From Nonlabens xiamenensis (GTDB lineage: Bacteria; Bacteroidota; Bacteroidia; Flavobacteriales; Flavobacteriaceae), in the NCBI RefSeq assembly GCF_003865345.1, contig NZ_RMVE01000002.1, forward strand, positions 310,001 to 374,000: DNA of 64,000 nucleotides, written 5' to 3'. A model generated the notes under the pieces. It was not told the origin of the DNA. It saw nothing but the letters and a program-made list of their open reading frames with translations, and ran no database searches. The position numbers and the translations under genes were made by a program. Shown here piece by piece: positions 1 to 64,000 of the stretch (the stretch's first letter is position 1; the number at the start of each line of letters is the position of its first letter).

Positions 1-324
1 TTCTGAGTCAAAGATCGCAAACTGCCCATCTCCAGGAAGCGACGGAGAACGATAATCAATTTGAAGAGCGTCACCGTCAGAAACTGAAATAGTATAAGTT
101 TCAGTATAGGGTTGACCTGCAACAGGTCCGTCATTCATCACCAAGTAGGTAGTTGTTGTACCATTAATAATGATATCCACACCTGCATTGGCGGTAGCAT
201 TTGCGCCAGAATCCCATTCTGTACCAGTAAAGTCAGTTATCTCAAGTCTGTAGTCACATTGCTGTGCTACTGAGAACAAAGAGAAACAGACCATGGTAAG
301 CAGAGTAACATAGAGTTGTTTCAT
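1..324 (-). CDS. Secreted protein, N-terminal part (cut by window edge), paralogue of the next gene
   Basis: The reading frame starts at an ATG at 324 and runs off the window after 108 codons, so the 3' end is missing. Residues 1 to about 20 form a signal peptide (MKQLYVTLLTMVCFSLFSVA). The mature part begins QQCDYRLEITDF and closely parallels the N-terminus of the neighbouring 2096-residue protein, which has CDYVVEVTDF; both then share WDSGANAT, a TYLVMN-type strand and DYRxPxLxGDG. I therefore read the two as tandem paralogues. By analogy the missing part may carry FN3/CUB-like modules and a T9SS sorting domain, but this cannot be seen. The exact function is unknown; surface adhesion or binding is a guess. 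Confidence 0.85.
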   Translation of the reverse strand, partial: MKQLYVTLLTMVCFSLFSVAQQCDYRLEITDFTGTEWDSGANATANAGVDIIINGTTTTYLVMNDGPVAGQPYTETYTISVSDGDALQIDYRSPSLPGDGQFAIFDSE

Positions 325-430
325 AATTAAGTTTTATATTTTGTTTTTAGAAGTTGTTTAAAGTAAACATTCAAAACGAAACATCGCACAGCAGTTTTAA
401 ATACTCGTCAAGTCGTTTGGTTTTATAGAT

Positions 431-464
431 AAAAAAAAGGGATCAATGCTATTGATCCCTTTTT
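431..464 (-). terminator. Rho-independent terminator of the giant secreted protein gene
   Basis: The arms GGGATCAAT (439-447) and ATTGATCCC (451-459) form a 9-bp stem with a 3-nt loop. On the minus strand a run of eight T follows. It lies about 20 bp past the stop codon of the upstream gene and separates the two tandem paralogues. Confidence 0.85.
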
Positions 465-481
465 ATCAAAAAACAAGGCAT

Positions 482-3400
482 TTATTCTTTAACAAATCGC
501 AAATTTTTGCTTCCTGATTCAGACCTTAATTGCAGTATATACATACCTGCACTTAGTTCCTGAACAGCGATAGACTTAATGGATGAACCAGTAAATTTCA
601 TTACCTCCTGCCCCATCAAATTGACAACTCTCACTTCATTCAAAATCACATCTGACTGAATATTAAGTGTAGTGGCTACTGGATTAGGATAAATTACAAA
701 TTCGTTCTCCAGAAAATCATTATTCGAAAGGGTTGTGTCAATGGTAAAGTTATCGACGTAAAAATTAACATCTTCGCTATCAGCAACTGTTCCATTTGTT
801 GCATAAAATGCGAATTGCACAACACCAGAATAAGCTGACAGATTGATCATTTCGGATTGTCCAAGGTTAGATATTGTCGAACTGGCGTTCCAGGTCATAA
901 GGTTATTCCATGTCATACCTCCGTCTTCAGTAATAAGCAACTGAACTTCATCATCACTACCTAAGGTCGTAGGTCCAGACCCGATAAATGGTGTCAAAGC
1001 TACATCAAACGTAATGGTATAATCGCCCGCACCTAAATCAAATTCAGGAGTTACAAGCCAATCCATATCTATGCTTGCAGAATCGTAAATATTAATCCTA
1101 GCGGAGTCACCATTTGGCGAGCTAGTGTCATTACCAAAATCATCATCTCCCCACGCTCCATTGGTGCCATCAGGTCCATTAGCAATGGTACTGGCATTAC
1201 CCTCCGACCAGCAATCTCCAGGGAAGTTGGTAAAATCATTTCCAGGAGCTCCATTGACCGAGCCATAAGGTACAGGTTGAACGCCACAAATAGTTGTAAA
1301 AGTCAAAGGACCAACCCAATTGGAAAAATCACCAGCACCACAACTCGCCCTTACATAGGCATCATAGGTAGTCAATTGACTCAATCCAGTGATCATCTCA
1401 GGATTAGTGGACATGGTGTTGACGTATACCGGATTTGCTGTTCCTTGAGCCACACCTACAGGCTGTACCTCTACCTCCCATTCCGTTTCGGTTCCGTTAA
1501 CATTCCATCCTAATTCAGCCTCAGTTGAACCTACACTCAATGCATTGAGCGTATCTGGTGCGATACAACTAGGAGGAAGAGCACAAGTAACATCGGCTAT
1601 AAATCCGTCACGAATTCCAGACCCGTCAGAAGTAAATCTAAAAGTAAGACATCCAGAAGGCAGTGCACCAACTAGCTGTGTACCTACCAGGTTACCAGTC
1701 CCCGATGCGTTTTCCCAACACCAGACATCAGTCGTTCCATTTGGAGAAGCTATTACTGGGCTGCTGGTATCAGGGCCATTATAAACTGTTATACCATCCC
1801 AACAATCAGATCCATTGCTTCTTATTTCAGTCACGAATTCAATAAAGTCGACATAAACGACATCACCGGTATTGTCAGGACAAATGGTATAAACGATATC
1901 TTGATCATTAGAATACTGACCAGAAATCCCTCCATCGTCTACCAATTGGTCGCCAGCACAGTAATCAGGACTGGTAGAAAAAGTAATACAGGTATCTAAA
2001 GAAACGACATTATTGGTAGGGTCGCAAATTGCAGCAACGCATACCTCATAATCAGTCAAAGCTACCAAACCATTAATCATAGCGGTATTGGTCGTTGGGT
2101 TAGGTGAAACGGTCGTAAAAGTAGTAGAACCTACTTCTCTGTACCTCACTTCAAATTCGCCAGCTCCCGCGGTATCGGTCCATGTAAGAGTCGTAGAAGT
2201 AGCATTTGTTCCCGTAGTTGTAAGATTGGTAGGTTCTGGACAAGCCGGTGCCTCTTCATAATTAATATCATCCAAATACATACTGTCAAACGTGCCGGCC
2301 GGATTAAACTTGAACGCGATATACCCACCTACTGTGGTCAGGTTATTGAAGTACACGGTTTTTTCTTCATAGGCATCATCAACAAGGTCAGCATCGGTGA
2401 AGGTTTCTACCACCGAAAAGGTGGTCAAATCTGTTGGATCGGTCATTGTACCTACTTCTAAGCCACCATTATCACGATCACTAACAAAGAATCTTACCCG
2501 CTTGTTGGCATCTAGATCAGAGAAGTTGGGAAGTATATAAACCAAATCTGAATTGGCATCCCCACTGCTCGTCATATAAATATGGTTATCACCAGAATTG
2601 GCGGTAAAGTCTTGAACTTCTACAGTTGCATTATTAGAGGTTGTAATGATGATTGATCCATCACAGTTATTCAAACTATCAGTGGCGTCGTTTTCAAAAT
2701 CAGTGAAATATGGTGCCGTCAGTGGCAGACAGGAAGTCGTAAAGGCTTGTGGGCCATTCGCAAGACTTTCATCCCCAGGACCACAAATGGCCTGAACATA
2801 ATATTCATAAGCGGTATCAGCCATTAAGCCAGTAACGGTAGTTGCTGGCGTTCCACCAGTTACCGATACCACAGGAATCGCTGTGTTACCAGTTCCTGGA
2901 ACAAAGCCAGGAAGACCAACCTCAACATTCCATTCTGTTTCAGAACCTCCGGCTACCCATGAAAGATCTGCCGTCGTTGTCGTAACTGCATCTACAGATA
3001 GAGCCGTTGGGTTAGGACATGTGGGCGTAGGGCCACAAGTTATCCTAGCTATGAAACCTTCTCTGGTTGCAGAACTATCAGAAGTAAAAACAAAAGTCAG
3101 ACATCCCGTAGAACCTGTGGCGGTTAGAATATTTTGTGTCAAATCACCTGTTCCTATACCACCATCAAAACACCATAGATCATTGTTTGATGTATTTTGG
3201 TTCGGCGGACTGATCACCGGTGCCGCAGTGCTGTCACCATCATAGATTGTCAATCCATCCCAGCATTGATTTCCAGAAGATCTAACTTCTGCGACAAATT
3301 CGGAGAAATTCACGCTCACTACATCACCCATGTTGTCAGGACAGATGACATATGTATCATTGGAATTGTTAGTATAATTGCCATTAGCTCCTCCATTATC

Positions 3401-6400
3401 CGTGAATAGGTCTCCGGCACAATAATCCTTATCGGTAGTCACCTGAGTACAGACAGCAATCGCTTCATTGCCAGGGCTACAAACGGCAGAAATACAAACA
3501 TCATACTCTGTATCACTTAAGAGACCCGTCAAAACAACTGAAGGACTTGTAGGGTTTGGAGTTACTAGTGTACCAGTACCAGGAGCGAAGCCTGGAAGGC
3601 CATATTCAACTTTCCATTCCGTTTCCATATCTGGTCCTGCGGTCCAGTCGACATTCACCGAATCCGTACTAGAGGCGGTTTGACTTACGTTGGTAACCGC
3701 ACCACAAGTTGGTGCCGCTCCACAAGTTACTGTGGCCTCCCATCCCTCTTCCTGAACAGAACCGTCAGACGTAAATACAAAAGTTAAACATCCAGATCCA
3801 GAGGTTGCAATCAACAACTCTTGGGTAAGGTCTCCAGTCCCCTGACCTGAGCTAGGATCCCAACACCATTGTGGATCACCTGAAGGTGAAGCAATAATAG
3901 GTGCCGTCGTATCAGAACCGTCATAAATTGTCAGACCATCATAACAGTTTCCAGCAAAACTATTTTCTTCCGTATCGTGTTGTAAGAATTGTACAATAAC
4001 TACATCTCCGGCATTGTCTGGACAGATGATATAGGTTTCATTGGCATCTGGATCGTAGGTCGAAGTAGTTCCACCCGTATCCACAAAATTATCGCCTCCA
4101 CAATAATCAGGGTTGGTACTGGCTTGGGCACACACTTGAATAGATGATTCCGGGACAGCGGGGTCACAAATAGCCGTTACACAGTACTCATATTCTGTAT
4201 CACTGTTCAACCCTGTGATGATTGCCGTGTTGGTTGTAGGGTTGGGAGAAAGGGTTGTAAAGCCCATTGCCCCTAACTCTCTATATTCTACTAAGAACTC
4301 AGCGGCCATGGCATTATCAGTCCAAGTTATTTCCAGACTGTCCTTACTGGGAATAACCACCGTCAAATCTGAAGGTTCTGGACAGGATGGTGCTTGCTCA
4401 TAGAATACATCATCAATTGACATGCTATCAAAAGTGCCTGCCGCATTGTATTTGAATGCGATGTATCCTCCAGTAGTAGATAAAGAAGAGAAATAAACAG
4501 TCTTTTCCTCATAAGTATCGTCTGCCAAATCAGCATCAGTAAAGGTATTTACCGCAGTAAAGGTGGTAGCATCGTTAGGGTCGGTCATCGTACCAACTAC
4601 TAATTCACCGTTGTCTCTGTCATTGACACTAAATCTGAGTCGCTTTGAAGCATCGAGATCTGAAAACTCTGGAAGGATATAGTACATTTCCGCGGAAGCG
4701 TCATTATCCGACCTCATCCTAACGTGATTACTTCCAGAATTGGAATCAAAATCTTCTACTTCAATTGAAGTATCCGTAGAAGTACTGACTATCAGACTAG
4801 CATCACAATTGAACAAGCTTCCTGCTGCAACTGATTCATAATCGGTGCTATAAGGCGCAGTTAAAGCATCACAGGCCGTAAACGCAGTTAAGGGACCTAT
4901 TTGAGTACTCTCATCACCCACAGCACAAACACTGGTCAGGTAAAAATCGTATTCAGTATTTCCAGTCAAACCAGGAACATTAAAGGTACTGGCGGTTGCC
5001 GTGATTTCTAAGCCTGACCCAGGTGTAAATCCAGTTGCACCATACTCTATAGTCCATTCAGTTTCAGAACTACCCGGAGTCCAGGATAAATCAATATTGT
5101 CAGAGCCCCTGTCGTCCACTTGAAAATCAAATGGAACTGGACAACTCGGTGGTGCCGCACAGGTAACGTTGGCATTAAATCCAGCACGCTGCCCAAAACC
5201 GTCAGAAACAAACCTAAAGGTCAAGCAACCAGAGGGAAGCTTTCCTATGAATGACATACCGGTAAGATCTCCAGTTCCTGTACCTCCATCAAAACACCAT
5301 CCGGTGTTGGCAGAATCTGGTGCAATGATTGGGGAATTGGTATCAGGACCGTCGAAAATCGTAAGTGAGTCCCATGAACAAGTATCATTGGCCTCTACAA
5401 TAAACTGCGTAAAATCAACATAAACCACATCTCCTGGGTTGTCTGGACAAACTGTATAAGTGATATCTTCGTTTCCTGAATAATCTCCAGAAACCCCTCC
5501 ACTATCTACTAACGGATCTCCATTACAGTAATCTGCAGGTGTCAAAACTGAAATGCAGACAGGATTGGATAAATCTGTCGGCGAACAAACTGCCGTTACA
5601 CAAATATCATAATTGGTACCAGGCATAAGACCTGTCAACGTATACGGATTGGTGGTGGAAGTAATTGTAGTACCAGAACCTGGCGTCAATGGAGAAGGAC
5701 CAAACTCGATGTTCCACTCTGTTTCAGTGCCACCTGGAGTCCAAGTTACGTCAACACTTGTCTGATTGAGATTTAATGCAGTCACTGCAGATACATCAAC
5801 ACAACTTTGTGTAGTAAAATCAGTATAAGGACCTGTCCAAGAGCTAAAGTCCCCTCCACCACAATCATATCTCACATAAAAATCGTAGGATGTATTGGAA
5901 TTCAATCCCGTAACATCAGCAAACGCACCTGTATTGTTTTGTATAGGTGTATTCCCTCCTCCTTGAGTATAAGGCGAAACCCCAAACTCAATTTCTGTAT
6001 TCGAAGAAGGATTACCCCGGGCATCCCAAGCAAAAGAAATGCTGGATGATGTCTTTGTAACTGCTGAAAACACTCCTGGTGCAGGACAAGATTCAAGGGT
6101 GGTAAAATTAGCAGGACCCTCATTTGAACTAATGTCACCCATACCACAATTGGCACGAACATATAAATCATATTGGGTTTCAGGGTTTAACCCATTTACC
6201 GTGTACATTGTCGAGGTTGCCGGTTCTACAGTTCCTGCAGCGGTGCCTGGTGTAAAACCAACTGGACCATACTCCACCTCCCATGTAGGCATCGAATTAG
6301 GATCAGTCCATGATACATCTACGCTAGTGGCTGTGACGTTACTAACTGTCAACATTTCTACCTTAAAACAAGTGGGGCAAGTCGTTGTACCGCTGAAAAT

Positions 6401-6772
6401 ATTGGTGGTCGACATCTGACCTAGTGTAGAGGCAAATACTTCATTACCCTCAGAATCTAAAATTCTAAATCTACCATCCCCAGAGAGCTGGGGAGCACGA
6501 TAATCTACCGTTATGGCATCCCCATCATTGACAGTAAATGAATAAGTTTCAGTGTTTGGGGCCGCACCGGGATTCATCACTAAAAATGTTGTTGGTGTAC
6601 CACCATTTAGTGAGATGTCAACGCCTGCTCCAGCCCCTCCATTGGAAGTAGCGTTGGCGCCACTATCCCAATCATTACCAATAAAATCAGTTACCTCCAC
6701 GACATAATCACACTGGGGGTAAACATAAAGGGAAAGCAGGGAAAATAAGGCAAGTAGTAGTTTTGTTCTCAT
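482..6772 (-). CDS. Giant secreted multidomain protein: FN3, CUB-like and MAM-like modules with a T9SS C-terminal sorting domain
   Basis: This 2096-residue protein starts with a signal peptide (about 1-19, cleaved before QCDYVV). A beta-rich N-terminal domain (about 20-135) is followed by alternating modules. There are nine fibronectin type III-like domains, near 136-412 (three), 546-636, 796-886, 1024-1113, 1251-1345, 1512-1600 and 1733-1828. Four CUB-like Cys-rich modules start with YCxGDxxxDxGG, near 413-545, 888-1023, 1115-1250 and 1602-1732. Three jellyroll/MAM-like modules lie near 638-795, 1350-1511 and 1829-2013. The last ~80 residues (FVIYPNPVATTLNIQ ... LSAGMYILQL) are a type A T9SS sorting domain, so export and cell-surface attachment or release are expected. 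Such FN3/CUB proteins are probably adhesins or binding proteins, but the ligand is unknown. No catalytic domain was recognised. Its tandem partner is at the window start. Confidence 0.9.
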   Translation of the reverse strand: MRTKLLLALFSLLSLYVYPQCDYVVEVTDFIGNDWDSGANATSNGGAGAGVDISLNGGTPTTFLVMNPGAAPNTETYSFTVNDGDAITVDYRAPQLSGDGRFRILDSEGNEVFASTLGQMSTTNIFSGTTTCPTCFKVEMLTVSNVTATSVDVSWTDPNSMPTWEVEYGPVGFTPGTAAGTVEPATSTMYTVNGLNPETQYDLYVRANCGMGDISSNEGPANFTTLESCPAPGVFSAVTKTSSSISFAWDARGNPSSNTEIEFGVSPYTQGGGNTPIQNNTGAFADVTGLNSNTSYDFYVRYDCGGGDFSSWTGPYTDFTTQSCVDVSAVTALNLNQTSVDVTWTPGGTETEWNIEFGPSPLTPGSGTTITSTTNPYTLTGLMPGTNYDICVTAVCSPTDLSNPVCISVLTPADYCNGDPLVDSGGVSGDYSGNEDITYTVCPDNPGDVVYVDFTQFIVEANDTCSWDSLTIFDGPDTNSPIIAPDSANTGWCFDGGTGTGDLTGMSFIGKLPSGCLTFRFVSDGFGQRAGFNANVTCAAPPSCPVPFDFQVDDRGSDNIDLSWTPGSSETEWTIEYGATGFTPGSGLEITATASTFNVPGLTGNTEYDFYLTSVCAVGDESTQIGPLTAFTACDALTAPYSTDYESVAAGSLFNCDASLIVSTSTDTSIEVEDFDSNSGSNHVRMRSDNDASAEMYYILPEFSDLDASKRLRFSVNDRDNGELVVGTMTDPNDATTFTAVNTFTDADLADDTYEEKTVYFSSLSTTGGYIAFKYNAAGTFDSMSIDDVFYEQAPSCPEPSDLTVVIPSKDSLEITWTDNAMAAEFLVEYRELGAMGFTTLSPNPTTNTAIITGLNSDTEYEYCVTAICDPAVPESSIQVCAQASTNPDYCGGDNFVDTGGTTSTYDPDANETYIICPDNAGDVVIVQFLQHDTEENSFAGNCYDGLTIYDGSDTTAPIIASPSGDPQWCWDPSSGQGTGDLTQELLIATSGSGCLTFVFTSDGSVQEEGWEATVTCGAAPTCGAVTNVSQTASSTDSVNVDWTAGPDMETEWKVEYGLPGFAPGTGTLVTPNPTSPSVVLTGLLSDTEYDVCISAVCSPGNEAIAVCTQVTTDKDYCAGDLFTDNGGANGNYTNNSNDTYVICPDNMGDVVSVNFSEFVAEVRSSGNQCWDGLTIYDGDSTAAPVISPPNQNTSNNDLWCFDGGIGTGDLTQNILTATGSTGCLTFVFTSDSSATREGFIARITCGPTPTCPNPTALSVDAVTTTTADLSWVAGGSETEWNVEVGLPGFVPGTGNTAIPVVSVTGGTPATTVTGLMADTAYEYYVQAICGPGDESLANGPQAFTTSCLPLTAPYFTDFENDATDSLNNCDGSIIITTSNNATVEVQDFTANSGDNHIYMTSSGDANSDLVYILPNFSDLDANKRVRFFVSDRDNGGLEVGTMTDPTDLTTFSVVETFTDADLVDDAYEEKTVYFNNLTTVGGYIAFKFNPAGTFDSMYLDDINYEEAPACPEPTNLTTTGTNATSTTLTWTDTAGAGEFEVRYREVGSTTFTTVSPNPTTNTAMINGLVALTDYEVCVAAICDPTNNVVSLDTCITFSTSPDYCAGDQLVDDGGISGQYSNDQDIVYTICPDNTGDVVYVDFIEFVTEIRSNGSDCWDGITVYNGPDTSSPVIASPNGTTDVWCWENASGTGNLVGTQLVGALPSGCLTFRFTSDGSGIRDGFIADVTCALPPSCIAPDTLNALSVGSTEAELGWNVNGTETEWEVEVQPVGVAQGTANPVYVNTMSTNPEMITGLSQLTTYDAYVRASCGAGDFSNWVGPLTFTTICGVQPVPYGSVNGAPGNDFTNFPGDCWSEGNASTIANGPDGTNGAWGDDDFGNDTSSPNGDSARINIYDSASIDMDWLVTPEFDLGAGDYTITFDVALTPFIGSGPTTLGSDDEVQLLITEDGGMTWNNLMTWNASSTISNLGQSEMINLSAYSGVVQFAFYATNGTVADSEDVNFYVDNFTIDTTLSNNDFLENEFVIYPNPVATTLNIQSDVILNEVRVVNLMGQEVMKFTGSSIKSIAVQELSAGMYILQLRSESGSKNLRFVKE

Positions 6773-6923
6773 AAAGTCGTTAGATTAATTGGGCACCTAA
6801 TGTAGGCTTTTGAATAAAACATTCAAATATTTTTTAATAATTTCTTTTCACAGGTAAACTGATCATCGGGTTGAAAATTTAGAATTACTCGTTATTAATT
6901 GCACAGTCAAAACAGATCAAAAG

Positions 6924-6949
6924 AAAGCCATGTCAACTGACATGGCTTT
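6924..6949 (-). terminator. Terminator downstream of fabI
   Basis: An inverted repeat AAAGCCATGTCA / TGACATGGCTTT with a 2-nt centre lies 23 bp past the fabI stop on the minus strand, followed there by CTTTT. It separates fabI from the giant secreted protein gene. The T tract is interrupted, so termination may be only moderate. Confidence 0.65.
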
Positions 6950-6971
6950 TCAACTGATTTTATAAGTGTCC

Positions 6972-7778
6972 TTAAAATTTTTCAATAACTTCCTGGCTTA
7001 CCCCTGTATTGGAGAAACCACCATCGTGAAAAAGGTTCTGCATAGTAACCTTTCTTGTGTAATCAGAGAACAATGTCATCGTATATTCTGCGCAATCCTG
7101 TGCTGTCGCATTTCCAAGCGGACTCATTTTTTCGGCATAGCTTAGGAAACCATCAAAGCCTTTCACGCCACTTCCAGCGGTGGTAGGTGTAGGCGACTGT
7201 GATATAGTATTTACACGTACCTTTTTGTCTTTGCCAAAGAAGTATCCGAAGCTGCGAGCAATAGATTCCAGATAGGCCTTATTATCGGCCATATCATTGT
7301 AGTCTGGAAAGGTACGTTGTGCGGCCATGTAAGTTAAGGCCACAATACTTCCCCACTCATTCATGGCATCGTTTTTATGAAGGGTCTGCATGACTTTGTG
7401 GAAAGACACTGCGCTCACATCCCATCCTTTTTCAGTGTAATTGTAATTCTGGTTTGTATAATGATTACCCTTACGTACATTGATACTCATCCCAATAGAG
7501 TGAAGGACAAAATCAAGTTTCCCGCCCAATATCTCTGTAGATCTTGTTACCAAGTTCTCGAGATCTTCAAGATTGGTTGCATCAGCAGGTATAATCTCAC
7601 TGCCAGTCTCTTCAGATAGTTGTTTAATTTGCCCCATACGCATAGCAACTGGGGCATTAGTCAACACAAATTGAGCGCCTTCTTTGTGGGCCAATTGAGC
7701 TGTTTTCCACGCAATGGAATTCTCATCCAAAGCGCCAAATATGATACCTTTCTTTCCTTTAAGTAAATTGTAAGACAT
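6972..7778 (-). CDS. fabI: Enoyl-[acyl-carrier-protein] reductase (NADH)
   Basis: This 268-residue short-chain dehydrogenase/reductase catalyses the last reduction of each fatty-acid elongation cycle, trans-2-enoyl-ACP to acyl-ACP. The N-terminal nucleotide-binding region reads KGIIFGALDENSIAWKTA (about residues 10-27), the FabI form of the Rossmann motif. The catalytic residues of the FabI family are present with the usual spacing: Y150, Y160 and K167 (Y-x6-K). The length is typical. It lies 30 bp downstream of recN on the same strand. A TATATTTG -7-like element in that gap suggests it also has its own promoter. Confidence 0.95.
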   Translation of the reverse strand: MSYNLLKGKKGIIFGALDENSIAWKTAQLAHKEGAQFVLTNAPVAMRMGQIKQLSEETGSEIIPADATNLEDLENLVTRSTEILGGKLDFVLHSIGMSINVRKGNHYTNQNYNYTEKGWDVSAVSFHKVMQTLHKNDAMNEWGSIVALTYMAAQRTFPDYNDMADNKAYLESIARSFGYFFGKDKKVRVNTISQSPTPTTAGSGVKGFDGFLSYAEKMSPLGNATAQDCAEYTMTLFSDYTRKVTMQNLFHDGGFSNTGVSQEVIEKF

Positions 7779-7795
7779 AGTTAATGATTAGGTCA

Positions 7796-7803
7796 CAAAT
7801 ATA
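7796..7803 (-). promoter_or_regulatory. Candidate -7 promoter element for fabI
   Basis: On the minus strand the sequence is TATATTTG, an exact TAnnTTTG Bacteroidota -7 element, 17 bp upstream of the fabI ATG. No clear TTG element is visible at the expected -33 distance. Confidence 0.45.
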
Positions 7804-7808
7804 TAAAA

Positions 7809-9488
7809 CTAATTGAGGAGGGCTCGCGCATTTTCCCTCGCCGCATCCGATACAATTCCACCACTCAACATTTGAGCGATTTCCTCTAATCTGGTTGCCT
7901 CATCTAGCCTGATCAACTCACTGATAGTCTTCGAATCGAGATTTCTCTTCCTGACCATCAAATGGTCTTTCCCAGCAGCCGCAATTTGGGGTAGGTGTGT
8001 GATAGCAATTACCTGCATATCCTGACTCATTTGTTTCATAATGTGTGCCATCTTATCGGCGATCGCACCACTTACTCCTGTATCAATTTCATCAAAAATA
8101 ATGGTAGGTAATTGTTTGCACCTAGACAACATTGCCTTAATGGCCAGCATCAACCTGGACAATTCACCTCCAGAGGCTGCTTTATCCAAACTGAGAAGAG
8201 TTGTCCCTTTGTTGGCAGTAAATAGAAATTCCACCTGGTCTAATCCTGAATCCGTGTATTGATCGGTTTCATTCATAACGACTTTGAATTGCGCATCTGG
8301 CATCCCTAACTGTCTCACGGTCTCCAATATTTCGGATTCTATGTTAGGAATTTGACCTTCTCTTAGTTGACGCAGTTGATAGGATAGGTCTTTCAGCTTT
8401 ATCTTATCCTGTTCAAGCTCACGCTGTATGGTTTTGATTTTCTCCTCTAAACCATGAGTCTCAAAAACCTTATCAGCCAGTTGATCCCTCAATTGCTTTA
8501 GTTCATTGACATCAGAGGTCTGGTGTTTTCTCAACAAATTCTCCAGAATTGTCAGCTGCGCATCTACCGTTTCTAACCGGCCAGGATCTGGTTCCAATCG
8601 ATTTTCTTGCTGTCCAATTTCCTGATGAATATCCTCTAGCTCTAACAGTACAGAGGATAGTCGGTCACGCAATTCAGCAAAATCTGAAGAGTAGGAAACG
8701 ATGGAGCCCATACGTTGGGACAGAAGACGCATCTGATCCAAACTCCCTTGCTCATCCATACCCAACCCAGCTGAAACCTCTTGCAATGTTGCAGTTATGG
8801 TTTCTATGTTCCCCAGCTGATCCCGCTCCTGTTCCAAAGCATCTTGGTCAAGCTCATCCAGTTTTGCAGATTCTAATTCTTCTAACAGGTAGGAATTGTA
8901 ATCCAGGTCGCGAGAGAATTGTGCCTGTTGATCAACCAGCTGATTGTATTCATGTTGATGCTGACGGAATTCTATAAGAGATGCTTTGTAAAGCGATAAT
9001 AATTGGGCGGATGGTTGTTGAGACTTTTTTGTTTGCTCCATGACATAAGCATCAAGCACCTCCATTTGAAAATCACCTTTGGCCAAACTCATCGTTTGAT
9101 GCTGTGAATGTATATCAATCAGTCTTTTCCCCAAAGCGGTCAATTGGGCCAGATTGACAGGCGTATCATTCACAAATGCCCTGCTTTTACCAGAGGGGAG
9201 GATTTCTCTACGCACAAAGGTTACGGATTCATAATCCAGATCTTCAACTTCAAATAAATCCTGTAGTCCTAAGGCCTGAATGTCAAATTGCGCTTCTATA
9301 ACACATTTACGACTTGTGTCACGCACAGCAGTTAAGTCAGCCCGTTGTCCCAATACCAGCCCCAGTGCACCTAAAAGGATAGACTTACCTGCACCGGTCT
9401 CTCCAGTGATAATGGTCAAATCCCCTTGAAGGTCTAGGTCCAATTGATCTATCAGGGCAAAATTCTCAATATGAATTTGTTTCAGCAA
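7809..9488 (-). CDS. recN: DNA repair protein RecN (SMC-like ATPase)
   Basis: RecN is an SMC-like ATPase acting at double-strand breaks before RecA-dependent recombination. The 559 residues show the family layout: an N-terminal ABC half with Walker A GETGAGKS (29-36); a long central helical region rich in Gln, Glu and Leu (about 150-370) that should form a coiled coil; and a C-terminal half with the ABC signature ASGGELSRLMLAIK, Walker B TIIFDEIDTGVSG and the H-loop ITHLPQIAAAGKDH. The length matches the family. It follows porD in a conserved housekeeping run; the gap to porD is 84 bp with no strong terminator seen. Confidence 0.95.
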   Translation of the reverse strand: MLKQIHIENFALIDQLDLDLQGDLTIITGETGAGKSILLGALGLVLGQRADLTAVRDTSRKCVIEAQFDIQALGLQDLFEVEDLDYESVTFVRREILPSGKSRAFVNDTPVNLAQLTALGKRLIDIHSQHQTMSLAKGDFQMEVLDAYVMEQTKKSQQPSAQLLSLYKASLIEFRQHQHEYNQLVDQQAQFSRDLDYNSYLLEELESAKLDELDQDALEQERDQLGNIETITATLQEVSAGLGMDEQGSLDQMRLLSQRMGSIVSYSSDFAELRDRLSSVLLELEDIHQEIGQQENRLEPDPGRLETVDAQLTILENLLRKHQTSDVNELKQLRDQLADKVFETHGLEEKIKTIQRELEQDKIKLKDLSYQLRQLREGQIPNIESEILETVRQLGMPDAQFKVVMNETDQYTDSGLDQVEFLFTANKGTTLLSLDKAASGGELSRLMLAIKAMLSRCKQLPTIIFDEIDTGVSGAIADKMAHIMKQMSQDMQVIAITHLPQIAAAGKDHLMVRKRNLDSKTISELIRLDEATRLEEIAQMLSGGIVSDAARENARALLN

Positions 9489-9572
9489 TGCTAGAGTATA
9501 TTTTTTAAGCCTGGTGTAAGGGCCATTAACACCGCATAAAACTAGTCAAAATCAGACAATCAAAAAAAGCCT

Positions 9573-10472
9573 TTACACCTTAATATTACGCCATTTAGAA
9601 GATTGATTAGGCGCCAATTTCTGGAGTAGGTTTTTTAAAGTTCTGATGTCGACAGTAGGTCCAGAAGAGTAGACCCGCACGATTTCATCTGCCTTAGCGT
9701 CAAAAAATATGCGTTGAAGCAAACTATTAGGACGGCGGTTGTTTAATTCTTCAAGTTTAGCAATATGTTTTTGCAATAGGATTTTTCCGGCCTTAGGATC
9801 TTTGGCAAAGGTGTCCAATCCTTTAAGATGATAGTCGTACATGACCTGGCGATACTCTTTATAAGTATCTGAAAGCATATCGTCGTTGAGTCTGTACCTA
9901 GAAATCAGACCATCATTGGGTTTCCATCCCTTGGCACCTTGATTAGATTGGGCAAGGTTAACAATATTTCTAGCTTCCAGATGATACTCCTGTCCTCCCT
10001 GATAAGAAAACGTATCACCATCCAAGCCCAAAATGGTATAAGCATAAAAAGTGATCAGCGATATAAGATTGTTTTCGTATTGATTGGCATTATAAAAAAG
10101 TGGCGCATACTCTATGTATTCAAATGCGATGTCATTGTCTTTATAGTTGAAAATTGGTGTAGTATAAGTAGCATTGTACACGGGACGAGAAACCGACACC
10201 TGAAAATTACCCTGAAAACGATCATTGTCATAACTGGTCACTACAAAAACTAGTGATGCGTTAATGCGTTCTTCCTCTTTGAACTTTTGGTCGGTCCATT
10301 TTGTATTGTTCAAGAATTCTTGCATGGATGTTTCCAACGTCTTGAAAATAGACTGATCAGGCTGGGCCACATTCTGAGCGTTGACCTGTACGGTCATATT
10401 CAATTCTTGAGCCTGTAGTAGACCTCCGAAGAGAACAAGGGCGCTACAAACCCATTTGTTTAATAATTTCAT
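9573..10472 (-). CDS. porD: PorD/DUF4835 family exported protein
   Basis: A 299-residue protein with a signal peptide (MKLLNKWVCSALVLFGGLLQAQ) and a mature part beginning ELNMTVQVNAQNV, characteristic of DUF4835. Members next to coaBC and recN in Bacteroidota are annotated PorD, and the P. gingivalis homologue is linked to type IX secretion; its molecular role is not settled. The sequence also contains the family-like stretch NATYTTPIFNYKDNDI. The start overlaps the 3' end of coaBC by 29 bp, indicating translation as one operon. The window also encodes T9SS substrates, which fits but does not prove a secretion role. Confidence 0.85.
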   Translation of the reverse strand: MKLLNKWVCSALVLFGGLLQAQELNMTVQVNAQNVAQPDQSIFKTLETSMQEFLNNTKWTDQKFKEEERINASLVFVVTSYDNDRFQGNFQVSVSRPVYNATYTTPIFNYKDNDIAFEYIEYAPLFYNANQYENNLISLITFYAYTILGLDGDTFSYQGGQEYHLEARNIVNLAQSNQGAKGWKPNDGLISRYRLNDDMLSDTYKEYRQVMYDYHLKGLDTFAKDPKAGKILLQKHIAKLEELNNRRPNSLLQRIFFDAKADEIVRVYSSGPTVDIRTLKNLLQKLAPNQSSKWRNIKV

Positions 10473-11655
10473 CTACGATATCTTTTGCTACCTCAGCCTT
10501 TAATTTGGTATCAAAGGCCTTGACATTTTTATTTTTATCAATGATGGATATTTTATTGGTATCCTTTCCAAAACCAGCGCCTTTATCCCGCATGGAGTTG
10601 AGTATCAATAAATCCGTTTGCTTTTTTTCCGCTTTCGCGAAAGCGTGATCTAATTCATTTTCAGTCTCTAATGCAAATCCTACCAAAAATGGTTTGTTTT
10701 TCATCGCCCCCACACTGGCCAGGATGTCTGGATTCTTCACCAGATCCAATGTTAACGTTTCCGATTGCTTTTTTATTTTCTGTTCTGCTGGAGTTGCGGG
10801 TCTATAGTCTGCCACGGCCGCACTAAAAATCGCTACATGTATATCGGTAAGATTTTGATGAACCGCATCATACATATCTTGAGCACTTGTCACATCTACT
10901 CGCTTGATTAATTCATGCTCAACATTAACAGCACTAGGTCCCATAATCAAAATCACTTCACTTCCCTTTGCTGCCAATTCCAAGGCCACAGCAACCCCCA
11001 TTTTCCCACTGCTATGATTACCAATAAAACGTACTGGATCGATGCGCTCGTGGGTAGGACCGGCGGTGACCATACATTTTCTACCTTTAAGCGGGAGCCT
11101 GGATTCTATATGGAGTTGAATAAAATCAATAATCTCTTCAGGTTCAGCCATACGGCCCTTACCTGAGAGTCCACTCGCAAGTTCTCCCTCACCACTAGGG
11201 ATCATATGATTGCCATAGGCTTCTAAGCGATCAAAATTGTGTTGGGTAGAGGGATGTTTATACATATCCAAATCCATGGCTGGAGCAAAGTAAACTGGAC
11301 ATTTGGCGCTACAATAGACCGCCAGTAGGAGGTTATCAATATTACCCGACACCATTTTACTTAAAGTGTTGGCCGTAGCAGGGGCGATGATCATAAGGTC
11401 TGACCACAAACCCAGTTCCACATGATTGTTCCAAGTATCATTTTCATCCTCTTCATCGGTGAAGTGAGATACTACCGGATTTTTAGAAAGCGTAGAAAGA
11501 CTCAAGGGAGTGACAAAATCTCTTGCAGCAGGAGTCATTACTACTTTAACAGAAGCGCCCGCTTTTACAAGCAGGCGCACCAGATAAGTTGTTTTATAAG
11601 CGGCAATACCACCAGTGACTCCTAGTAATATTTTTTTACCGCGCAATACAGACAT
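10444..11655 (-). CDS. coaBC: Bifunctional phosphopantothenoylcysteine decarboxylase / phosphopantothenate-cysteine ligase
   Basis: CoaBC performs two consecutive steps of coenzyme A synthesis: ligation of cysteine to 4'-phosphopantothenate (CoaB, C-terminal half) and FMN-dependent decarboxylation (CoaC, N-terminal half). The N-terminus LLGVTGGIAAYKTTYLVRLL is the flavin-binding start of the HFCD fold. The active-site His is in NHVELGLW. The usual PAMN motif reads PAMD here, and the Cys before GKGRMAEP in the E. coli enzyme is Ser (ELASGLSGKGRM); both may be lineage variants. CoaB begins near TAGPTHERIDPVRFIGNHSS. One copy of the iterated palindrome encodes AFAKA in the CoaB half. 403 residues is the normal length. 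Confidence 0.95.
   Translation of the reverse strand: MSVLRGKKILLGVTGGIAAYKTTYLVRLLVKAGASVKVVMTPAARDFVTPLSLSTLSKNPVVSHFTDEEDENDTWNNHVELGLWSDLMIIAPATANTLSKMVSGNIDNLLLAVYCSAKCPVYFAPAMDLDMYKHPSTQHNFDRLEAYGNHMIPSGEGELASGLSGKGRMAEPEEIIDFIQLHIESRLPLKGRKCMVTAGPTHERIDPVRFIGNHSSGKMGVAVALELAAKGSEVILIMGPSAVNVEHELIKRVDVTSAQDMYDAVHQNLTDIHVAIFSAAVADYRPATPAEQKIKKQSETLTLDLVKNPDILASVGAMKNKPFLVGFALETENELDHAFAKAEKKQTDLLILNSMRDKGAGFGKDTNKISIIDKNKNVKAFDTKLKAEVAKDIVDEIIKQMGL
10630..10645. repeat. Iterated palindrome copy 1 (in coaBC)
   Basis: A perfect 16-mer CGCTTTCGCGAAAGCG. It is read as Ala-Phe-Ala-Lys-Ala (AFAKA) in the CoaB half of coaBC. Confidence 0.95.
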
Positions 11656-11661
11656 AAAGAA

Positions 11662-11985
11662 TTATTCAGGTTTACTGGTATCCCTGTGATAGATTTTACC
11701 TTCTAACCATTCTTCTACTGCAATAGCAGTGGGTTTTGGCAAACGCTCATAGAATTTGGACACCTCAATTTGCTCTTTATTCTCAAAAATTTCCTCAAGA
11801 GAATCATTGTAGGTGGCAAATTCTTCAAGTTTTTCGATCAATTCTTCTTTAACATCCGTATTGATCTGCTCAGCACGTTTGGCAATAATGGAAATGGCCT
11901 CATACATATTCCCAGTCGGAGAAGTAATATCATCACGGTTGTAGGTGATCGTAGTATTGGGCGCTGTAAGATTTTTAGTATCCAT
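11662..11985 (-). CDS. rpoZ: DNA-directed RNA polymerase omega subunit (Bacteroidota type)
   Basis: A 107-residue soluble protein lying between bamD and coaBC, the usual location of the Bacteroidota omega subunit. The stretch NMYEAISIIAKRAEQIN is the family's helical core, in which E. coli omega has RFDLVLVAARRARQM. Omega assists assembly and stability of the RNA polymerase beta' subunit. The gaps to bamD (5 bp) and coaBC (6 bp) are very short, so it belongs to the same transcript. The divergence from proteobacterial omega is typical; the call rests on the core motif and context. Confidence 0.88.
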   Translation of the reverse strand: MDTKNLTAPNTTITYNRDDITSPTGNMYEAISIIAKRAEQINTDVKEELIEKLEEFATYNDSLEEIFENKEQIEVSKFYERLPKPTAIAVEEWLEGKIYHRDTSKPE

Positions 11986-11990
11986 GGTAT

Positions 11991-12800
11991 TTAATTGCTT
12001 GAAATTGAATTATAGTAATCCTCGATTTTTTCAAGGATTTCATCTGCTTCTTCCTTGTATTCACTATCGGGATAACGATTTGCAAAGGTATCATAATATT
12101 TCTTAGCAACAGCAAGTCTTTCAGGCACTAAATCACTAAAACTGTTAATCGCATAATTATACTGTGAATCAAGTAAGTAGAACTGAGCGTCGTCTTGATA
12201 CTCTGAACCTGGGTGATTGATAATAAAGTTCTCAAAACTAGCAATCGCCGAAATATACCCTCCTCGGAAGTTGCCAAACCTGTGGTACTGCTTACCCACT
12301 TCATAAGCTTTTTTATCAAGCTTTAACCTCAATTCATCAATCAGTGCGTTGGCCTCTGTGGCATATTGACCATTGGGGTAAACATTGATATAGTCTTGTA
12401 ATTTGCTCAGTGCCGTATAGGTATCGGTTTGATCTTTGGAGTATACCGGAGACATATGGTAGTGACTTTTACCAGCCATAAATGCAGCATATTCCCGATT
12501 GGGGTTGGTTGGGTGGGATTGGATAAAACGTTCGTATTGGTACGCACTATTGACGTAACTGCGATCTTCATATAAAGCTTTGGCATATTTGATAGCCATA
12601 GGTGCAGCACTATCTGTACCTCGATAAACCGGAATGATTTGTTCAAACAACGCTAGACTTTTGCCGTATTTTCCTTTAGCAAACAACGTATCAATCATAG
12701 CAGTTTTAACAGCTACATCATCAGACTTTAAGGCCTTTTGATACGATCCACAACTACAAATAACCATGGCGGCGGCCAGGGCAAAAACAAAATTCTTCAT
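11991..12800 (-). CDS. bamD: Outer membrane assembly lipoprotein BamD
   Basis: BamD is the essential TPR lipoprotein of the BAM complex that inserts beta-barrel proteins into the outer membrane. I start at the ATG at 12800, giving 269 residues, because the signal sequence MKNFVFALAAAMVICSCGSY has a lipobox (VICSC) right there; an upstream ATG at 12854 would add 18 non-signal residues. The mature protein has TPR-like helices with the YQFERFI-type pattern (here AYQYERFIQSHPTNP) and HPGSEYQDDAQFYLLDSQY, typical of BamD/YfiO. It lies between dapA and rpoZ with short gaps, in a conserved operon. Confidence 0.92.
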   Translation of the reverse strand: MKNFVFALAAAMVICSCGSYQKALKSDDVAVKTAMIDTLFAKGKYGKSLALFEQIIPVYRGTDSAAPMAIKYAKALYEDRSYVNSAYQYERFIQSHPTNPNREYAAFMAGKSHYHMSPVYSKDQTDTYTALSKLQDYINVYPNGQYATEANALIDELRLKLDKKAYEVGKQYHRFGNFRGGYISAIASFENFIINHPGSEYQDDAQFYLLDSQYNYAINSFSDLVPERLAVAKKYYDTFANRYPDSEYKEEADEILEKIEDYYNSISSN

Positions 12801-12877
12801 AAGAGATTTTAAGGAATGCAAATGTAGTTTTTTCCAATAGAAAAAACAGCGCATTCACACTGGTTAACGCTTCCTTC

Positions 12878-13756
12878 CTATTTCTGGTATAATTGCCAGT
12901 AGGCTCCCAAACGTTCTGTGAGGTCTTGCGTGGCTGGAACCAAAGGCAAACGTACCATTGGACTACACAAATCCATGTGATTGAGTAAGGCCTTAATGCC
13001 TGCTGGATTACCTTCCTCAAAAATCATGTCTATACTCCCTGCGATACGATAATGCAACTCATAGGATTCGGCTACATCACCATTTAAAGCATAGCGGATC
13101 ATATCAGAAAAATCCTGAGCAATTGCTTGACCGATCACTGAGATCACTCCTGCCCCACCTGCCAAAGTAATGGCATTGGCAACCATATCATCTCCAGAAA
13201 TAACCAGAAAATCTTTGGAAGTGTATTGGATCATTTTCATCGCCTGATCCAAGTTTCCTGCAGCCTCTTTGATGGCAACGATTTGCTCTAAATCTGCTAG
13301 CCTGACCACGGTTTCCACGGCCATATTAGACCCTGTTCTTCCAGGAACGTTGTAAAGAATAATGGGCAGCGGACTTACCTCTGCCAAGGTTTTAAAGTGT
13401 TGATATATTCCTTCTTGACTCGGCTTGTTGTAGGCTGGAGAAACAGAAAGAATCGCAGTGAACCCATCTGATTCCAACTCCTGCATTTCTTTCATCACCG
13501 CGGCAGTATCATTTCCACCGACACCAAGAACGAGAGGTAATCTACCATTGTTGGCGTTTTTGATGGTTTCAACGACGGATTTTTTCTCTTCCTTGTTCAA
13601 GGTTACACTCTCACCAGTGGTACCCAAGACCACCAGATAGTCGATTCCATTCTCCACCTGGTATTCCACCAGCTGGGTCAACGCATCATGGTCAACATTG
13701 TTCTTTTCGTCAAAAGGGGTGACCAGGGCCACACCAGTTCCTATCAATTCCTGCAT
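12878..13756 (-). CDS. dapA: 4-hydroxy-tetrahydrodipicolinate synthase
   Basis: DapA condenses pyruvate with aspartate semialdehyde, the first committed step of lysine and diaminopimelate synthesis. The 292-residue TIM-barrel protein has all the expected residues: the GTTGE motif (45-49), Y109, Y135 in ILYNVPGRTG and the Schiff-base lysine K163 in VAIKEAAGN. The DapA-family pattern GTGVALVTPF is at the N-terminus. It starts 4 bp after the stop of the DUF6913-like gene, so both are probably co-transcribed. Cytosolic. Confidence 0.96.
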   Translation of the reverse strand: MQELIGTGVALVTPFDEKNNVDHDALTQLVEYQVENGIDYLVVLGTTGESVTLNKEEKKSVVETIKNANNGRLPLVLGVGGNDTAAVMKEMQELESDGFTAILSVSPAYNKPSQEGIYQHFKTLAEVSPLPIILYNVPGRTGSNMAVETVVRLADLEQIVAIKEAAGNLDQAMKMIQYTSKDFLVISGDDMVANAITLAGGAGVISVIGQAIAQDFSDMIRYALNGDVAESYELHYRIAGSIDMIFEEGNPAGIKALLNHMDLCSPMVRLPLVPATQDLTERLGAYWQLYQK

Positions 13757-13760
13757 TTTA

Positions 13761-14288
13761 TTATGAGGTAAGTATTTTTAAATATTTGGCAATTTCGTTG
13801 AATAAGGCCTCTGGCTGAGTTAAGGGAACGTTAACAGCCAAGTCATAGGTAAGGCTGTCGTGATCCGGATGCCCTACCTTACATTTGGATTTCAAAGCAG
13901 TTGTAAAAAAAGTTAAGGCCGGTGAAGGCTCATGGCATACATTAATTTGCAGGTCAAAATCCTCTTCGAGCAATCTCTTAACATTTTCATCATTTAAACC
14001 ACCCGTCCATTTCAATATTTTTTTTTCATCGATTCTGAACATATTACCACCGTGAAGTACTGCGTTTTGAGGTTCCCCGCTTTGTAAGACCTGTACCCAA
14101 GATATTGCTGTTTTTTCAATATTTAATCGATGAATATTTGCGTGCAACTGATCCAGTAAATTCGCATGACATTGATCCACAATCACCACTAAGTTCTGAG
14201 GCCATTGCAGCAGTGGATCACCATGCCTTTTTTCTAATTGGGCAAACTGTTTCCTGAGCCAAGCTTGTTTTAAACCGTCAAAAATCAT
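13761..14288 (-). CDS. DUF6913-like cytosolic protein
   Basis: A 175-residue protein with no signal peptide or membrane segment. It resembles the small Bacteroidota family labelled DUF6913, whose members commonly sit beside dapA. The N-terminus is basic and helical (MIFDGLKQAWLRKQFAQLEK); later parts have a short beta strand (LVVIVDQCHANLLDQL) and a GHPDHDSLTYDLAVNVPLT segment. No catalytic motif is evident. It is the first gene of the run leading to dapA, bamD, rpoZ and coaBC, so it may be regulated with them, but its job is unknown. Confidence 0.75.
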   Translation of the reverse strand: MIFDGLKQAWLRKQFAQLEKRHGDPLLQWPQNLVVIVDQCHANLLDQLHANIHRLNIEKTAISWVQVLQSGEPQNAVLHGGNMFRIDEKKILKWTGGLNDENVKRLLEEDFDLQINVCHEPSPALTFFTTALKSKCKVGHPDHDSLTYDLAVNVPLTQPEALFNEIAKYLKILTS

Positions 14289-14296
14289 TTACTTTT

Positions 14297-14316
14297 ACTA
14301 CTTCAGCAAAAGTAGT
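14297..14316. promoter_or_regulatory. Promoter and operator-like inverted repeat of the dapA-bamD operon
   Basis: The minus-strand -7 element TACTTTTG (14314-14307) lies about 19 bp upstream of the ATG at 14288. It is embedded in the inverted repeat ACTACTT-N6-AAGTAGT (14297-14316). An inverted repeat over a -7 element could bind a repressor. It could also be chance. Confidence 0.4.
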
Positions 14317-14354
14317 ATATCGAACAGAGTTACCTGGGTAAATATGTATAGAAA

Positions 14355-15182
14355 ATGCAAAGAAAAACAAATAGTTATTCCCGGATGATGGCACAAAGAA
14401 CTGATCGGTTCAACCTTCATCTTCTTCTTAGAAAATTTCAAATTTTCAGGATTGTCATTTTGGCCCTCCTGGTCGTGGGATGCGGAAAAGACGTCCAGCA
14501 ACTTTCTAAAGTAGAGGCCAAGCAAATTGCGATCGACAGCACCACTGGAAAGGTGGATGAATTAGCCAATTTTATTGAGCCTTATAAAAAGTCTTTGGAT
14601 CAACAAATGAATGAAGCATTGGCATATAATCCTGTTTCTATGCATAAGAATGATACGCCCTACAATACAGCTATAGGCAACCTGATGACCCGCATAGTGT
14701 ATGAACAAGCTGCGCCTATATATCAAAAGCGTATTAAATCCAACATAGATCTAGTCTTGTTGAACCATGGAGGAATTCGAGCACCCATCAGTGAGGGACC
14801 GGTCACCATGCGAACAGCTTATGAGGTTATGCCTTTTGAGAACCAGATCGTTGTGGCCCAATTAAAAGGAACAGCGATAATGGAAATGGTCGATTACCTC
14901 ACCAAAAGTAGTAAACCGCACCCTTTTCAAGGCCTAAAAATAATGTTGGATAAGAATGATCAATTGCAGGAGGTTCTTTTAAATGGAAAACCTATTAATG
15001 CAGGTGAAACATACCATGTAGCGACCAGTGATTATTTATATAACGGTGGGGATAACATGGTGTTTTTCTCTGAAAGTCCTATCACAAGATTGGATTATAA
15101 GATCCGTAACGCTATGATCGATTATTTTAGGAAAACTGATACAATCAAGGCTTCGGCCGATGATAGATTTATCAAGTTGTAA
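14355..15182 (+). CDS. 5'-nucleotidase C-terminal domain lipoprotein
   Basis: This protein corresponds to the C-terminal, substrate-binding domain of periplasmic 5'-nucleotidases (UshA-like). It has the family motifs NHGGIRAPISEGPVTMRTAY and VATSDYLYNGGDN. Its partner, the metallophosphatase domain, is the next gene, so the enzyme is split into two polypeptides. A hydrophobic run ending LALLVVGCGKD contains a lipobox, so it is probably membrane anchored. The start is uncertain: the ATG at 14355 precedes the lipobox by 42 residues, long for a signal peptide; ATGs at 14385 and 14388 are alternatives. The gap to the partner is 27 bp, indicating an operon. Confidence 0.85.
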   Translation: MQRKTNSYSRMMAQRTDRFNLHLLLRKFQIFRIVILALLVVGCGKDVQQLSKVEAKQIAIDSTTGKVDELANFIEPYKKSLDQQMNEALAYNPVSMHKNDTPYNTAIGNLMTRIVYEQAAPIYQKRIKSNIDLVLLNHGGIRAPISEGPVTMRTAYEVMPFENQIVVAQLKGTAIMEMVDYLTKSSKPHPFQGLKIMLDKNDQLQEVLLNGKPINAGETYHVATSDYLYNGGDNMVFFSESPITRLDYKIRNAMIDYFRKTDTIKASADDRFIKL

Positions 15183-15209
15183 AATCAGTTAAATTACCAA
15201 TTGAGCCTT

Positions 15210-16133
15210 ATGAAGAGAAGAAAATTTATTGAGCGATCCAGCTCCGCTTTGGTAGGAGCAGCACTGTTTTCCAATCATGCACTGGCCGGTGGCTTGGCCT
15301 CACCTACAAAGGAGACAGGTGAGCTAAAGACTATCAGCATCCTGCATACTAATGATACCCATTCCCATATTGAACCTATTGCCAGCGGAAGAAACCAAGG
15401 TAAAGGTGGTGTCGCACGAAGAGCATATACCATCAACGAGATCCGCAAGGAGAATCCAAATACGCTACTATTGGACTGTGGAGATATTTTTCAGGGAACA
15501 CCCTACTTTAACTTTTATGGTGGCGAGTTAGAAATTAAATTGATGAGTATGATGGGGTATGATGCAGCGACACTGGGTAACCATGATTTTGACAATGGTA
15601 TCGATGGCTTATACAAACAACTACCTCACGCCAATTTTGACTTTGTCATTTCCAACTATGACTTTGCCAATACCATCATGGACGGTCATTCTGTTCAAAA
15701 CAAAGTATACGTAATTGATGGAGTACGCGTCGGGCTATTCGGTCTAGGAATTGAATTGACAGGGCTCGTAGATCCAAAACTTTATAAGGAAACAAAATAC
15801 ATCGACCCCATAGAAATTGCTCAAGATCAAGCAAGAATACTGAAGGAAGAAGAACAATGTGATTTAGTGATATGCATGTCTCATCTGGGATATTCTTATC
15901 GGAATGAAAAAGTCTCAGATCTCAAATTGGCCGAAGCTACCTCAGGGATAGATTTGATCATTGGCGGTCATACACACACCTTTCTGGACCGTCCAGAGAT
16001 TGTCACTAATATTAAAGGCAATCAGGTATTGGTCAATCAAGTAGGCTGTTACGGGATTAATTTAGGACGTGTAGACTTTTATTTCAAAGAAGGTAAAACG
16101 GAAGCTGGAGGCAACATCGTTTATAATATTTAA
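15210..16133 (+). CDS. Exported metallophosphatase, N-terminal domain of a split 5'-nucleotidase
   Basis: 307 residues, started at the ATG at 15210; an in-frame TTG nine bases upstream is unlikely. The N-terminus MKRRKFIERSSSALVGAALF looks like a twin-arginine (Tat) signal, which would fit export of a folded metalloenzyme. The calcineurin-like phosphoesterase motifs are all present: HTNDTHSH (D-x-H), DCGDIFQG, TLGNHDFDNG and the terminal GGHTHTF. It would bind two divalent metals and hydrolyse nucleotide monophosphates. The C-terminal domain of such enzymes is encoded by the preceding gene, so the pair probably forms one functional enzyme in the periplasm. It is shorter than a fused enzyme (about 500-600 residues) and consistent with a domain split. 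Confidence 0.9.
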   Translation: MKRRKFIERSSSALVGAALFSNHALAGGLASPTKETGELKTISILHTNDTHSHIEPIASGRNQGKGGVARRAYTINEIRKENPNTLLLDCGDIFQGTPYFNFYGGELEIKLMSMMGYDAATLGNHDFDNGIDGLYKQLPHANFDFVISNYDFANTIMDGHSVQNKVYVIDGVRVGLFGLGIELTGLVDPKLYKETKYIDPIEIAQDQARILKEEEQCDLVICMSHLGYSYRNEKVSDLKLAEATSGIDLIIGGHTHTFLDRPEIVTNIKGNQVLVNQVGCYGINLGRVDFYFKEGKTEAGGNIVYNI

Positions 16134-16560
16134 ATAAGATCTAAAAATCGCTTAAACGATAATGCAATTTCAGGGCGGGTCATTCACCCTTTCTAGCCAT
16201 CATTTCATTGGCATATATTTTTTTTTCTAATTTCTATAAGACAGTTTAAACACCATTCCTTGGTGAATCTTTTATAAAAAATTTAAGCTTTGTCCATCGC
16301 CATACCTACTAAGCCTGAGTTCTCTTTCAAAAATAACGGGAAGTTACACGATACTAGTAAGTTATACTGGACTCGAAGAGTCAAATAATCGACGTAAGCC
16401 AATATTTTTAGCGATAATTGTTCATGTCATCGATTTTCTGATACTGGATATCGATAAGATGGATATCTTAGGACTAACTTTTTTTCTGACCATGAAAAGA
16501 AAATAACTTTGAATGTAAGATCATAACCCCTACCAATGATCTACAATCACTTAGCCGACA
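16134..16560. other. 427-bp intergenic region before the secreted paralogue trio
   Basis: No gene was found. It holds an inverted repeat TAAGAT-GGAT-ATCTTA (16455-16470) and a -7 element near 16504. No tRNA or IS sequence is evident. Confidence 0.6.
16504..16511 (+). promoter_or_regulatory. Candidate -7 element for the secreted paralogue operon
   Basis: TAACTTTG, an exact TAnnTTTG, lies 50 bp upstream of the ATG at 16561. The inverted repeat at 16455-16470 ends 33 bp upstream of it and could be an operator. The -33 region has no clear TTG. Confidence 0.4.
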
Positions 16561-17172
16561 ATGAAAAAAATTACATTCTTCCTCTGGTTATCTATGCTAG
16601 GCGCTTTAGCATCTTATGGCCAAAATGGTGTGGGTATTAATACCAATAATCCGCGCACTACCCTAGAGGTAAATGGCTCTGTGACCGTCAACGGACAATT
16701 ATTACTGGACAATCCCAGAAATATCACCGATGGTGAACCATCTACCTTTGTGGTTCAAGACAATACCAATCAAGTCAGAGCTTTAAATTTAAGTACACCT
16801 ACTAGCCCTGGATTAGGATATTTGCAGACCTATATTCTGACGAATACGGGGTTGGATTTTGTCAGGGACTTTGACACGCAAATTGATGCCTCAAAATATG
16901 TTGTGGTAATCGTGTCCTCATTTTACAACCAGCGTCTCCAACTTAACGGCAGCGACTATAGCATACCTTATGCGTCAGCGTTTGTCAGCGGTGGGACCTG
17001 GCATCTAACGGCAAATTATCCAATTGCTAGAGATGAAAGCGCCAGCTTAATTGGCGAATGGAATATTAATACGCTCATCTTTACCAATAACCTATCCAAA
17101 CAATATACCTCCATGACCGTGGATATGACTGGAAATACTACGGGCAGTGCAGTTAACCCAATAGTGGATTGA
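16561..17172 (+). CDS. Secreted protein, paralogue 1 of 3
   Basis: A 203-residue protein with a signal peptide (MKKITFFLWLSMLGALASYGQ). After it comes the pattern GVGINTNNPRTTLEVNGSV followed by VTVNGQLLLDNP, a beta-repeat style common at the start of Bacteroidota surface proteins. The C-terminal half is beta-rich with SGGTWHLTANYP and ends MTVDMTGNTTGS. It aligns by eye with the next two genes, which share the INxxxP...VNGS/VDGN start, a 'TWHL/F' segment and a terminal aliphatic strand. No T9SS sorting domain is seen and no function is recognised. The stop overlaps the next ATG by 4 bp, so translation is coupled. Confidence 0.75.
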   Translation: MKKITFFLWLSMLGALASYGQNGVGINTNNPRTTLEVNGSVTVNGQLLLDNPRNITDGEPSTFVVQDNTNQVRALNLSTPTSPGLGYLQTYILTNTGLDFVRDFDTQIDASKYVVVIVSSFYNQRLQLNGSDYSIPYASAFVSGGTWHLTANYPIARDESASLIGEWNINTLIFTNNLSKQYTSMTVDMTGNTTGSAVNPIVD

Positions 17173-17840
17173 TGAAAAAATTATTCAATTGTTCAATACT
17201 ATTTATACTTCTCGTAATTGGGGAATCTCAAGCACAAATTGGTATCAATACAGTCAACCCGACAGAGGCTGTTGATGTCAACGGAAGCGTGATCGTAACT
17301 GATGACCTAAATATCTCTAGCATTCAGAATGTCAATGCTACTGATGATGGTTTTAAATTGTTAGTACGCAAACTTCCCAATGCTCTGGCTCCCACACCTG
17401 TTGCTCAAGGTCAATTGGTACAACTTGATCCAGACCGGCTTGCCATCGCTCCAATTAATGTAGCTAATTATCATTTTACCAATATCAGTTCTGATAACAT
17501 CACTGATGTCAATACACGAATTCCAAGTTCGCTCTATTTAGTGGGTATCGCCAATTTCAGTTATACCGGAGATGCGATCAACAAGGCCCTTATCGGAAGT
17601 GGACCCAACGAAACCATAGGCGATTTTACCGTACGTGCGTTTGAAGATGGAGGCACTTGGCACCTTGAAATTAAAAATAGAGAACTGGATTTGCCACCAG
17701 GAGATCGTTTGGAGTATCGCCTAACCTTAGTGATTTATGCTAGGTCATTTTTCAGAGGATTACCGGACATAACCCATGACATGGGCAATAGTTATGACAG
17801 TGTTGCCGGTCCGGGCGAGATACCTAATCTTCCCAATTAA
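17169..17840 (+). CDS. Secreted protein, paralogue 2 of 3
   Basis: 223 residues with a signal peptide (MMKKLFNCSILFILLVIGESQAQ). The mature start IGINTVNPTEAVDVNGSV matches the first paralogue (GINTNNPRTTLEVNGSV). The shared GGTWHLEIKNR segment and an ending with TLVIYARSFFRGLPD follow. The ATG overlaps the preceding stop by 4 bp (ATGA). It gives no enzymatic motif, and a structural or adhesive surface role is only a guess. The gap to paralogue 3 is 5 bp. Confidence 0.75.
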   Translation: MMKKLFNCSILFILLVIGESQAQIGINTVNPTEAVDVNGSVIVTDDLNISSIQNVNATDDGFKLLVRKLPNALAPTPVAQGQLVQLDPDRLAIAPINVANYHFTNISSDNITDVNTRIPSSLYLVGIANFSYTGDAINKALIGSGPNETIGDFTVRAFEDGGTWHLEIKNRELDLPPGDRLEYRLTLVIYARSFFRGLPDITHDMGNSYDSVAGPGEIPNLPN

Positions 17841-17845
17841 GCCAT

Positions 17846-18520
17846 ATGACTAAACACTATTTAATCATACTGATTTCCCTGTGGGTGTTCCCAGTTACTG
17901 GACAAGGCTTAACGATTAATGATTCGACCACTCCAGCTACGGCAGAAGTAGATGGAAACTTAAGGGTCAATGGGGATTTTTATCTTGAGAACCCTGGCGA
18001 AGTCACCAATTTAGACAATGCAAAACTCTTAGTACAAAGTACCAGTAATGACATCATGAAATACGATATAGATGTCAGCAAATACGGTCCAATCAATTAT
18101 AGCCAGTACATCTTTCAAAATGTGAACTCTGCAGGTCTGATGTCTTACGACACTAAAATCCCGGTAAGTAAATACGTAGTGACCGTGCAAGGCTTTTATT
18201 TCACACAAGCCAATTATGATGAAAATATCCTATTGCGCAGCACAGTGGCTAACGATCGCATAGAAGGCTACACCGTAAGGGCCTATGTTGACACCGCCTC
18301 GGGCGCTAGCTTTCCCACTTGGCACTTTCAAGCCTTTGGAACAGACTCCACATTTAGAACTCCGGCGGGTGCCGTTACCAATGCCAACATCTTTTTGAAT
18401 GTTTTTATCTTCAGACGTGGATTTGTAATTAAGGATCAGGGTGACGTCACCGTTGATATGAACAACAACGAGATTAATAATGCCGCCACGCTTCCAGGGT
18501 TCTTTGTGATCTACAATTGA
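17846..18520 (+). CDS. Secreted protein, paralogue 3 of 3
   Basis: 224 residues, signal peptide MTKHYLIILISLWVFPVTG followed by QGLTINDSTTPATAEVDGNL. It shares with its neighbours the PxxAEVDGNLRVNGDFYLENP region, a FPTWHFQAFG segment and a terminal LNVFIFRRGF...DVTVDMNNNE. The trio most likely arose by tandem duplication and then diverged. It ends only 4 bp from the convergent ligA stop, with no terminator in between, so read-through into antisense of ligA is possible. Function unknown. Confidence 0.75.
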   Translation: MTKHYLIILISLWVFPVTGQGLTINDSTTPATAEVDGNLRVNGDFYLENPGEVTNLDNAKLLVQSTSNDIMKYDIDVSKYGPINYSQYIFQNVNSAGLMSYDTKIPVSKYVVTVQGFYFTQANYDENILLRSTVANDRIEGYTVRAYVDTASGASFPTWHFQAFGTDSTFRTPAGAVTNANIFLNVFIFRRGFVIKDQGDVTVDMNNNEINNAATLPGFFVIYN

Positions 18521-18524
18521 CACA

Positions 18525-20892
<2,368 letters not shown>

Positions 20893-23439
20893 GTGAGAAA
20901 TATCAACCGGATCAACATCTTTCTTCTTGCCCTGGCAGCAATGAGTATAAGTTGCACCCAGCGCAAGGAGTTACCACGACAAATCAGTCTCAATGATCAG
21001 TGGAGTCTTTTCCAGGTGAAAGACGGGCATATGGTACGGGACAGTATTTCACTTCCCACCAGTGTACAGAGTGATCTGTGGGAAAGCGATCATATCCCAG
21101 ATCCATTTGTCGGCAATAATGAAGAAAAAATCGGTTGGGTCTCGCAGGAGAATTGGAGGTATGAAAAAGAATTCGCTGTTTCAAAAGAAGAGCTTCATCG
21201 CGACCATATCTATTTACAGCTAGACGGGCTCAATACTTATGCCCGAGTGATGTTAAATGATTCGCTCATTCACCAAAATGACAATGCATTTACCAGCGAG
21301 CGCATTTTTGTTAAAAACTTATTGAAAGAGAACAACAAATTAACGGTAGAACTCCTGCCCACAACCCCTTTTGAAAAGGCAGAAGATCTTTCACACCCCT
21401 ATACTTTGCCTTTGGTCAACTCAGACAATAACCACCGCGTATTTACCCGGAAGGGACAATTTGAATACGGATGGGACTGGGGCCCTGTATTGAATACGAT
21501 GGGCATTTCCCAACCCATCTATCTTCAAATCTACGATGGTTTAAAAATAGAAGAAGTTGATCTCCGACAGGAACTTCTCACGGACTCATTGGCCTCATTG
21601 ACCAGCCATGTCAAGCTTGCAGACCTGAGCGCCTTTGAAGAACTGGAGTTACAGCTTTACGTGAACGATAGCCTTTTGGCAAGTTCAACATACTTGGGTC
21701 CAAACCAGGCGGCGCAACAATTTTCCCTGCCATTTACGATCAAAAAACCAAAAAGGTGGTGGCCGCACAACCTGGGCGACCCCTATTTATATGATATTAA
21801 AATCAAGATGATTCAAGATGGTGTGCTAAGCGATGAATACCGAGTTAAAAAAGGCTTGCGCACTGTCGAACTCGTCAACGAGAAAGATAGTATAGGAGAA
21901 TCTTTCTATTTTAAAATCAATGATGTTCCAGTTTATGCCAAAGGTGCCAATTACATTCCGCAAAACAGCATGCTGGACCGTGTCAAAGACCAAGATTATT
22001 TACGTTTGATTCAGGACGCCAAAAAAGCAAATATGAACATGCTGCGTGCTTGGGGCGGTGGGGTTTATCAAAAAGACTTGTTCTACGAAATTTGTGATCG
22101 GGAAGGTATCATGGTTTGGCAGGATTTCATGTTTGCCTGTGCTATGTATCCTGGGGATAAACGCTTTCGCGAAAGCGTAAAACAAGAAGCCACGCAACAA
22201 GTCAAAAGATTGCGCAAACACCCCAGTCTGGTGCTCTTCAATGGCAATAACGAAATCAATGAAGCCTGGCACAATTGGGGCTGGCAGGCAGGTCGCAGCG
22301 ATGAAGAAAAGGAATATATTTGGAACGAATACCAATCCATTTTTGTCGGTGTATTACCTGCGGTGGTATCGGCCCACTCAGATCTTCCCTATTGGGAGAG
22401 TTCGCCTAAATTCGGTCGTGGGGACAAGCGCTATGAAACCCATGCCAACGCACACGATTGGTGGGTCTGGCACAGCGGTTATCCTTTTGAGCATTATGAA
22501 AATCACGTACCTAGATTCAGTAGCGAATTTGGTTTCCAATCCCACCCTTCCTTTCAGACCATACGTTATATTAATGCCTCAGATTCCTTGGACATTCATT
22601 CTGCAGATTATGCCAGCCACCAGAAACATCCCAGGGGAAATGCGTTGATTGCAGATTATATGCAACGGGATTTTCCAGTCCCAGATCAGGATGCTGGTTT
22701 TGTCTATATGAGTCAGCTGTTACAAGCTTACGGGATTTCAAAAGCCATACATGCCCAGCGACGGGCTAGACCTCGATCTATGGGAACCCTCTACTGGCAA
22801 CTCAATGATTGCTGGCCAGTGGTAAGTTGGTCCAGTATTGACTTTTTGGGGCATTGGAAAGCATTGCATTACACCGCCAAAAGAGACTTCAATAACCTCC
22901 TGATCAGTACAGAATTACAGGAGGATAGCCTAAATATATGGTTGGTCAATGACGATTTGCTATCGTTCAATTCACCTATGCGCGTCGATATTTTTGATTT
23001 TAATGGCAAGTCTATTAGTTCCTTCAGGGAAAATGTCAAGGCTCCAGCCAACAATAGTGCGATGGTCATGCAGATACCACTGGATCTAAAGAGTGCATCC
23101 GAAAAGGAAGTTTATATTCAAGTCAGTTTTAAAGACCGACAATATTGGGATTATTTGGTGCGCCCCAAAGAATTAAAGTTGCCACAGCCAGATTATAGCA
23201 TCGCATACAATTGGGAAGGAGATCGACATAAAATCACCCTTTTTGCTCACTCTTTTCTCAAGGATGTTTTCCTGTATAGCGAAGAATCAGGTCATTTTTC
23301 AGATAACTTCTTTGACCTGCCTAAAGGCACCTCAAAAACCTTATACTTTGATGGTCCTGAATTTATCAAAGGTTTTGAGGTCATGACCTTAAATGAATTC
23401 ATACTTCCAGAGGAAAATCCTGCAAGGCTTTCAAATTAA
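20893..23439 (+). CDS. Beta-mannosidase, GH2 family, lipoprotein
   Basis: 848 residues. It starts with GTG at 20893, because an in-frame stop lies 45 bp upstream and no ATG precedes the signal sequence RNINRINIFLLALAAMSISC, which ends in a lipobox (SISC). GH2 features: an N-terminal beta-sandwich with LDGLNTYARVMLND, GWDWGP, RMWGG-type AWGGGVYQ before YEICDREGIMVWQDFMFACAMYP, the acid/base Glu E454 in LFNGNNE and the nucleophile Glu E545 in FSSEFGFQS. It should release mannose from the non-reducing end of beta-mannosides, on the cell envelope. The palindrome at 22162 encodes RFRES. The following gene is a ThuA-like protein, perhaps a small sugar-use locus, but no SusC/SusD genes are nearby. 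Confidence 0.9.
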   Translation: MRNINRINIFLLALAAMSISCTQRKELPRQISLNDQWSLFQVKDGHMVRDSISLPTSVQSDLWESDHIPDPFVGNNEEKIGWVSQENWRYEKEFAVSKEELHRDHIYLQLDGLNTYARVMLNDSLIHQNDNAFTSERIFVKNLLKENNKLTVELLPTTPFEKAEDLSHPYTLPLVNSDNNHRVFTRKGQFEYGWDWGPVLNTMGISQPIYLQIYDGLKIEEVDLRQELLTDSLASLTSHVKLADLSAFEELELQLYVNDSLLASSTYLGPNQAAQQFSLPFTIKKPKRWWPHNLGDPYLYDIKIKMIQDGVLSDEYRVKKGLRTVELVNEKDSIGESFYFKINDVPVYAKGANYIPQNSMLDRVKDQDYLRLIQDAKKANMNMLRAWGGGVYQKDLFYEICDREGIMVWQDFMFACAMYPGDKRFRESVKQEATQQVKRLRKHPSLVLFNGNNEINEAWHNWGWQAGRSDEEKEYIWNEYQSIFVGVLPAVVSAHSDLPYWESSPKFGRGDKRYETHANAHDWWVWHSGYPFEHYENHVPRFSSEFGFQSHPSFQTIRYINASDSLDIHSADYASHQKHPRGNALIADYMQRDFPVPDQDAGFVYMSQLLQAYGISKAIHAQRRARPRSMGTLYWQLNDCWPVVSWSSIDFLGHWKALHYTAKRDFNNLLISTELQEDSLNIWLVNDDLLSFNSPMRVDIFDFNGKSISSFRENVKAPANNSAMVMQIPLDLKSASEKEVYIQVSFKDRQYWDYLVRPKELKLPQPDYSIAYNWEGDRHKITLFAHSFLKDVFLYSEESGHFSDNFFDLPKGTSKTLYFDGPEFIKGFEVMTLNEFILPEENPARLSN
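22162..22177. repeat. Iterated palindrome copy 3 (in the beta-mannosidase)
   Basis: A perfect 16-mer, here read in the frame Arg-Phe-Arg-Glu-Ser (RFRES), at a place where family members typically have an F-x-ESV-like sequence. Confidence 0.95.
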
Positions 23440-23506
23440 CAGCTCCCTAAGACTCTGGTCTTCCATTGCAGGATATCTTTAAAACTACTATCTTCAATAA
23501 AAAAAC

Positions 23507-24556
23507 ATGATCAGATATTTGCTAGTGTGCGCGTCATTATTGTTTGGGTGCTTAAGCATGGCACAACCTTATGAGGTATTGGTATTTCATAAGACTAATC
23601 AGTACCGCCACTCTTCCATCAATGCTGGTATAACCATGATAACTGATTTAGGCAAACAAAACAATCAGTGGAACACCACAGCATCTATGGACGCGTCAGT
23701 TTTCAGCGCAGCCGATTTTGTGGATGCCCAAGGGAATTATAAGTATGATGTGATTATATTTTGCAGCACCACTGGGAACAACCTGTTGAACGATGCGCAA
23801 CGCAACGCGTTTGAAGAATACATCAGAGCCGGCAATGGTTTTGTAGGTATACACGCAGCCACGGACACCTATAGGGATCGATCCTGGCCTTTTTATAACG
23901 AGTTGGTTGGCGGTATCGTTCAAGCCTCACCACACCACACTCCCAATCACACTTCAGCGACTATAGTGGTTCAATCTCCTGAACATCCGATCGTCAATCA
24001 CCTGGGCAACACCTGGAATAAATCAGAAGAATATTATTATTGGGAAATTAATGGTGGCCAACTCAGTGCAGACAATAAAGTCTTACTTGAAGTGCAGTCC
24101 ACTGGAGACAATTCCTATGATGATCCCAGGCCCATAACATGGTTAAAGGAATCGATCACGGTCAACGGGAATGTCACGAGTGGATTCAGGTCATTTTATA
24201 CGGCCTTGGGCCACAATGGCAGTGATTATACCAACAATAAAGCCTTTAAAAGTATGATAGAAAAGGCTATTCTCTGGGCCGCAGGAAATACCAGTCTATC
24301 CGTAGAAGATTTTCAAGGCTACCCTATGCGGCAAAATAACAATCCTGTGGACCAATCTGCGGTATTTGATGTAGGGGAGGATGTTGCCCCATCGCAATTC
24401 AGATTCTTTGATCTTTCAGGCCGAAAGGTACCCGTTGTCCTGAAGAAAATAAAAAACGGCTATGAAGCCGATCTGCGCGAACTCTCCAGCGGCACTTACC
24501 TGTACGAAATTTATCTCAACGGAAAATTCTATCGAGGAAACTTGATCAAGCGCTAA
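23507..24556 (+). CDS. ThuA-like domain protein with a T9SS sorting domain
   Basis: 349 residues with a signal peptide (MIRYLLVCASLLFGCLSMAQ). The next ~240 residues are a ThuA-like (trehalose utilisation) domain of the class I glutamine amidotransferase-like fold: VLVFHKTNQYRHSSI, YDVIIFCSTTGNNLL, FVGIHAATDTYRDRSWPFYNELVGG and PITWLKE, with FYTALGHNGSDY near the end. The final ~70 residues (FRFFDLSGRKVPVV...LSSGTYLYEIYLNGKFYRGNLIKR) are a T9SS type A sorting domain. The protein is therefore probably exported to the surface. ThuA substrates are poorly defined; carbohydrate-related function is suggested by the beta-mannosidase 67 bp upstream. Confidence 0.88.
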   Translation: MIRYLLVCASLLFGCLSMAQPYEVLVFHKTNQYRHSSINAGITMITDLGKQNNQWNTTASMDASVFSAADFVDAQGNYKYDVIIFCSTTGNNLLNDAQRNAFEEYIRAGNGFVGIHAATDTYRDRSWPFYNELVGGIVQASPHHTPNHTSATIVVQSPEHPIVNHLGNTWNKSEEYYYWEINGGQLSADNKVLLEVQSTGDNSYDDPRPITWLKESITVNGNVTSGFRSFYTALGHNGSDYTNNKAFKSMIEKAILWAAGNTSLSVEDFQGYPMRQNNNPVDQSAVFDVGEDVAPSQFRFFDLSGRKVPVVLKKIKNGYEADLRELSSGTYLYEIYLNGKFYRGNLIKR

Positions 24557-24563
24557 ATAGGGG

Positions 24564-25412
24564 TTAAGCTTTCCAACATTTTATCATCCGCCAATTTTGG
24601 TTAATGTCACGGTATAACTTGCTCTCAAAACCCAAACTTTCAGCTAATTGTTTCATTTGTTCGGGAAGGTATTGATTGATTTCAAAAAAGACTTTGCCGT
24701 CTTTACGAAGTGCGGACTGTGCCAACTTCAATATTTTTCTATAAAAAACCAGAGCATCATTGTCATCCACAAAAAGTGCGCTGTGGGGTTCATATTTTAA
24801 TACATTGTCGTGGATTTCCTCTTTTTCCAGTTCGCGCACATACGGCGGATTGCTGATGATGATATCATAGGAACCAGGCAAGGCTTTACAGGATAAAATA
24901 TCCTCTTGGAAAAAATCAACCTGTGCAGCGAGTTTGGAGGCGTTGGATCGGGCCACCTGCAAAGCTTCTGAAGAGATATCTAGTAAACTCATAGCACAGT
25001 CTTTTCGCTCTACTTTAATGCTCAAACCAATACATCCGCTGCCAGTACCTAAGTCAATCATTGCAGGGCAAGAAAGTGATTTAATTTCTCGGAGAACGAG
25101 GTCGACCAGCTCCTCAGTTTCCTGTCTGGGAATCAAGGTGTGCTGATTAACTTCAAACGTATGACCGTAGAAATGGGCAATCCCAGTGATGTATTGAACT
25201 GGGGTAGATTGCAAGAGTTGGTGTAGCGAGCGCAATATAATTTCCTCTTCCAGATGGTTGATTTTTTCCCGATCGCGTATCAAGAAATCCGTACGTGACC
25301 AGTGCAGTAGATCCTCACAAATGATTTGCAAAATACTCAAGCATTCTTCTTTGGGATATAGATGTCCCAAGTCATTGATGTATTTAGTCTTGAATTCCTG
25401 CAGTGTCATCAT
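24564..25412 (-). CDS. prmC: Release factor glutamine methyltransferase PrmC/HemK
   Basis: PrmC methylates the Gln of the GGQ motif in release factors RF1 and RF2, raising termination efficiency. 282 residues, with an N-terminal helical domain, SAM-binding MIDLGTGSGCIGLSI, and the hallmark NPPY motif in YDIIISNPPYV. PVQYITGIAHFYGHTF and HTLIPRQETEELV are also family segments. M1 and M2 are both possible starts. Convergent to the ThuA gene with a 7-bp gap. Cytosolic. Confidence 0.94.
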   Translation of the reverse strand: MMTLQEFKTKYINDLGHLYPKEECLSILQIICEDLLHWSRTDFLIRDREKINHLEEEIILRSLHQLLQSTPVQYITGIAHFYGHTFEVNQHTLIPRQETEELVDLVLREIKSLSCPAMIDLGTGSGCIGLSIKVERKDCAMSLLDISSEALQVARSNASKLAAQVDFFQEDILSCKALPGSYDIIISNPPYVRELEKEEIHDNVLKYEPHSALFVDDNDALVFYRKILKLAQSALRKDGKVFFEINQYLPEQMKQLAESLGFESKLYRDINQNWRMIKCWKA

Positions 25413-25467
25413 AAAAGTTAAATTTGAATAGAGCGACGCATCTCATCTGAGGTCGTATTGGCCGTAC

Positions 25468-25944
25468 TTACAATTGGCGTAACATCTGTACCGGGCAAGA
25501 AAAATGTCCGGTATCTCCCAATGGAGCCTCCAAAAGTTCAAACCCTACATGTTTATATAAACCTTGGGCCTGATGCATATTATCCATGGTTTCCAGATAC
25601 ATTTGTTTGAATTGGAAATCCCGGGCAGCCTGAATACATGTTTCTATCATTTTCTTACCCCAGCCTTTTCCTCTAACCGCTGGTATAAAATACATTTTTT
25701 GCAATTCGCATACATGGGATTCGTACTGATCCAATTGAGCTACTCCCGCCCCTCCCAATACCTGATGTCCATCTTCCAGCACAAAGTAAACAGATCTGGG
25801 CATCTGGTAGCGCTCATACATACGATGGGTGGCCACATCGCTGTAGGCAGTACCTATTTTGGGAGCACCATGTTCAAGAATGGAGCTTTGGATAATCTCT
25901 TTGATCGATGTATTGTCCTTGGGGAGTATAGGGCGTATTCTCAT
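25468..25944 (-). CDS. GNAT family N-acetyltransferase
   Basis: A 158-residue acetyltransferase. The acetyl-CoA binding motif A is in MYFIPAVRGKGWGKKMIETCI (R-x-x-G-x-G/A), preceded by VLGGAGVAQLD. The C-terminal part AQGLYKHVGFELLEAP is typical of GNAT enzymes. The substrate cannot be told from sequence. It ends 55 bp from prmC on the same strand. Upstream (25945-26415) is a 471-bp gap. Confidence 0.88.
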   Translation of the reverse strand: MRIRPILPKDNTSIKEIIQSSILEHGAPKIGTAYSDVATHRMYERYQMPRSVYFVLEDGHQVLGGAGVAQLDQYESHVCELQKMYFIPAVRGKGWGKKMIETCIQAARDFQFKQMYLETMDNMHQAQGLYKHVGFELLEAPLGDTGHFSCPVQMLRQL

Positions 25945-26061
25945 ATTGCAAAAGTACAGTACGCTAATGGAATTGCGATTCGTTTAAGGTCTCTTCTATG
26001 TTAGGTTGACCACACGAAGACGGCATTTGCGATCTACCCATTGTTGTGTTTTCGTTTTTCT

Positions 26062-26289
26062 TTAACTATTCGTTTTCATTCTCAGTGTAATTTCTCCAAT
26101 ATTGTAGGCGTAAATAGGAGCTGGTAAAAAAGTAAATCGCAAGCCTTGGATTTCTTTCATTTCCAATTGATCAATTGAAATGACAACTGCAGCTGGACAT
26201 TGCACTAAAAGTTTCTGGAATCTCTTTGGTAGCTCACCACGGATTTTCGTATCGAAGACCTTCGATAATCTTTTCTGTAGGAATAGGAT
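26062..26289 (-). pseudogene. Possible gene relic, 75-codon open frame without a start
   Basis: An open frame from the codon after a stop at 26290-26292 to TAA at 26064-26062 encodes 75 residues that read like real protein, including GELPKRFQKLLVQCP and GLRFTFLPAPIYAYNIGEIT, but has no initiation codon near its 5' end. A second frame just upstream reads WIDLNPIPTEKIIEGLRYEN, then stops. Two protein-like fragments in different frames suggest a decayed, frameshifted gene. I do not recognise the family with confidence. Confidence 0.35.
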
Positions 26290-26402
26290 TTAAATCTATC
26301 CATTGTTACATAGTTGAACAAATAGGTGATGTTTTGATGGTAGAATGAGTTAAGCTGACCATCCTACATGGTATCTAATGAAAAACGACAACAAAATAAA
26401 GT

Positions 26403-26410
26403 TACATTTG
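26403..26410 (+). promoter_or_regulatory. Candidate -7 element of ribD
   Basis: TACATTTG, an exact TAnnTTTG, ends 5 nt before the ribD ATG (26416). Transcription would begin at or next to the start codon, giving a leaderless or near-leaderless message. Confidence 0.45.
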
Positions 26411-26415
26411 TGTAG

Positions 26416-27429
26416 ATGAAAAGCCATAAAACTTTCATGAATCGTTGTATTCAGCTGGCCAAAAACGGTTTGGGCACCACTTACCCCAACCCTTTGGTAG
26501 GCAGCTTAATCCTTTCAGAAGAGGGACAGATTTTGGGTGAAGGTTGGCACTACAAATCTGGTAGGCCACATGCCGAGGTCATGGCCGTACGGGATGCAGA
26601 AAAAAAAGGTTATGATGAGTCCGCTTTCGCGAAAGCGACCTTATACGTCAACCTTGAACCTTGTTCCCACACAGGAAAGACACCTCCTTGTGCAACAATG
26701 ATTATTGCCAAAGGATTTAAAAAAGTGGTTATAGGCACCCTAGACCCACATGAAAAAGTTGCGGGCAAAGGTGTTCAACTGCTTAAAGATGCAGGTATTG
26801 AAGTAATAACAAACATCTGTGCTGAATCCTGCCACCGGCTCAACCGACGATTCTTTACCTACCATACCAAAAAAAGACCTTATATCATTCTGAAGTGGGC
26901 AGAGACCGCTGATGGTTTTATTGCTCCGTTGATCAAGGAGGACGTTGCTCCCGTATGGATTACCTCCAAAATTTCCAGGCAACACGCCCACAGAACCAGA
27001 GCGAGAGAACAGGCCATTCTCATTGGTGCCAAAACCTTGCTAGACGACAATCCCTCACTCACCTGTCGACAGTGGCATGGACATCATCCCACACGGATAG
27101 TATGGGATCATAGAGGGAAACTACCTAAAGCTATGAAAATATTTGATGACCAGGCAGAAACATTAATTCTTCAAAAATCAGAGAATGAGCTTGATGGAGT
27201 ATTGGATCAAATCTATGCCGAAGGAATCCAATCAGTCATTATTGAAGGTGGGGCAAAAACCCTACAAAAATTCATCGATTCAGGACATTGGGATGAAGCG
27301 CATCAATACATGGGAGCAGAAGTACTTTTTCATCAAGGAACTCCAGCCCCTCTGCTGCATGGACAGCTAGTGCTTCACGAGCGGAGACTGTTGGGAAAAG
27401 ACATTCTTAAAACCTACTACCGCTCATGA
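26416..27429 (+). CDS. ribD: Bifunctional riboflavin biosynthesis deaminase/reductase RibD
   Basis: RibD deaminates the pyrimidine riboflavin precursor and then reduces its ribosyl side chain. 337 residues. The N-terminal zinc deaminase domain shows H52-A-E54 and the EPCSHTGKTPPC segment (C83, C92). The C-terminal reductase begins near KRPYIILKWAETADGFIA (about 155) and has the dinucleotide-binding VIIEGGAKTLQKFI. The palindrome encodes AFAKA at 70-74, just before TLYVNLEPC, matching the spacing of other RibD enzymes. Overlaps the next gene by 4 bp (ATGA). No ribE, ribA or ribH neighbours are present here. Confidence 0.95.
   Translation: MKSHKTFMNRCIQLAKNGLGTTYPNPLVGSLILSEEGQILGEGWHYKSGRPHAEVMAVRDAEKKGYDESAFAKATLYVNLEPCSHTGKTPPCATMIIAKGFKKVVIGTLDPHEKVAGKGVQLLKDAGIEVITNICAESCHRLNRRFFTYHTKKRPYIILKWAETADGFIAPLIKEDVAPVWITSKISRQHAHRTRAREQAILIGAKTLLDDNPSLTCRQWHGHHPTRIVWDHRGKLPKAMKIFDDQAETLILQKSENELDGVLDQIYAEGIQSVIIEGGAKTLQKFIDSGHWDEAHQYMGAEVLFHQGTPAPLLHGQLVLHERRLLGKDILKTYYRS
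26622..26637. repeat. Iterated palindrome copy 4 (in ribD)
   Basis: A perfect 16-mer read as AFAKA (residues 70-74 of RibD), two codons before the conserved YVNLEPCSH. Confidence 0.95.
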
Positions 27430-28292
27430 TTTGGCTACTACTAAGCATTACCACCAGCAGCCTGTTGTATGTCATATTTAAATATTTCCAGGTTTTTAAA
27501 GTCAACCGACTGCATGCCATCGTGGTCAACTATTTAGTGGCTTGTGTCACAGGATTTTTGGCTTACGGCGAGCTTCCTACGATCAATGAGGTATGGACGG
27601 CCGATTGGTTAATCTATGCCATGGGTCTAGGGGCTTTATTCATTTTTATTTTTAATGTGATGGCATTAACCAGTCAGAAAAATGGATTATCAGTAGCGGC
27701 AGTTGCTGGAAAAATGTCTTTGGTAATTCCTGTAATTGCTGGATTTTGGTTGTACGGTGAGTCTATGGGATGGATAAAATTGATCGGGATTTTCATCGCT
27801 CTGGCCTCGGTTTACCTTACTTCGATCAAGTCCAAGAACGGAATTACTTGGAACCGTGAATTGTTACTACTTCCACTGTTGTTATTTGTGGGAAGTGGGG
27901 TAATCGATACGACCATCAAATATGCCGAACAGGTTCACGTACCTGAAGGTCTCGAACCTCTTTTTAGTGCGATATGCTTTATGAGCGCATTTGCGATTGG
28001 TATCCTGGTGATGATCTACGAGAGTATCCAAGGCCGACCTTTACAATGGAAGTCAATAGTTGCAGGGGCTGTGTTGGGAATCCCGAATTACTTTTCCATT
28101 TATTTTCTAATCCGTGCCTTAAAAACAGGAATGGAAAGCAGCGTGGTTTACCCCATCAATCATGTGGGCACCGTACTTCTTACCTCGTTTTTGGGTATTA
28201 TAATATTTAAAGAGAAACTTATCCTTAAAAATTATATAGGGATTGCAATTGCCGTAGTGGCTATAATCATGATCGCTTTCGCGAAAGCGTAA
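27426..28292 (+). CDS. EamA/DMT-family transporter
   Basis: A 288-residue membrane protein with about ten predicted transmembrane segments in two repeated halves, the drug/metabolite transporter layout (EamA): the first starts MIWLLLSITTSSLLYVIFKYF, and the second half has IPNYFSIYFLIRAL and the typical ESSVVYPINHVGTVLLTSFLG with IIIFKEKL. The substrate is unknown. Overlaps ribD by 4 bp, so it is coupled to riboflavin biosynthesis translation, which may be incidental. The final codons AFAKA, then stop, are created by a copy of the iterated palindrome. Confidence 0.88.
   Translation: MIWLLLSITTSSLLYVIFKYFQVFKVNRLHAIVVNYLVACVTGFLAYGELPTINEVWTADWLIYAMGLGALFIFIFNVMALTSQKNGLSVAAVAGKMSLVIPVIAGFWLYGESMGWIKLIGIFIALASVYLTSIKSKNGITWNRELLLLPLLLFVGSGVIDTTIKYAEQVHVPEGLEPLFSAICFMSAFAIGILVMIYESIQGRPLQWKSIVAGAVLGIPNYFSIYFLIRALKTGMESSVVYPINHVGTVLLTSFLGIIIFKEKLILKNYIGIAIAVVAIIMIAFAKA
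28274..28289. repeat. Iterated palindrome copy 5 (at the end of the EamA gene)
   Basis: A perfect 16-mer, read as AFAKA, directly followed by the TAA stop, so the palindrome forms the transporter's C-terminus. Confidence 0.95.
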
Positions 28293-28318
28293 ATGCAGGC
28301 ATATTTACCTGCTAAACA

Positions 28319-28861
28319 TTAGCGTTCAAGAGTAATAAATTGAGTACCTGTAACATTATTTGTAGCTCCACCAGCATCAAATGACTCCGAAATCTCTGCT
28401 TCTAACTCTATCAAGTTAGCGGTGTTGACCACAATTGTATATTCTTGATTTTGACTTTGAGCAGCCAATGTAAGAATTGTCCCACTCAAAGTATAAGTTC
28501 CGGTCGTATTAAAAGGAACGGTTTGGGTCTGCGAGGGACCTCCAATCAAAGTAGTTTGAATTTCCATGCTTCCTGCTTGGACAAAAGTGCCGTCCATATT
28601 AAAAGTCAAGGTAGGGTCACCACCCACTAACGCGCTGGTTGACATAACGGTGGTGGTTTGCCCCATAAAAGTACTGGTGTTTTCTAACTCTGTATCATTC
28701 TGCGTAACATTCCATGTTCCAAGTAAATCTACCTGATTGGCACCTACACCGCCTCCGGTTCCTGATACAGGTCCATTGGTATTTAAACTGGGATCCAATG
28801 GCTCCGTTTCACAACCTACCAATAGAATGGAGAATATGACGAAGAGGAGATAATTTTTCAT
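28319..28861 (-). CDS. Lipocalin-like lipoprotein
   Basis: A 180-residue protein with lipobox LLVGCETEP (signal MKNYLLFVIFSILLVGC) and a Gly/Thr-rich linker GPVSGTGGGVGANQ. The rest is beta-rich: LLGTWNVTQND, TLTFNMDGTFVQ, and TGTYTLSGTILTLA, a pattern of lipocalin-like Bacteroidota lipoproteins (GTW near the N-terminus and a GTY later). It should sit in an outer-membrane or periplasmic location. No ligand is inferred. Convergent with the EamA gene (26-bp gap). Confidence 0.75.
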   Translation of the reverse strand: MKNYLLFVIFSILLVGCETEPLDPSLNTNGPVSGTGGGVGANQVDLLGTWNVTQNDTELENTSTFMGQTTTVMSTSALVGGDPTLTFNMDGTFVQAGSMEIQTTLIGGPSQTQTVPFNTTGTYTLSGTILTLAAQSQNQEYTIVVNTANLIELEAEISESFDAGGATNNVTGTQFITLER

Positions 28862-28946
28862 GGTACTTAATTTATGTTTAATTTGCTAAAAATATCTTAA
28901 TAACTTGACCAGACTGCATGAGTCTGTTTTTTTAACAATTTTTTAA

Positions 28947-29567
28947 GTGATTGACTCCTATCTCTCCATTGTCGAACCCACCATCGAGATACTTTTCAAA
29001 GATCGCGGCAGTAAATTTTATGCCACAGCTTTCCCCATAGATACTGAGATGGAAGTAGACATATTGATTGCTGAACTGAGGAAAAAGCACCCCAAAGCTG
29101 GACACCACTGTTACGCCTGGAAGCTAGGCCCTAGCGACCAAAATTACAGAGCTAATGATGATGGAGAACCAAACCACAGCGCTGGTGATCCGATACTGGG
29201 TCAGATTCAAGCCCGCGAACTAAGTGATATATTGGTGGTAGTATCACGAATTTTTGGAGGAACAAAACTAGGGGTCGGCGGACTTATACAAGCGTATCGA
29301 GAAGCGGCGAGTTTAGCACTTGAACAGGCAAAAATCGTCAAACGCACCATTACAGCCTCGGTAAACATTTACTTTGAGTATCCGCAGATGAGCCAGGTCA
29401 TGCGATTTATCGATGAGCACAAGTATACAATGGAATTCCAAGAACTCACAGACACCTGTCTGATACGTATCGCCGTGCCACAGTCACAACAACAAAGGGT
29501 GATCGATCAAATCAATCAGATGTATCCCATCAAGGCGTCAACTTTAGAAGAAAGCACAAGCCATTGA
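28947..29567 (+). CDS. YigZ/IMPACT family protein
   Basis: 206 residues, with GTG as the likely start (an upstream in-frame ATG was not seen). The N-terminal UPF0029/IMPACT domain has KDRGSKFYATAFP, HPKAGHHCYAWKLG and the family signature NDDGEPNHSAGDPILGQI, and then RIFGGTKLGVGGLIQAY. The C-terminal ferredoxin-like domain follows (ITASVNIYFEYPQMSQVMRF). IMPACT-type proteins are linked to translation regulation or ribosome interaction in eukaryotes; the bacterial role is unclear. The 206-residue length is typical. Confidence 0.92.
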   Translation: MIDSYLSIVEPTIEILFKDRGSKFYATAFPIDTEMEVDILIAELRKKHPKAGHHCYAWKLGPSDQNYRANDDGEPNHSAGDPILGQIQARELSDILVVVSRIFGGTKLGVGGLIQAYREAASLALEQAKIVKRTITASVNIYFEYPQMSQVMRFIDEHKYTMEFQELTDTCLIRIAVPQSQQQRVIDQINQMYPIKASTLEESTSH

Positions 29568-30164
29568 CCTTTCAAGTCATGCAACCTCTCGTACAATGCG
29601 CGTAAAAAAATGAGAATGTATTAAGTACTAGCGCTATAGCTGTTTATTCGCAATATTTAAGACTTCAAATTAATTCGGCTTTCCATCTCCATCACCTAAG
29701 TGATCAAAATTTATAGATGGGCGTGCCAGCTTCTTGAGCTGTCATATCATACATAATTGAGAGGCGACTATTTAAAAGAGTTGTTTGATTTCTATCATGT
29801 CCTTTGCCTCCTTCAAATGTCTATTTAATCTCCATTGCACCAGCTTTTTAAAGCAATGACAAGAAAGACAACTTGGATGGTTTTTTCATAAGTCAAGCAT
29901 CTAACTTGATCTGGTATCTGTTAGGACTACATATTCCACTCTTAGTCGAATTCCTTCTGGACAAGCGAAAATGTCCTGAGATCATTGTCTTGCCTAGCAC
30001 AAAGCCGAACATATTGGAAAGCATGTTTGTTGTTGCTCATGGCAGCTCGTTATTCATATCGGAGTTGGGAAAATATGTTCATCAAGCAAATTCGGGATAA
30101 AACATTGAGCAGAAAAAAGAACAATCTTCTAAAAAGAAGGTATCGATAAATGGCAAAAATTATT
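29568..30164. other. 597-bp gene-poor region upstream of dnaA
   Basis: No confident gene. A 75-codon open frame at 29873-30100 reads SNLIWYLLGLHIPLLVEFLL and IIVLPSTKPNILESMFVV but begins only with TTG and has no recognisable family. It could be a relic or chance. No RNA gene or repeat was seen. Confidence 0.5.
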
Positions 30165-30575
30165 TCAGTCTGCAAACAATTCTTCACATCGGTTTAAGAA
30201 ATCGACCAATGGTTTTCTGGGGCGAAAATTTTTGGCATCTGTAAAAACAAGAGTCAGCTCACAAAGAGCGCATATTTCACCTTTTTTGTTGGTGATTTCA
30301 TAGTCAAAAACCACCCTAGTAGTAGGAATACTCTTTAGGGAGATTGCTACATGAATTTCATCATCAAATTTGATCGGTTTTTTGTACGTAATATCGATTT
30401 TATGAACGGGTAACAACACCCCATTTTCTTCCATTTTCTGGTAGGAAAAACCTAAAGTGTTTAACCATTCAAGTCTAGCTTGCTCCATGTATATCAGATA
30501 GTTAGAATGATGTATAATCCCCATCTGATCAGTTTCACAGTAACGAGGTAGGATTTTTACTACAATATTTTTCAT
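30165..30575 (-). CDS. Acyl-CoA thioesterase, 4HBT/YbgC type
   Basis: A hotdog-fold thioesterase of about 136 residues from the ATG at 30575; ATGs at 30587 and 30605 would add up to ten residues. The 4HBT signature is clear: RYCETDQMGIIHHSNYLIYM, where the Asp-Gln-x-Gly-Ile-Ile-His-His region carries the active-site residues, followed by EQARLEWLNTLGF. It hydrolyses acyl-CoA thioesters. The specificity is not inferable. Upstream lies the dnaA promoter region, with the two genes divergent. Confidence 0.88.
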   Translation of the reverse strand: MKNIVVKILPRYCETDQMGIIHHSNYLIYMEQARLEWLNTLGFSYQKMEENGVLLPVHKIDITYKKPIKFDDEIHVAISLKSIPTTRVVFDYEITNKKGEICALCELTLVFTDAKNFRPRKPLVDFLNRCEELFAD

Positions 30576-30641
30576 CAATTTTTTCATATATTTCTTGTGT
30601 ATCAAGAAAGTTAATTCAATGCGATTTTTTTTTAAGAAATC

Positions 30642-30680
30642 AAACCTTAAATAAATTTTTTTTAAGGTTTTTTATACACA
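30642..30680. promoter_or_regulatory. Candidate DnaA-binding or origin element upstream of dnaA
   Basis: The gap between dnaA and the thioesterase is AT-rich. It has a 9-bp inverted repeat AAACCTTAA (30642-30650) / TTAAGGTTT (30662-30670) with an AT-only 11-nt loop. Directly after it is TTATACACA (30672-30680), an exact match to the DnaA box TTATnCACA. A near box TGTGTATCA lies at 30597-30605. The hairpin followed by a T run could alternatively attenuate dnaA transcription. Confidence 0.4.
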
Positions 30681-30765
30681 TATTTGTCATCGATTTTAAC
30701 AGAGGATTTTCGATCTGATTTTTAGTTCTAAATCGCACAACCTAACATCAAAAAACAGCAAACTT

Positions 30766-32193
30766 ATGACACTGACGGCAGAATCGGTATGGGACAATTG
30801 TCTCTCTTTTATTAAAGACAATATTGCCCCTCAAGCTTATAAAACATGGTTTGCTCCTATAAAACCAGTAAAGCTAACTGATACTGCACTAAGTATTCAA
30901 GTCCCTAGTCGCTTTTTTTACGAGTGGTTAGAAGAACATTACATCAAGTTACTTAAAACTGCTTTAACGCGTGAGTTGGGTGAGGGAGCAAAATTGATCT
31001 ATGCGATCAAGATGGAAAACCCTGCGCGTGGTATGGAAGCTTTTACAGAAAAGATCCCTAGCAGCAACAGATCCATTAATAACTCACAATCGGTAGATGC
31101 TCCAGTGCGAAGCAAAAGCCCAGAGCTGAAGAACCCGTTTGTGATTCCTGGAATCAGAAATGTCAAGATTGAATCCCAACTCAACCCTTCCTATAATTTT
31201 GAAACTTTCTTGGAAGGTGATTCTAATAGGTTGGCGCGCAGTGCCGGAATGGCTGTTTCCAATAAACCTGGTGGTACCAGTTTTAATCCACTGCTCATTT
31301 TCGGTGGTGTAGGTCTGGGTAAAACCCACCTTGCCCATGCCATCGGTGTAGGTATTAAAGAAAATTATCCAGACAAAACCGTGCTGTACATCAGCGCTGA
31401 AAAGTTTACACAACAATACATCGAGTCGGTTCGCAAAAACAATAGAAATGACTTTATACATTTCTATCAGATCGTCGATGTATTAATAGTGGATGACATC
31501 CAATTCTTTGCCGGTAAGGCAAGTACCCAAGATGTTTTCTTCCATATCTTTAATCACTTGCATCAAAACGGTAAACAAGTTATTCTAACCAGTGACAAGA
31601 AACCGGTGGATATGCAGGATATCGAGCAGCGTTTGTTATCTCGTTTTAAATGGGGATTGAGTGCAGAACTCAATCACCCGGATTACGAGACCAGGGTATC
31701 CATCATCAAGAATAAACTATATAGAGACGGTGTTGAAATGGAAGAAGATGTGGTCAATTATCTGGCCGAGAACATCAAGACCAATATTCGCGAATTGGAA
31801 GGAGCAATTATCTCCTTGATCGCACACTCCTCTTTTAATAGAAAGGACATTACTATAGATCTGGCACGTAAGATTGTCGAGAACTACGTAAAGAATACAA
31901 AACGTGAGATTTCTATCGATCAAATCCAACAGGTAGTCAGTGACTATTTCTCTATGGATGTGGAAACCCTTCAATCCAAAACCAGAAAAAGACATATCGT
32001 ACAGGCAAGACAACTGGCCATGTATTTTTCCAAAAAATTGACCAAAGCCTCTTTGGCCAGTATAGGGACACAAATTGGTAAAAGGGATCATGCGACTGTA
32101 TTACACGCTTGTAAAACCGTAGACAACCTGGCTTCTACTGACAAGCAATTCAACAAATACGTAGAGGACCTACATAAAAAATTATCCAATTAA
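30766..32193 (+). CDS. dnaA: Chromosomal replication initiator protein DnaA
   Basis: DnaA melts the origin and loads helicase. The 475 residues show the usual order: domain I (VWDNCLSFIKDNIAPQAYKTW), a variable linker, AAA+ domain III with Walker A GGVGLGKTHLA (about 180), Walker B VLIVDDIQFFAGK and the sensor region, then domain IV with the DNA-binding signature RDHATVLHACKTV. It is followed directly (TAA then GTG) by the phosphatase gene. Its divergent upstream neighbour and box-like motif are described separately. Confidence 0.97.
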   Translation: MTLTAESVWDNCLSFIKDNIAPQAYKTWFAPIKPVKLTDTALSIQVPSRFFYEWLEEHYIKLLKTALTRELGEGAKLIYAIKMENPARGMEAFTEKIPSSNRSINNSQSVDAPVRSKSPELKNPFVIPGIRNVKIESQLNPSYNFETFLEGDSNRLARSAGMAVSNKPGGTSFNPLLIFGGVGLGKTHLAHAIGVGIKENYPDKTVLYISAEKFTQQYIESVRKNNRNDFIHFYQIVDVLIVDDIQFFAGKASTQDVFFHIFNHLHQNGKQVILTSDKKPVDMQDIEQRLLSRFKWGLSAELNHPDYETRVSIIKNKLYRDGVEMEEDVVNYLAENIKTNIRELEGAIISLIAHSSFNRKDITIDLARKIVENYVKNTKREISIDQIQQVVSDYFSMDVETLQSKTRKRHIVQARQLAMYFSKKLTKASLASIGTQIGKRDHATVLHACKTVDNLASTDKQFNKYVEDLHKKLSN

Positions 32194-32658
32194 GTGAAGC
32201 AAAAGACTTCCATATTGATGATCTGTCTGGGAAACATTTGTCGCTCGCCACTGGCGGAAGGCTTGATGCGTTCCAAACTTAATTTTACCAAATTTACAGT
32301 AGACAGTGCCGGAACAAGTGGAGGGCATAAAGGTGAAGCTCCTGACAAACGTTCTATAGCAGTGGCCCGTAAATACGGCTTGGATATTAGTCAGCAACGC
32401 AGCAGGAAACTGCTTCAGGAAGATTTTGACAAGTTTGACTACCTCTATGTCATGGATGGCTCCAATTACAATGACGTAACTTCAATGGCTCGAAATGAAG
32501 AAGAGCGTAATAAAGTCATCAAAATATTGGACGAAGCTTTTCCTGGTGAAAATCTCGATGTACCCGATCCCTACTACGGCGGTTCGCAAGGTTTTGAAAA
32601 TGTCTATCGCATGTTGGATCGCGCTACAGATGTAATCGCCAAAAAGTTGGACAGCTAG
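32194..32658 (+). CDS. Low-molecular-weight protein tyrosine phosphatase
   Basis: 154 residues, with GTG as start directly after the dnaA stop; an ATG eight codons later would cut the first strand. The catalytic P-loop CLGNICRS (C11-R17, C-x5-R) and the general acid Asp in VPDPYYGG (DPYY) are present. It dephosphorylates Tyr-phosphoproteins or acts on small phosphates; in bacteria such enzymes are often paired with tyrosine kinases, of which none is visible here. Tight linkage to dnaA suggests translational coupling. Confidence 0.92.
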   Translation: MKQKTSILMICLGNICRSPLAEGLMRSKLNFTKFTVDSAGTSGGHKGEAPDKRSIAVARKYGLDISQQRSRKLLQEDFDKFDYLYVMDGSNYNDVTSMARNEEERNKVIKILDEAFPGENLDVPDPYYGGSQGFENVYRMLDRATDVIAKKLDS

Positions 32659-32762
32659 TGCAACTGCCCCTCTAGGACCATTTAGCTTTTACTTTTCCTG
32701 AACTTACATTGCTTTTCTGCCCACAGTGTTGGTTGTTTGCCACTCCACCATGAGATCGATCA

Positions 32763-33812
32763 TTACGAAGCTTCGACTTGATCTAAAGTAGATCGCTTAT
32801 CGATTTTACCCGTGTGGGTTTCTACAAACTTAGGCACAAAATACACTTGTTTCGGACGTTCAAATTTAGACAATCCCTTCATCGCAGATTGTACTTCCTG
32901 TTCTTCACCCTCTACCACCAATACAACCCGTTGTCCCAATTCGTTATCTGCCATTCCAGCAATAAAAAAACGCGCCGAAAGATCTTGGGCAAGCTTTTGC
33001 TCCACTTGAAGCGGGTGGATTTTTACGGTACCCGAATTGATCACATCATCCTTTCTCCCCATCACTTGAAACCCTCCATCTTTGTTAAATTCGACCAGGT
33101 CATTGGTCACCAAAGTGCTAGATGTCAAATGAGGTGCATCGATCAACAAACAGCCTTCTTCGTTCTTAGACAGCTTTACCTGAGGCAGCGGCTTAAAAAA
33201 AGTTTCCTGTAAGGGATAGATTTCGCGTACAGCGATATGCGAACACGTTTCTGTCATCCCGTAGGTGTGGTAGGCTTTGGTATGCTTTCCTTGTAATTGT
33301 TTAATGAGCGTTGGAGACACAGGCCCTCCTCCGATAATCACTTTTCTGGTTTTATGTATGTGATCCAAGGATCTAGATAGCTGTAAAGGAGACATAGCGG
33401 TAAAGTCATAACGCTTTTCGGCCTTATGAAGCGGTGTGGTACTTGGTTCAACCAAGTCCAAATCCCAACCCAATGTCATAGCTCTGACCATCATCATCTT
33501 ACCAGCAATATAACTCAACGGCAAACAGCACAACACCTCCTTTTCTTCACCCATATCAAAAAAAGCACCTGTCATCAAAGCGCTATTAATCATATGTTGT
33601 TTGTCCAGTTTATACTCCTTAGGAACCCCAGTCGAACCACTGGTGTGCACAGTTACCACTTCAAAATCATCCAGCCAACTCAGCAAAAAATCACCGATCT
33701 GGCGTTCCCAATACTCTCCTTCCTTGACATAACTGTACGCCACGGTCATGACGCCATCGTGATCCAGACGATGCCCGTTTAGTTTAAATGTGGGATGTAT
33801 TTTGGGAATCAT
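32763..33812 (-). CDS. menE: o-succinylbenzoate-CoA ligase, MenE
   Basis: A 349-residue AMP-binding enzyme, short for the class but typical of flavobacterial MenE. The AMP/ATP loop is VHTSGSTGVPKEYKL (55-69), and later motifs are YHTYGMTETCSHIA and GRKDDVINSGTVKIHPLQVE. It activates o-succinylbenzoate to its CoA ester in menaquinone synthesis, consistent with the downstream partner menC two genes away. It overlaps the CPBP gene by 4 bp and so is part of one operon, menC-CPBP-menE on the minus strand. Confidence 0.88.
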   Translation of the reverse strand: MIPKIHPTFKLNGHRLDHDGVMTVAYSYVKEGEYWERQIGDFLLSWLDDFEVVTVHTSGSTGVPKEYKLDKQHMINSALMTGAFFDMGEEKEVLCCLPLSYIAGKMMMVRAMTLGWDLDLVEPSTTPLHKAEKRYDFTAMSPLQLSRSLDHIHKTRKVIIGGGPVSPTLIKQLQGKHTKAYHTYGMTETCSHIAVREIYPLQETFFKPLPQVKLSKNEEGCLLIDAPHLTSSTLVTNDLVEFNKDGGFQVMGRKDDVINSGTVKIHPLQVEQKLAQDLSARFFIAGMADNELGQRVVLVVEGEEQEVQSAMKGLSKFERPKQVYFVPKFVETHTGKIDKRSTLDQVEAS

Positions 33813-34768
33813 AAAAAATCTTGATTTGCAGTGTTGTTTTGCTCAAGGGCAAGAAACTCTTCTTTGCTCATGACCCGTCCAAAGAGTTTCTCCTTCCAGT
33901 TACGCCATTTGTAAATTTTACCTAGAATAAGTAGTATAATTGGATACCCAATAAAAATAGGTAACACATCCACGATTGAAAAACTGGGTTCTGAAGTGTC
34001 CAAATAAACTGAATCTGTTTGTATGGCTGTCCAAGTAGAGGTCACTAACAAAGCTGCCACAATATTATTAGCTGCATGAAAGCCCAGAGCCAGTTCCAAT
34101 CCTTCATCCAACAATGTCATCGCTCCCAGCAACAAACCGGTGCCTATATAAAAAACCATGATCCCAAAACCTAGCTTTTCCACTTCTGGATTAGCGGAAT
34201 GCATTATTCCAAACAAAATAGAGGTGAGTAGAAAAGGCACCCACCTGGTTTTAGTGGCAATTCCTAATCCCTGCATTAACTGCCCGCGGAACAAGTACTC
34301 TTCAAAACTGGTTTGAAAGGGAAACATCAACAAAGAGATCAGTAATAACGGTATAAACTTGGACGCATTAAAGTTGTATTCAAAATCCTCAGGAGCTAAC
34401 TGCACGGAAACAAAAATCATCAATGCAGAGATGCCGCCCCAAAAGAAAAACATAAAGAATATACGTTTCCAATCCACTTTAGGTCGCGAGGTGGTGAGCC
34501 AGCGTAAATGCTGACGGTGGACTACACCCGCCCAAAAGAACACGATCAATAAACCTACTACAAAAACTGACAAATTAAGGACTAAAAAAGGTGTCTTTCC
34601 CATCGCCTCTATCATATTTTGCATCGTTTCTTCCAGTGAGACATCATTCTGTTCAACAAATAACAGAGTGGCTACATAATTGAAAGCCATGAATAACATA
34701 AAAATGCCAGGTATCACAAAGTAATTCCATGTTCCTAATTTCCCCTTGTAGCCTTGTTCTATATACAT
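33809..34768 (-). CDS. CPBP family intramembrane glutamic endopeptidase
   Basis: 319 residues with about eight predicted transmembrane segments. The hallmark ABI/CPBP motifs are present: EEYLFRGQLMQGLG (E156, E157, R161) with FGIMHSANP and FHAANNIVAAL supplying the catalytic His and Asn. CPBP proteases include Rce1-like and bacteriocin-immunity proteins. It sits between menE and menC, overlaps menE by 4 bp and is 2 bp from menC, so it is co-transcribed. The role in this operon is unknown. Confidence 0.88.
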   Translation of the reverse strand: MYIEQGYKGKLGTWNYFVIPGIFMLFMAFNYVATLLFVEQNDVSLEETMQNMIEAMGKTPFLVLNLSVFVVGLLIVFFWAGVVHRQHLRWLTTSRPKVDWKRIFFMFFFWGGISALMIFVSVQLAPEDFEYNFNASKFIPLLLISLLMFPFQTSFEEYLFRGQLMQGLGIATKTRWVPFLLTSILFGIMHSANPEVEKLGFGIMVFYIGTGLLLGAMTLLDEGLELALGFHAANNIVAALLVTSTWTAIQTDSVYLDTSEPSFSIVDVLPIFIGYPIILLILGKIYKWRNWKEKLFGRVMSKEEFLALEQNNTANQDFL

Positions 34769-34770
34769 AT

Positions 34771-35814
34771 TTAAAAATTTAATGCGTTAGTATCCCATTC
34801 CTTGGAAATGTTACACCTCAATTGAGCATCGCTGATTTCCAGCGGACTGCCTATGTTATTGGTGAATAAACCCCCTGTACCTAATCCCTGAGGCATGCTG
34901 ACCCCAAGGGTGTACGTGAATTGCGCAATAGCGTTAAGCCCGATATTGGATTCTAGTGCACTGGTCATCCACCAACCTATACTGCTGGATTCTGCAAGAT
35001 TGATCCATTCTCTACAGCTTTGAAAGCCACCCACAAGCGCTGGCTTTAAAATGATGTATTGCGGCTTGATCTCCTGCAAACACTGTTGTTTATGTTCTTT
35101 AGAAAATAAACCGATCAATTCTTCATCCAAAGCAATAGGCACTGGTGTGTCTTTACAAAGTTCTGCCATTGCTTTCCATTGCCCGGCTTTGATAGGTTGT
35201 TCGATACTATGCACCTGATATTGAGAAAGGGTATCCAATTTTCTTTTTGCCTCTTCCGGAGTAAAAGCTCCATTGGCATCTACCCTGATGCTTACTTCGC
35301 TTTCGCGAAAGCGGGACCGAACAGATGCCAGTAGTTTAATTTCTTCTGAAAAATCCAGGGCACCGATCTTAAACTTGATACAATCAAATCCTCTCGCTAG
35401 CTTTTCTTCCAATTGGTGCAACATATTGTCCGTATCGCCCATCCATATCAATCCGTTGATATCGATATCATCCTGGCCTTGTGTAAATAAAGAAGGGAAA
35501 AGTTCAAATGGATCAGCAGATTGTAAGGATTTTAATGCCATTTCATAACCAAACAAAATCGATGGCCATTCCTGCAACGCTTGCATCAATTCTGCTGGAG
35601 GCTTTGAAATATGATCACACAACCATGTAAGTTGTTTTTCAAAGTTGGGACGGTCATCAATGGATAGCCCTCTTAACATATTGATTTCGCCTATGCCTTT
35701 CTCTTTACCATTATCCAAAACGAGAAACCAAGTATCCTTTGTGCGCAATACTCCCCTAGAAGTACCTGCAGGTCGTTTAAACGATAAATGATAGGGAACA
35801 ATATGTGCTTTCAT
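34771..35814 (-). CDS. menC: o-succinylbenzoate synthase, MenC (enolase superfamily)
   Basis: A 347-residue muconate-lactonising/enolase-superfamily enzyme. K147-x-K149 in CIKFKIG is the catalytic lysine pair, D179 in RVDANGAF begins the metal-binding acidic set, and later Glu/Asp (ALDEELIG) and Lys (ILKPALVGG) complete the active site. Together with menE in the same operon this supports the menaquinone o-succinylbenzoate synthase rather than a dipeptide epimerase. The palindrome encodes RFRES (168-172) in the strand before the RVDANGAF metal-site motif. Confidence 0.9.
   Translation of the reverse strand: MKAHIVPYHLSFKRPAGTSRGVLRTKDTWFLVLDNGKEKGIGEINMLRGLSIDDRPNFEKQLTWLCDHISKPPAELMQALQEWPSILFGYEMALKSLQSADPFELFPSLFTQGQDDIDINGLIWMGDTDNMLHQLEEKLARGFDCIKFKIGALDFSEEIKLLASVRSRFRESEVSIRVDANGAFTPEEAKRKLDTLSQYQVHSIEQPIKAGQWKAMAELCKDTPVPIALDEELIGLFSKEHKQQCLQEIKPQYIILKPALVGGFQSCREWINLAESSSIGWWMTSALESNIGLNAIAQFTYTLGVSMPQGLGTGGLFTNNIGSPLEISDAQLRCNISKEWDTNALNF
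35298..35313. repeat. Iterated palindrome copy 6 (in menC)
   Basis: A perfect 16-mer, read as RFRES at residues 168-172 of MenC, in the frame that was also used in the beta-mannosidase. Confidence 0.95.
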
Positions 35815-35938
35815 AAGGTGAATGTATAAAAGCTCGCCTACAATTGCGATCTATTCACAACAATTTATAAGATGAAAAACTAAGTGATGACCTCTGAAAT
35901 ACAAACTTAAACGCAAGAATTTCCTGATGGCTAGCAAG

Positions 35939-36388
35939 TTATTTTCGCTTAACGGTCCATTCAAACCTGAAATGACTGACCTGGATGCCCTGCTCGTTCA
36001 TGCCTTGGGATTCCATCCAAACGGTTTGTCCTTCTCCAGTGGCGACGGTCTGCGCAATGGCTTGTTGAATAGCCTCTCCATCATGACATGTAAAAGTGAT
36101 TCGTCCTGTTGCTTTTTTAGTAAAAGTCGCCTCATTATTGGCCACCAACATGGAAACTTTAGCATTGCTTTCCTGTATATATGACATTACGAGTGCGCCA
36201 GTAGAGAGTTCGGCAGCCATCGCTTGTACGGCAAAATATAGACTGTTGAATGGGTTTTGATTGATCCAGCGGTGCTTGACGCTAACCACGCAGCTTTTGG
36301 CATCGATATTCTTGCACCTCACCCCATTCCACCAACAGCTAGGCAGCTTAAAAAAGGTAAAAAGATTAATTTTTTTGGGCGTGATCAT
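35939..36388 (-). CDS. DUF4442 hotdog-fold protein, possible thioesterase
   Basis: 149 residues: MITPKKINLFTFFKLPSCWW, then CVVSVKHRWINQNPFNSLYFAVQAMAAELSTGALVMSYI, the pattern of DUF4442 hotdog proteins. The fold is shared with PaaI-type thioesterases, but the catalytic assignment is uncertain. It lies close to menC (gap 124 bp, same strand). A DHNA-CoA hydrolase role in menaquinone synthesis is only a guess. No signal peptide. Confidence 0.75.
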   Translation of the reverse strand: MITPKKINLFTFFKLPSCWWNGVRCKNIDAKSCVVSVKHRWINQNPFNSLYFAVQAMAAELSTGALVMSYIQESNAKVSMLVANNEATFTKKATGRITFTCHDGEAIQQAIAQTVATGEGQTVWMESQGMNEQGIQVSHFRFEWTVKRK

Positions 36389-36403
36389 TTTTTAACATTT
36401 AGG

Positions 36404-36411
36404 CAAAAATA
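36404..36411 (-). promoter_or_regulatory. Candidate -7 element for the DUF4442 gene
   Basis: Minus-strand TATTTTTG (exact TAnnTTTG), about 15 bp upstream of the ATG at 36388. The palindrome copy at 36434-36449 lies just upstream, near -33 to -50. Confidence 0.35.
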
Positions 36412-36433
36412 CATAAAAGCCCTTGATGTATAA

Positions 36434-36449
36434 CGCTTTCGCGAAAGCG
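36434..36449. repeat. Iterated palindrome copy 7 (the only intergenic copy)
   Basis: A perfect 16-mer between the divergent DUF4442 and DUF4870 genes. It lies 22 bp upstream of the DUF4442 -7 element and about 72 bp upstream of the divergent -7 element. Confidence 0.95.
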
Positions 36450-36496
36450 AATTGCAACATTAACACCTGAATTAAAAAAATATATGGTACTTTGTA

Positions 36497-36528
36497 TTGC
36501 ATAATACCTTTTTTTAGATATATATTTG
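36497..36528 (+). promoter_or_regulatory. Promoter of the DUF4870-PadR-PspC operon
   Basis: TTG at 36497-36499, a 21-bp spacer and TATATTTG at 36521-36528 match the Bacteroidota -33/-7 pattern. The gene start is at 36548. Confidence 0.6.
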
Positions 36529-36547
36529 CATAAGAAAATATTATGTC

Positions 36548-37048
36548 ATGGAAAAAACTCAAAATAACAACCACAAAAACATCGCAACGGGCATCCATTT
36601 GCTGACTTTCGGTAAGTGGTTATTTCCGTTGGGGAATTTTGTATTGCCCATTCTCTTGTGGATGGTTAATTCCAATAAATCTCCATTCATCGACCGGCAC
36701 GGAAAGCAGGCGGTCAATTTTCAATTAAGTATCACTTTATACACCGTTGTATTGGCCTTTGTTGGTGGAGGCATCATCATTGGATCAATAATATCTGGCG
36801 GTCCCGGACTTTGGGAAGCCATGAACCACGGTAGCGACTGGCCGTTTAGCGAAAGTATGGGCACCTTCAGTACTATTGTAGCCAGTGGTATCATTTGTGG
36901 AACCGCAATTCTGGGCTTATCCATCTTGGATCTAGTTTGTACCATTAAAGCGGCAATCCGGGCCCATGACGGAAACGATTATGACTATCCAATAACGATC
37001 AACTTCATCCCACATTTTGATGAGGCTGACGTATCAAAACAACAATAA
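36548..37048 (+). CDS. DUF4870 membrane protein
   Basis: A 166-residue protein with three to four hydrophobic segments, from about 20-45 (GIHLLTFGKWLFPLGNFVLPILLWMV) and 60-160. The motif IDRHGKQAVNFQLSITLY is characteristic of DUF4870 (Tic20-like fold). The function is unknown, but the gene begins a common Bacteroidota cluster with a PadR regulator and a PspC-domain protein, suggesting a role in the envelope response. The gap to the next start is 1 bp. Confidence 0.85.
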   Translation: MEKTQNNNHKNIATGIHLLTFGKWLFPLGNFVLPILLWMVNSNKSPFIDRHGKQAVNFQLSITLYTVVLAFVGGGIIIGSIISGGPGLWEAMNHGSDWPFSESMGTFSTIVASGIICGTAILGLSILDLVCTIKAAIRAHDGNDYDYPITINFIPHFDEADVSKQQ

Positions 37049-37049
37049 T

Positions 37050-37391
37050 ATGAAGATAGAAAACACAAAAGCGCAAATGCGCAAGGGCGTACTCGAGTAC
37101 TGCATTCTATCCATTCTCAAGGAAGAGGATGCCTATGTGGCGGAAATCCTTGACACCCTCAAGGATGCTAAAATGCTAGTAGTTGAAGGTACCATCTACC
37201 CATTATTGACCCGGTTAAAAAATGCTGGCTTACTCAACTACAGATGGGAAGAAAGCACGAGCGGTCCACCGCGTAAATACTATGGACTAACTGAGACCGG
37301 AAAGATATTCCTGACTGAACTCAACACCACTTGGGATGATCTGAAGAATGCCGTTAACATTGTGACCAAATCAAAAAACAAGAAATCATGA
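37050..37391 (+). CDS. PadR family transcriptional regulator
   Basis: 113 residues from the ATG at 37050; an in-frame upstream start at 37017 would fall inside the preceding gene. The PadR winged-helix is clear: KGVLEYCILSILKEEDAYVAEIL, then LVVEGTIYPLLTRLKNAGLL and SGPPRKYYGLTETGK. PadR proteins usually repress adjacent genes in response to small molecules or envelope stress. The stop overlaps the next gene by 4 bp (ATGA). It probably regulates the DUF4870 and PspC genes around it. Confidence 0.93.
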   Translation: MKIENTKAQMRKGVLEYCILSILKEEDAYVAEILDTLKDAKMLVVEGTIYPLLTRLKNAGLLNYRWEESTSGPPRKYYGLTETGKIFLTELNTTWDDLKNAVNIVTKSKNKKS

Positions 37392-39094
37392 ACAAGACCA
37401 TCAATATCAATTTAGCTGGGCTGTTCTTCCACATAGATGAAGATGCCTATCAACGACTCCAACGTTATCTGGCTGCCGTGCGCAGATCCTTTGCTGGCAC
37501 AAGCGGAGCAGAGGAAATCATGGGCGATATCGAATCTAGGATTGCCGAACTTTTCCTCGAAAAAAGGGCCAATGAACAACAAGTCATATCCATCAATCAC
37601 GTCGAGGAAGTCATCAGTATCATGGGGCAACCTGAGGACTATGAAGTGGACGAAGAAATTTTTGAAGATCAACCCAACTACAAACGTGCGTATAAGCAAC
37701 CACGCAACAAGCAATTATTCCGCGATACCCAAAACGGATACGTTGGAGGGGTAAGTTCTGGTTTGGGCTACTACTTTGGAATTGAAGCGGTTTGGGTTCG
37801 GGTAATCTGGGTTATCTTGGTCTTTCTTAGTGCTGGATGGATCGTACCTATTTATGTATTAATCTGGATACTCGCTCCAGATGCAGTGACGACCAACCAG
37901 CGACTGACCATGATGGGAAAGGAAGTCAATATTTCCAATATTGGAGAGGAAAACGTTAAGTCGGGTTTTGAATCAGTGGCCGACGGGGAGACCGACGCCG
38001 GCCACCGAATCGTAGGTCAAAAAGGAAAAAGAGGTTCCATTAAGTTTTTTAACTTTTTAGGACGCATCATTAAAGGCTTTTTCAAAGCTATCGCAAAACT
38101 TATAGGACTCTTCCTTTTCCTGGGAGCGACCATAGGCCTCATTGCACTAATCATTTCTACCATTACGGCCAGTGTGGTGAGTATAGAAGGCCATAATTTG
38201 TTCACCATTTTTGACCTGGTCGTACCAGTTGAGCAAAATACTTGGTGGTTTGTACTTGCCTTGATCCTTGCTGCGGGAATTCCGTTGTTGATCCTGGCTA
38301 TCTTAGGACTTAAACTGTTAGTAAGTAACTTGAGGTCTATTGGTACCACCGCCAAGGTTGTATTGGTGGTGCTTTGGGTAGCGTCCGTCATTGTGGTCAC
38401 AATCCTTGTTGCCCAAATAGCTGCTAGCCAAGCAGTAGAAGGTACACACACCACCATTGAGAAATTTGACATCAATCAGGAGAAAGTTTTTCAACTCAAC
38501 ATGAATGATGATACCTATACTGATGACATGGATAACGTTCAATTCCGTTTCGACAATATGATCATCGCCGATTTTGAGAATGGAACGGAGCGTCGATTGT
38601 TTGACATCAAAACCGCTGTCGCGGCAACACCAGACAGCACGGCTTTTGCCAGGATCTCTTACATTGCCAGGGGCGCTTCGCTGAAAGAAGCCAAGGAAAA
38701 TGCCAAGGCCATCCAGCACGAAGTAGTCATCAATGATTCAACCATGACGATTAGGGATTATTACACGCTAATTGAAGGTGCCAGACTTAACAAACAAGAT
38801 GTTGAAATCACTGTTTACTTGCCTGAGGGAGTCAAGCTCAGGATGAACGATGCATTTGCCAGTCGGTACAGGTCCTATATCAGTAATGATGCTTTCTCGT
38901 TAGGAAGTAACAGTGCCTACACCTATCAAGTCGTAGATGGAAAAGCTGTGTGTCTGGATTGTCCGATCAAAAAGGAAACACAGCCCGAAGAAGAGATTAA
39001 AGCTGGATCCTCTGTCATCGATATGGATGAAGAACCTCAGGACTCTACGGTCACAACAGATGGTAAATGGGAATACCAAGAAGATCCAATTTGA
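37388..39094 (+). CDS. PspC domain-containing membrane protein
   Basis: 568 residues. The N-terminal cytosolic region (MNKTININLAGLFFHIDEDAYQRL) and RRSFAGTSGAEEIMGDIESRI are followed by the PspC domain at about 110-175 (QLFRDTQNGYVGGVSSGLGYYFG then WVRVIWVILVFLSAG). Three more hydrophobic stretches follow near 225-260, 280-310 and 320-345. The remainder (about 350-568) is a soluble region. This layout is typical of the flavobacterial PspC protein in PadR-controlled operons. It may sense phage-shock-like envelope stress. No Psp-A homologue is visible here. Confidence 0.9.
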   Translation: MNKTININLAGLFFHIDEDAYQRLQRYLAAVRRSFAGTSGAEEIMGDIESRIAELFLEKRANEQQVISINHVEEVISIMGQPEDYEVDEEIFEDQPNYKRAYKQPRNKQLFRDTQNGYVGGVSSGLGYYFGIEAVWVRVIWVILVFLSAGWIVPIYVLIWILAPDAVTTNQRLTMMGKEVNISNIGEENVKSGFESVADGETDAGHRIVGQKGKRGSIKFFNFLGRIIKGFFKAIAKLIGLFLFLGATIGLIALIISTITASVVSIEGHNLFTIFDLVVPVEQNTWWFVLALILAAGIPLLILAILGLKLLVSNLRSIGTTAKVVLVVLWVASVIVVTILVAQIAASQAVEGTHTTIEKFDINQEKVFQLNMNDDTYTDDMDNVQFRFDNMIIADFENGTERRLFDIKTAVAATPDSTAFARISYIARGASLKEAKENAKAIQHEVVINDSTMTIRDYYTLIEGARLNKQDVEITVYLPEGVKLRMNDAFASRYRSYISNDAFSLGSNSAYTYQVVDGKAVCLDCPIKKETQPEEEIKAGSSVIDMDEEPQDSTVTTDGKWEYQEDPI

Positions 39095-39196
39095 TAAAAT
39101 TTTAAAAATTTGTATTTTCAGTTGACGTTTTGCTCTTGTGATTGAGGTGCAAAACAACGGAACCGCTTCATTGTGATAATGGAGCGGTTTTTGTTT

Positions 39197-39204
39197 TACC
39201 TTTG
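39197..39204 (+). promoter_or_regulatory. Candidate -7 element for the GIN protein
   Basis: TACCTTTG (exact TAnnTTTG) ends 17 bp before the ATG at 39222. A TTG lies at 39171-39173, 23 bp upstream, slightly long for -33. Confidence 0.4.
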
Positions 39205-39221
39205 GAAAACAAATTAAAAAC

Positions 39222-40046
39222 ATGAAAAAAATACTACTCCTCATTCTTGCGATCTATTCAATCAATACTCAAGCACAAGACCTTATTAAAGTTAAAGGAA
39301 ATCGAGAGGTAACAACTCAGATCAGTCCGTTGGATTCTTTTGATGTACTGGAAATAGATGGGGAATATGAAATAGAAATCGTTCCAGGTGCCGTACCTCA
39401 GATCGAGATCACCACGGACTCCAATCTTCATCAATATCTGGCAGCTAGCGTGGTCAAAGGTAAGTTGGTGGTCACTACTACCGCACGCATTCGGTCAAAA
39501 AAAGAATTGAAGTTCAGAATTATTTATGGCCCCGAACTCAAAAAAATAAGCGTAACTGATGACGCCCAACTTTCTTCAGTTACCAGTCTACAATTTGAAG
39601 AATTGGAGTTAAACATAGAAAAAGATGCTGAAGTTTACCTTACCGCGACCATTGACAACCTTACTTTGAACGCCGAGCGCAGCACTAAATCTGAACTGAA
39701 CTTAACGGGTAAACAAGCTAACATCCGTTTGACCGATAACGCATCTGTAAAAGCCCTTGTTAAATATGAGAAATTGGATTTATCCTTGGACAACCGTGTG
39801 GACGCACGAATTGAAGGTGATGTCAAACGAGGAACGCTGAGCTTAAAAGATCGCGCGCAGTTGGAAGGTAAGAATTTGGTTTTTGACAACCTGGAACTCA
39901 TGATCAAGAATAACGCTCAGGCTTCTGTGAATGTCAAGAATAATTTTTCTTTGGAAGCAACAGATGACGCCGAGATAGCAATACACAATAACCCTGATTT
40001 TGATATCAAAAAATTTACTGGTAAAGCCGTGCTTAAAAAAGAATAG
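39222..40046 (+). CDS. GIN domain (DUF2807) exported protein
   Basis: 274 residues with a signal peptide (MKKILLLILAIYSINTQAQ). The remainder is a head-GIN/DUF2807 beta-helix-like domain: EVTTQISPLDSFDVLEIDGEYEIEI, then repeats such as LTATIDNLTLNAERSTKSEL and VNVKNNFSLEATDDAEIAI. Proteins with this domain often follow PspC/PadR clusters in Bacteroidota. It is probably periplasmic or on the surface. The function is not known. It lies 127 bp after the PspC gene with its own -7 element. Confidence 0.85.
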   Translation: MKKILLLILAIYSINTQAQDLIKVKGNREVTTQISPLDSFDVLEIDGEYEIEIVPGAVPQIEITTDSNLHQYLAASVVKGKLVVTTTARIRSKKELKFRIIYGPELKKISVTDDAQLSSVTSLQFEELELNIEKDAEVYLTATIDNLTLNAERSTKSELNLTGKQANIRLTDNASVKALVKYEKLDLSLDNRVDARIEGDVKRGTLSLKDRAQLEGKNLVFDNLELMIKNNAQASVNVKNNFSLEATDDAEIAIHNNPDFDIKKFTGKAVLKKE

Positions 40047-40064
40047 TGAGTAGACATTACTATG

Positions 40065-40103
40065 AAAAAAAATCCCTTTGGTAGCCACCAAAGGGATTTT
40101 TTT
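40065..40103. terminator. Bidirectional terminator between the GIN gene and trxB
   Basis: The stem AATCCCTTTGGT (40071-40082) / ACCAAAGGGATT (40087-40098) with a 4-nt loop is flanked by A and T runs, so it can end both convergent genes. Confidence 0.9.
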
Positions 40104-40120
40104 ATCAATAGAAGTGACTT

Positions 40121-41107
40121 TTATTCAACGTGATAATCACCGGCGGTCATCTCCTCTACTACGCCTAGTTCGGCCAGGTAGCGCTCTGCGTCTAAAGCAG
40201 CCATACAGCCTGTTCCTGCAGCAGTTACCGCCTGACGGTATATTTTATCTTGAACATCTCCAGAGGCAAAAACACCCGGTAAATTAGTCTTGGTCGTTCC
40301 CGGCACAGTTTTAAGATAACCATCACCTCCCATATCTAATTGCCCTTTGAAAATATCTGTGTTAGGTTTGTGACCGATAGCGATAAAAAGGCCAGTGATT
40401 TCGATCTCGTGCTTTTCTTGGGTTTCGTTATTGACAATGCGTAAACCTTCTACTACAGTATCCCCCAGTACCTCGTCTACCTCGCTATTGAAGAGCACCT
40501 TGATATTTTCTTTCCCATGCACCCTGTGTTGCATAGCCTTTGAAGCTCGCATGTAATCTTTACGTACCAGCATGGTTACACTTTTACAAATATTGGCGAG
40601 GTAAGTAGCTTCCTCGGCAGCGGTATCCCCTGCTCCAACGATGGCTACATCTTGATTTTTATAAAAGAATCCGTCACATACCGCACATGCGCTGACACCA
40701 CCTCCTCTTAAACGCTGTTCACTAGGTAATCCCAGATATTTAGCACTGGCGCCAGTGGAAATAATCACGGTATGTGCTTCCACTTTCGTTTTTCCATCGA
40801 TGATAGCCGTATGTATGCCTCCTTTTTCTTGAGCAAATTGCACCTCTGTCACCATACCTATACGTACTTGTGTACCAAAACGCTCGGCTTGTTTCTGTAG
40901 GTCAACCATCATCGCAGGACCATCAATACCTTCTGGATACCCAGGAAAATTATCTACCTCAGTAGTCGTGGTTAATTGGCCTCCTGGCTCCATACCTGTA
41001 TATACAACGGGTTTCATATCTGCTCTTGCTGCATAAATGGCAGCCGTGTAACCCGCAGGACCTGATCCGATGATCAAGCATTTTATTCTTTCAATGTTTT
41101 CTGACAT
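40121..41107 (-). CDS. trxB: Thioredoxin-disulfide reductase
   Basis: A 328-residue FAD/NADPH enzyme that keeps thioredoxin reduced. FAD-binding GSGPAGYTAAIYAARAD is at the N-terminus; the redox-active pair C141-AV-C144 is in SACAVCDGFFY. NADPH binding is VGAGDTAAEEATYLAN, and the C-terminal FAD motif is GVFASGDVQDKIYRQAVTAAG. The length is usual. A minus-strand -7 element lies near 41126-41133. Confidence 0.96.
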   Translation of the reverse strand: MSENIERIKCLIIGSGPAGYTAAIYAARADMKPVVYTGMEPGGQLTTTTEVDNFPGYPEGIDGPAMMVDLQKQAERFGTQVRIGMVTEVQFAQEKGGIHTAIIDGKTKVEAHTVIISTGASAKYLGLPSEQRLRGGGVSACAVCDGFFYKNQDVAIVGAGDTAAEEATYLANICKSVTMLVRKDYMRASKAMQHRVHGKENIKVLFNSEVDEVLGDTVVEGLRIVNNETQEKHEIEITGLFIAIGHKPNTDIFKGQLDMGGDGYLKTVPGTTKTNLPGVFASGDVQDKIYRQAVTAAGTGCMAALDAERYLAELGVVEEMTAGDYHVE

Positions 41108-41125
41108 AATATTCGACTTTGCTTA

Positions 41126-41133
41126 CAAATCTA
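41126..41133 (-). promoter_or_regulatory. Candidate -7 element of trxB
   Basis: Minus-strand TAGATTTG (exact TAnnTTTG), 18 bp upstream of the trxB ATG. No well-spaced TTG is visible. Confidence 0.35.
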
Positions 41134-41223
41134 AGCTATTGCCAGAGGATGTTGAAGCCAACAGCATCAGTATTTATTATCAGTTTATTAAGGGAATGAA
41201 TCTGCAGCCATTACCTTTGAAGT

Positions 41224-41778
41224 ATGAGCCAGACCTATGTCAATCCTATCACTCGGGAACGCGCCACTATTTTACGAAGCTCGGCTGATACAGATGGTGC
41301 TTTCAGTTTAATTGAGGTAGAGTTACAACCTGATGGAGGAAATCCTATTCATTACCACCAACGCTTTACTGAAGATTTTTATCCCATCAGCGGAAGCTTA
41401 GGTGTACATTATAAAGGAGAGGAGTTGCGACTCGGGCCAGGACAATCCTTTAAGGTTCCGATTGGCGATCTGCATAGATTTTATAATCCAGGTGACCGAC
41501 CCATTGTTTTTCAGGCCAAAATAGAACCCGGCCAACCTGGATTTGAAAAGTTCATGGCTGCCTTGTTCGGACTGGTGCGGGATGGCAAAACCTTTGGTGC
41601 CAACCAGATTCCTTACAACCCTTTTTATGCCATTATTTTATTGGATTGGGGGGACACCCAGGTCAAACATTGGACGTTTAAATTAATACAGCCCTTATTA
41701 CCAAGCATGTTATCGCTTTCGCGAAAGCTAGGATTCCAACGTCGCCTAGAAAGACTTTATGTCAATGCCCAGCGCTAA
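41224..41778 (+). CDS. Cupin-domain protein
   Basis: 184 residues. The cupin core is at about 25-110: GGNPIHYHQRFTEDFYPISG (metal-ligand His-x-His and Glu), then GQSFKVPIGDLHRFYNPGD with the second motif His. A metal-binding small-molecule enzyme or binding protein is likely; the substrate is not known. The C-terminal ~60 residues include a basic tail. The palindrome encodes LSRK at about residues 165-168. The start is the ATG at 41224; the gene follows trxB divergently. Confidence 0.82.
   Translation: MSQTYVNPITRERATILRSSADTDGAFSLIEVELQPDGGNPIHYHQRFTEDFYPISGSLGVHYKGEELRLGPGQSFKVPIGDLHRFYNPGDRPIVFQAKIEPGQPGFEKFMAALFGLVRDGKTFGANQIPYNPFYAIILLDWGDTQVKHWTFKLIQPLLPSMLSLSRKLGFQRRLERLYVNAQR
41714..41728. 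repeat. Iterated palindrome copy 8 (in the cupin gene)
   Basis: The exact 14-mer core with a T instead of the final G (CGCTTTCGCGAAAGCT). Read as LSRK, the third reading frame, in the C-terminal part of the cupin protein. Confidence 0.95.
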
Positions 41779-41831
41779 GGGTTGCAACTCAAATTACAAT
41801 ATCGTAACATTACACCTCATCAACAACATCT

Positions 41832-43601
41832 ATGGAGAGCCAAAATATCAACCAGGAAGACGAAAAAATTATCGAAAATAGAGCCTTAAGTATTTGGGAA
41901 GCTTTGATTCCTGTGGCGGCTTTGGTTATTATGCTTGCCATAAATGTCTATGTATATGGAGATATGTCCCTAAGTGGAACCAATCAATTTGTCTTACTCC
42001 TAGGAGCTACGGTTGCTGGAATAGTTGGCTATTTCAATAAAGTCTCTTATCAAAGCATGATTGAGGAGGTTGCTCAGAACATAAAATCTACAACAGGTGC
42101 TTTACTGATATTATTGATGGTGGGGGCATTGGCTGGTACCTGGCTGATCAGTGGTATCATACCTACCATGATTTACTACGGACTTGATATCCTCAATCCC
42201 TCCATTTTTCTGGCGGCCTGTGTTATCATTTGTGCGGTCATTTCTGTAGCTACGGGAAGTAGTTGGACCACCAGTGCCACGGTGGGTATCGCATTGATAG
42301 GTATTGCCGGGGCGCTGGACATAAGTGTAGGGATGACAGCGGGAGCAGTTTTAAGCGGCGCCTATTTTGGGGACAAGCTGAGTCCGCTGAGTGATACTAC
42401 GAATTTGGCACCAGCCATGGCAGGTACGGACCTATTTACCCACATTAAATATATGAGTTATACGACAGTTCCCACGATCATGGTAACATTGACAGTTTTT
42501 ATCATCATCGGTTTTAGTCAAGGGAATTCTGGAATAGCCGATGTTTCCCAATACCAGGAGGCTATATCTAACACTTTCAACACGACAGCATGGTTATTTG
42601 TAGTCCCCATCGTGGTGATCGCAATGATTGTAAAAAAAGTATCTCCACTACTGTCCTTGCTTATAGGAACACTTTTAGCTGGAGTATTTGCACTGCTATT
42701 TCAAACCAATTTAATTTGGGGACAAGGAATGAAGTATAGCATCTCAGATATCCCTTCTGAATTTAAAGAAATGGTGTTATTGGATAATAAATCAAGTAAT
42801 AATTATCAAGACCCTGGAGTGTACGAATTAGTGGCCGCTCCTGAATCTAATGTAAGTCTTTCGCAACCTTTGAAACTGAACCTTCCTGATGGAGCTGAAA
42901 CTCAAAATTTTACCACCTCTAAATCTACCGAGATATTAGTGGACGGTCAAGTGAAAGGTACAATCGAAGTTACTGCCGCTTCTACAAATTTTCTGGTCAC
43001 TTCTTACTTTGCTATCATGGACGCTATTACGGTTTCCACTTCCGTGACTCCAGTGACAAACAATCCAAAAATTAGTGATAAGCTTTCTGGACTATTTGAA
43101 GGTAAAGGCATGGAAGCTATGCTAGGAACTATCTGGCTGATCATTTGTGCTATGGTATTTGGCGGAGTTATGGATGCTATAGGTGCGCTAGCGGTGATTA
43201 GTCGTTCTTTACTGAACCTTTTTGATTCCGTATTTGGTTTGTTTGCGAGTACCGTTGTTAGCTGTCTAGCCATAAATGTTACCGCTAGTGATCAATATTT
43301 AGCACTGGTAGTACCAGGTAAAATGTACTCTAACGCATATCGAGAAAAAGGTTTGGCCCCAGAAAACCTTTCGAGGACATTAGAAGATTCAGGAACAGTA
43401 ACAAGTGCCCTTATACCGTGGAATACTTGTGGTGCTTATCAGAGCACCACCTTGGGTGTGGATGTGAAGGATTATTTTATCTATGCCATTTTTAACTGGC
43501 TGTCACCTTTTATGACCTTATTATTTGCCGCTTTCCGGATCAAGATACGCCAACTCACCGTTAATGAGCCTACATTAGATACTATTGGGGAAGAACAGTA
43601 G
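41832..43601 (+). CDS. NhaC-family Na+/H+ antiporter
   Basis: 589 residues with about 11-13 predicted membrane segments. NhaC motifs include GSSWTTSATVGIALIGIAGAL, GAVLSGAYFGDKLSPLSDTTNLAPAM (split over two segments), LAINVTASDQYLALVVPG and the late SGTVTSALIPWNTCGAYQSTTL. These point to sodium/proton exchange, useful in a marine cell. Unlike the usual ~460-500-residue protein, it carries a ~100-residue hydrophilic, beta-rich insert at about 310-395, likely extracytoplasmic. Same direction as the cupin and the following hydrolase. Confidence 0.9.
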   Translation: MESQNINQEDEKIIENRALSIWEALIPVAALVIMLAINVYVYGDMSLSGTNQFVLLLGATVAGIVGYFNKVSYQSMIEEVAQNIKSTTGALLILLMVGALAGTWLISGIIPTMIYYGLDILNPSIFLAACVIICAVISVATGSSWTTSATVGIALIGIAGALDISVGMTAGAVLSGAYFGDKLSPLSDTTNLAPAMAGTDLFTHIKYMSYTTVPTIMVTLTVFIIIGFSQGNSGIADVSQYQEAISNTFNTTAWLFVVPIVVIAMIVKKVSPLLSLLIGTLLAGVFALLFQTNLIWGQGMKYSISDIPSEFKEMVLLDNKSSNNYQDPGVYELVAAPESNVSLSQPLKLNLPDGAETQNFTTSKSTEILVDGQVKGTIEVTAASTNFLVTSYFAIMDAITVSTSVTPVTNNPKISDKLSGLFEGKGMEAMLGTIWLIICAMVFGGVMDAIGALAVISRSLLNLFDSVFGLFASTVVSCLAINVTASDQYLALVVPGKMYSNAYREKGLAPENLSRTLEDSGTVTSALIPWNTCGAYQSTTLGVDVKDYFIYAIFNWLSPFMTLLFAAFRIKIRQLTVNEPTLDTIGEEQ

Positions 43602-43690
43602 ATCACATAGATTTCTATAGCCATCTAGATTACTACATCAATTTTCTGTAGCCAGTATGCGTATATTTAGTACCTATTAATCTTCGCAAT

Positions 43691-44569
43691 ATGTCACTTA
43701 AATATTTCCTTCTGCTGATGGCGACCCTTGCTTCAACTATGGTTTATCCCCAAGGTAGGTTTGACAACGTCAATATCAAAACAACCCAGGTCAACGGTCA
43801 GGTTTATATGCTGGAAGGCGCTGGAGGCAATATCATGTTGTGGATTACCGAGGAAGGTGTGTTAATGGTGGACTCACAATTTGCACCGCTCAGTGATAAA
43901 ATCAAGACTGCCATCAATGATTTGACGGATCAGCCGATTATTTATTTGGTCAACACGCATCATCACGGTGACCATACTGGAGGTAACGCTCAATTTAATG
44001 ATGCACAAGCCACATTGATTGCCCATCAAAATGTTTATAAACGTTTGCAGGCTGACGGTAAAGAAACTGGCTTTTTACCTGAAAGCACCATCGAGGATTC
44101 TGCCATGCTGGAAATGGCATCTGACGAAATCATCCTGATACATTTGGAAAATGCCCATACGGATGGAGACAGTTTTGTCTACCTGCCCAGATATAATGTT
44201 CTTCATACAGGAGATATGTTTTTCAATGGCCGCTATCCATTCATAGACCTTCAGTCTGGTGGCTCGATCGACGGATACATCAAAGCTCAGGAAACCATGC
44301 TCGAATTGATCAATCCTTCCACAAATATCATACCTGGTCACGGAGCCTTGGGTAGTTTTGAAAACCTTGGCGAATCTGTAAAAATGCTACGTGAATTAAA
44401 ATCTAAAATATCACTTGCTATTGAAGAAAAACGCACCCGAGACGAAGTGATCAACGATTCCAGTCTTACCAAATATTATGATGATCTAGGTTTTGGAAAT
44501 GGCTATATTGATGGAGTCAAGATAAGAACAACACTATATGATGGTCTTTATCGATCGTCAGGTCAATAA
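43691..44569 (+). CDS. Secreted MBL-fold metallo-hydrolase
   Basis: 292 residues with a signal peptide (MSLKYFLLLMATLASTMVYPQ). The metallo-beta-lactamase motifs are NTHHHGDHTGGN (H-x-H-x-D-H), HTDGDSFVYLPRYNVLHTGD and IIPGHGA. It binds two zinc ions and is exported to the periplasm or beyond. The substrate is unknown; it may be a lactonase, esterase or class-B lactamase-like enzyme. It is separated from a patatin gene by only 7 bp, so the two are probably co-transcribed. Confidence 0.88.
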   Translation: MSLKYFLLLMATLASTMVYPQGRFDNVNIKTTQVNGQVYMLEGAGGNIMLWITEEGVLMVDSQFAPLSDKIKTAINDLTDQPIIYLVNTHHHGDHTGGNAQFNDAQATLIAHQNVYKRLQADGKETGFLPESTIEDSAMLEMASDEIILIHLENAHTDGDSFVYLPRYNVLHTGDMFFNGRYPFIDLQSGGSIDGYIKAQETMLELINPSTNIIPGHGALGSFENLGESVKMLRELKSKISLAIEEKRTRDEVINDSSLTKYYDDLGFGNGYIDGVKIRTTLYDGLYRSSGQ

Positions 44570-44576
44570 ATAAGGC

Positions 44577-45488
44577 ATGAGGGCATTAGTAATTTCTGGT
44601 GGCGGCAGTAAAGGTGCTTTCGGTGGTGGGGTTGCCCAATATCTGCTGGAAGTACAAAAATATCAGTACGATTTGTTTGTGGGTACGTCAACAGGAAGTT
44701 TGATGGTCTCGCATTTGGCCTTGAACCGTATAGAAAAAATCAAACAAGTTTACACCAGTGTTAACCAATCCTCGATTTTTAACCTGCGCCCTTTCCTGAT
44801 CAAAAAAGACAAATATGGTCAGGAGCAAATCAGTATTAATCATTGGAAAGTATTACGCAACCTGATCAAAGGATCTAAGACTTTTGGCGAAAGCCGCAAC
44901 TTGAGAAAGTTAATCGCCAAAACTCTGACTGTGGAGGAATTCAACGAACTCCAACAAAGTCACAAAAATGTAGTAGTGACCGTATCTAATTTGTCGCTAA
45001 ACGAGACTGAATACAAATCCATAAAGGACTTTGACTATGAGGATTTCATCGATTGGATCTGGATCTCCTGCAACTACATCCCTTTTATGAGCCTGGTGCG
45101 CAAAAACGGCTGTGAATATGCCGATGGCGGCTTTGGGAGCATGGTCCCTATCAAAGAGGCCATTGATCGTGGAGCCACAGAGGTAGATGTCATCATTCTG
45201 GAAACCGAAGTCACTTACTACAACAACCTACCTTCCAAAAACCCATTTGCTTTGTTGTCTAACTTGCATAATTTTATGATGGATAGGATTGAAAAACAAA
45301 ACATCACCATCGGCAAATACACCGCAAATAACCACGACGCTATCATCAATCTATACTATACGCCTACTGTACTGACGACTAATTCGCTCATCTTCAAAAA
45401 GGAAAAAATGTCCTCTTGGTGGAAAAGCGGTTTTGATTATGCTGCACACAAAAACAAAGAATTAAATGAAATCAAACCTGAGGAATAG
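44577..45488 (+). CDS. Patatin-like phospholipase
   Basis: 303 residues. The patatin fold is shown by the glycine-rich oxyanion loop SGGGSKGAFGGGVAQYL at the N-terminus, the nucleophile elbow GTSTG (S38), and the catalytic Asp in EYADGGFGSMVP. This Ser-Asp dyad cleaves acyl ester bonds of phospholipids. No signal peptide is evident, so a cytosolic or membrane-associated role is likely. Operon with the MBL hydrolase (7-bp gap). Confidence 0.9.
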   Translation: MRALVISGGGSKGAFGGGVAQYLLEVQKYQYDLFVGTSTGSLMVSHLALNRIEKIKQVYTSVNQSSIFNLRPFLIKKDKYGQEQISINHWKVLRNLIKGSKTFGESRNLRKLIAKTLTVEEFNELQQSHKNVVVTVSNLSLNETEYKSIKDFDYEDFIDWIWISCNYIPFMSLVRKNGCEYADGGFGSMVPIKEAIDRGATEVDVIILETEVTYYNNLPSKNPFALLSNLHNFMMDRIEKQNITIGKYTANNHDAIINLYYTPTVLTTNSLIFKKEKMSSWWKSGFDYAAHKNKELNEIKPEE

Positions 45489-45526
45489 GTGCCTCGCGTT
45501 TTGGTTTCAGCAGTCTCGTTTTGATT

Positions 45527-45556
45527 TTGTAACTGCAAGGCTCCATAGTATCTTTG
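45527..45556 (+). promoter_or_regulatory. Promoter of lysS
   Basis: TTTG at 45527-45530, an 18-bp spacer and TATCTTTG at 45549-45556 fit the Bacteroidota -33/-7 pattern. The leader to the lysS ATG (45579) is about 16 nt. Confidence 0.6.
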
Positions 45557-45578
45557 CAGGCTTAAACAAATTCTTGAT

Positions 45579-47270
45579 ATGCAACTTTCTGAACAAGAAA
45601 TCGTACGCCGCGAAAAACTCGGTAAATTACGTGAGCTAGGCATTGATCCGTATCCCGCGGCACTCTATCCGGTGGACCACACCTCCAAAAAGATCAAAGC
45701 AGATTTTGAGGACGGAAAAAAAGTGGTGATCGCTGGGAGGTTGATGTCCAGACGCATACAAGGAAAAGCTTCATTTGCCGAGCTGCAGGATGCTGACGGT
45801 CGTATTCAAGTCTACTTTAACCGCGATGAGATCTGCCCTAACGAAGACAAGAGCCTGTACAATGACGTGTACAAAAAGCTACTTGATATTGGCGATTTTA
45901 TTGGAATCGAGGGCGAATTGTTCCAAACCCAGGTAGGTGAAAAAACTGTCATGGTCAAGGATTTTACATTGTTGAGTAAATCACTCAAACCTCTACCCCT
46001 TCCAAAAACCGATGCCGAAGGTAAAACCTATGACGAGTTCAATGATCCAGAAATGCGCTACCGACAACGCTATGCAGATCTGGTAGTCAACCCCAAGGTC
46101 AAAGATGTATTTGTAAAGCGCACTAAATTGTTTAATGCAATGCGATCTTTCTTTAATGATCGTGAGTATTTTGAGGTAGAGACGCCTATACTACAGCCCA
46201 TTCCTGGTGGTGCTGCGGCTCGTCCCTTTATTACACATCACAACTCGCTTGATATTCCATTATATATGCGTATCGCCAACGAATTATACCTGAAACGTTT
46301 GATCGTAGGAGGCTTTGATGGCGTGTATGAATTCAGTAAAAACTTCAGAAATGAAGGGATGGATCGTACCCATAATCCAGAGTTTACGGCCATGGAAATC
46401 TACGTAGCCTATAAGGACTACAATTGGATGATGGAATTTACCGAGAAGTTACTGGAGCACTGTGCGATAAGTGTGAATGGAACAACCAAGAGTACTTTTG
46501 GAAAGCACGAGATTGAATGGAAAGCCCCCTACCCCAGAGTAACCATGAGGCAATCCATTATTGATTTTACTGGATTTGATATCGATGGGAAAACGGAGCA
46601 GGAATTGTTCGCTTTCGCGAAAGCGCAAGGTATAGACGTGGACGACAGCATGGGTAAAGGGAAATTAATCGATGAGATATTTGGCGAGAAATGCGAGGGA
46701 AACTATATCCAACCTACATTTATCACGGATTATCCCAAGGAGATGTCTCCACTTTGCAAGCAGCATAGGGACAATCCAGAATTGACAGAAAGATTTGAAC
46801 TGATGGTATGCGGAAAAGAAATTGCCAATGCTTATTCCGAACTCAATGATCCAATCGACCAACGGGAACGCTTTGAGGCGCAAGTAAAACTAGCTGATCG
46901 CGGTGATGACGAGGCTATGTTTATAGATCAGGATTTCTTACGTGCATTGGAATACGGGATGCCTCCCACTTCTGGTCTAGGTATTGGTATGGACCGTTTG
47001 ATCATGTTCCTAACCAACAATCCATCCATTCAGGAAGTTCTTTTCTTCCCCCAAATGAAACCTGAAAAGACACTAAGCGTCGAGCTCAATGATGACGAAA
47101 AACATGTATATGAGTTATTACTCAAAACAGACCAACCTGAATTGAATGATCTTAAAGATCAGGCTGGTCTGAGCAACAAAAAATGGGACAAGGCTATCAA
47201 AGGGCTGACCGCCAAAAAGGTGGCCAAGGTTTCCAAGACTGAGCAAGGCTTATTTGTGGAGGCACTTTGA
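45579..47270 (+). CDS. lysS: Lysyl-tRNA synthetase, class II
   Basis: 563 residues. Class II LysRS attaches lysine to tRNA-Lys. An N-terminal OB-fold (IAGRLMSRRIQGKASFAELQ) is followed by the catalytic core with motif 2 (FRNEGMDRTHNPEFT) and motif 3 (GMPPTSGLGIGMDRLIMFLT). After about residue 500 there is a C-terminal extension (ELNDDEKHVYELLLKTDQPE onward) of a small winged-helix type. The palindrome encodes AFAKA inside FAFAKAQGIDVDD in the core. A promoter of the -33/-7 class precedes it, and a terminator follows. Confidence 0.97.
   Translation: MQLSEQEIVRREKLGKLRELGIDPYPAALYPVDHTSKKIKADFEDGKKVVIAGRLMSRRIQGKASFAELQDADGRIQVYFNRDEICPNEDKSLYNDVYKKLLDIGDFIGIEGELFQTQVGEKTVMVKDFTLLSKSLKPLPLPKTDAEGKTYDEFNDPEMRYRQRYADLVVNPKVKDVFVKRTKLFNAMRSFFNDREYFEVETPILQPIPGGAAARPFITHHNSLDIPLYMRIANELYLKRLIVGGFDGVYEFSKNFRNEGMDRTHNPEFTAMEIYVAYKDYNWMMEFTEKLLEHCAISVNGTTKSTFGKHEIEWKAPYPRVTMRQSIIDFTGFDIDGKTEQELFAFAKAQGIDVDDSMGKGKLIDEIFGEKCEGNYIQPTFITDYPKEMSPLCKQHRDNPELTERFELMVCGKEIANAYSELNDPIDQRERFEAQVKLADRGDDEAMFIDQDFLRALEYGMPPTSGLGIGMDRLIMFLTNNPSIQEVLFFPQMKPEKTLSVELNDDEKHVYELLLKTDQPELNDLKDQAGLSNKKWDKAIKGLTAKKVAKVSKTEQGLFVEAL
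46610..46625. repeat. Iterated palindrome copy 9 (in lysS)
   Basis: A perfect 16-mer read as AFAKA in LysS, in the helix segment LFAFAKAQGIDVDD. Confidence 0.95.
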
Positions 47271-47301
47271 TGTGATAAGATTTCACAAATCATGGATTTT
47301 T

Positions 47302-47331
47302 AAAAGGCAGGAAGTTATTCTGCCTTTTTTT
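47302..47331 (+). terminator. Terminator of lysS
   Basis: The stem AAAAGGCAG (47302-47310) / CTGCCTTTT (47320-47328) with a 9-nt loop, and a run of T, begins about 30 bp past the stop. Confidence 0.8.
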
Positions 47332-47438
47332 GTACTCGCCATATTGCTACATGATAATTATGGCGTCAACTTGTATGAGCCATTAAACTTTTCATTTCCG
47401 GGAAAGTCATAATGGGGTAATACAAAAACACAAAAGAC

Positions 47439-47861
47439 ATGAAAAACACAAAAGCAATCCTATTGGCAGTCTGTTTGATGATGGTAGGTATAGTAAGTGC
47501 TCAAAGAGGAGATCGTGCTATGCAGGAGGCAACTCCAGCTCAACTTGCCTCGGTACAGTCTAAGAAAATGACTTTAATGCTGGATCTGGATCAGCAACAA
47601 CAGCAGAAGGTTGAGCAATTATTGTTGAAGGAAATCAAAGACCGCAAGCAAAACAAAATCGACCGCGAATCTTTAAAATCACTATCTGTTGATGAAAAAG
47701 TAGCAAGAAGAGAGCAACGACTGGAGAAGAAAATCGCCATGAAGCGCGAAATGAAAAACATCCTGAACGAAGACCAGTACAAACGCTGGCAACGAATGAT
47801 GGCCAAAAAAGCCAATCGAAGAAAGCATGCTAAAAATGGTAAGAGACCAGGTCGGTCATAG
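47439..47861 (+). CDS. Small secreted charged helical protein
   Basis: 140 residues. A signal peptide (MKNTKAILLAVCLMMVGIVSAQ) is followed by a Gln-rich and Lys/Arg-rich helical mature part (LDLDQQQQQKVEQLLLKEIK, KVARREQRLEKKIAMKREMK) and a basic tail ending KNGKRPGRS. The layout is like Spy/CpxP-type periplasmic stress proteins, which bind unfolded proteins. No direct family match is claimed. It lies between terminators, as a single gene. Confidence 0.7.
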   Translation: MKNTKAILLAVCLMMVGIVSAQRGDRAMQEATPAQLASVQSKKMTLMLDLDQQQQQKVEQLLLKEIKDRKQNKIDRESLKSLSVDEKVARREQRLEKKIAMKREMKNILNEDQYKRWQRMMAKKANRRKHAKNGKRPGRS

Positions 47862-47889
47862 ACCCGGACTGCAGATCAACATTAAAAGA

Positions 47890-47920
47890 CTGGATTTCAA
47901 CTAAGGAATCCAGCTTTTTT
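47890..47920 (+). terminator. Terminator of the small charged protein gene
   Basis: CTGGATT (47890-47896) pairs with AATCCAG (47907-47913) and is followed by CTTTTTT. Confidence 0.7.
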
Positions 47921-47970
47921 ATGGTCTGTAGAAATAATTGCTTATTTTTAGGAGCGTTAAAACTTACAGC

Positions 47971-48342
47971 ATGAAAAAATTACTATTTATCGCCGCTCTT
48001 CTAATGGGAGCCACTGCCATGGCACAGCAGGAAATAACACCTCAGCAAAAGCAACATACCCTTGAGACCGAAACACGTCTTGAAACTCTGAATGAAAAGG
48101 TAAATTCCCTTACGGATCAAATCATTTCTATTACCCAATTGGATCTCAAGAAAAAAGGTTCACTTTTGGAAGTGGTAGAACAAAGGGTTGCGGCACTTCA
48201 AGAGTTACATGCCGACAATTCTGCGGTGCAGGATAAACAAGGCATGGAAAACGACATCAATAACCGATACGAATTACAACTGAAAGAAGTACTGGGTGAA
48301 GAAAAATTCCAGCGCTACATGAACAATATTAGCCCTAAATAA
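47971..48342 (+). CDS. Small secreted protein
   Basis: 123 residues from the ATG at 47971; an upstream in-frame start at 47938 was rejected because the signal sequence MKKLLFIAALLMGATAMAQQ starts at 47971. The mature part is Gln/Glu-rich and helical (TPQQKQHTLETETRLETLNE; LKEVLGEEKFQRYMNNISPK). It resembles the preceding gene in its end (FQRYM, cf. YKRWQRMM), so it may be a distant Spy-like relative, with unknown function. A terminator follows. Confidence 0.7.
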   Translation: MKKLLFIAALLMGATAMAQQEITPQQKQHTLETETRLETLNEKVNSLTDQIISITQLDLKKKGSLLEVVEQRVAALQELHADNSAVQDKQGMENDINNRYELQLKEVLGEEKFQRYMNNISPK

Positions 48343-48360
48343 GCTGTATTTATCAAATAA

Positions 48361-48388
48361 AAAAAGCCTCCAATGTTGGAGGCTTTTT
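48361..48388. terminator. Bidirectional terminator before the carbonic anhydrase
   Basis: AAAAAGCCTCCAA / TTGGAGGCTTTTT with a 2-nt loop forms a strong stem with A/T runs on both sides, ending the + gene and the convergent - gene. Confidence 0.9.
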
Positions 48389-48416
48389 TTATGAAGGAAT
48401 TTACATGCGACTCTTT

Positions 48417-49043
48417 TTAATAGAACTCTACTTTCCCTGTAGCGATATCATACATACCACCCAGTATTTTGATCTCACCGGCTTCCTCCATATCGTTCAA
48501 CACCTGGCTCTCATCCCGGATTTGCTCTATGGTCATATGAACGTTTTTCTTGGCCACCTCATTGACAAATTCAAGATTGCTTGAATTGCGACGTTCAGCT
48601 TCACTAGGTTGTTTTACCGCCTCAACGGCTGGTTCCAGTTTTTGAATAAGTTTTGTCAGATTACCTAATCTGGCATGATCGCAAGCACCTTTGATGGCGC
48701 CACAGCTGGTGTGACCCAAAACAAGTATCAATTTTGTTCCTGCCAATTTACAGGCAAACTCCATGCTTCCCAATATGTCTTCATTGACAAAATTGCCAGC
48801 TACCCTAGCGCTAAAAATATCTCCTATTCCCTGATCAAAGATCAGTTCTGAAGATACCCTGGAGTCAATACAACTCAAAACAGTGGCAAATGGAAATTGA
48901 CCAGTTGCCGTGTCGTTTACCTGATCTAACAAATCCCTGTTGATCATTTTCTTCTGAACAAATCTTTGATTCCCTTCTACCAACAGGTCTTTAGCTTTGG
49001 TTGGTGTAATGGTAGACTGAGTTTCCTTGGTATGGGCTTTCAT
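48417..49043 (-). CDS. Beta-class carbonic anhydrase
   Basis: 208 residues. Beta-carbonic anhydrases interconvert CO2 and bicarbonate. The Zn site is C58-x-D60-x-R62 in CIDSRVSSE, H111 and C114 in GHTSCGAIKG. No signal peptide. It supplies bicarbonate for carboxylations and balances pH. The downstream gap (49043-49183) contains the next gene's terminator. Confidence 0.93.
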   Translation of the reverse strand: MKAHTKETQSTITPTKAKDLLVEGNQRFVQKKMINRDLLDQVNDTATGQFPFATVLSCIDSRVSSELIFDQGIGDIFSARVAGNFVNEDILGSMEFACKLAGTKLILVLGHTSCGAIKGACDHARLGNLTKLIQKLEPAVEAVKQPSEAERRNSSNLEFVNEVAKKNVHMTIEQIRDESQVLNDMEEAGEIKILGGMYDIATGKVEFY

Positions 49044-49131
49044 AAAATTTTGATTTAGTTATTCTCAAAAATAAGCATCATTCTTAGTCAAGAAAATATA
49101 ATTCCAAGCATTAACCTAAAATTAGCGCAAT

Positions 49132-49160
49132 AAAAAACCGTTTCCGATGTGGAAACGGTT
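49132..49160 (-). terminator. Terminator of the OmpH-family gene
   Basis: AACCGTTTCC (49136-49145) / GGAAACGGTT (49151-49160), loop GATGT. On the minus strand it is followed by a run of T. Confidence 0.85.
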
Positions 49161-49182
49161 CATAAGTTATGATGAAGTCTTC

Positions 49183-49683
49183 TTACTCCTGGTCCAGTGG
49201 AATACCTAATTCTTTGGCCACTGCCTCACTGATATCAGTGCCCTCGGTGGAATAAGCCACTGTACTTACATCAACAATGAGTTTAAAGCCCTTGGCATCA
49301 GCAACCTTCTTGATAGCTGCGTTTAATTTAGCCGTTAGCGGGTCAAGTAGCTTATTGCGTTCTGCGGCAAGTTTTAGATCTGCCAGTTGTTTCTCGCGTT
49401 CGATTTCTTGTTGTAAAGTCTGAGCTTGTTTACCGAATTCTTGCATCTGAGCTTCGGTAACATCTGGTGCTTGGGCTTTATATTTCAAATCATTCATTTT
49501 GGCCCCAGCATTTTTTTCAGCTTTTTTTAAGTCGGCAACCAATGTTTCTGTAAACTTGTTAATCTGAGATTGGGCAGTATTGTATTCTGGCATGGATTGG
49601 AGCAGGGCTTCATACTGGACGTAACCAGTTTGAGCCATGGCTGTACCTGCGACAAGAAATAACAATAAAAATACTTTTTTCAT
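49183..49683 (-). CDS. OmpH/Skp-family periplasmic chaperone
   Basis: 166 residues from the ATG at 49683, which begins the signal peptide MKKVFLLLFLVAGTAMAQ; an ATG at 49716 would add 11 non-signal residues. The mature part TGYVQYEALLQSMPEYNTAQ and the long charged helix (AGAKMNDLKYKAQAPDVTEA, LQQEIEREKQLADLKLAAER) with a final beta region (KGFKLIVDVSTVAYSTEG) are the OmpH/Skp layout. It chaperones outer-membrane proteins in the periplasm. It is alone, followed by a terminator. Confidence 0.88.
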   Translation of the reverse strand: MKKVFLLLFLVAGTAMAQTGYVQYEALLQSMPEYNTAQSQINKFTETLVADLKKAEKNAGAKMNDLKYKAQAPDVTEAQMQEFGKQAQTLQQEIEREKQLADLKLAAERNKLLDPLTAKLNAAIKKVADAKGFKLIVDVSTVAYSTEGTDISEAVAKELGIPLDQE

Positions 49684-49916
49684 TTTTTGTGTTTTTAAGG
49701 TGTGCAAGATAATCAAGTCTACTTACACTCTTAGACTGTTTTGCTGTCCTAATTTCAACTATTGGACCGTTCTAGCTAGCTTTTGTGTTAATTAATGTTA
49801 TTTGGCTATCAAAACCCTTATAGTGATCTTTCATATTTTGAACTTATTTACCAGAAATTATTCATTGTAGTGGAATTTTATCAGTTACTTTACCAACTAT
49901 TGATAACGCTATAACA

Positions 49917-50816
49917 ATGAAAAATCTACTTTGGATCACGGTATTCTTATCTACCCTAAGCCTTTCTTTTGCACAACAGGATATCAATTTGAACCTGGAA
50001 GTTGGTGAAACTTATAAAATGAGACAAGAAACTGTTTCCACTACCAAACAAAAGGTTAACGGATTCTCACAAGATGTTACTACAACCATTACTCAGGATA
50101 CGGATTTTAAAGTTATGTCTCTGAAAGAGAATATTTATAAACTCGAGGTTACTCCAACCACTAGTAGTACAGAACAAAAATCTGCGATGGGAAATATGTT
50201 TATGGATTCTGAGGGTCCACAATCAGATCCCTTGAATGTCATTATGAAAAACCTAACTGGTACCCCACTACTTATGACTATCACTAAAAGCGGAGATATT
50301 CTATCTCTGGACGCCTCCAAAATGAGAGAAGGAATCATGAATAATGTAAATCTTCCAGAGATGCAAAAGTTACAAGTAGAAGCAGAAATGTTAAAAAATC
50401 TTACCGACGAAGTATTCACTGATAGTTACCAAGCCCTATTCAACATTTATCCAAAGGAAAAAGTCAAAAAAGAAGATACCTGGAATTCGGTCTTTAAAAC
50501 TTCTACATTTTTCACCATTGAATCCACGGCGACCAATAGACTCATTGCTTATGACGATCATTCCTATACCATAAAATCTGAAGCTGATATGGCTACTGAA
50601 CCTGGAGCTAAGCTTGAAATTTTAGGAATGAAGGGAGTAGCCGATATCAAAGGTCATATGAGCTCCACTTACATTTTAGACCGCAGTACGGGTTGGATCA
50701 AGAGTATGCAACAAGAGCAAAAACTTTCAGGAAGTATTGAAATGCCTGCTAATGATATGAGTCCGCAGGCAGTAAAAATAGTTATGGACGTCATCAATGT
50801 CACCACCATTGACTAA
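49917..50816 (+). CDS. DUF6263-like exported protein
   Basis: 299 residues with a signal peptide (MKNLLWITVFLSTLSLSFAQQ). The mature part begins DINLNLEVGETYKMRQETVS, a DUF6263-like pattern (a long beta-rich protein with VGxxY). Later segments are LEVTPTTSSTEQ and ITKSGDILSLD. It is probably a periplasmic protein; the function is not known. The upstream gap of 233 bp has nothing else. Confidence 0.72.
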   Translation: MKNLLWITVFLSTLSLSFAQQDINLNLEVGETYKMRQETVSTTKQKVNGFSQDVTTTITQDTDFKVMSLKENIYKLEVTPTTSSTEQKSAMGNMFMDSEGPQSDPLNVIMKNLTGTPLLMTITKSGDILSLDASKMREGIMNNVNLPEMQKLQVEAEMLKNLTDEVFTDSYQALFNIYPKEKVKKEDTWNSVFKTSTFFTIESTATNRLIAYDDHSYTIKSEADMATEPGAKLEILGMKGVADIKGHMSSTYILDRSTGWIKSMQQEQKLSGSIEMPANDMSPQAVKIVMDVINVTTID

Positions 50817-50924
50817 AATTAACACTCACCATAGCCGAAACTGAAGAGCCAGGTCATATCAATTGAAATAGAGCTGTAGGTAATCTGAACTGCTTTAGGA
50901 TCATCTCCAAGTTAGTCGATGTGC

Positions 50925-52274
50925 CTATTTTCTTTTACGGCGGCGATTGATATTCTTGTCGCCTCTGGTCTTGGGTTTCTTATATTTTTTGGCCAGTTCT
51001 CGCCGGTAGCTACCTCCCTGATTGGTCTTTTTGTTTTTCTCGCTTTTTTCATGAAAGGCGGCTCCTCGCTCGTCTTCCTCGACATTGTGCGGGTTATGAC
51101 GCTCTCTGACTACAGTCTTCTCCTCTGGAGCTTTGCGTTGAGAGACTTCCACCACTTTAGGAAATTCTAACACAGGAATGGGTTGATCCATCAATTGCTC
51201 GATCTCTATTTTCAAGGCTTGTTCCTTCTCTGTAAAAAACAATATACTTTCTCCTTTTTGTTCGGCTCGTCCGGTTCTTCCTATTCTGTGCATATAATTT
51301 TCGGGAAAGGCAGGAACATCAAGATTGATGACGTGGGAAATTTTTTCCAAATCCAAGCCTCGGGCCATCACATCTGTAGCGATCAGTATCCTGCATTGAC
51401 CAGAATCAAACAATTCTATAGAACGCAACCTATAGTTTTGGGTTTTGTTGGAATGAATCACGGCTACTTCAGACCCGTAGTGTTCACTCATCTCTTCCTG
51501 CAATCGATCAGCCTGTTTTTTGTTTCCTACAAAAACAAGTACCTTATGATAGGTAGTAGGATCACTTAAAAGATGCATCAATAAATTGGCCTTGGTGTAA
51601 AAGTTAGGAACAGGATAACTGGATTGATTGATATGTTCTAGTGGTGTTCCAGAAACAGCGACAGAAACCTTTTCAGGGCGATGGAAATATCCTTTGATAA
51701 ATTCCTCAATTTGATCAGTCATCGTTGCTGAGAACATGATGTTTTGACGCCGGTTGGGCAGATGATCAAAAATATTGGTGAGCTGAAACCTGAACCCCAA
51801 ATCCAACATGACGTCCACCTCATCAATCACAACCTTTCGGCAATGTTTAAAGCTGACCGTTTGATGAACAATCAAATCATACAATCTCCCTGGTGTAGCC
51901 ACCAGGATGTCCACGCCCTCTGCATAGGACTTTTTTTGTGTATTGATATTGGTCCCTCCGTAAATTCCCAGCACCTTTAAGTTCATATATCGAGAATAGG
52001 ACGCTGCTTGCTCGACGACCTGTACGACTAATTCACGGGTTGGTACAAGTATTAAAATACGCGGGTGTTCCAATTCTGCATACGACAGCTGATGCAGCAA
52101 GGGCAACATATAAGCCAGGGTCTTACCCGTTCCGGTTTGCGCGATCCCGATCATGTCTTTGCCTGAACAAATTTTGGAAAACGAGTTTTCCTGTATTGGG
52201 GTCATTTTCTCAAACCCCAATTCGTCTATACTGTTGCGCAAGGGCGCTTTCAAGTTCAATTCGGCAAAGGTCAT
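50925..52274 (-). CDS. DEAD-box RNA helicase
   Basis: 449 residues. The core motifs are AQTGTGKT (45-52), PTRELVVQVV, DEVD in VVIDEVDVML (the family name box with Ala replaced by Val), SATMTDQIEEF, and HRIGRTGRA. The C-terminal tail is highly basic with RNA-binding character (GGSYRRELAKKYKKPKTRGD). It unwinds structured RNA, with possible ribosome-assembly or cold-growth roles. A TACCTTTG element lies upstream. Confidence 0.93.
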   Translation of the reverse strand: MTFAELNLKAPLRNSIDELGFEKMTPIQENSFSKICSGKDMIGIAQTGTGKTLAYMLPLLHQLSYAELEHPRILILVPTRELVVQVVEQAASYSRYMNLKVLGIYGGTNINTQKKSYAEGVDILVATPGRLYDLIVHQTVSFKHCRKVVIDEVDVMLDLGFRFQLTNIFDHLPNRRQNIMFSATMTDQIEEFIKGYFHRPEKVSVAVSGTPLEHINQSSYPVPNFYTKANLLMHLLSDPTTYHKVLVFVGNKKQADRLQEEMSEHYGSEVAVIHSNKTQNYRLRSIELFDSGQCRILIATDVMARGLDLEKISHVINLDVPAFPENYMHRIGRTGRAEQKGESILFFTEKEQALKIEIEQLMDQPIPVLEFPKVVEVSQRKAPEEKTVVRERHNPHNVEEDERGAAFHEKSEKNKKTNQGGSYRRELAKKYKKPKTRGDKNINRRRKRK

Positions 52275-52291
52275 GATGACAATATTTTTTG

Positions 52292-52299
52292 CAAAGGTA
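52292..52299 (-). promoter_or_regulatory. Candidate -7 element of the DEAD-box helicase
   Basis: Minus-strand TACCTTTG (exact TAnnTTTG), 17 bp upstream of the ATG at 52274. Confidence 0.4.
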
Positions 52300-52337
52300 C
52301 TATTTAAGCAGCGGGTGATGATGCCTTCGCTTCACCA

Positions 52338-52367
52338 TTGTGTAAAGTAGGTATAAGAGTATCTTTG
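52338..52367 (+). promoter_or_regulatory. Promoter of rlmF, near-leaderless
   Basis: TTG at 52338-52340, a 19-bp spacer and TATCTTTG at 52360-52367, an excellent Bacteroidota promoter. The rlmF ATG (52372) lies 4 nt after it, so transcription should start within a nucleotide or two of the start codon. Confidence 0.6.
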
Positions 52368-52371
52368 TAAC

Positions 52372-53217
52372 ATGCATATCAGAAACATACATCGGTACGG
52401 CTACGATTTTCCAAAATTAGTAGATGCGCACCCAGCATTACAACCCTTTCTGGAGAAAAGCCCTACGGGTAGTGACACCATTGATTTCAGCGATGCTGAC
52501 GCCATTTTGGAATTCAACACAGCTTTACTCAAATATCACTATAAAATTAAATATTGGAGACTGCCCGAGCACTCCATTTATCCGCCGATACCCGGTCGGG
52601 CAGATTATATTCATCATATCGCGGATTTAATCGGTAAAGGAGATAAAAAAGGCCTGGATATTGGTTGCGGGGCCAGCGCCATTTATCCCTTATTGGGTAA
52701 CGCCATTTATGGGTATGAAATGGTAGGTGTGGATGTAGATGATCAAAGCGTCGCTTTCGCGAAAAGAAACACTTCTAAAAATGAACATATTGAAATACGA
52801 CACCAGATCGATCGTGGCAACATTCTGAATCGCGCCATCCGTGAAGAAGAATATTTTGACTTTACCATGTGTAATCCACCGTTCTACGCCAGTGAGGAAG
52901 AGGCAATCAAAGCCAATCTAACCAAACAAAATAATTTGGGTACAAGAGAAGCGCGACGTAACTTTTCCGGTCAGGCGCATGAGCTTTGGTGCAACGGTGG
53001 AGAAGCCCTGTTCATTAAAAGAATGATCAAGGAGTCGGTCAATTTTAAAACTCAGGTGGGCTGGTTTACATGTTTGCTTTCGCGAAAGCAACACCTCCCC
53101 AAACCCATCAAACAACTTAAGAAGTTAAAAGCAGAACACCAGGTGATCCAGATGACCACCGGAAATAAAGATACCCGGTTCCTGGCCTGGCGTTTTCCAG
53201 AAGCTTCCAAATCATAA
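52372..53217 (+). CDS. rlmF: 23S rRNA (adenine-1618-N6)-methyltransferase
   Basis: 281 residues. RlmF methylates A1618 of 23S rRNA. The N-terminus (MHIRNIHRYGYDFPKLVDAH) matches E. coli RlmF (HPRNRHHSRYDLATL). The SAM-binding segment GLDIGCGASAIYPLLG, and the amino-methylase motif NPPFYAS (a NPPF form), are clear; PPIPGRADYIHHIADLI is a strong family block. It contains one exact palindrome (LSRK) and one degenerate copy (AFAK). The next gene is 14 bp away on the same strand. Confidence 0.95.
   Translation: MHIRNIHRYGYDFPKLVDAHPALQPFLEKSPTGSDTIDFSDADAILEFNTALLKYHYKIKYWRLPEHSIYPPIPGRADYIHHIADLIGKGDKKGLDIGCGASAIYPLLGNAIYGYEMVGVDVDDQSVAFAKRNTSKNEHIEIRHQIDRGNILNRAIREEEYFDFTMCNPPFYASEEEAIKANLTKQNNLGTREARRNFSGQAHELWCNGGEALFIKRMIKESVNFKTQVGWFTCLLSRKQHLPKPIKQLKKLKAEHQVIQMTTGNKDTRFLAWRFPEASKS
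52752..52766. repeat. Degenerate iterated palindrome copy 10 (in rlmF)
   Basis: CGCTTTCGCGAAAAG matches the 16-mer in its first 13 bases, then diverges. It is read as AFAK in the RlmF segment SVAFAKRNT. Confidence 0.7.
53075..53090. repeat. Iterated palindrome copy 11 (in rlmF)
   Basis: TGCTTTCGCGAAAGCA: the exact 14-mer core with T/A flanks instead of C/G, so it stays palindromic over 16 bp. Read as LSRK in RlmF, where other family members have a comparable polar segment. Confidence 0.95.
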
Positions 53218-53231
53218 AAATACGGTCATCC

Positions 53232-54572
53232 ATGGACGATAGAACCATCAATAATTTAAGGGAAGCCCTTGAGGTTTCTCCAGACAATATCCCGTTAAGA
53301 CTACACTTGGCCGAGTCCTTGCGACAAGCTCAGCGTTTAGAAGAAGCCGAGGAGGAATATGAAATTATACTGCAGTATCAATCAGAACCTAAAGCACGAC
53401 TAGGCTTGGCATTGATTTCCTACAAACAGCGCAATTATTCTAAAGCGATTGTGATCCTTGAAAGCCTGATTGCAGATGGCAGTAAAGATCTAGACACACA
53501 TCTGTTCTACACCAGATCATTGGTACGCTCCAACGATACGGAACAAGCTGTTGAGGCCTATCAGGAATTACTGCGACTACACCCAGATTTTGCCGACGCC
53601 GAACTGGACAAGGAACTCAGAATGCCATCTAGCACAACCTATGCAGAATACGACGAGGATGATGAATTTGATGATTTTGAGGACGGCTACAACGATGCCA
53701 ATATATTCATAGAAAAGCCCGAAATCAATTTTGACCAGGTCGGCGGAATGGAAACGGTTAAACGTGAGATTGATCTTAAAATCGTGCAACCCCTACTCCA
53801 TCCAGAAATTTACAAAGCCTATGGAAAAAAAATTGGTGGCGGAATCCTGCTTTATGGACCTCCAGGATGTGGTAAGACCTATATCGCTAAAGCTACGGCT
53901 GGACAAATCAACGCTAAATTTATTTCCTTAAGTCTCAATGACATTTTGGATATGTGGATTGGAAACTCAGAAAAAAACCTCCACCGCATCTTTGAAGTGG
54001 CCCGAGAAAATACACCTTGTATTTTGTTCATAGATGAGATCGATGCGCTAGGCGCCAGCCGAAGCGATATGAAACAAAGTGCTGGAAAAAATCTCATCAA
54101 CCAATTTCTACAGGAACTCGATGGAATTTCCAATGACAACGAGGGACTATTGATTTTAGGGGCTACGAATATGCCATGGCATTTGGATACGGCATTTAGG
54201 AGACCAGGGAGGTTTGACCGAATTCTTTTTGTTCCGCCACCAGACGAAAAAGCCAGAGAGGGTATTTTTGATTTAAAACTAAATGGTAAGCCTGTCAAGG
54301 ATGTTGACTCATTAACTTTGGCCAAAAAAAGTCAGGAATATTCTGGAGCCGACATCGAAGCAGTGATCGATATTGCCATTGAAAGCAAATTGGAGGAAGC
54401 GATCTCTGCCGGAATACCTCAACCATTGACCACAAAAGACTTAACCAAAGCTCTGAAAAAACACAAACCCAGCACCAAAGAGTGGTTTGTGACTGCCAAG
54501 AACTTTGCTATTTACGCCAATGAATCTGGGCTGTATGATGACATTCTTACTTATTTGAAGCTTAAAAAATAA
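53232..54572 (+). CDS. TPR-AAA+ ATPase
   Basis: 446 residues. N-terminal TPR-like helices (about 1-135; RLHLAESLRQAQRLEEAEEEYE) lead into an acidic linker (YDEDDEFDDFEDGYND). The AAA+ domain (about 165-445) has Walker A GPPGCGKTYIAKATAGQ (from about 210), Walker B ILFIDEIDALG (about 261) and an SRH region FRRPGRFDRILF. It resembles VCP/FtsH-type AAA modules but lacks a protease or second AAA ring. It overlaps the next gene by 1 bp (TAATG), so the two products are probably made together. Cytosolic. The role is unknown; substrate unfolding or remodelling at the membrane is a guess. Confidence 0.85.
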   Translation: MDDRTINNLREALEVSPDNIPLRLHLAESLRQAQRLEEAEEEYEIILQYQSEPKARLGLALISYKQRNYSKAIVILESLIADGSKDLDTHLFYTRSLVRSNDTEQAVEAYQELLRLHPDFADAELDKELRMPSSTTYAEYDEDDEFDDFEDGYNDANIFIEKPEINFDQVGGMETVKREIDLKIVQPLLHPEIYKAYGKKIGGGILLYGPPGCGKTYIAKATAGQINAKFISLSLNDILDMWIGNSEKNLHRIFEVARENTPCILFIDEIDALGASRSDMKQSAGKNLINQFLQELDGISNDNEGLLILGATNMPWHLDTAFRRPGRFDRILFVPPPDEKAREGIFDLKLNGKPVKDVDSLTLAKKSQEYSGADIEAVIDIAIESKLEEAISAGIPQPLTTKDLTKALKKHKPSTKEWFVTAKNFAIYANESGLYDDILTYLKLKK

Positions 54573-55825
54573 TGCAGGAAGCCAGTTACGACCGAATTAT
54601 ATTACTTTACGAACAGGGAAGGTACAAACACGCAGAGGATTTGCTGAAAGTCGCTTTACAGGAGGATCCCAATGATGTTACTTCTCTGCACCTCATGGCA
54701 GCGGTCCACCTCGCTTTGGATCGACCAAAGGATGCCAAGCATTTTATTGATCTGGCGCTGGGTATTGCTCCTTATATGGATCAATTATATTCCACCAAAG
54801 CGCGAATCATGATTGATGTAGAACGATATGATGAGGCAGAAGGACTACTGAAGGAAGCTATCAACATCAATCCCTCAGAAGCCGGGCATTTTGCTCAATT
54901 GGCACAGATCAAATTGGCACGAAAAGAATATGCAGAAGCCGAAAACTTATCCGATAAAGCCTTGAGTTTAGAACCGGATAACTTATTGGCTTTAAACACC
55001 AAAAGCACAGCCCAACTCAAACAACACAAGAAAGCTGAATCTGAAGAAACCCTTAGAGGCGCACTGGGTGAAAATCCAGAAGATTCTTATACACATTCTA
55101 ATTACGGCTGGCATAAATTGGAGACTGGCCAACATAAACAGGCATTAGAACATTTCAAACAAGCCCTGAGATATGACCCCAATAATGGATATGCTCAAGC
55201 GGGAATGATGCAAGCCTTACAATCCAAATATTTCTTTTATCGCTGGTTCCTCAAATATCAGTTTTGGTTGGGCAATATGGGCGCTAAGTATCAATGGGGT
55301 TTTATCATTGGATTTTATTTGGGTATGCGCGTATTGGATTATCTCTCTGAAAGTATTCCCGCCCTTTCCCCTGTCCTGACTCCAATTGTAATCCTTCTCG
55401 CGATTGTCGCTTTAAGCACTTGGATCATCGGGCCGGTTTCCCAATTGCTATTTAGTTTTAATAAGTACGCCAAGTTTCTGCTTGAACCAAAAGAAAAACA
55501 GGCGGTTTGGCTTACTGGAATTTGTATCATTGTCTTCTTGGCAGGGGTTGGCGCCTATTTGCTGACAGATGATTTTAGATATGCCATGATCGCCGTAGCT
55601 GGTTTGATTTTGATGATCCCTTGGAGCATGTTCTATATGGAGACGAAACCTAGAAACCTCATGCCATTGGCCGCTGGAATTATGACCATCATTGCTGGAA
55701 TTGCAATTTATCTCAGCTTCAAGACGGGTGACATCGCCAATCCATTTGTCATCGGTTTTTTGGTCAGTTTTTTTGCTTTTCAATGGTTGGTCAATGCTGT
55801 AGTCATACGCAGAGATAATATTTAA
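54572..55825 (+). CDS. TPR membrane protein, partner of the AAA ATPase
   Basis: 417 residues. About residues 1-215 are TPR repeats (for example ALNTKSTAQLKQHKKAESEE and HYKQALEHFKQALRYDPNNG-like helices). The rest has about five to six transmembrane segments (from about 245; KYQWGFIIGFYLGMRVLDYL, LSPVLTPIVILLAIVALSTW). It starts inside the stop of the AAA gene (TAATG), a strong sign of joint function, with the TPRs of both proteins possibly contacting each other. Six bp on is the fructosamine-kinase-like gene. No known system was recognised. Confidence 0.82.
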   Translation: MQEASYDRIILLYEQGRYKHAEDLLKVALQEDPNDVTSLHLMAAVHLALDRPKDAKHFIDLALGIAPYMDQLYSTKARIMIDVERYDEAEGLLKEAININPSEAGHFAQLAQIKLARKEYAEAENLSDKALSLEPDNLLALNTKSTAQLKQHKKAESEETLRGALGENPEDSYTHSNYGWHKLETGQHKQALEHFKQALRYDPNNGYAQAGMMQALQSKYFFYRWFLKYQFWLGNMGAKYQWGFIIGFYLGMRVLDYLSESIPALSPVLTPIVILLAIVALSTWIIGPVSQLLFSFNKYAKFLLEPKEKQAVWLTGICIIVFLAGVGAYLLTDDFRYAMIAVAGLILMIPWSMFYMETKPRNLMPLAAGIMTIIAGIAIYLSFKTGDIANPFVIGFLVSFFAFQWLVNAVVIRRDNI

Positions 55826-55831
55826 AGTTCG

Positions 55832-56668
55832 ATGGGTTTACCTGCTGACATTCGAGCTCAAATTCACTTGAACATCAATGCAACTCAACCTTTAAGTGGT
55901 GGGGATATCAACGAGGTTCACAAGCTCACAACATCGTCAGGTGATTTGGTGATTAAATTGAACGATAAGGATCGCTTTCCTGGCATGTTATATAAGGAAA
56001 AGTTAGGACTGGAATGGCTATCTTCTTGTCCTGATCTCAAGGTGCCAACAATTATTCAACAGGGAGAAACCGAAAGGTACCAGTACTTAGTCATGGAATA
56101 TATACCCACCGGTACGACACCGGTGAAAGTGAAAACTCTAAGTAAAACATTGGCCGCGCTGCACCAACAAACCCATGAACATTTTGGAGCATCTACCGAC
56201 AATTACATCGGTAGCCTGCCACAATCCAATAAACGCCATTCCACTGCGGCAACATTTTATTGGGAAGAACGACTGCAACCCCAGATACATCTTGCTCAAA
56301 AAAAGGGTTTTAATTTGCCTGTCAAAAATTTAAAAAAAAGAATTCTTGAATTAGTTCCAACTCAACCACCAGCGCTCATTCATGGTGATTTATGGTCGGG
56401 TAATTTGTTAACCGACCCAGCAGGGGACCCTGTTTTTATAGACCCGGCTGCGCATTACGGGATTGCCGAGATGGATCTGGCGATGATGAGATTATTCGGC
56501 GGATTTTCCGAAGAGGTTTTTGAGCTTTATCACCAATATCGTTCACCCATAGTTGGATGGCAAGACAGGATTGCCTTGTTTCAGCTTTACTACCTATTGG
56601 TACATTTAAATCTTTTTGGGAGCGCATATCTGGGCAGGGTGACTTCCATTATTCAGAAATATTCCTGA
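55832..56668 (+). CDS. Fructosamine kinase-like protein
   Basis: 278 residues of the aminoglycoside/choline-kinase-like fold. Motifs: QPLSGGDINEVHKL near the N-terminus, the catalytic HGDLWSGNLL and the metal-binding FIDPAAHYGIAEMDLAMMRLF. Fructosamine-3-kinase family enzymes phosphorylate ketoamines of glycated proteins or small sugar-amines to destabilise them. It lies 6 bp downstream of the TPR membrane protein gene and is probably in the same operon; a functional link is not proven. Confidence 0.88.
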   Translation: MGLPADIRAQIHLNINATQPLSGGDINEVHKLTTSSGDLVIKLNDKDRFPGMLYKEKLGLEWLSSCPDLKVPTIIQQGETERYQYLVMEYIPTGTTPVKVKTLSKTLAALHQQTHEHFGASTDNYIGSLPQSNKRHSTAATFYWEERLQPQIHLAQKKGFNLPVKNLKKRILELVPTQPPALIHGDLWSGNLLTDPAGDPVFIDPAAHYGIAEMDLAMMRLFGGFSEEVFELYHQYRSPIVGWQDRIALFQLYYLLVHLNLFGSAYLGRVTSIIQKYS

Positions 56669-56807
56669 ATTCGAGACCATGCGTATTTTGCCATGAATGA
56701 GGACTCAAATTGTAGGTCGGTCACTTGCATCTCCAATAAAGCCCTAGCGTAATTGAAATTCAGCATTTGTTTCTCTACCGACCCTTGCCATGTGTTTGTT
56801 ATTTACA

Positions 56808-59243
56808 TTACCACTTGTAAATAATGACATCATCGCCGTCCAAGGTCGCCAGATAACGTCCCTTGGATTGTGCTAAACTACTGGTTGATTTTCCGTACAC
56901 TGGCAAGGAGGGTAAAATATCGCCCTCTTCATCAATAATATAGACCCGATGCTCTCCAGACTCTACCAGGTGTACAAAATTTCCATCTTTCAAATGGGAT
57001 AAACGTGCAGGAAGATAGGTTCCGTAAGGCAACGTAGTTTTTACACCATTGATATTAAGCACATTATTATCTTGTCTGATCAGCAGTTTTTCATTGGTCA
57101 CCAAATGCTCGCCGGCGCCCCATTTACCTGAGAGTACCACCTCTCCCTTAACTAAATCTACAGTTGCCAGGGCACCATCTGTTGTTAACGTTTTTAAGCG
57201 ATTCTCATGGAAGTATAACGGACCTCTTGGGTTAACTTTTTGTTTTACCTTGGTTCGTACACCACCTGTTCGGTGCAATAGGGAGATGTTTCCGTCCGCT
57301 TTCGCGAAAGCGATAAAATCCTTGCGTCCGACTCTACAGTGTTGTGGCTTACTGACAATGCTACCATCGGGACGATAGTTAAAGCCTTTGACCACATCTC
57401 CTTCACGATCAAACATGATCAACTCATCCTCCTGTGTTACCAGAAACCTGTATTCCCTGCGGTTGTCATAATCAAAAACGCTCAATGGCTGGGTGATGGG
57501 TTGTTTGAGCTTTTTGGGATATGAATTGACATCCTTGCCATTACGATCAAGGAAATATACAGCGCCAGAAGTGGCAAAAGCCATTTGCTTGCGCCCATTT
57601 TTGTAGGCATCTGTAACTTCAGGTGTACCCAGGATTTGAGCATCCAGCGGTTTGCTCCACCATTTCTTGCCCGTCGCCGAAATCAAGTGCAAGACGTTTT
57701 CCTCGTCCTGAAAGGCTACATCGTGTGTTTTGGCAATGTGATTGGGGAATAGAAATGGGCCTGCAATAATTTTCTTAGGCGATTTAAATACGCCGGCTTG
57801 ACTGATCTGTTGTTCAATACTTGTACCTTGAGTAGTAGGCACCACGATATGGTAATGCGCATATTCATCCTCATGCACGTACTGGCTGATCATTAATGGA
57901 TATTGCTCTCTATCCAGACTTGTCATGATTTTCTTATCGGCGGTAGAAGCTACCTCTGCCAAGGATTTAAAATAATCCAGCGAGGTGATTTTTAACAGGC
58001 TACTGCTCCTACTGATAGAACGATTGGCCGATTTCCACCACGACTGCTCGGACAGTACTGTTTTGTTTTGGTAATTAGAAATAAAAGTTTCTGGAGTGGC
58101 CTGGCTTTTTGAAAAAATCATATGCTGACCCAAGACGGTAACATAAGGATAGACATCTTGCTTAACCAACGGAACAATACTCGAGGTATTTAACGCTTCC
58201 GCCAGTTCATAAACTGTCTGCTCACGGTAGGTAAACTTTGCCGTAGATAGGCTATCCAGATTCATAAAAATGGCTTCGTAGGGTTTTAACGTAAAAACCA
58301 AAGCCAGTTCCTTTTGCAATTGGATCTCGCTCATTTCTGAGGTATTTTCCAGTAGGTCTTCAATGGGCTGGCTCACATTTATTTTCTTGGAGTGGAATCT
58401 GCTCAGGTTTTTGACCAACTGTTCTGGACCATCGTATGTCACAGATCTTAAATTAATCAGATTGACTGGCGCAATTTCCTGCACTCTATTTTCTTGTCCG
58501 CGCAGGTTGTTGTAGAGATCATGGTCCATGCGCATACTGTCCCTGTAGGTCAAAATACCGTCCAATTGTAAAACAGCCTCACTATTTTGAGGTTCCAACT
58601 GATACCAGAGTGCATGGTTTTGGTTGGCATTCGTATTTCTACCCATCAAGAACTGCTCAAGCCAATTTTTGCTGCTGGCTTTGACATATATGGAAAAATC
58701 ATTGTTGTAGGTCCGCTGATAAATATGTCGGAAAGATTCATCAAAAACATAATTCTCAATGTTTCTGTTGATCAGATTTTCAATCACCAATTGTGAGGTA
58801 CTCGCCAGATGGATGCCTTTATGATTCAAAGAATAAACAGTAAGCCCCTCTTTGGAATGCGCCTCAATCTTTTCACCATTATAGGTAAGGCTGTGATGCA
58901 ATGAAGTAGAATCTGCAGGAAATTGAGCAGTATTGGTGATTAAGGTAATAACTACCTCATTACGCCCCTCCATACTCAAAGCAACTAGAGCTTCATGATC
59001 CAAATCATATGCTCCTAAAAAATCAGCTGCCTTTTTGATTTCCTGTAGGCGAGAAAGCTTTTCCAATTGACCAAATAACTCATTGCTTTGCAGGAACTGA
59101 TGCACGTCGGCAAGTCGTTCAGTATGCAATATAATTCTGGAATCGGTAGGGATACGTTGCAATAAGTCATTACTGTATTCAACGTCGTTTTGACAGCTGG
59201 ATAGTAGCATGGCGCTGGCGATCATTACCAAAAGTAGGCGCAT
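56808..59243 (-). CDS. Large lipoprotein with a C-terminal propeller-like region
   Basis: 811 residues from the ATG at 59243 (one at 59252 is an alternative). The signal ends with lipobox LLSSCQND. The N-terminal ~420 residues are alpha/beta with no recognised family (a DUF3352-like character is possible). The C-terminal part (about 500-811) has repeating blade-like strands: FATSGAVYFLDRNGKDVNSY, EDELIMFDREGDVVKGFNYR and VYIIDEEGDILPSLPVYG, suggesting a beta-propeller. The palindrome encodes AFAKA (DFIAFAKADGN). Outer-membrane or periplasmic; function unknown. rnhB lies upstream. Confidence 0.75.
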   Translation of the reverse strand: MRLLLVMIASAMLLSSCQNDVEYSNDLLQRIPTDSRIILHTERLADVHQFLQSNELFGQLEKLSRLQEIKKAADFLGAYDLDHEALVALSMEGRNEVVITLITNTAQFPADSTSLHHSLTYNGEKIEAHSKEGLTVYSLNHKGIHLASTSQLVIENLINRNIENYVFDESFRHIYQRTYNNDFSIYVKASSKNWLEQFLMGRNTNANQNHALWYQLEPQNSEAVLQLDGILTYRDSMRMDHDLYNNLRGQENRVQEIAPVNLINLRSVTYDGPEQLVKNLSRFHSKKINVSQPIEDLLENTSEMSEIQLQKELALVFTLKPYEAIFMNLDSLSTAKFTYREQTVYELAEALNTSSIVPLVKQDVYPYVTVLGQHMIFSKSQATPETFISNYQNKTVLSEQSWWKSANRSISRSSSLLKITSLDYFKSLAEVASTADKKIMTSLDREQYPLMISQYVHEDEYAHYHIVVPTTQGTSIEQQISQAGVFKSPKKIIAGPFLFPNHIAKTHDVAFQDEENVLHLISATGKKWWSKPLDAQILGTPEVTDAYKNGRKQMAFATSGAVYFLDRNGKDVNSYPKKLKQPITQPLSVFDYDNRREYRFLVTQEDELIMFDREGDVVKGFNYRPDGSIVSKPQHCRVGRKDFIAFAKADGNISLLHRTGGVRTKVKQKVNPRGPLYFHENRLKTLTTDGALATVDLVKGEVVLSGKWGAGEHLVTNEKLLIRQDNNVLNINGVKTTLPYGTYLPARLSHLKDGNFVHLVESGEHRVYIIDEEGDILPSLPVYGKSTSSLAQSKGRYLATLDGDDVIIYKW
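57297..57312. repeat. Iterated palindrome copy 12 (in the large lipoprotein gene)
   Basis: A perfect 16-mer read as AFAKA in the propeller-like part of the lipoprotein (FIAFAKADGN). Confidence 0.95.
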
Positions 59244-59305
59244 AAAAAACATTTTTTGTAAAAATATAAAGGAATTCAGAATGCAGATACTGAATCTACA
59301 ACAAG

Positions 59306-59905
59306 TTATAAGTCCAGTGTCAACTGTTCTGGCAAAAGTCTAAAACTTTTTCGGTGATATGATGTAGGTCCAAAAGCCTTGATGGCCTCACGGTGTTTAA
59401 AGGTGGGATAACCCTGGTTGTTCTGCCAATCGTAGTTCGGATGGATTTTAGATAGCTCCATCATATAGTCATCCCTGTAGGTTTTGGCCAAGACTGACGC
59501 AGCTGCAATGTGCAGATATTTACCATCTCCTTTGATCACAGTCGTAGACGGGATATTTGGATAAGGAGTAAATTTATTGCCGTCAACAGCGATGTGCTCG
59601 GGTGTGAGTTTCAATTGACTGATGGCTTGATGCATGGCCAGAATACTGGCTTGAAGGATATTTATCTCGTCTATGGTATCCATCATGACATGAGAAACGC
59701 TCCAACTCAATGCTTGCTCTTCAATGATTGGCCGAAGTTCATATCTACGCTTTCGCGAAAGCTTTTTGGAATCATTTAAAAGGCTACAGCTAAAATCCGA
59801 TGGCAGAATTACCGCAGCCGCAGTAACTGGACCTGCCAAGCAGCCTCTTCCCGCTTCATCAGTACCACATTCTAAAATATCAGGATGAATCTGAAGTTCT
59901 AACAT
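59306..59905 (-). CDS. rnhB: Ribonuclease HII
   Basis: 199 residues from the ATG at 59905; an upstream in-frame ATG at 59938 is unlikely because the family N-terminus and -7 element favour 59905. It degrades RNA in RNA-DNA hybrids, including single ribonucleotides in DNA. The catalytic acids D16 and E17 are in [14 protein letters not shown]; further motifs are [16 protein letters not shown] and [13 protein letters not shown]. The palindrome encodes LSRK inside the conserved DSKKLSxKRR motif. It is divergent from the porin. Confidence 0.95.
59748..59763. repeat. Iterated palindrome copy 13 (in rnhB)
   Basis: CGCTTTCGCGAAAGCT: the 14-mer core with one changed flank. It encodes LSRK inside the conserved DSKKLSxKRR motif of RNase HII. 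Confidence 0.95.
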
Positions 59906-59908
59906 GGT

Positions 59909-59916
59909 CAAAAGTA
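59909..59916 (-). promoter_or_regulatory. Candidate -7 element of rnhB, near-leaderless
   Basis: Minus-strand TACTTTTG (exact TAnnTTTG) ends 3 nt before the rnhB ATG (59905), so a leaderless message is implied. Confidence 0.4.
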
Positions 59917-59950
59917 CATAATAGGCACAGGATAACATCGTTTTAATGGT

Positions 59951-59958
59951 TACTTTTG
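59951..59958 (+). promoter_or_regulatory. Candidate -7 element of the porin gene
   Basis: TACTTTTG (exact TAnnTTTG), 18 bp upstream of the ATG at 59977. It lies back-to-back with the rnhB element. Confidence 0.4.
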
Positions 59959-59976
59959 GACACAGATGGCGTTCTT

Positions 59977-61959
59977 ATGGCGAACAGATTTTTAGTAATG
60001 ACTTTTCTTTTGATAGGCTTTCCCCTGGCTGTTCTGGCCCAGGAAGAAGAGCTTAGACCTATCAACGACTTGAATCCAGCCCAGAGGGAGGATCAATTAA
60101 TCAATAAAGACATCACTATCGAGGGAGATAAGCCTCCTATTACAGATTACTTGATTATTTCACAAGATCGGGATACCACTTTTGTAGACACCACTCTTTC
60201 TTTAAAAAAAGAATATAAGTTCAATTATTTGCGGCAGGATAATTTTGAACGACTGGCTTTTCATAATGTGGGCCAGCCCTATAATCATTTGGGCCGTAAT
60301 TTTGACTTTGATTTATTGTCTCCACGTATGGGTGCCAGAGCCAGGCATAACAATTACATAGAGATTGAGGATGTGTATGACTATTACGTACCCACGCCGC
60401 TCACCGAACTATATTTTAAAACAGTGGTGAATCAGGGTCAACAACTGGATGCCTTATTCACGTCCAACCTATCTCCAGAATTCAACTTTTCCATTGGTTA
60501 CAAAGGGGTGCGTAGTGCTGGTGATTATATCAATACCTTGACCAGTTCTGGAAACTTTAAGTTTACCGCTAATTACGTTTCAAAAAACGGTAAATATCGC
60601 TTGCGCGCTCATACTACTTTTCAGGATCATCTTAATCAGGAAAATGGTGGACTGACCTCCCAAAGCTTGGAAAATTTCAGGGCAGATCTTGAAGACTTTA
60701 GCAATAGAGCAAGGTTGGAGCCCAACTTGGAAACAGCACAAAGCAACCTGGATGGGCGACGTTTCTATATTCATCATGATTACGAATTGGTAGGCCATCG
60801 AGATAGCACCTCTTATTACAGCGGAAGAATTTACAACCAAGCTTTCTACGAGGATAAGTATTACAGATTTACCGAAGATCGACCTACCAATAGTTTTTTA
60901 GGTGAATCCTACGTAAATAATGGTATCAGGGATAAGACGGATTTTGAAGAAGGTGCTATTGAAGTGGGCGCGGTATTTGATCACCACCTTTTGGGCTATT
61001 ATAAGGCAGGAATTGCCAGACGCAAATACAATTACGGCTACAATCGGATCATTGATCAGGGAACTAATGTGATTACAAATAGATTGATAGGCGAATTGTA
61101 TCAGTTCAAAGCTGGTTTTGCCAAGCAAATAGGTAAATTTGATGTCTCCGCTCAGGGAGGATTGAATCTGGCCGGAGAGCTGGACGGGCAATTTCTGAAG
61201 GGAAAAGCTAGTTATGATTTCCCTTTATTCCAACTCGCCGCCGGTATTTCGGTAAGTTCGCGGGCTCCTGACTTTAATTATCAACTCTTTCAAAGCGATT
61301 ACGTCAATTATAATTGGCAAAACAGTTTTAGCAATGTTGAAAAACAAGAGCTGAAATTTGAAATGAAGTCAGAAAAATTATTGGATGTCGAGCTGAGCCT
61401 GACCACCCTTCAAGACCACGTCTATTTTTCTGAGAACTTGATTACAGACAACGACGGTGAAATCACAGGATATACGGCCCGACCTTTTCAAGCCGATGAT
61501 GACATTGCCTATTTAAAGATCAAAGCCCACAGGGAATTTAAATTCCTGAAATATTTTGGATTGGACAATAGCATCATGTACCAAAACCTGACCCAAGGTA
61601 GTGATATCATCAATCTTCCCCAGTTGACCACGAGAAATACTTTATATTACAAAAACAGATTTTTTCAAAAAGCGCTTCTCCTGCAAGCTGGAATAACGGC
61701 AAGGTATTTTACTGAGTACTCCATGGACGGATATGACCCAGTTCTGGGTGAATTCTACACCCAAAACTCAGAAGAATTAGGCGGATTCCCGTTGATTGAT
61801 CTCTTTATCAATGCCAAGGTCAGACAAACCAGAATATTCTTTAAACTTGAACATGCCAACCAATTGGTGGCGAGTAACAGTGATTACTTTTCTGCCCCAA
61901 GAAATCCTTATCGAGATTTTACCATACGATTCGGTCTGGTCTGGAATTTTTTCCTATAA
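59977..61959 (+). CDS. Porin_10-like putative outer-membrane porin
   Basis: 660 residues from the ATG at 59977 (the TTG at 59956 was rejected). The signal peptide is MANRFLVMTFLLIGFPLAVLAQ. The mature part has the Porin_10 look: YKFNYLRQDNFERLAFHNVGQP near the start, and alternating strands with aromatic ends throughout (for example FGLVWNFFL at the C-terminus, the usual aromatic last strand). It should form a beta-barrel for solute passage. BAM-dependent assembly is expected. The substrate is unknown. Confidence 0.82.
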   Translation: MANRFLVMTFLLIGFPLAVLAQEEELRPINDLNPAQREDQLINKDITIEGDKPPITDYLIISQDRDTTFVDTTLSLKKEYKFNYLRQDNFERLAFHNVGQPYNHLGRNFDFDLLSPRMGARARHNNYIEIEDVYDYYVPTPLTELYFKTVVNQGQQLDALFTSNLSPEFNFSIGYKGVRSAGDYINTLTSSGNFKFTANYVSKNGKYRLRAHTTFQDHLNQENGGLTSQSLENFRADLEDFSNRARLEPNLETAQSNLDGRRFYIHHDYELVGHRDSTSYYSGRIYNQAFYEDKYYRFTEDRPTNSFLGESYVNNGIRDKTDFEEGAIEVGAVFDHHLLGYYKAGIARRKYNYGYNRIIDQGTNVITNRLIGELYQFKAGFAKQIGKFDVSAQGGLNLAGELDGQFLKGKASYDFPLFQLAAGISVSSRAPDFNYQLFQSDYVNYNWQNSFSNVEKQELKFEMKSEKLLDVELSLTTLQDHVYFSENLITDNDGEITGYTARPFQADDDIAYLKIKAHREFKFLKYFGLDNSIMYQNLTQGSDIINLPQLTTRNTLYYKNRFFQKALLLQAGITARYFTEYSMDGYDPVLGEFYTQNSEELGGFPLIDLFINAKVRQTRIFFKLEHANQLVASNSDYFSAPRNPYRDFTIRFGLVWNFFL

Positions 61960-62114
61960 ACTTTCCAATAACTAACTCCAGACGTATTAAATTTTTGTTA
62001 GAAAAGTTAAACTATCAGAGTTTTGCATCCGTATTTGCCTGATAATCAATCCTACATTGTTAAAACGTTGAGAGCGTTTAGATTTCTTTAAAAACCACAT
62101 CCCAAGAAGCCTCG

Positions 62115-62122
62115 TAGGTTTG
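62115..62122 (+). promoter_or_regulatory. Candidate -7 element of the propeller lipoprotein gene
   Basis: TAGGTTTG (exact TAnnTTTG), 23 bp upstream of the ATG at 62146. No clear TTG is found at -33. Confidence 0.4.
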
Positions 62123-62145
62123 TGTACATATTAAAAACACAAACT

Positions 62146-63156
62146 ATGAAAACTAAAATTTTAATGATCGCACTTCTTGCAGGTGCAGTTTCTTTCACAT
62201 CATGTGACGATGACGACAACGTAAACGAAGAGCGATTTGACCGCGCAGAACTTTACGCTACAAGTACAAGTAATGGAAATGTTACAGTTTACGATTTTAG
62301 CGAAAGTAATGATGTAACCACCACATCCCTTACCACTACCTCAACAAATAATGAAGGTATTGCATACAACCCAGATCAAAATGAACTGTATGTGGCCTCT
62401 CGTAGCAATAACACCCTAAGCGCTTTTGTCGGAATAGAAGATCTTCTTACTGGTGGTGTTACTGCTATCACTGGAGCAACCAGTAATGTAGATTTTTCCA
62501 GTCCCAGAGCTTTAGCTTATCAAGGCAACAGTATTGTTGTTGCAGATAATGCCAATAACACTTTCTTTGTGTACACAAGAACTGCTAGCGGACTACAATT
62601 GAGAAACACTTTTGATATCAATTTTCCGGTTTGGGGAATTGAATTTGTAGGTAACGATTTATATGCTGTAGTAGATGTATCTAGTGATTTGGCCATTTTT
62701 AATAATTTCCTAAATAATACTACAGATGGAAGTCTGGCGGCCACAAAACGCATTACTATCGAAGGTATAGTTAGAACTCATGGTATCGCTTATGATGCTC
62801 AGGATGATTTGTTGATCATGACCGATATTGGTGAAGCATCAGGGGCTGGATCGGATACAGACGGTGGATTCCACTTGATCTCCAATGCAGTAAGCAAAAT
62901 TGGCGCGGTAGCCGATGGAGGTACCTTGGCCGTAGCAGGAAACCAAATTAGAGTAGCAGGTTCTGCAACTTTGATGGGAAATCCAATCGACGTTACTTAT
63001 GACACCAATACAGATACAGTATTTATCGCTGAAATCGCTAACGGTGGTGGTCGTATCTTAGGATACAGTAACGCCAGTGCTGGAGGAAACCTTACACCAA
63101 CTGTAAACAATACATTGGCAGGAGCAAGTTCAGTTGATTTCTATCAAGAAGACTAG
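62146..63156 (+). CDS. Beta-propeller lipoprotein
   Basis: 336 residues from the ATG at 62146; an upstream GTG at 62122 was rejected. The signal peptide ends with lipobox VSFTSCDDDDN. The mature part has repeated blade-like strands (NGNVTVYDFSESND, YNPDQNELYVASRSNNTLSAF, YQGNSIVVADNANNTFFVYT, IAYDAQDDLLIMTDIGEASG), a seven-bladed-propeller-like architecture (YncE/NHL-like). A surface or periplasmic binding role is likely; no catalytic site was seen. A terminator follows. Confidence 0.8.
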   Translation: MKTKILMIALLAGAVSFTSCDDDDNVNEERFDRAELYATSTSNGNVTVYDFSESNDVTTTSLTTTSTNNEGIAYNPDQNELYVASRSNNTLSAFVGIEDLLTGGVTAITGATSNVDFSSPRALAYQGNSIVVADNANNTFFVYTRTASGLQLRNTFDINFPVWGIEFVGNDLYAVVDVSSDLAIFNNFLNNTTDGSLAATKRITIEGIVRTHGIAYDAQDDLLIMTDIGEASGAGSDTDGGFHLISNAVSKIGAVADGGTLAVAGNQIRVAGSATLMGNPIDVTYDTNTDTVFIAEIANGGGRILGYSNASAGGNLTPTVNNTLAGASSVDFYQED

Positions 63157-63175
63157 TTGTTATTTCCATAATTCT

Positions 63176-63207
63176 AAAAAGGTCGTCCTCACAGGCGACC
63201 TTTTTTT
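63176..63207 (+). terminator. Terminator of the propeller lipoprotein gene
   Basis: GGTCG (63181-63185) pairs with CGACC (63196-63200), extended by A/T pairs; seven T follow. Confidence 0.75.
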
Positions 63208-63214
63208 ATTTAAA

Positions 63215-63246
63215 TTGTGTGACCATACATATTTTTGATACCTTTG
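63215..63246 (+). promoter_or_regulatory. Promoter of the small His/Cys protein gene
   Basis: TTG at 63215-63217, a 21-bp spacer and TACCTTTG at 63239-63246. The ATG (63253) lies 6 nt downstream, so the message would be leaderless or nearly so. Confidence 0.55.
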
Positions 63247-63252
63247 TTGATC

Positions 63253-63540
63253 ATGCAGATCAGCAAATCCATTTTGGCCACCATCTTCTTGATGGTATTT
63301 GCAGCAGCGCAACTTACTGCGTTGCATGAGTTCTCACATGACGACCAAGGCTCGGATTGTGAAATCTGTCTGATCGCTCATGACTTCCAACAAACAGACT
63401 TTGCCTTAACCGAGGCCATCAGTTTTGAAATAGTGGAGATCAATCCAGTTTCAAAATTGATGATTGTAGAAACCGCTTTCGCGAAAGCGGACAGTCACAC
63501 ATCTCTATTTTTCACAAGACCCCCTCCTGCTTTACTATAA
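63253..63540 (+). CDS. Small exported His/Cys-containing protein upstream of a TonB-dependent receptor
   Basis: 95 residues from the ATG at 63253 (an upstream start at 63235 was rejected). A signal peptide (MQISKSILATIFLMVFAAAQ) precedes LHEFSHDDQGSDCEICLIAHDF, a segment dense in His, Asp, Glu and Cys that could bind metal. The palindrome encodes AFAKA near the C-terminus (ETAFAKADSH). It is followed 54 bp on by a TonB-dependent receptor with a carboxypeptidase-like domain. The two may form a metal-uptake unit; this is inference. Confidence 0.7.
   Translation: MQISKSILATIFLMVFAAAQLTALHEFSHDDQGSDCEICLIAHDFQQTDFALTEAISFEIVEINPVSKLMIVETAFAKADSHTSLFFTRPPPALL
63474..63489. repeat. Iterated palindrome copy 14 (in the small His/Cys protein gene)
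   Basis: A perfect 16-mer, read as AFAKA in the segment ETAFAKADSH. Confidence 0.95.
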
Positions 63541-63594
63541 CTACCGTGGCCCGACTGGGCAAAATCAGTATTATTAGTAAAAAATCCTCTATTT

Positions 63595-64000
63595 ATGTTC
63601 ACGAGAACACTCGTGGCATTGTTGGTCCTCACGGGATTACATCTCGTTAAAGCCCAGGAATGTCGTTTGGAGCTTAAGGGTGTCGTAATTGATTTTCACG
63701 ACGCACAACCTTTAGAATTGGCCCAGATTTATGTGGTCCAGCTGCAAAAAACTTTTTCATCAAAATCCGACGGAAGCTATATCATTACCGGACTCTGTCC
63801 AGGAAATTACGAGCTGAAGATTTCGCATTTTGATTGTGAAAGCAAAACCCTGTCGCTGAACTTACAGGAAAGTATGGTTCGGGATATTACATTGGAACAT
63901 CATGTGAACGAACTTCAGGAAGTTCAGGTGCTTGCAGATGTGCACGATGATCATAACAGCTCACAGTCAGCCACCAGATTGGACCAAGAAAGCATCAACA
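63595..64000 (+). CDS. TonB-dependent receptor, N-terminal part (cut by window edge)
   Basis: The ATG at 63595 begins a frame open to the window end (135 codons). A signal peptide (MFTRTLVALLVLTGLHLVKAQ) is followed by a carboxypeptidase-regulatory-like domain (LELKGVVIDFHDAQPLELAQ, then SDGSYIITGLCPGNYELKIS). The stretch VNELQEVQVLADVHDDHNSS leads toward a TonB plug (ATRLDQESIN). Outer-membrane uptake of an iron- or metal-like ligand is probable but not determinable here. The upstream small His/Cys protein is likely co-expressed. Confidence 0.85.
   Translation, partial: MFTRTLVALLVLTGLHLVKAQECRLELKGVVIDFHDAQPLELAQIYVVQLQKTFSSKSDGSYIITGLCPGNYELKISHFDCESKTLSLNLQESMVRDITLEHHVNELQEVQVLADVHDDHNSSQSATRLDQESIN

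Follow-up and report, generated by a model that had tools for sequence, protein, structure and literature searches.

The window, meaning the whole 64-kb stretch of DNA analysed here, carries on its plus strand a dnaA gene encoding a protein of 475 aa (30766-32193; TIGR00362, 517.5 bits, E 3.2e-155), which is the sole copy in the genome. Among the matches listed, its closest named relatives are the DnaA proteins of Flavobacteria bacterium BBFL7 (94% identity) and of an uncultured Nonlabens (92%). A YbgC/FadM-type acyl-CoA thioesterase gene lies divergently upstream on the minus strand (30168-30605, start uncertain; TIGR00051 above cut-off). This neighbourhood is common: 79 of 80 loci have a relative of the thioesterase divergently before dnaA, and the remaining locus (L031) is too short to tell. 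The gap before dnaA is AT-rich, as the earlier note on this DNA had stated, with 79-80% AT over 100 bp. In steps of 50, only three 100-bp segments of the window reach at least 78% AT, namely those at 30551 (79%), 30601 (80%) and 36451 (78%). No Rfam RNA was found in the window at the gathering score.

The DnaA box consensus is TTATNCACA, in which position 5 is degenerate (N). A scan of the window located one exact box in the dnaA gap, TTATACACA at 30672-30680 on the plus strand, and the only other exact TTATNCACA of the 64 kb at 55087. The gap also contains a T8 tract at 30656-30663 and, at 30642-30670, a perfect inverted repeat with the 9-bp arms AAACCTTAA (30642-30650) and TTAAGGTTT (30662-30670) and an AT-only loop of 11 nt. 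Both the exact box and the repeat had been described before and are present as described. The near box placed at 30597 exists as a one-mismatch box, TGATACACA, but it occupies 30596-30604 on the minus strand.

By itself the DnaA box is weak evidence, and the inverted repeat is weaker still. In first-order Markov sequences modelling the 165-bp stretch, an exact box on either strand arose in 270 of 20000, and a perfect inverted repeat of at least 9 bp with a loop of 3-14 in 106 of 2000. Across the 3.68-Mb genome, TTATNCACA occurs 136 times compared with 143 for a reversed-pattern control, showing no enrichment. The earlier note had cautioned that one exact box is too little to call oriC. The box gains its significance from its conservation in relatives. 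The inverted repeat, which had been tied to the box, is kept in only two of 19 genomes tested, the window's own and G010; another congener, G018, carries a different inverted repeat, and the sequences of G004 and G011, outside this test, hold no perfect copy. We rejected it as a conserved structure and take it as probably due to chance, since it recurs in G010 only among 18 other congeners. The near box at 30596-30604 is probably a chance match as well; in an alignment of 12 sequences, none of the 11 relatives has a block matching it.

Conservation around the exact box was analysed in the best 80 of at least 586 confirmed dnaA matches, labelled mostly with Flavobacteriaceae genera and in a few cases only as Flavobacteriales or Bacteroidota. 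In 77 of these 80 relatives a core, TTNTNCACATATTTG, precedes the dnaA start by 79-110 nt. The 15-bp core including the box, TTRTNCACATATTTG, occurs without mismatch in 76 of the 80 and with at most one mismatch in 79; the inexact cores are those of L020, L021, L025 and L071, of which L071 has four mismatches and no recognisable core. Upstream of the core runs a stretch of T residues whose columns -16 to -11 are invariant in all 77 loci with the core. Within the genus, dnaA was matched in 22 of 23 congener genomes (no match in G005), and all 22 have the core, 20 of them exactly and G004 and G014 with TCTTTG, one base off. The dnaA match of G021 is split in two, which makes its core distance (201) not comparable.

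Among the 79 sequences, the core varies at position 3 (76 G, 2 A, 1 T), position 5 (77 T, 1 A, 1 G), position 6 (one T) and position 11 (one C). The congeners vary at positions 5 (A/T/C) and 11 (A/C) only, and within the box at position 5 only. The family-majority box, TTGTTCACA, differs from the classical box by a single base. The degenerate N of the DnaA box consensus falls on core position 5. Core position 11 corresponds to a free H position of TAHHTTTG, the published consensus of the Bacteroidetes -7 promoter element (PMC6847099). Variation in the core is limited, with one single-sequence exception, to positions tolerant in a DnaA box or in a -7 element.

The element is a character of the Flavobacteriaceae, although under a strict pattern it is not universal within the family: in an even sample of the order, 36 of 50 Flavobacteriaceae genomes had the T-run followed by the core, compared with none of 246 genomes of other families. 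It is also close to specific to dnaA. Apart from the copy at dnaA, 21 of 23 congeners had 0-2 matches to a looser 14-bp pattern and G008 and G020 had three, compared with 0-2 for its reversed control. The two extra matches in the window's genome lie inside open reading frames, one for a histidine kinase (by sequence) and one of 441 aa.

The second half of the core resembles a promoter element. With the DnaA box as positions 1-9, positions 8-15 form a putative -7 element, CATATTTG (30679-30686, plus strand), which is one base off TAnnTTTG and shares the CA at 30679-30680 with the box, a 2-bp overlap. It matches five of the six fixed -7 bases, and a C, the base required by the DnaA box, replaces the nearly invariant T at -12. 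The -7 box has been placed at -12 to -5 (PMC9723704), which puts the predicted transcription start of dnaA near 30691, the T8 tract at about -35 to -28 relative to that start, and the predicted 5' leader at 30691-30765. No TTTG was found at -33 in the putative dnaA promoter region, where the T-run stands in its place; the -33 motif is reported to be weak in F. johnsoniae as well (PMC6847099). In the stretch from 150 nt before the core to the ATG, only 11 of 77 loci have an exact TAnnTTTG, scattered and at no fixed place. CATATTTG occurs at +7 in all 77, by construction, the loci having been picked by a core that contains it. A second -7 candidate with one mismatch lies 12 bases upstream, at -5, in 34 of the 77.

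The predicted leader has features of its own. In 60 of 80 leaders (79 loci and the window) a CTAAC motif lies no more than 50 nt from the dnaA ATG, compared with 7.6 expected from a Markov model; in the window it is at 30742-30746 on the plus strand. A terminator-like hairpin followed by a T-run soon after the predicted start was observed in 21 of the same 80 leaders compared with 1.5 expected, the related sequences not being independent; L023, L026, L048, L053, L054, L056, L067, L068 and L070 are among them, and the window is without one. In part of the family this arrangement is a possible attenuator. On the other side of the core, at about -50 to -29, many of the loci L003-L075 show a conserved A-run and then a AAATTCAA-like sequence, which is absent in the Flavobacterium loci L076-L079. 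Perhaps this block serves as the -33 region in the promoter of the divergent thioesterase gene; the A-run/TTCAA block is inseparable from the thioesterase, since the latter neighbours dnaA in 79 of 80 loci.

The AT-rich gap, the exact box and the adjoining dnaA gene had also been read as a possible chromosomal origin. The site would then be all or part of oriC, the AT-rich tract would be the unwinding element, which the T-runs by the box resemble, and the box would load DnaA. The skew check suggested in the earlier note was carried out on the third-position skew of four-fold sites in sampled stretches, with a correction for gene direction, and it speaks against an origin at dnaA. In the window's genome the skew is -0.073 ± 0.024 to the left of dnaA and -0.050 ± 0.023 to the right, with no sign change, and 18 of 20 bins of the dnaA contig are negative. 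In the closed congener G010 (3,184,776 bp, dnaA at position 1), the skew of the sampled bins stays below zero from 2.66 Mb across dnaA up to 0.98 Mb, and between 0.98 and 2.64 Mb it is positive or close to zero. Over a contiguous 180 kb the cumulative skew of this genome has its minimum at 983 kb and is flat from about 970 kb, which places the switch about 0.98 Mb away from dnaA. As far as skew goes, this is the outcome that the earlier note had named as refuting an origin here. The bins flanking dnaA are negative on both sides in G169 and G335, from two other genera, weakly so to the left in G169 (-0.037 ± 0.042), and their other bins scatter; the skew of G007 was too noisy for origin placement. 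On contig C5 of the window's genome the skew is noisier, with six of nine bins negative before 480 kb, nine of 11 positive after it, and a minimum over a contiguous 160 kb at 483.5 kb.

A different site matches the switch in G010. In the 180 kb round this switch, AT content per 150-mer peaks at 979.9-980.2 kb (81-85%), and only at 979.1-980.3 kb do 700-bp segments contain three [TC]TNTNCACA sites, in a gap whose flanks match RNase R and RpiB. Elsewhere in the sampled G010 DNA, 26 of 1064 such segments hold at least two of these sites and four hold at least three. This candidate (about 979.1-980.3 kb on contig C1, L151/L165) is at or near the skew switch. Its counterpart in the window's genome lies on C5 at 477659-477815 (L270, L198), with a repeat at 477659-477675 and boxes from 477676, 477742 and 477807, ahead of rpiB at 478100. 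At least two box-like sites are found upstream of rpiB in 22 of 23 congeners including the window's genome (G007 has one), compared with two of seven genomes of other genera. A minus-strand box stands at the corresponding place in 20 of the 23, being missing in G017, G018 and G022, and in 12 of the 23 a GATGATGATGATGTAG repeat adjoins the box, which there reads TGTGAATAG, with further DnaA boxes. The variants present at this site (TTATACACA, TTATTCACA, TTATCCACA, TTGTACACA and TTGTTCACA) are of the same kind as those at dnaA. The gap between RNase R and rpiB is the probable oriC of the genus.

The orientation of 16S rRNA genes agrees with this placement. In six congeners, 14 of 14 genes point away from the rpiB site compared with five of 14 from dnaA, a count in which one gene is partial, the lengths of G006 and G018 are rounded and neighbouring operons are not independent. 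The search covered eight genomes, of which G007 gave none and the window's genome has its gene on an unplaceable contig. The distance between dnaA and rpiB is 0.85-1.51 Mb in six congeners, and in close relatives the origin appears to lie about a million bases from dnaA; C5 and C6 are separate contigs, and the distances come from the congeners, not from the window's own genome. In another Flavobacteriaceae genome oriC was placed at mnmG (PMC12843772), a gene about 16 kb from the rpiB site in G010. The candidate fits the box-plus-trinucleotide pattern outlined in PMC8287927 only loosely.

The site is recognised by the looser box count and less well by exact sequences. The [TC]TNTNCACA count singles out the rpiB gap, whereas pairs of exact TTATNCACA fail to do so, a G010 pair at 1,001,213 and 1,001,896 being closer together. 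Exact TTATCCACA was rarer than its reversed control in six congeners, and no clusters useful for finding an origin were evident among the matches listed. With one mismatch allowed, an 18-mer of the repeat region was matched in G137 and in the window's genome, and in no other of 199 family genomes. It is absent from G017, the second congener among those 199, which means that the exact block is not even genus-wide. A literature search found no paper joining Nonlabens with 'replication origin'.

The dnaA gap itself has one exact box and one with a single mismatch and no cluster, and its AT-richness alone is not specific for an origin. The skew, the 16S orientation and the box count led us to reject dnaA as the site of oriC, and the multi-box candidate beside rpiB at the G010 switch points the same way; it is very unlikely that replication starts at the DnaA box before dnaA. 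The closed assemblies G004, G010, G011, G169 and G335 start at or in dnaA, and the origin is about 1 Mb or more from the assembly start as judged by skew (G010, G169, G335) or by the rpiB-linked site (G004, G010, G011).

The other possibility raised in the earlier note, a DnaA autoregulatory site, finds support in the conservation of the element across the family and in its overlap with a -7-like promoter element. We consider it likely that 30656-30686 is the dnaA promoter with a single DnaA operator at which DnaA represses its own gene. The T-rich stretch and the off-consensus -7 element would recruit RNA polymerase to dnaA, and DnaA bound at 30672-30680 would exclude sigma and polymerase from the -7 element, with which the box shares its CA. 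High free DnaA would then lower dnaA transcription. Precedents for DnaA regulating its own gene come from E. coli, where it represses, from B. subtilis and from other bacteria (PMC8203912). The start region, DnaA binding and repression rather than activation are what we infer from the arrangement of the elements. Several points count against this reading, namely a -7 element without T at -12, the missing -33 TTTG, the one-mismatch -7 candidates upstream in 34 of 77 loci, the one-base departure of the family-majority box from the classical one and the locus without a core (L071), and the single box is fewer sites than at the E. coli dnaA promoter. A broader proposal, that the family has a fixed initiator-gated promoter in which box and -7 element are fused with shared bases, the -7 element losing its T to the C of the box, so that DnaA occupancy and dnaA transcription exclude each other at a single site, is put forward more tentatively, at somewhat less than even chances.

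The 15 nearly fixed bases could instead combine a conserved promoter element with the site of another regulator, the likeness to a DnaA box being secondary. Together with the T-run they exceed a box, and the majority sequence in the family departs from the classical one by a base, as noted above. This explanation seems rather unlikely to us, as the variation is almost confined to positions tolerant in a DnaA box or a -7 element, and the oriC candidate has the same box variants; the resemblance between the two sets supports DnaA as the ligand. DnaA might also bind and activate, or the site might mainly titrate DnaA. The protein can act in either direction (PMC8203912), and with C at -12 the promoter is predicted to be weak and might require assistance. 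The box, however, lies over the -7 element, where a bound protein is expected to block polymerase, and one site would presumably make a poor titrator, so that activation or titration is quite improbable compared with the repression proposed here.

Autoregulation by DnaA as such is already known. In the excerpt of PMC8203912 it is documented for other phyla, and Bacteroidota are not mentioned. No title or abstract opening searched described a Bacteroidetes-type -7 element with one DnaA box fused to it, though this does not prove such an arrangement to be unpublished. The 15-bp element, nearly fixed in close Flavobacteriaceae relatives, is a small and testable operator. If the initiator-gated promoter exists, this genus would read DnaA feedback locally, at a replication-timed position some 1 Mb away from oriC. 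The analysis also points to the probable oriC of the genus upstream of rpiB and advises caution with Flavobacteriaceae genomes rotated to dnaA, which do not start at the origin.

A close parallel is the E. coli dnaA promoter region (dnaAp1/dnaAp2), which likewise contains a DnaA box and for which negative feedback is expected (PMC8203912). At the present locus, in contrast, one box is fused to a Bacteroidetes -7-like element and a single promoter is proposed. With the Bacteroidetes sigma-A promoter (-33 TTTG, -7 TAnnTTTG) the element shares five of six -7 bases, and F. johnsoniae promoters have upstream AT-rich tracts, as does this dnaA (PMC6847099); it differs in having C rather than T at -12 and in missing the -33 TTTG. 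Bacterial origins with a basal unwinding system, in which boxes stand by DnaA-trios, resemble the dnaA gap in that AT-rich DNA adjoins a DnaA box. However, the gap has a single exact box and no skew switch, and it is the region upstream of rpiB that fits such an origin better.
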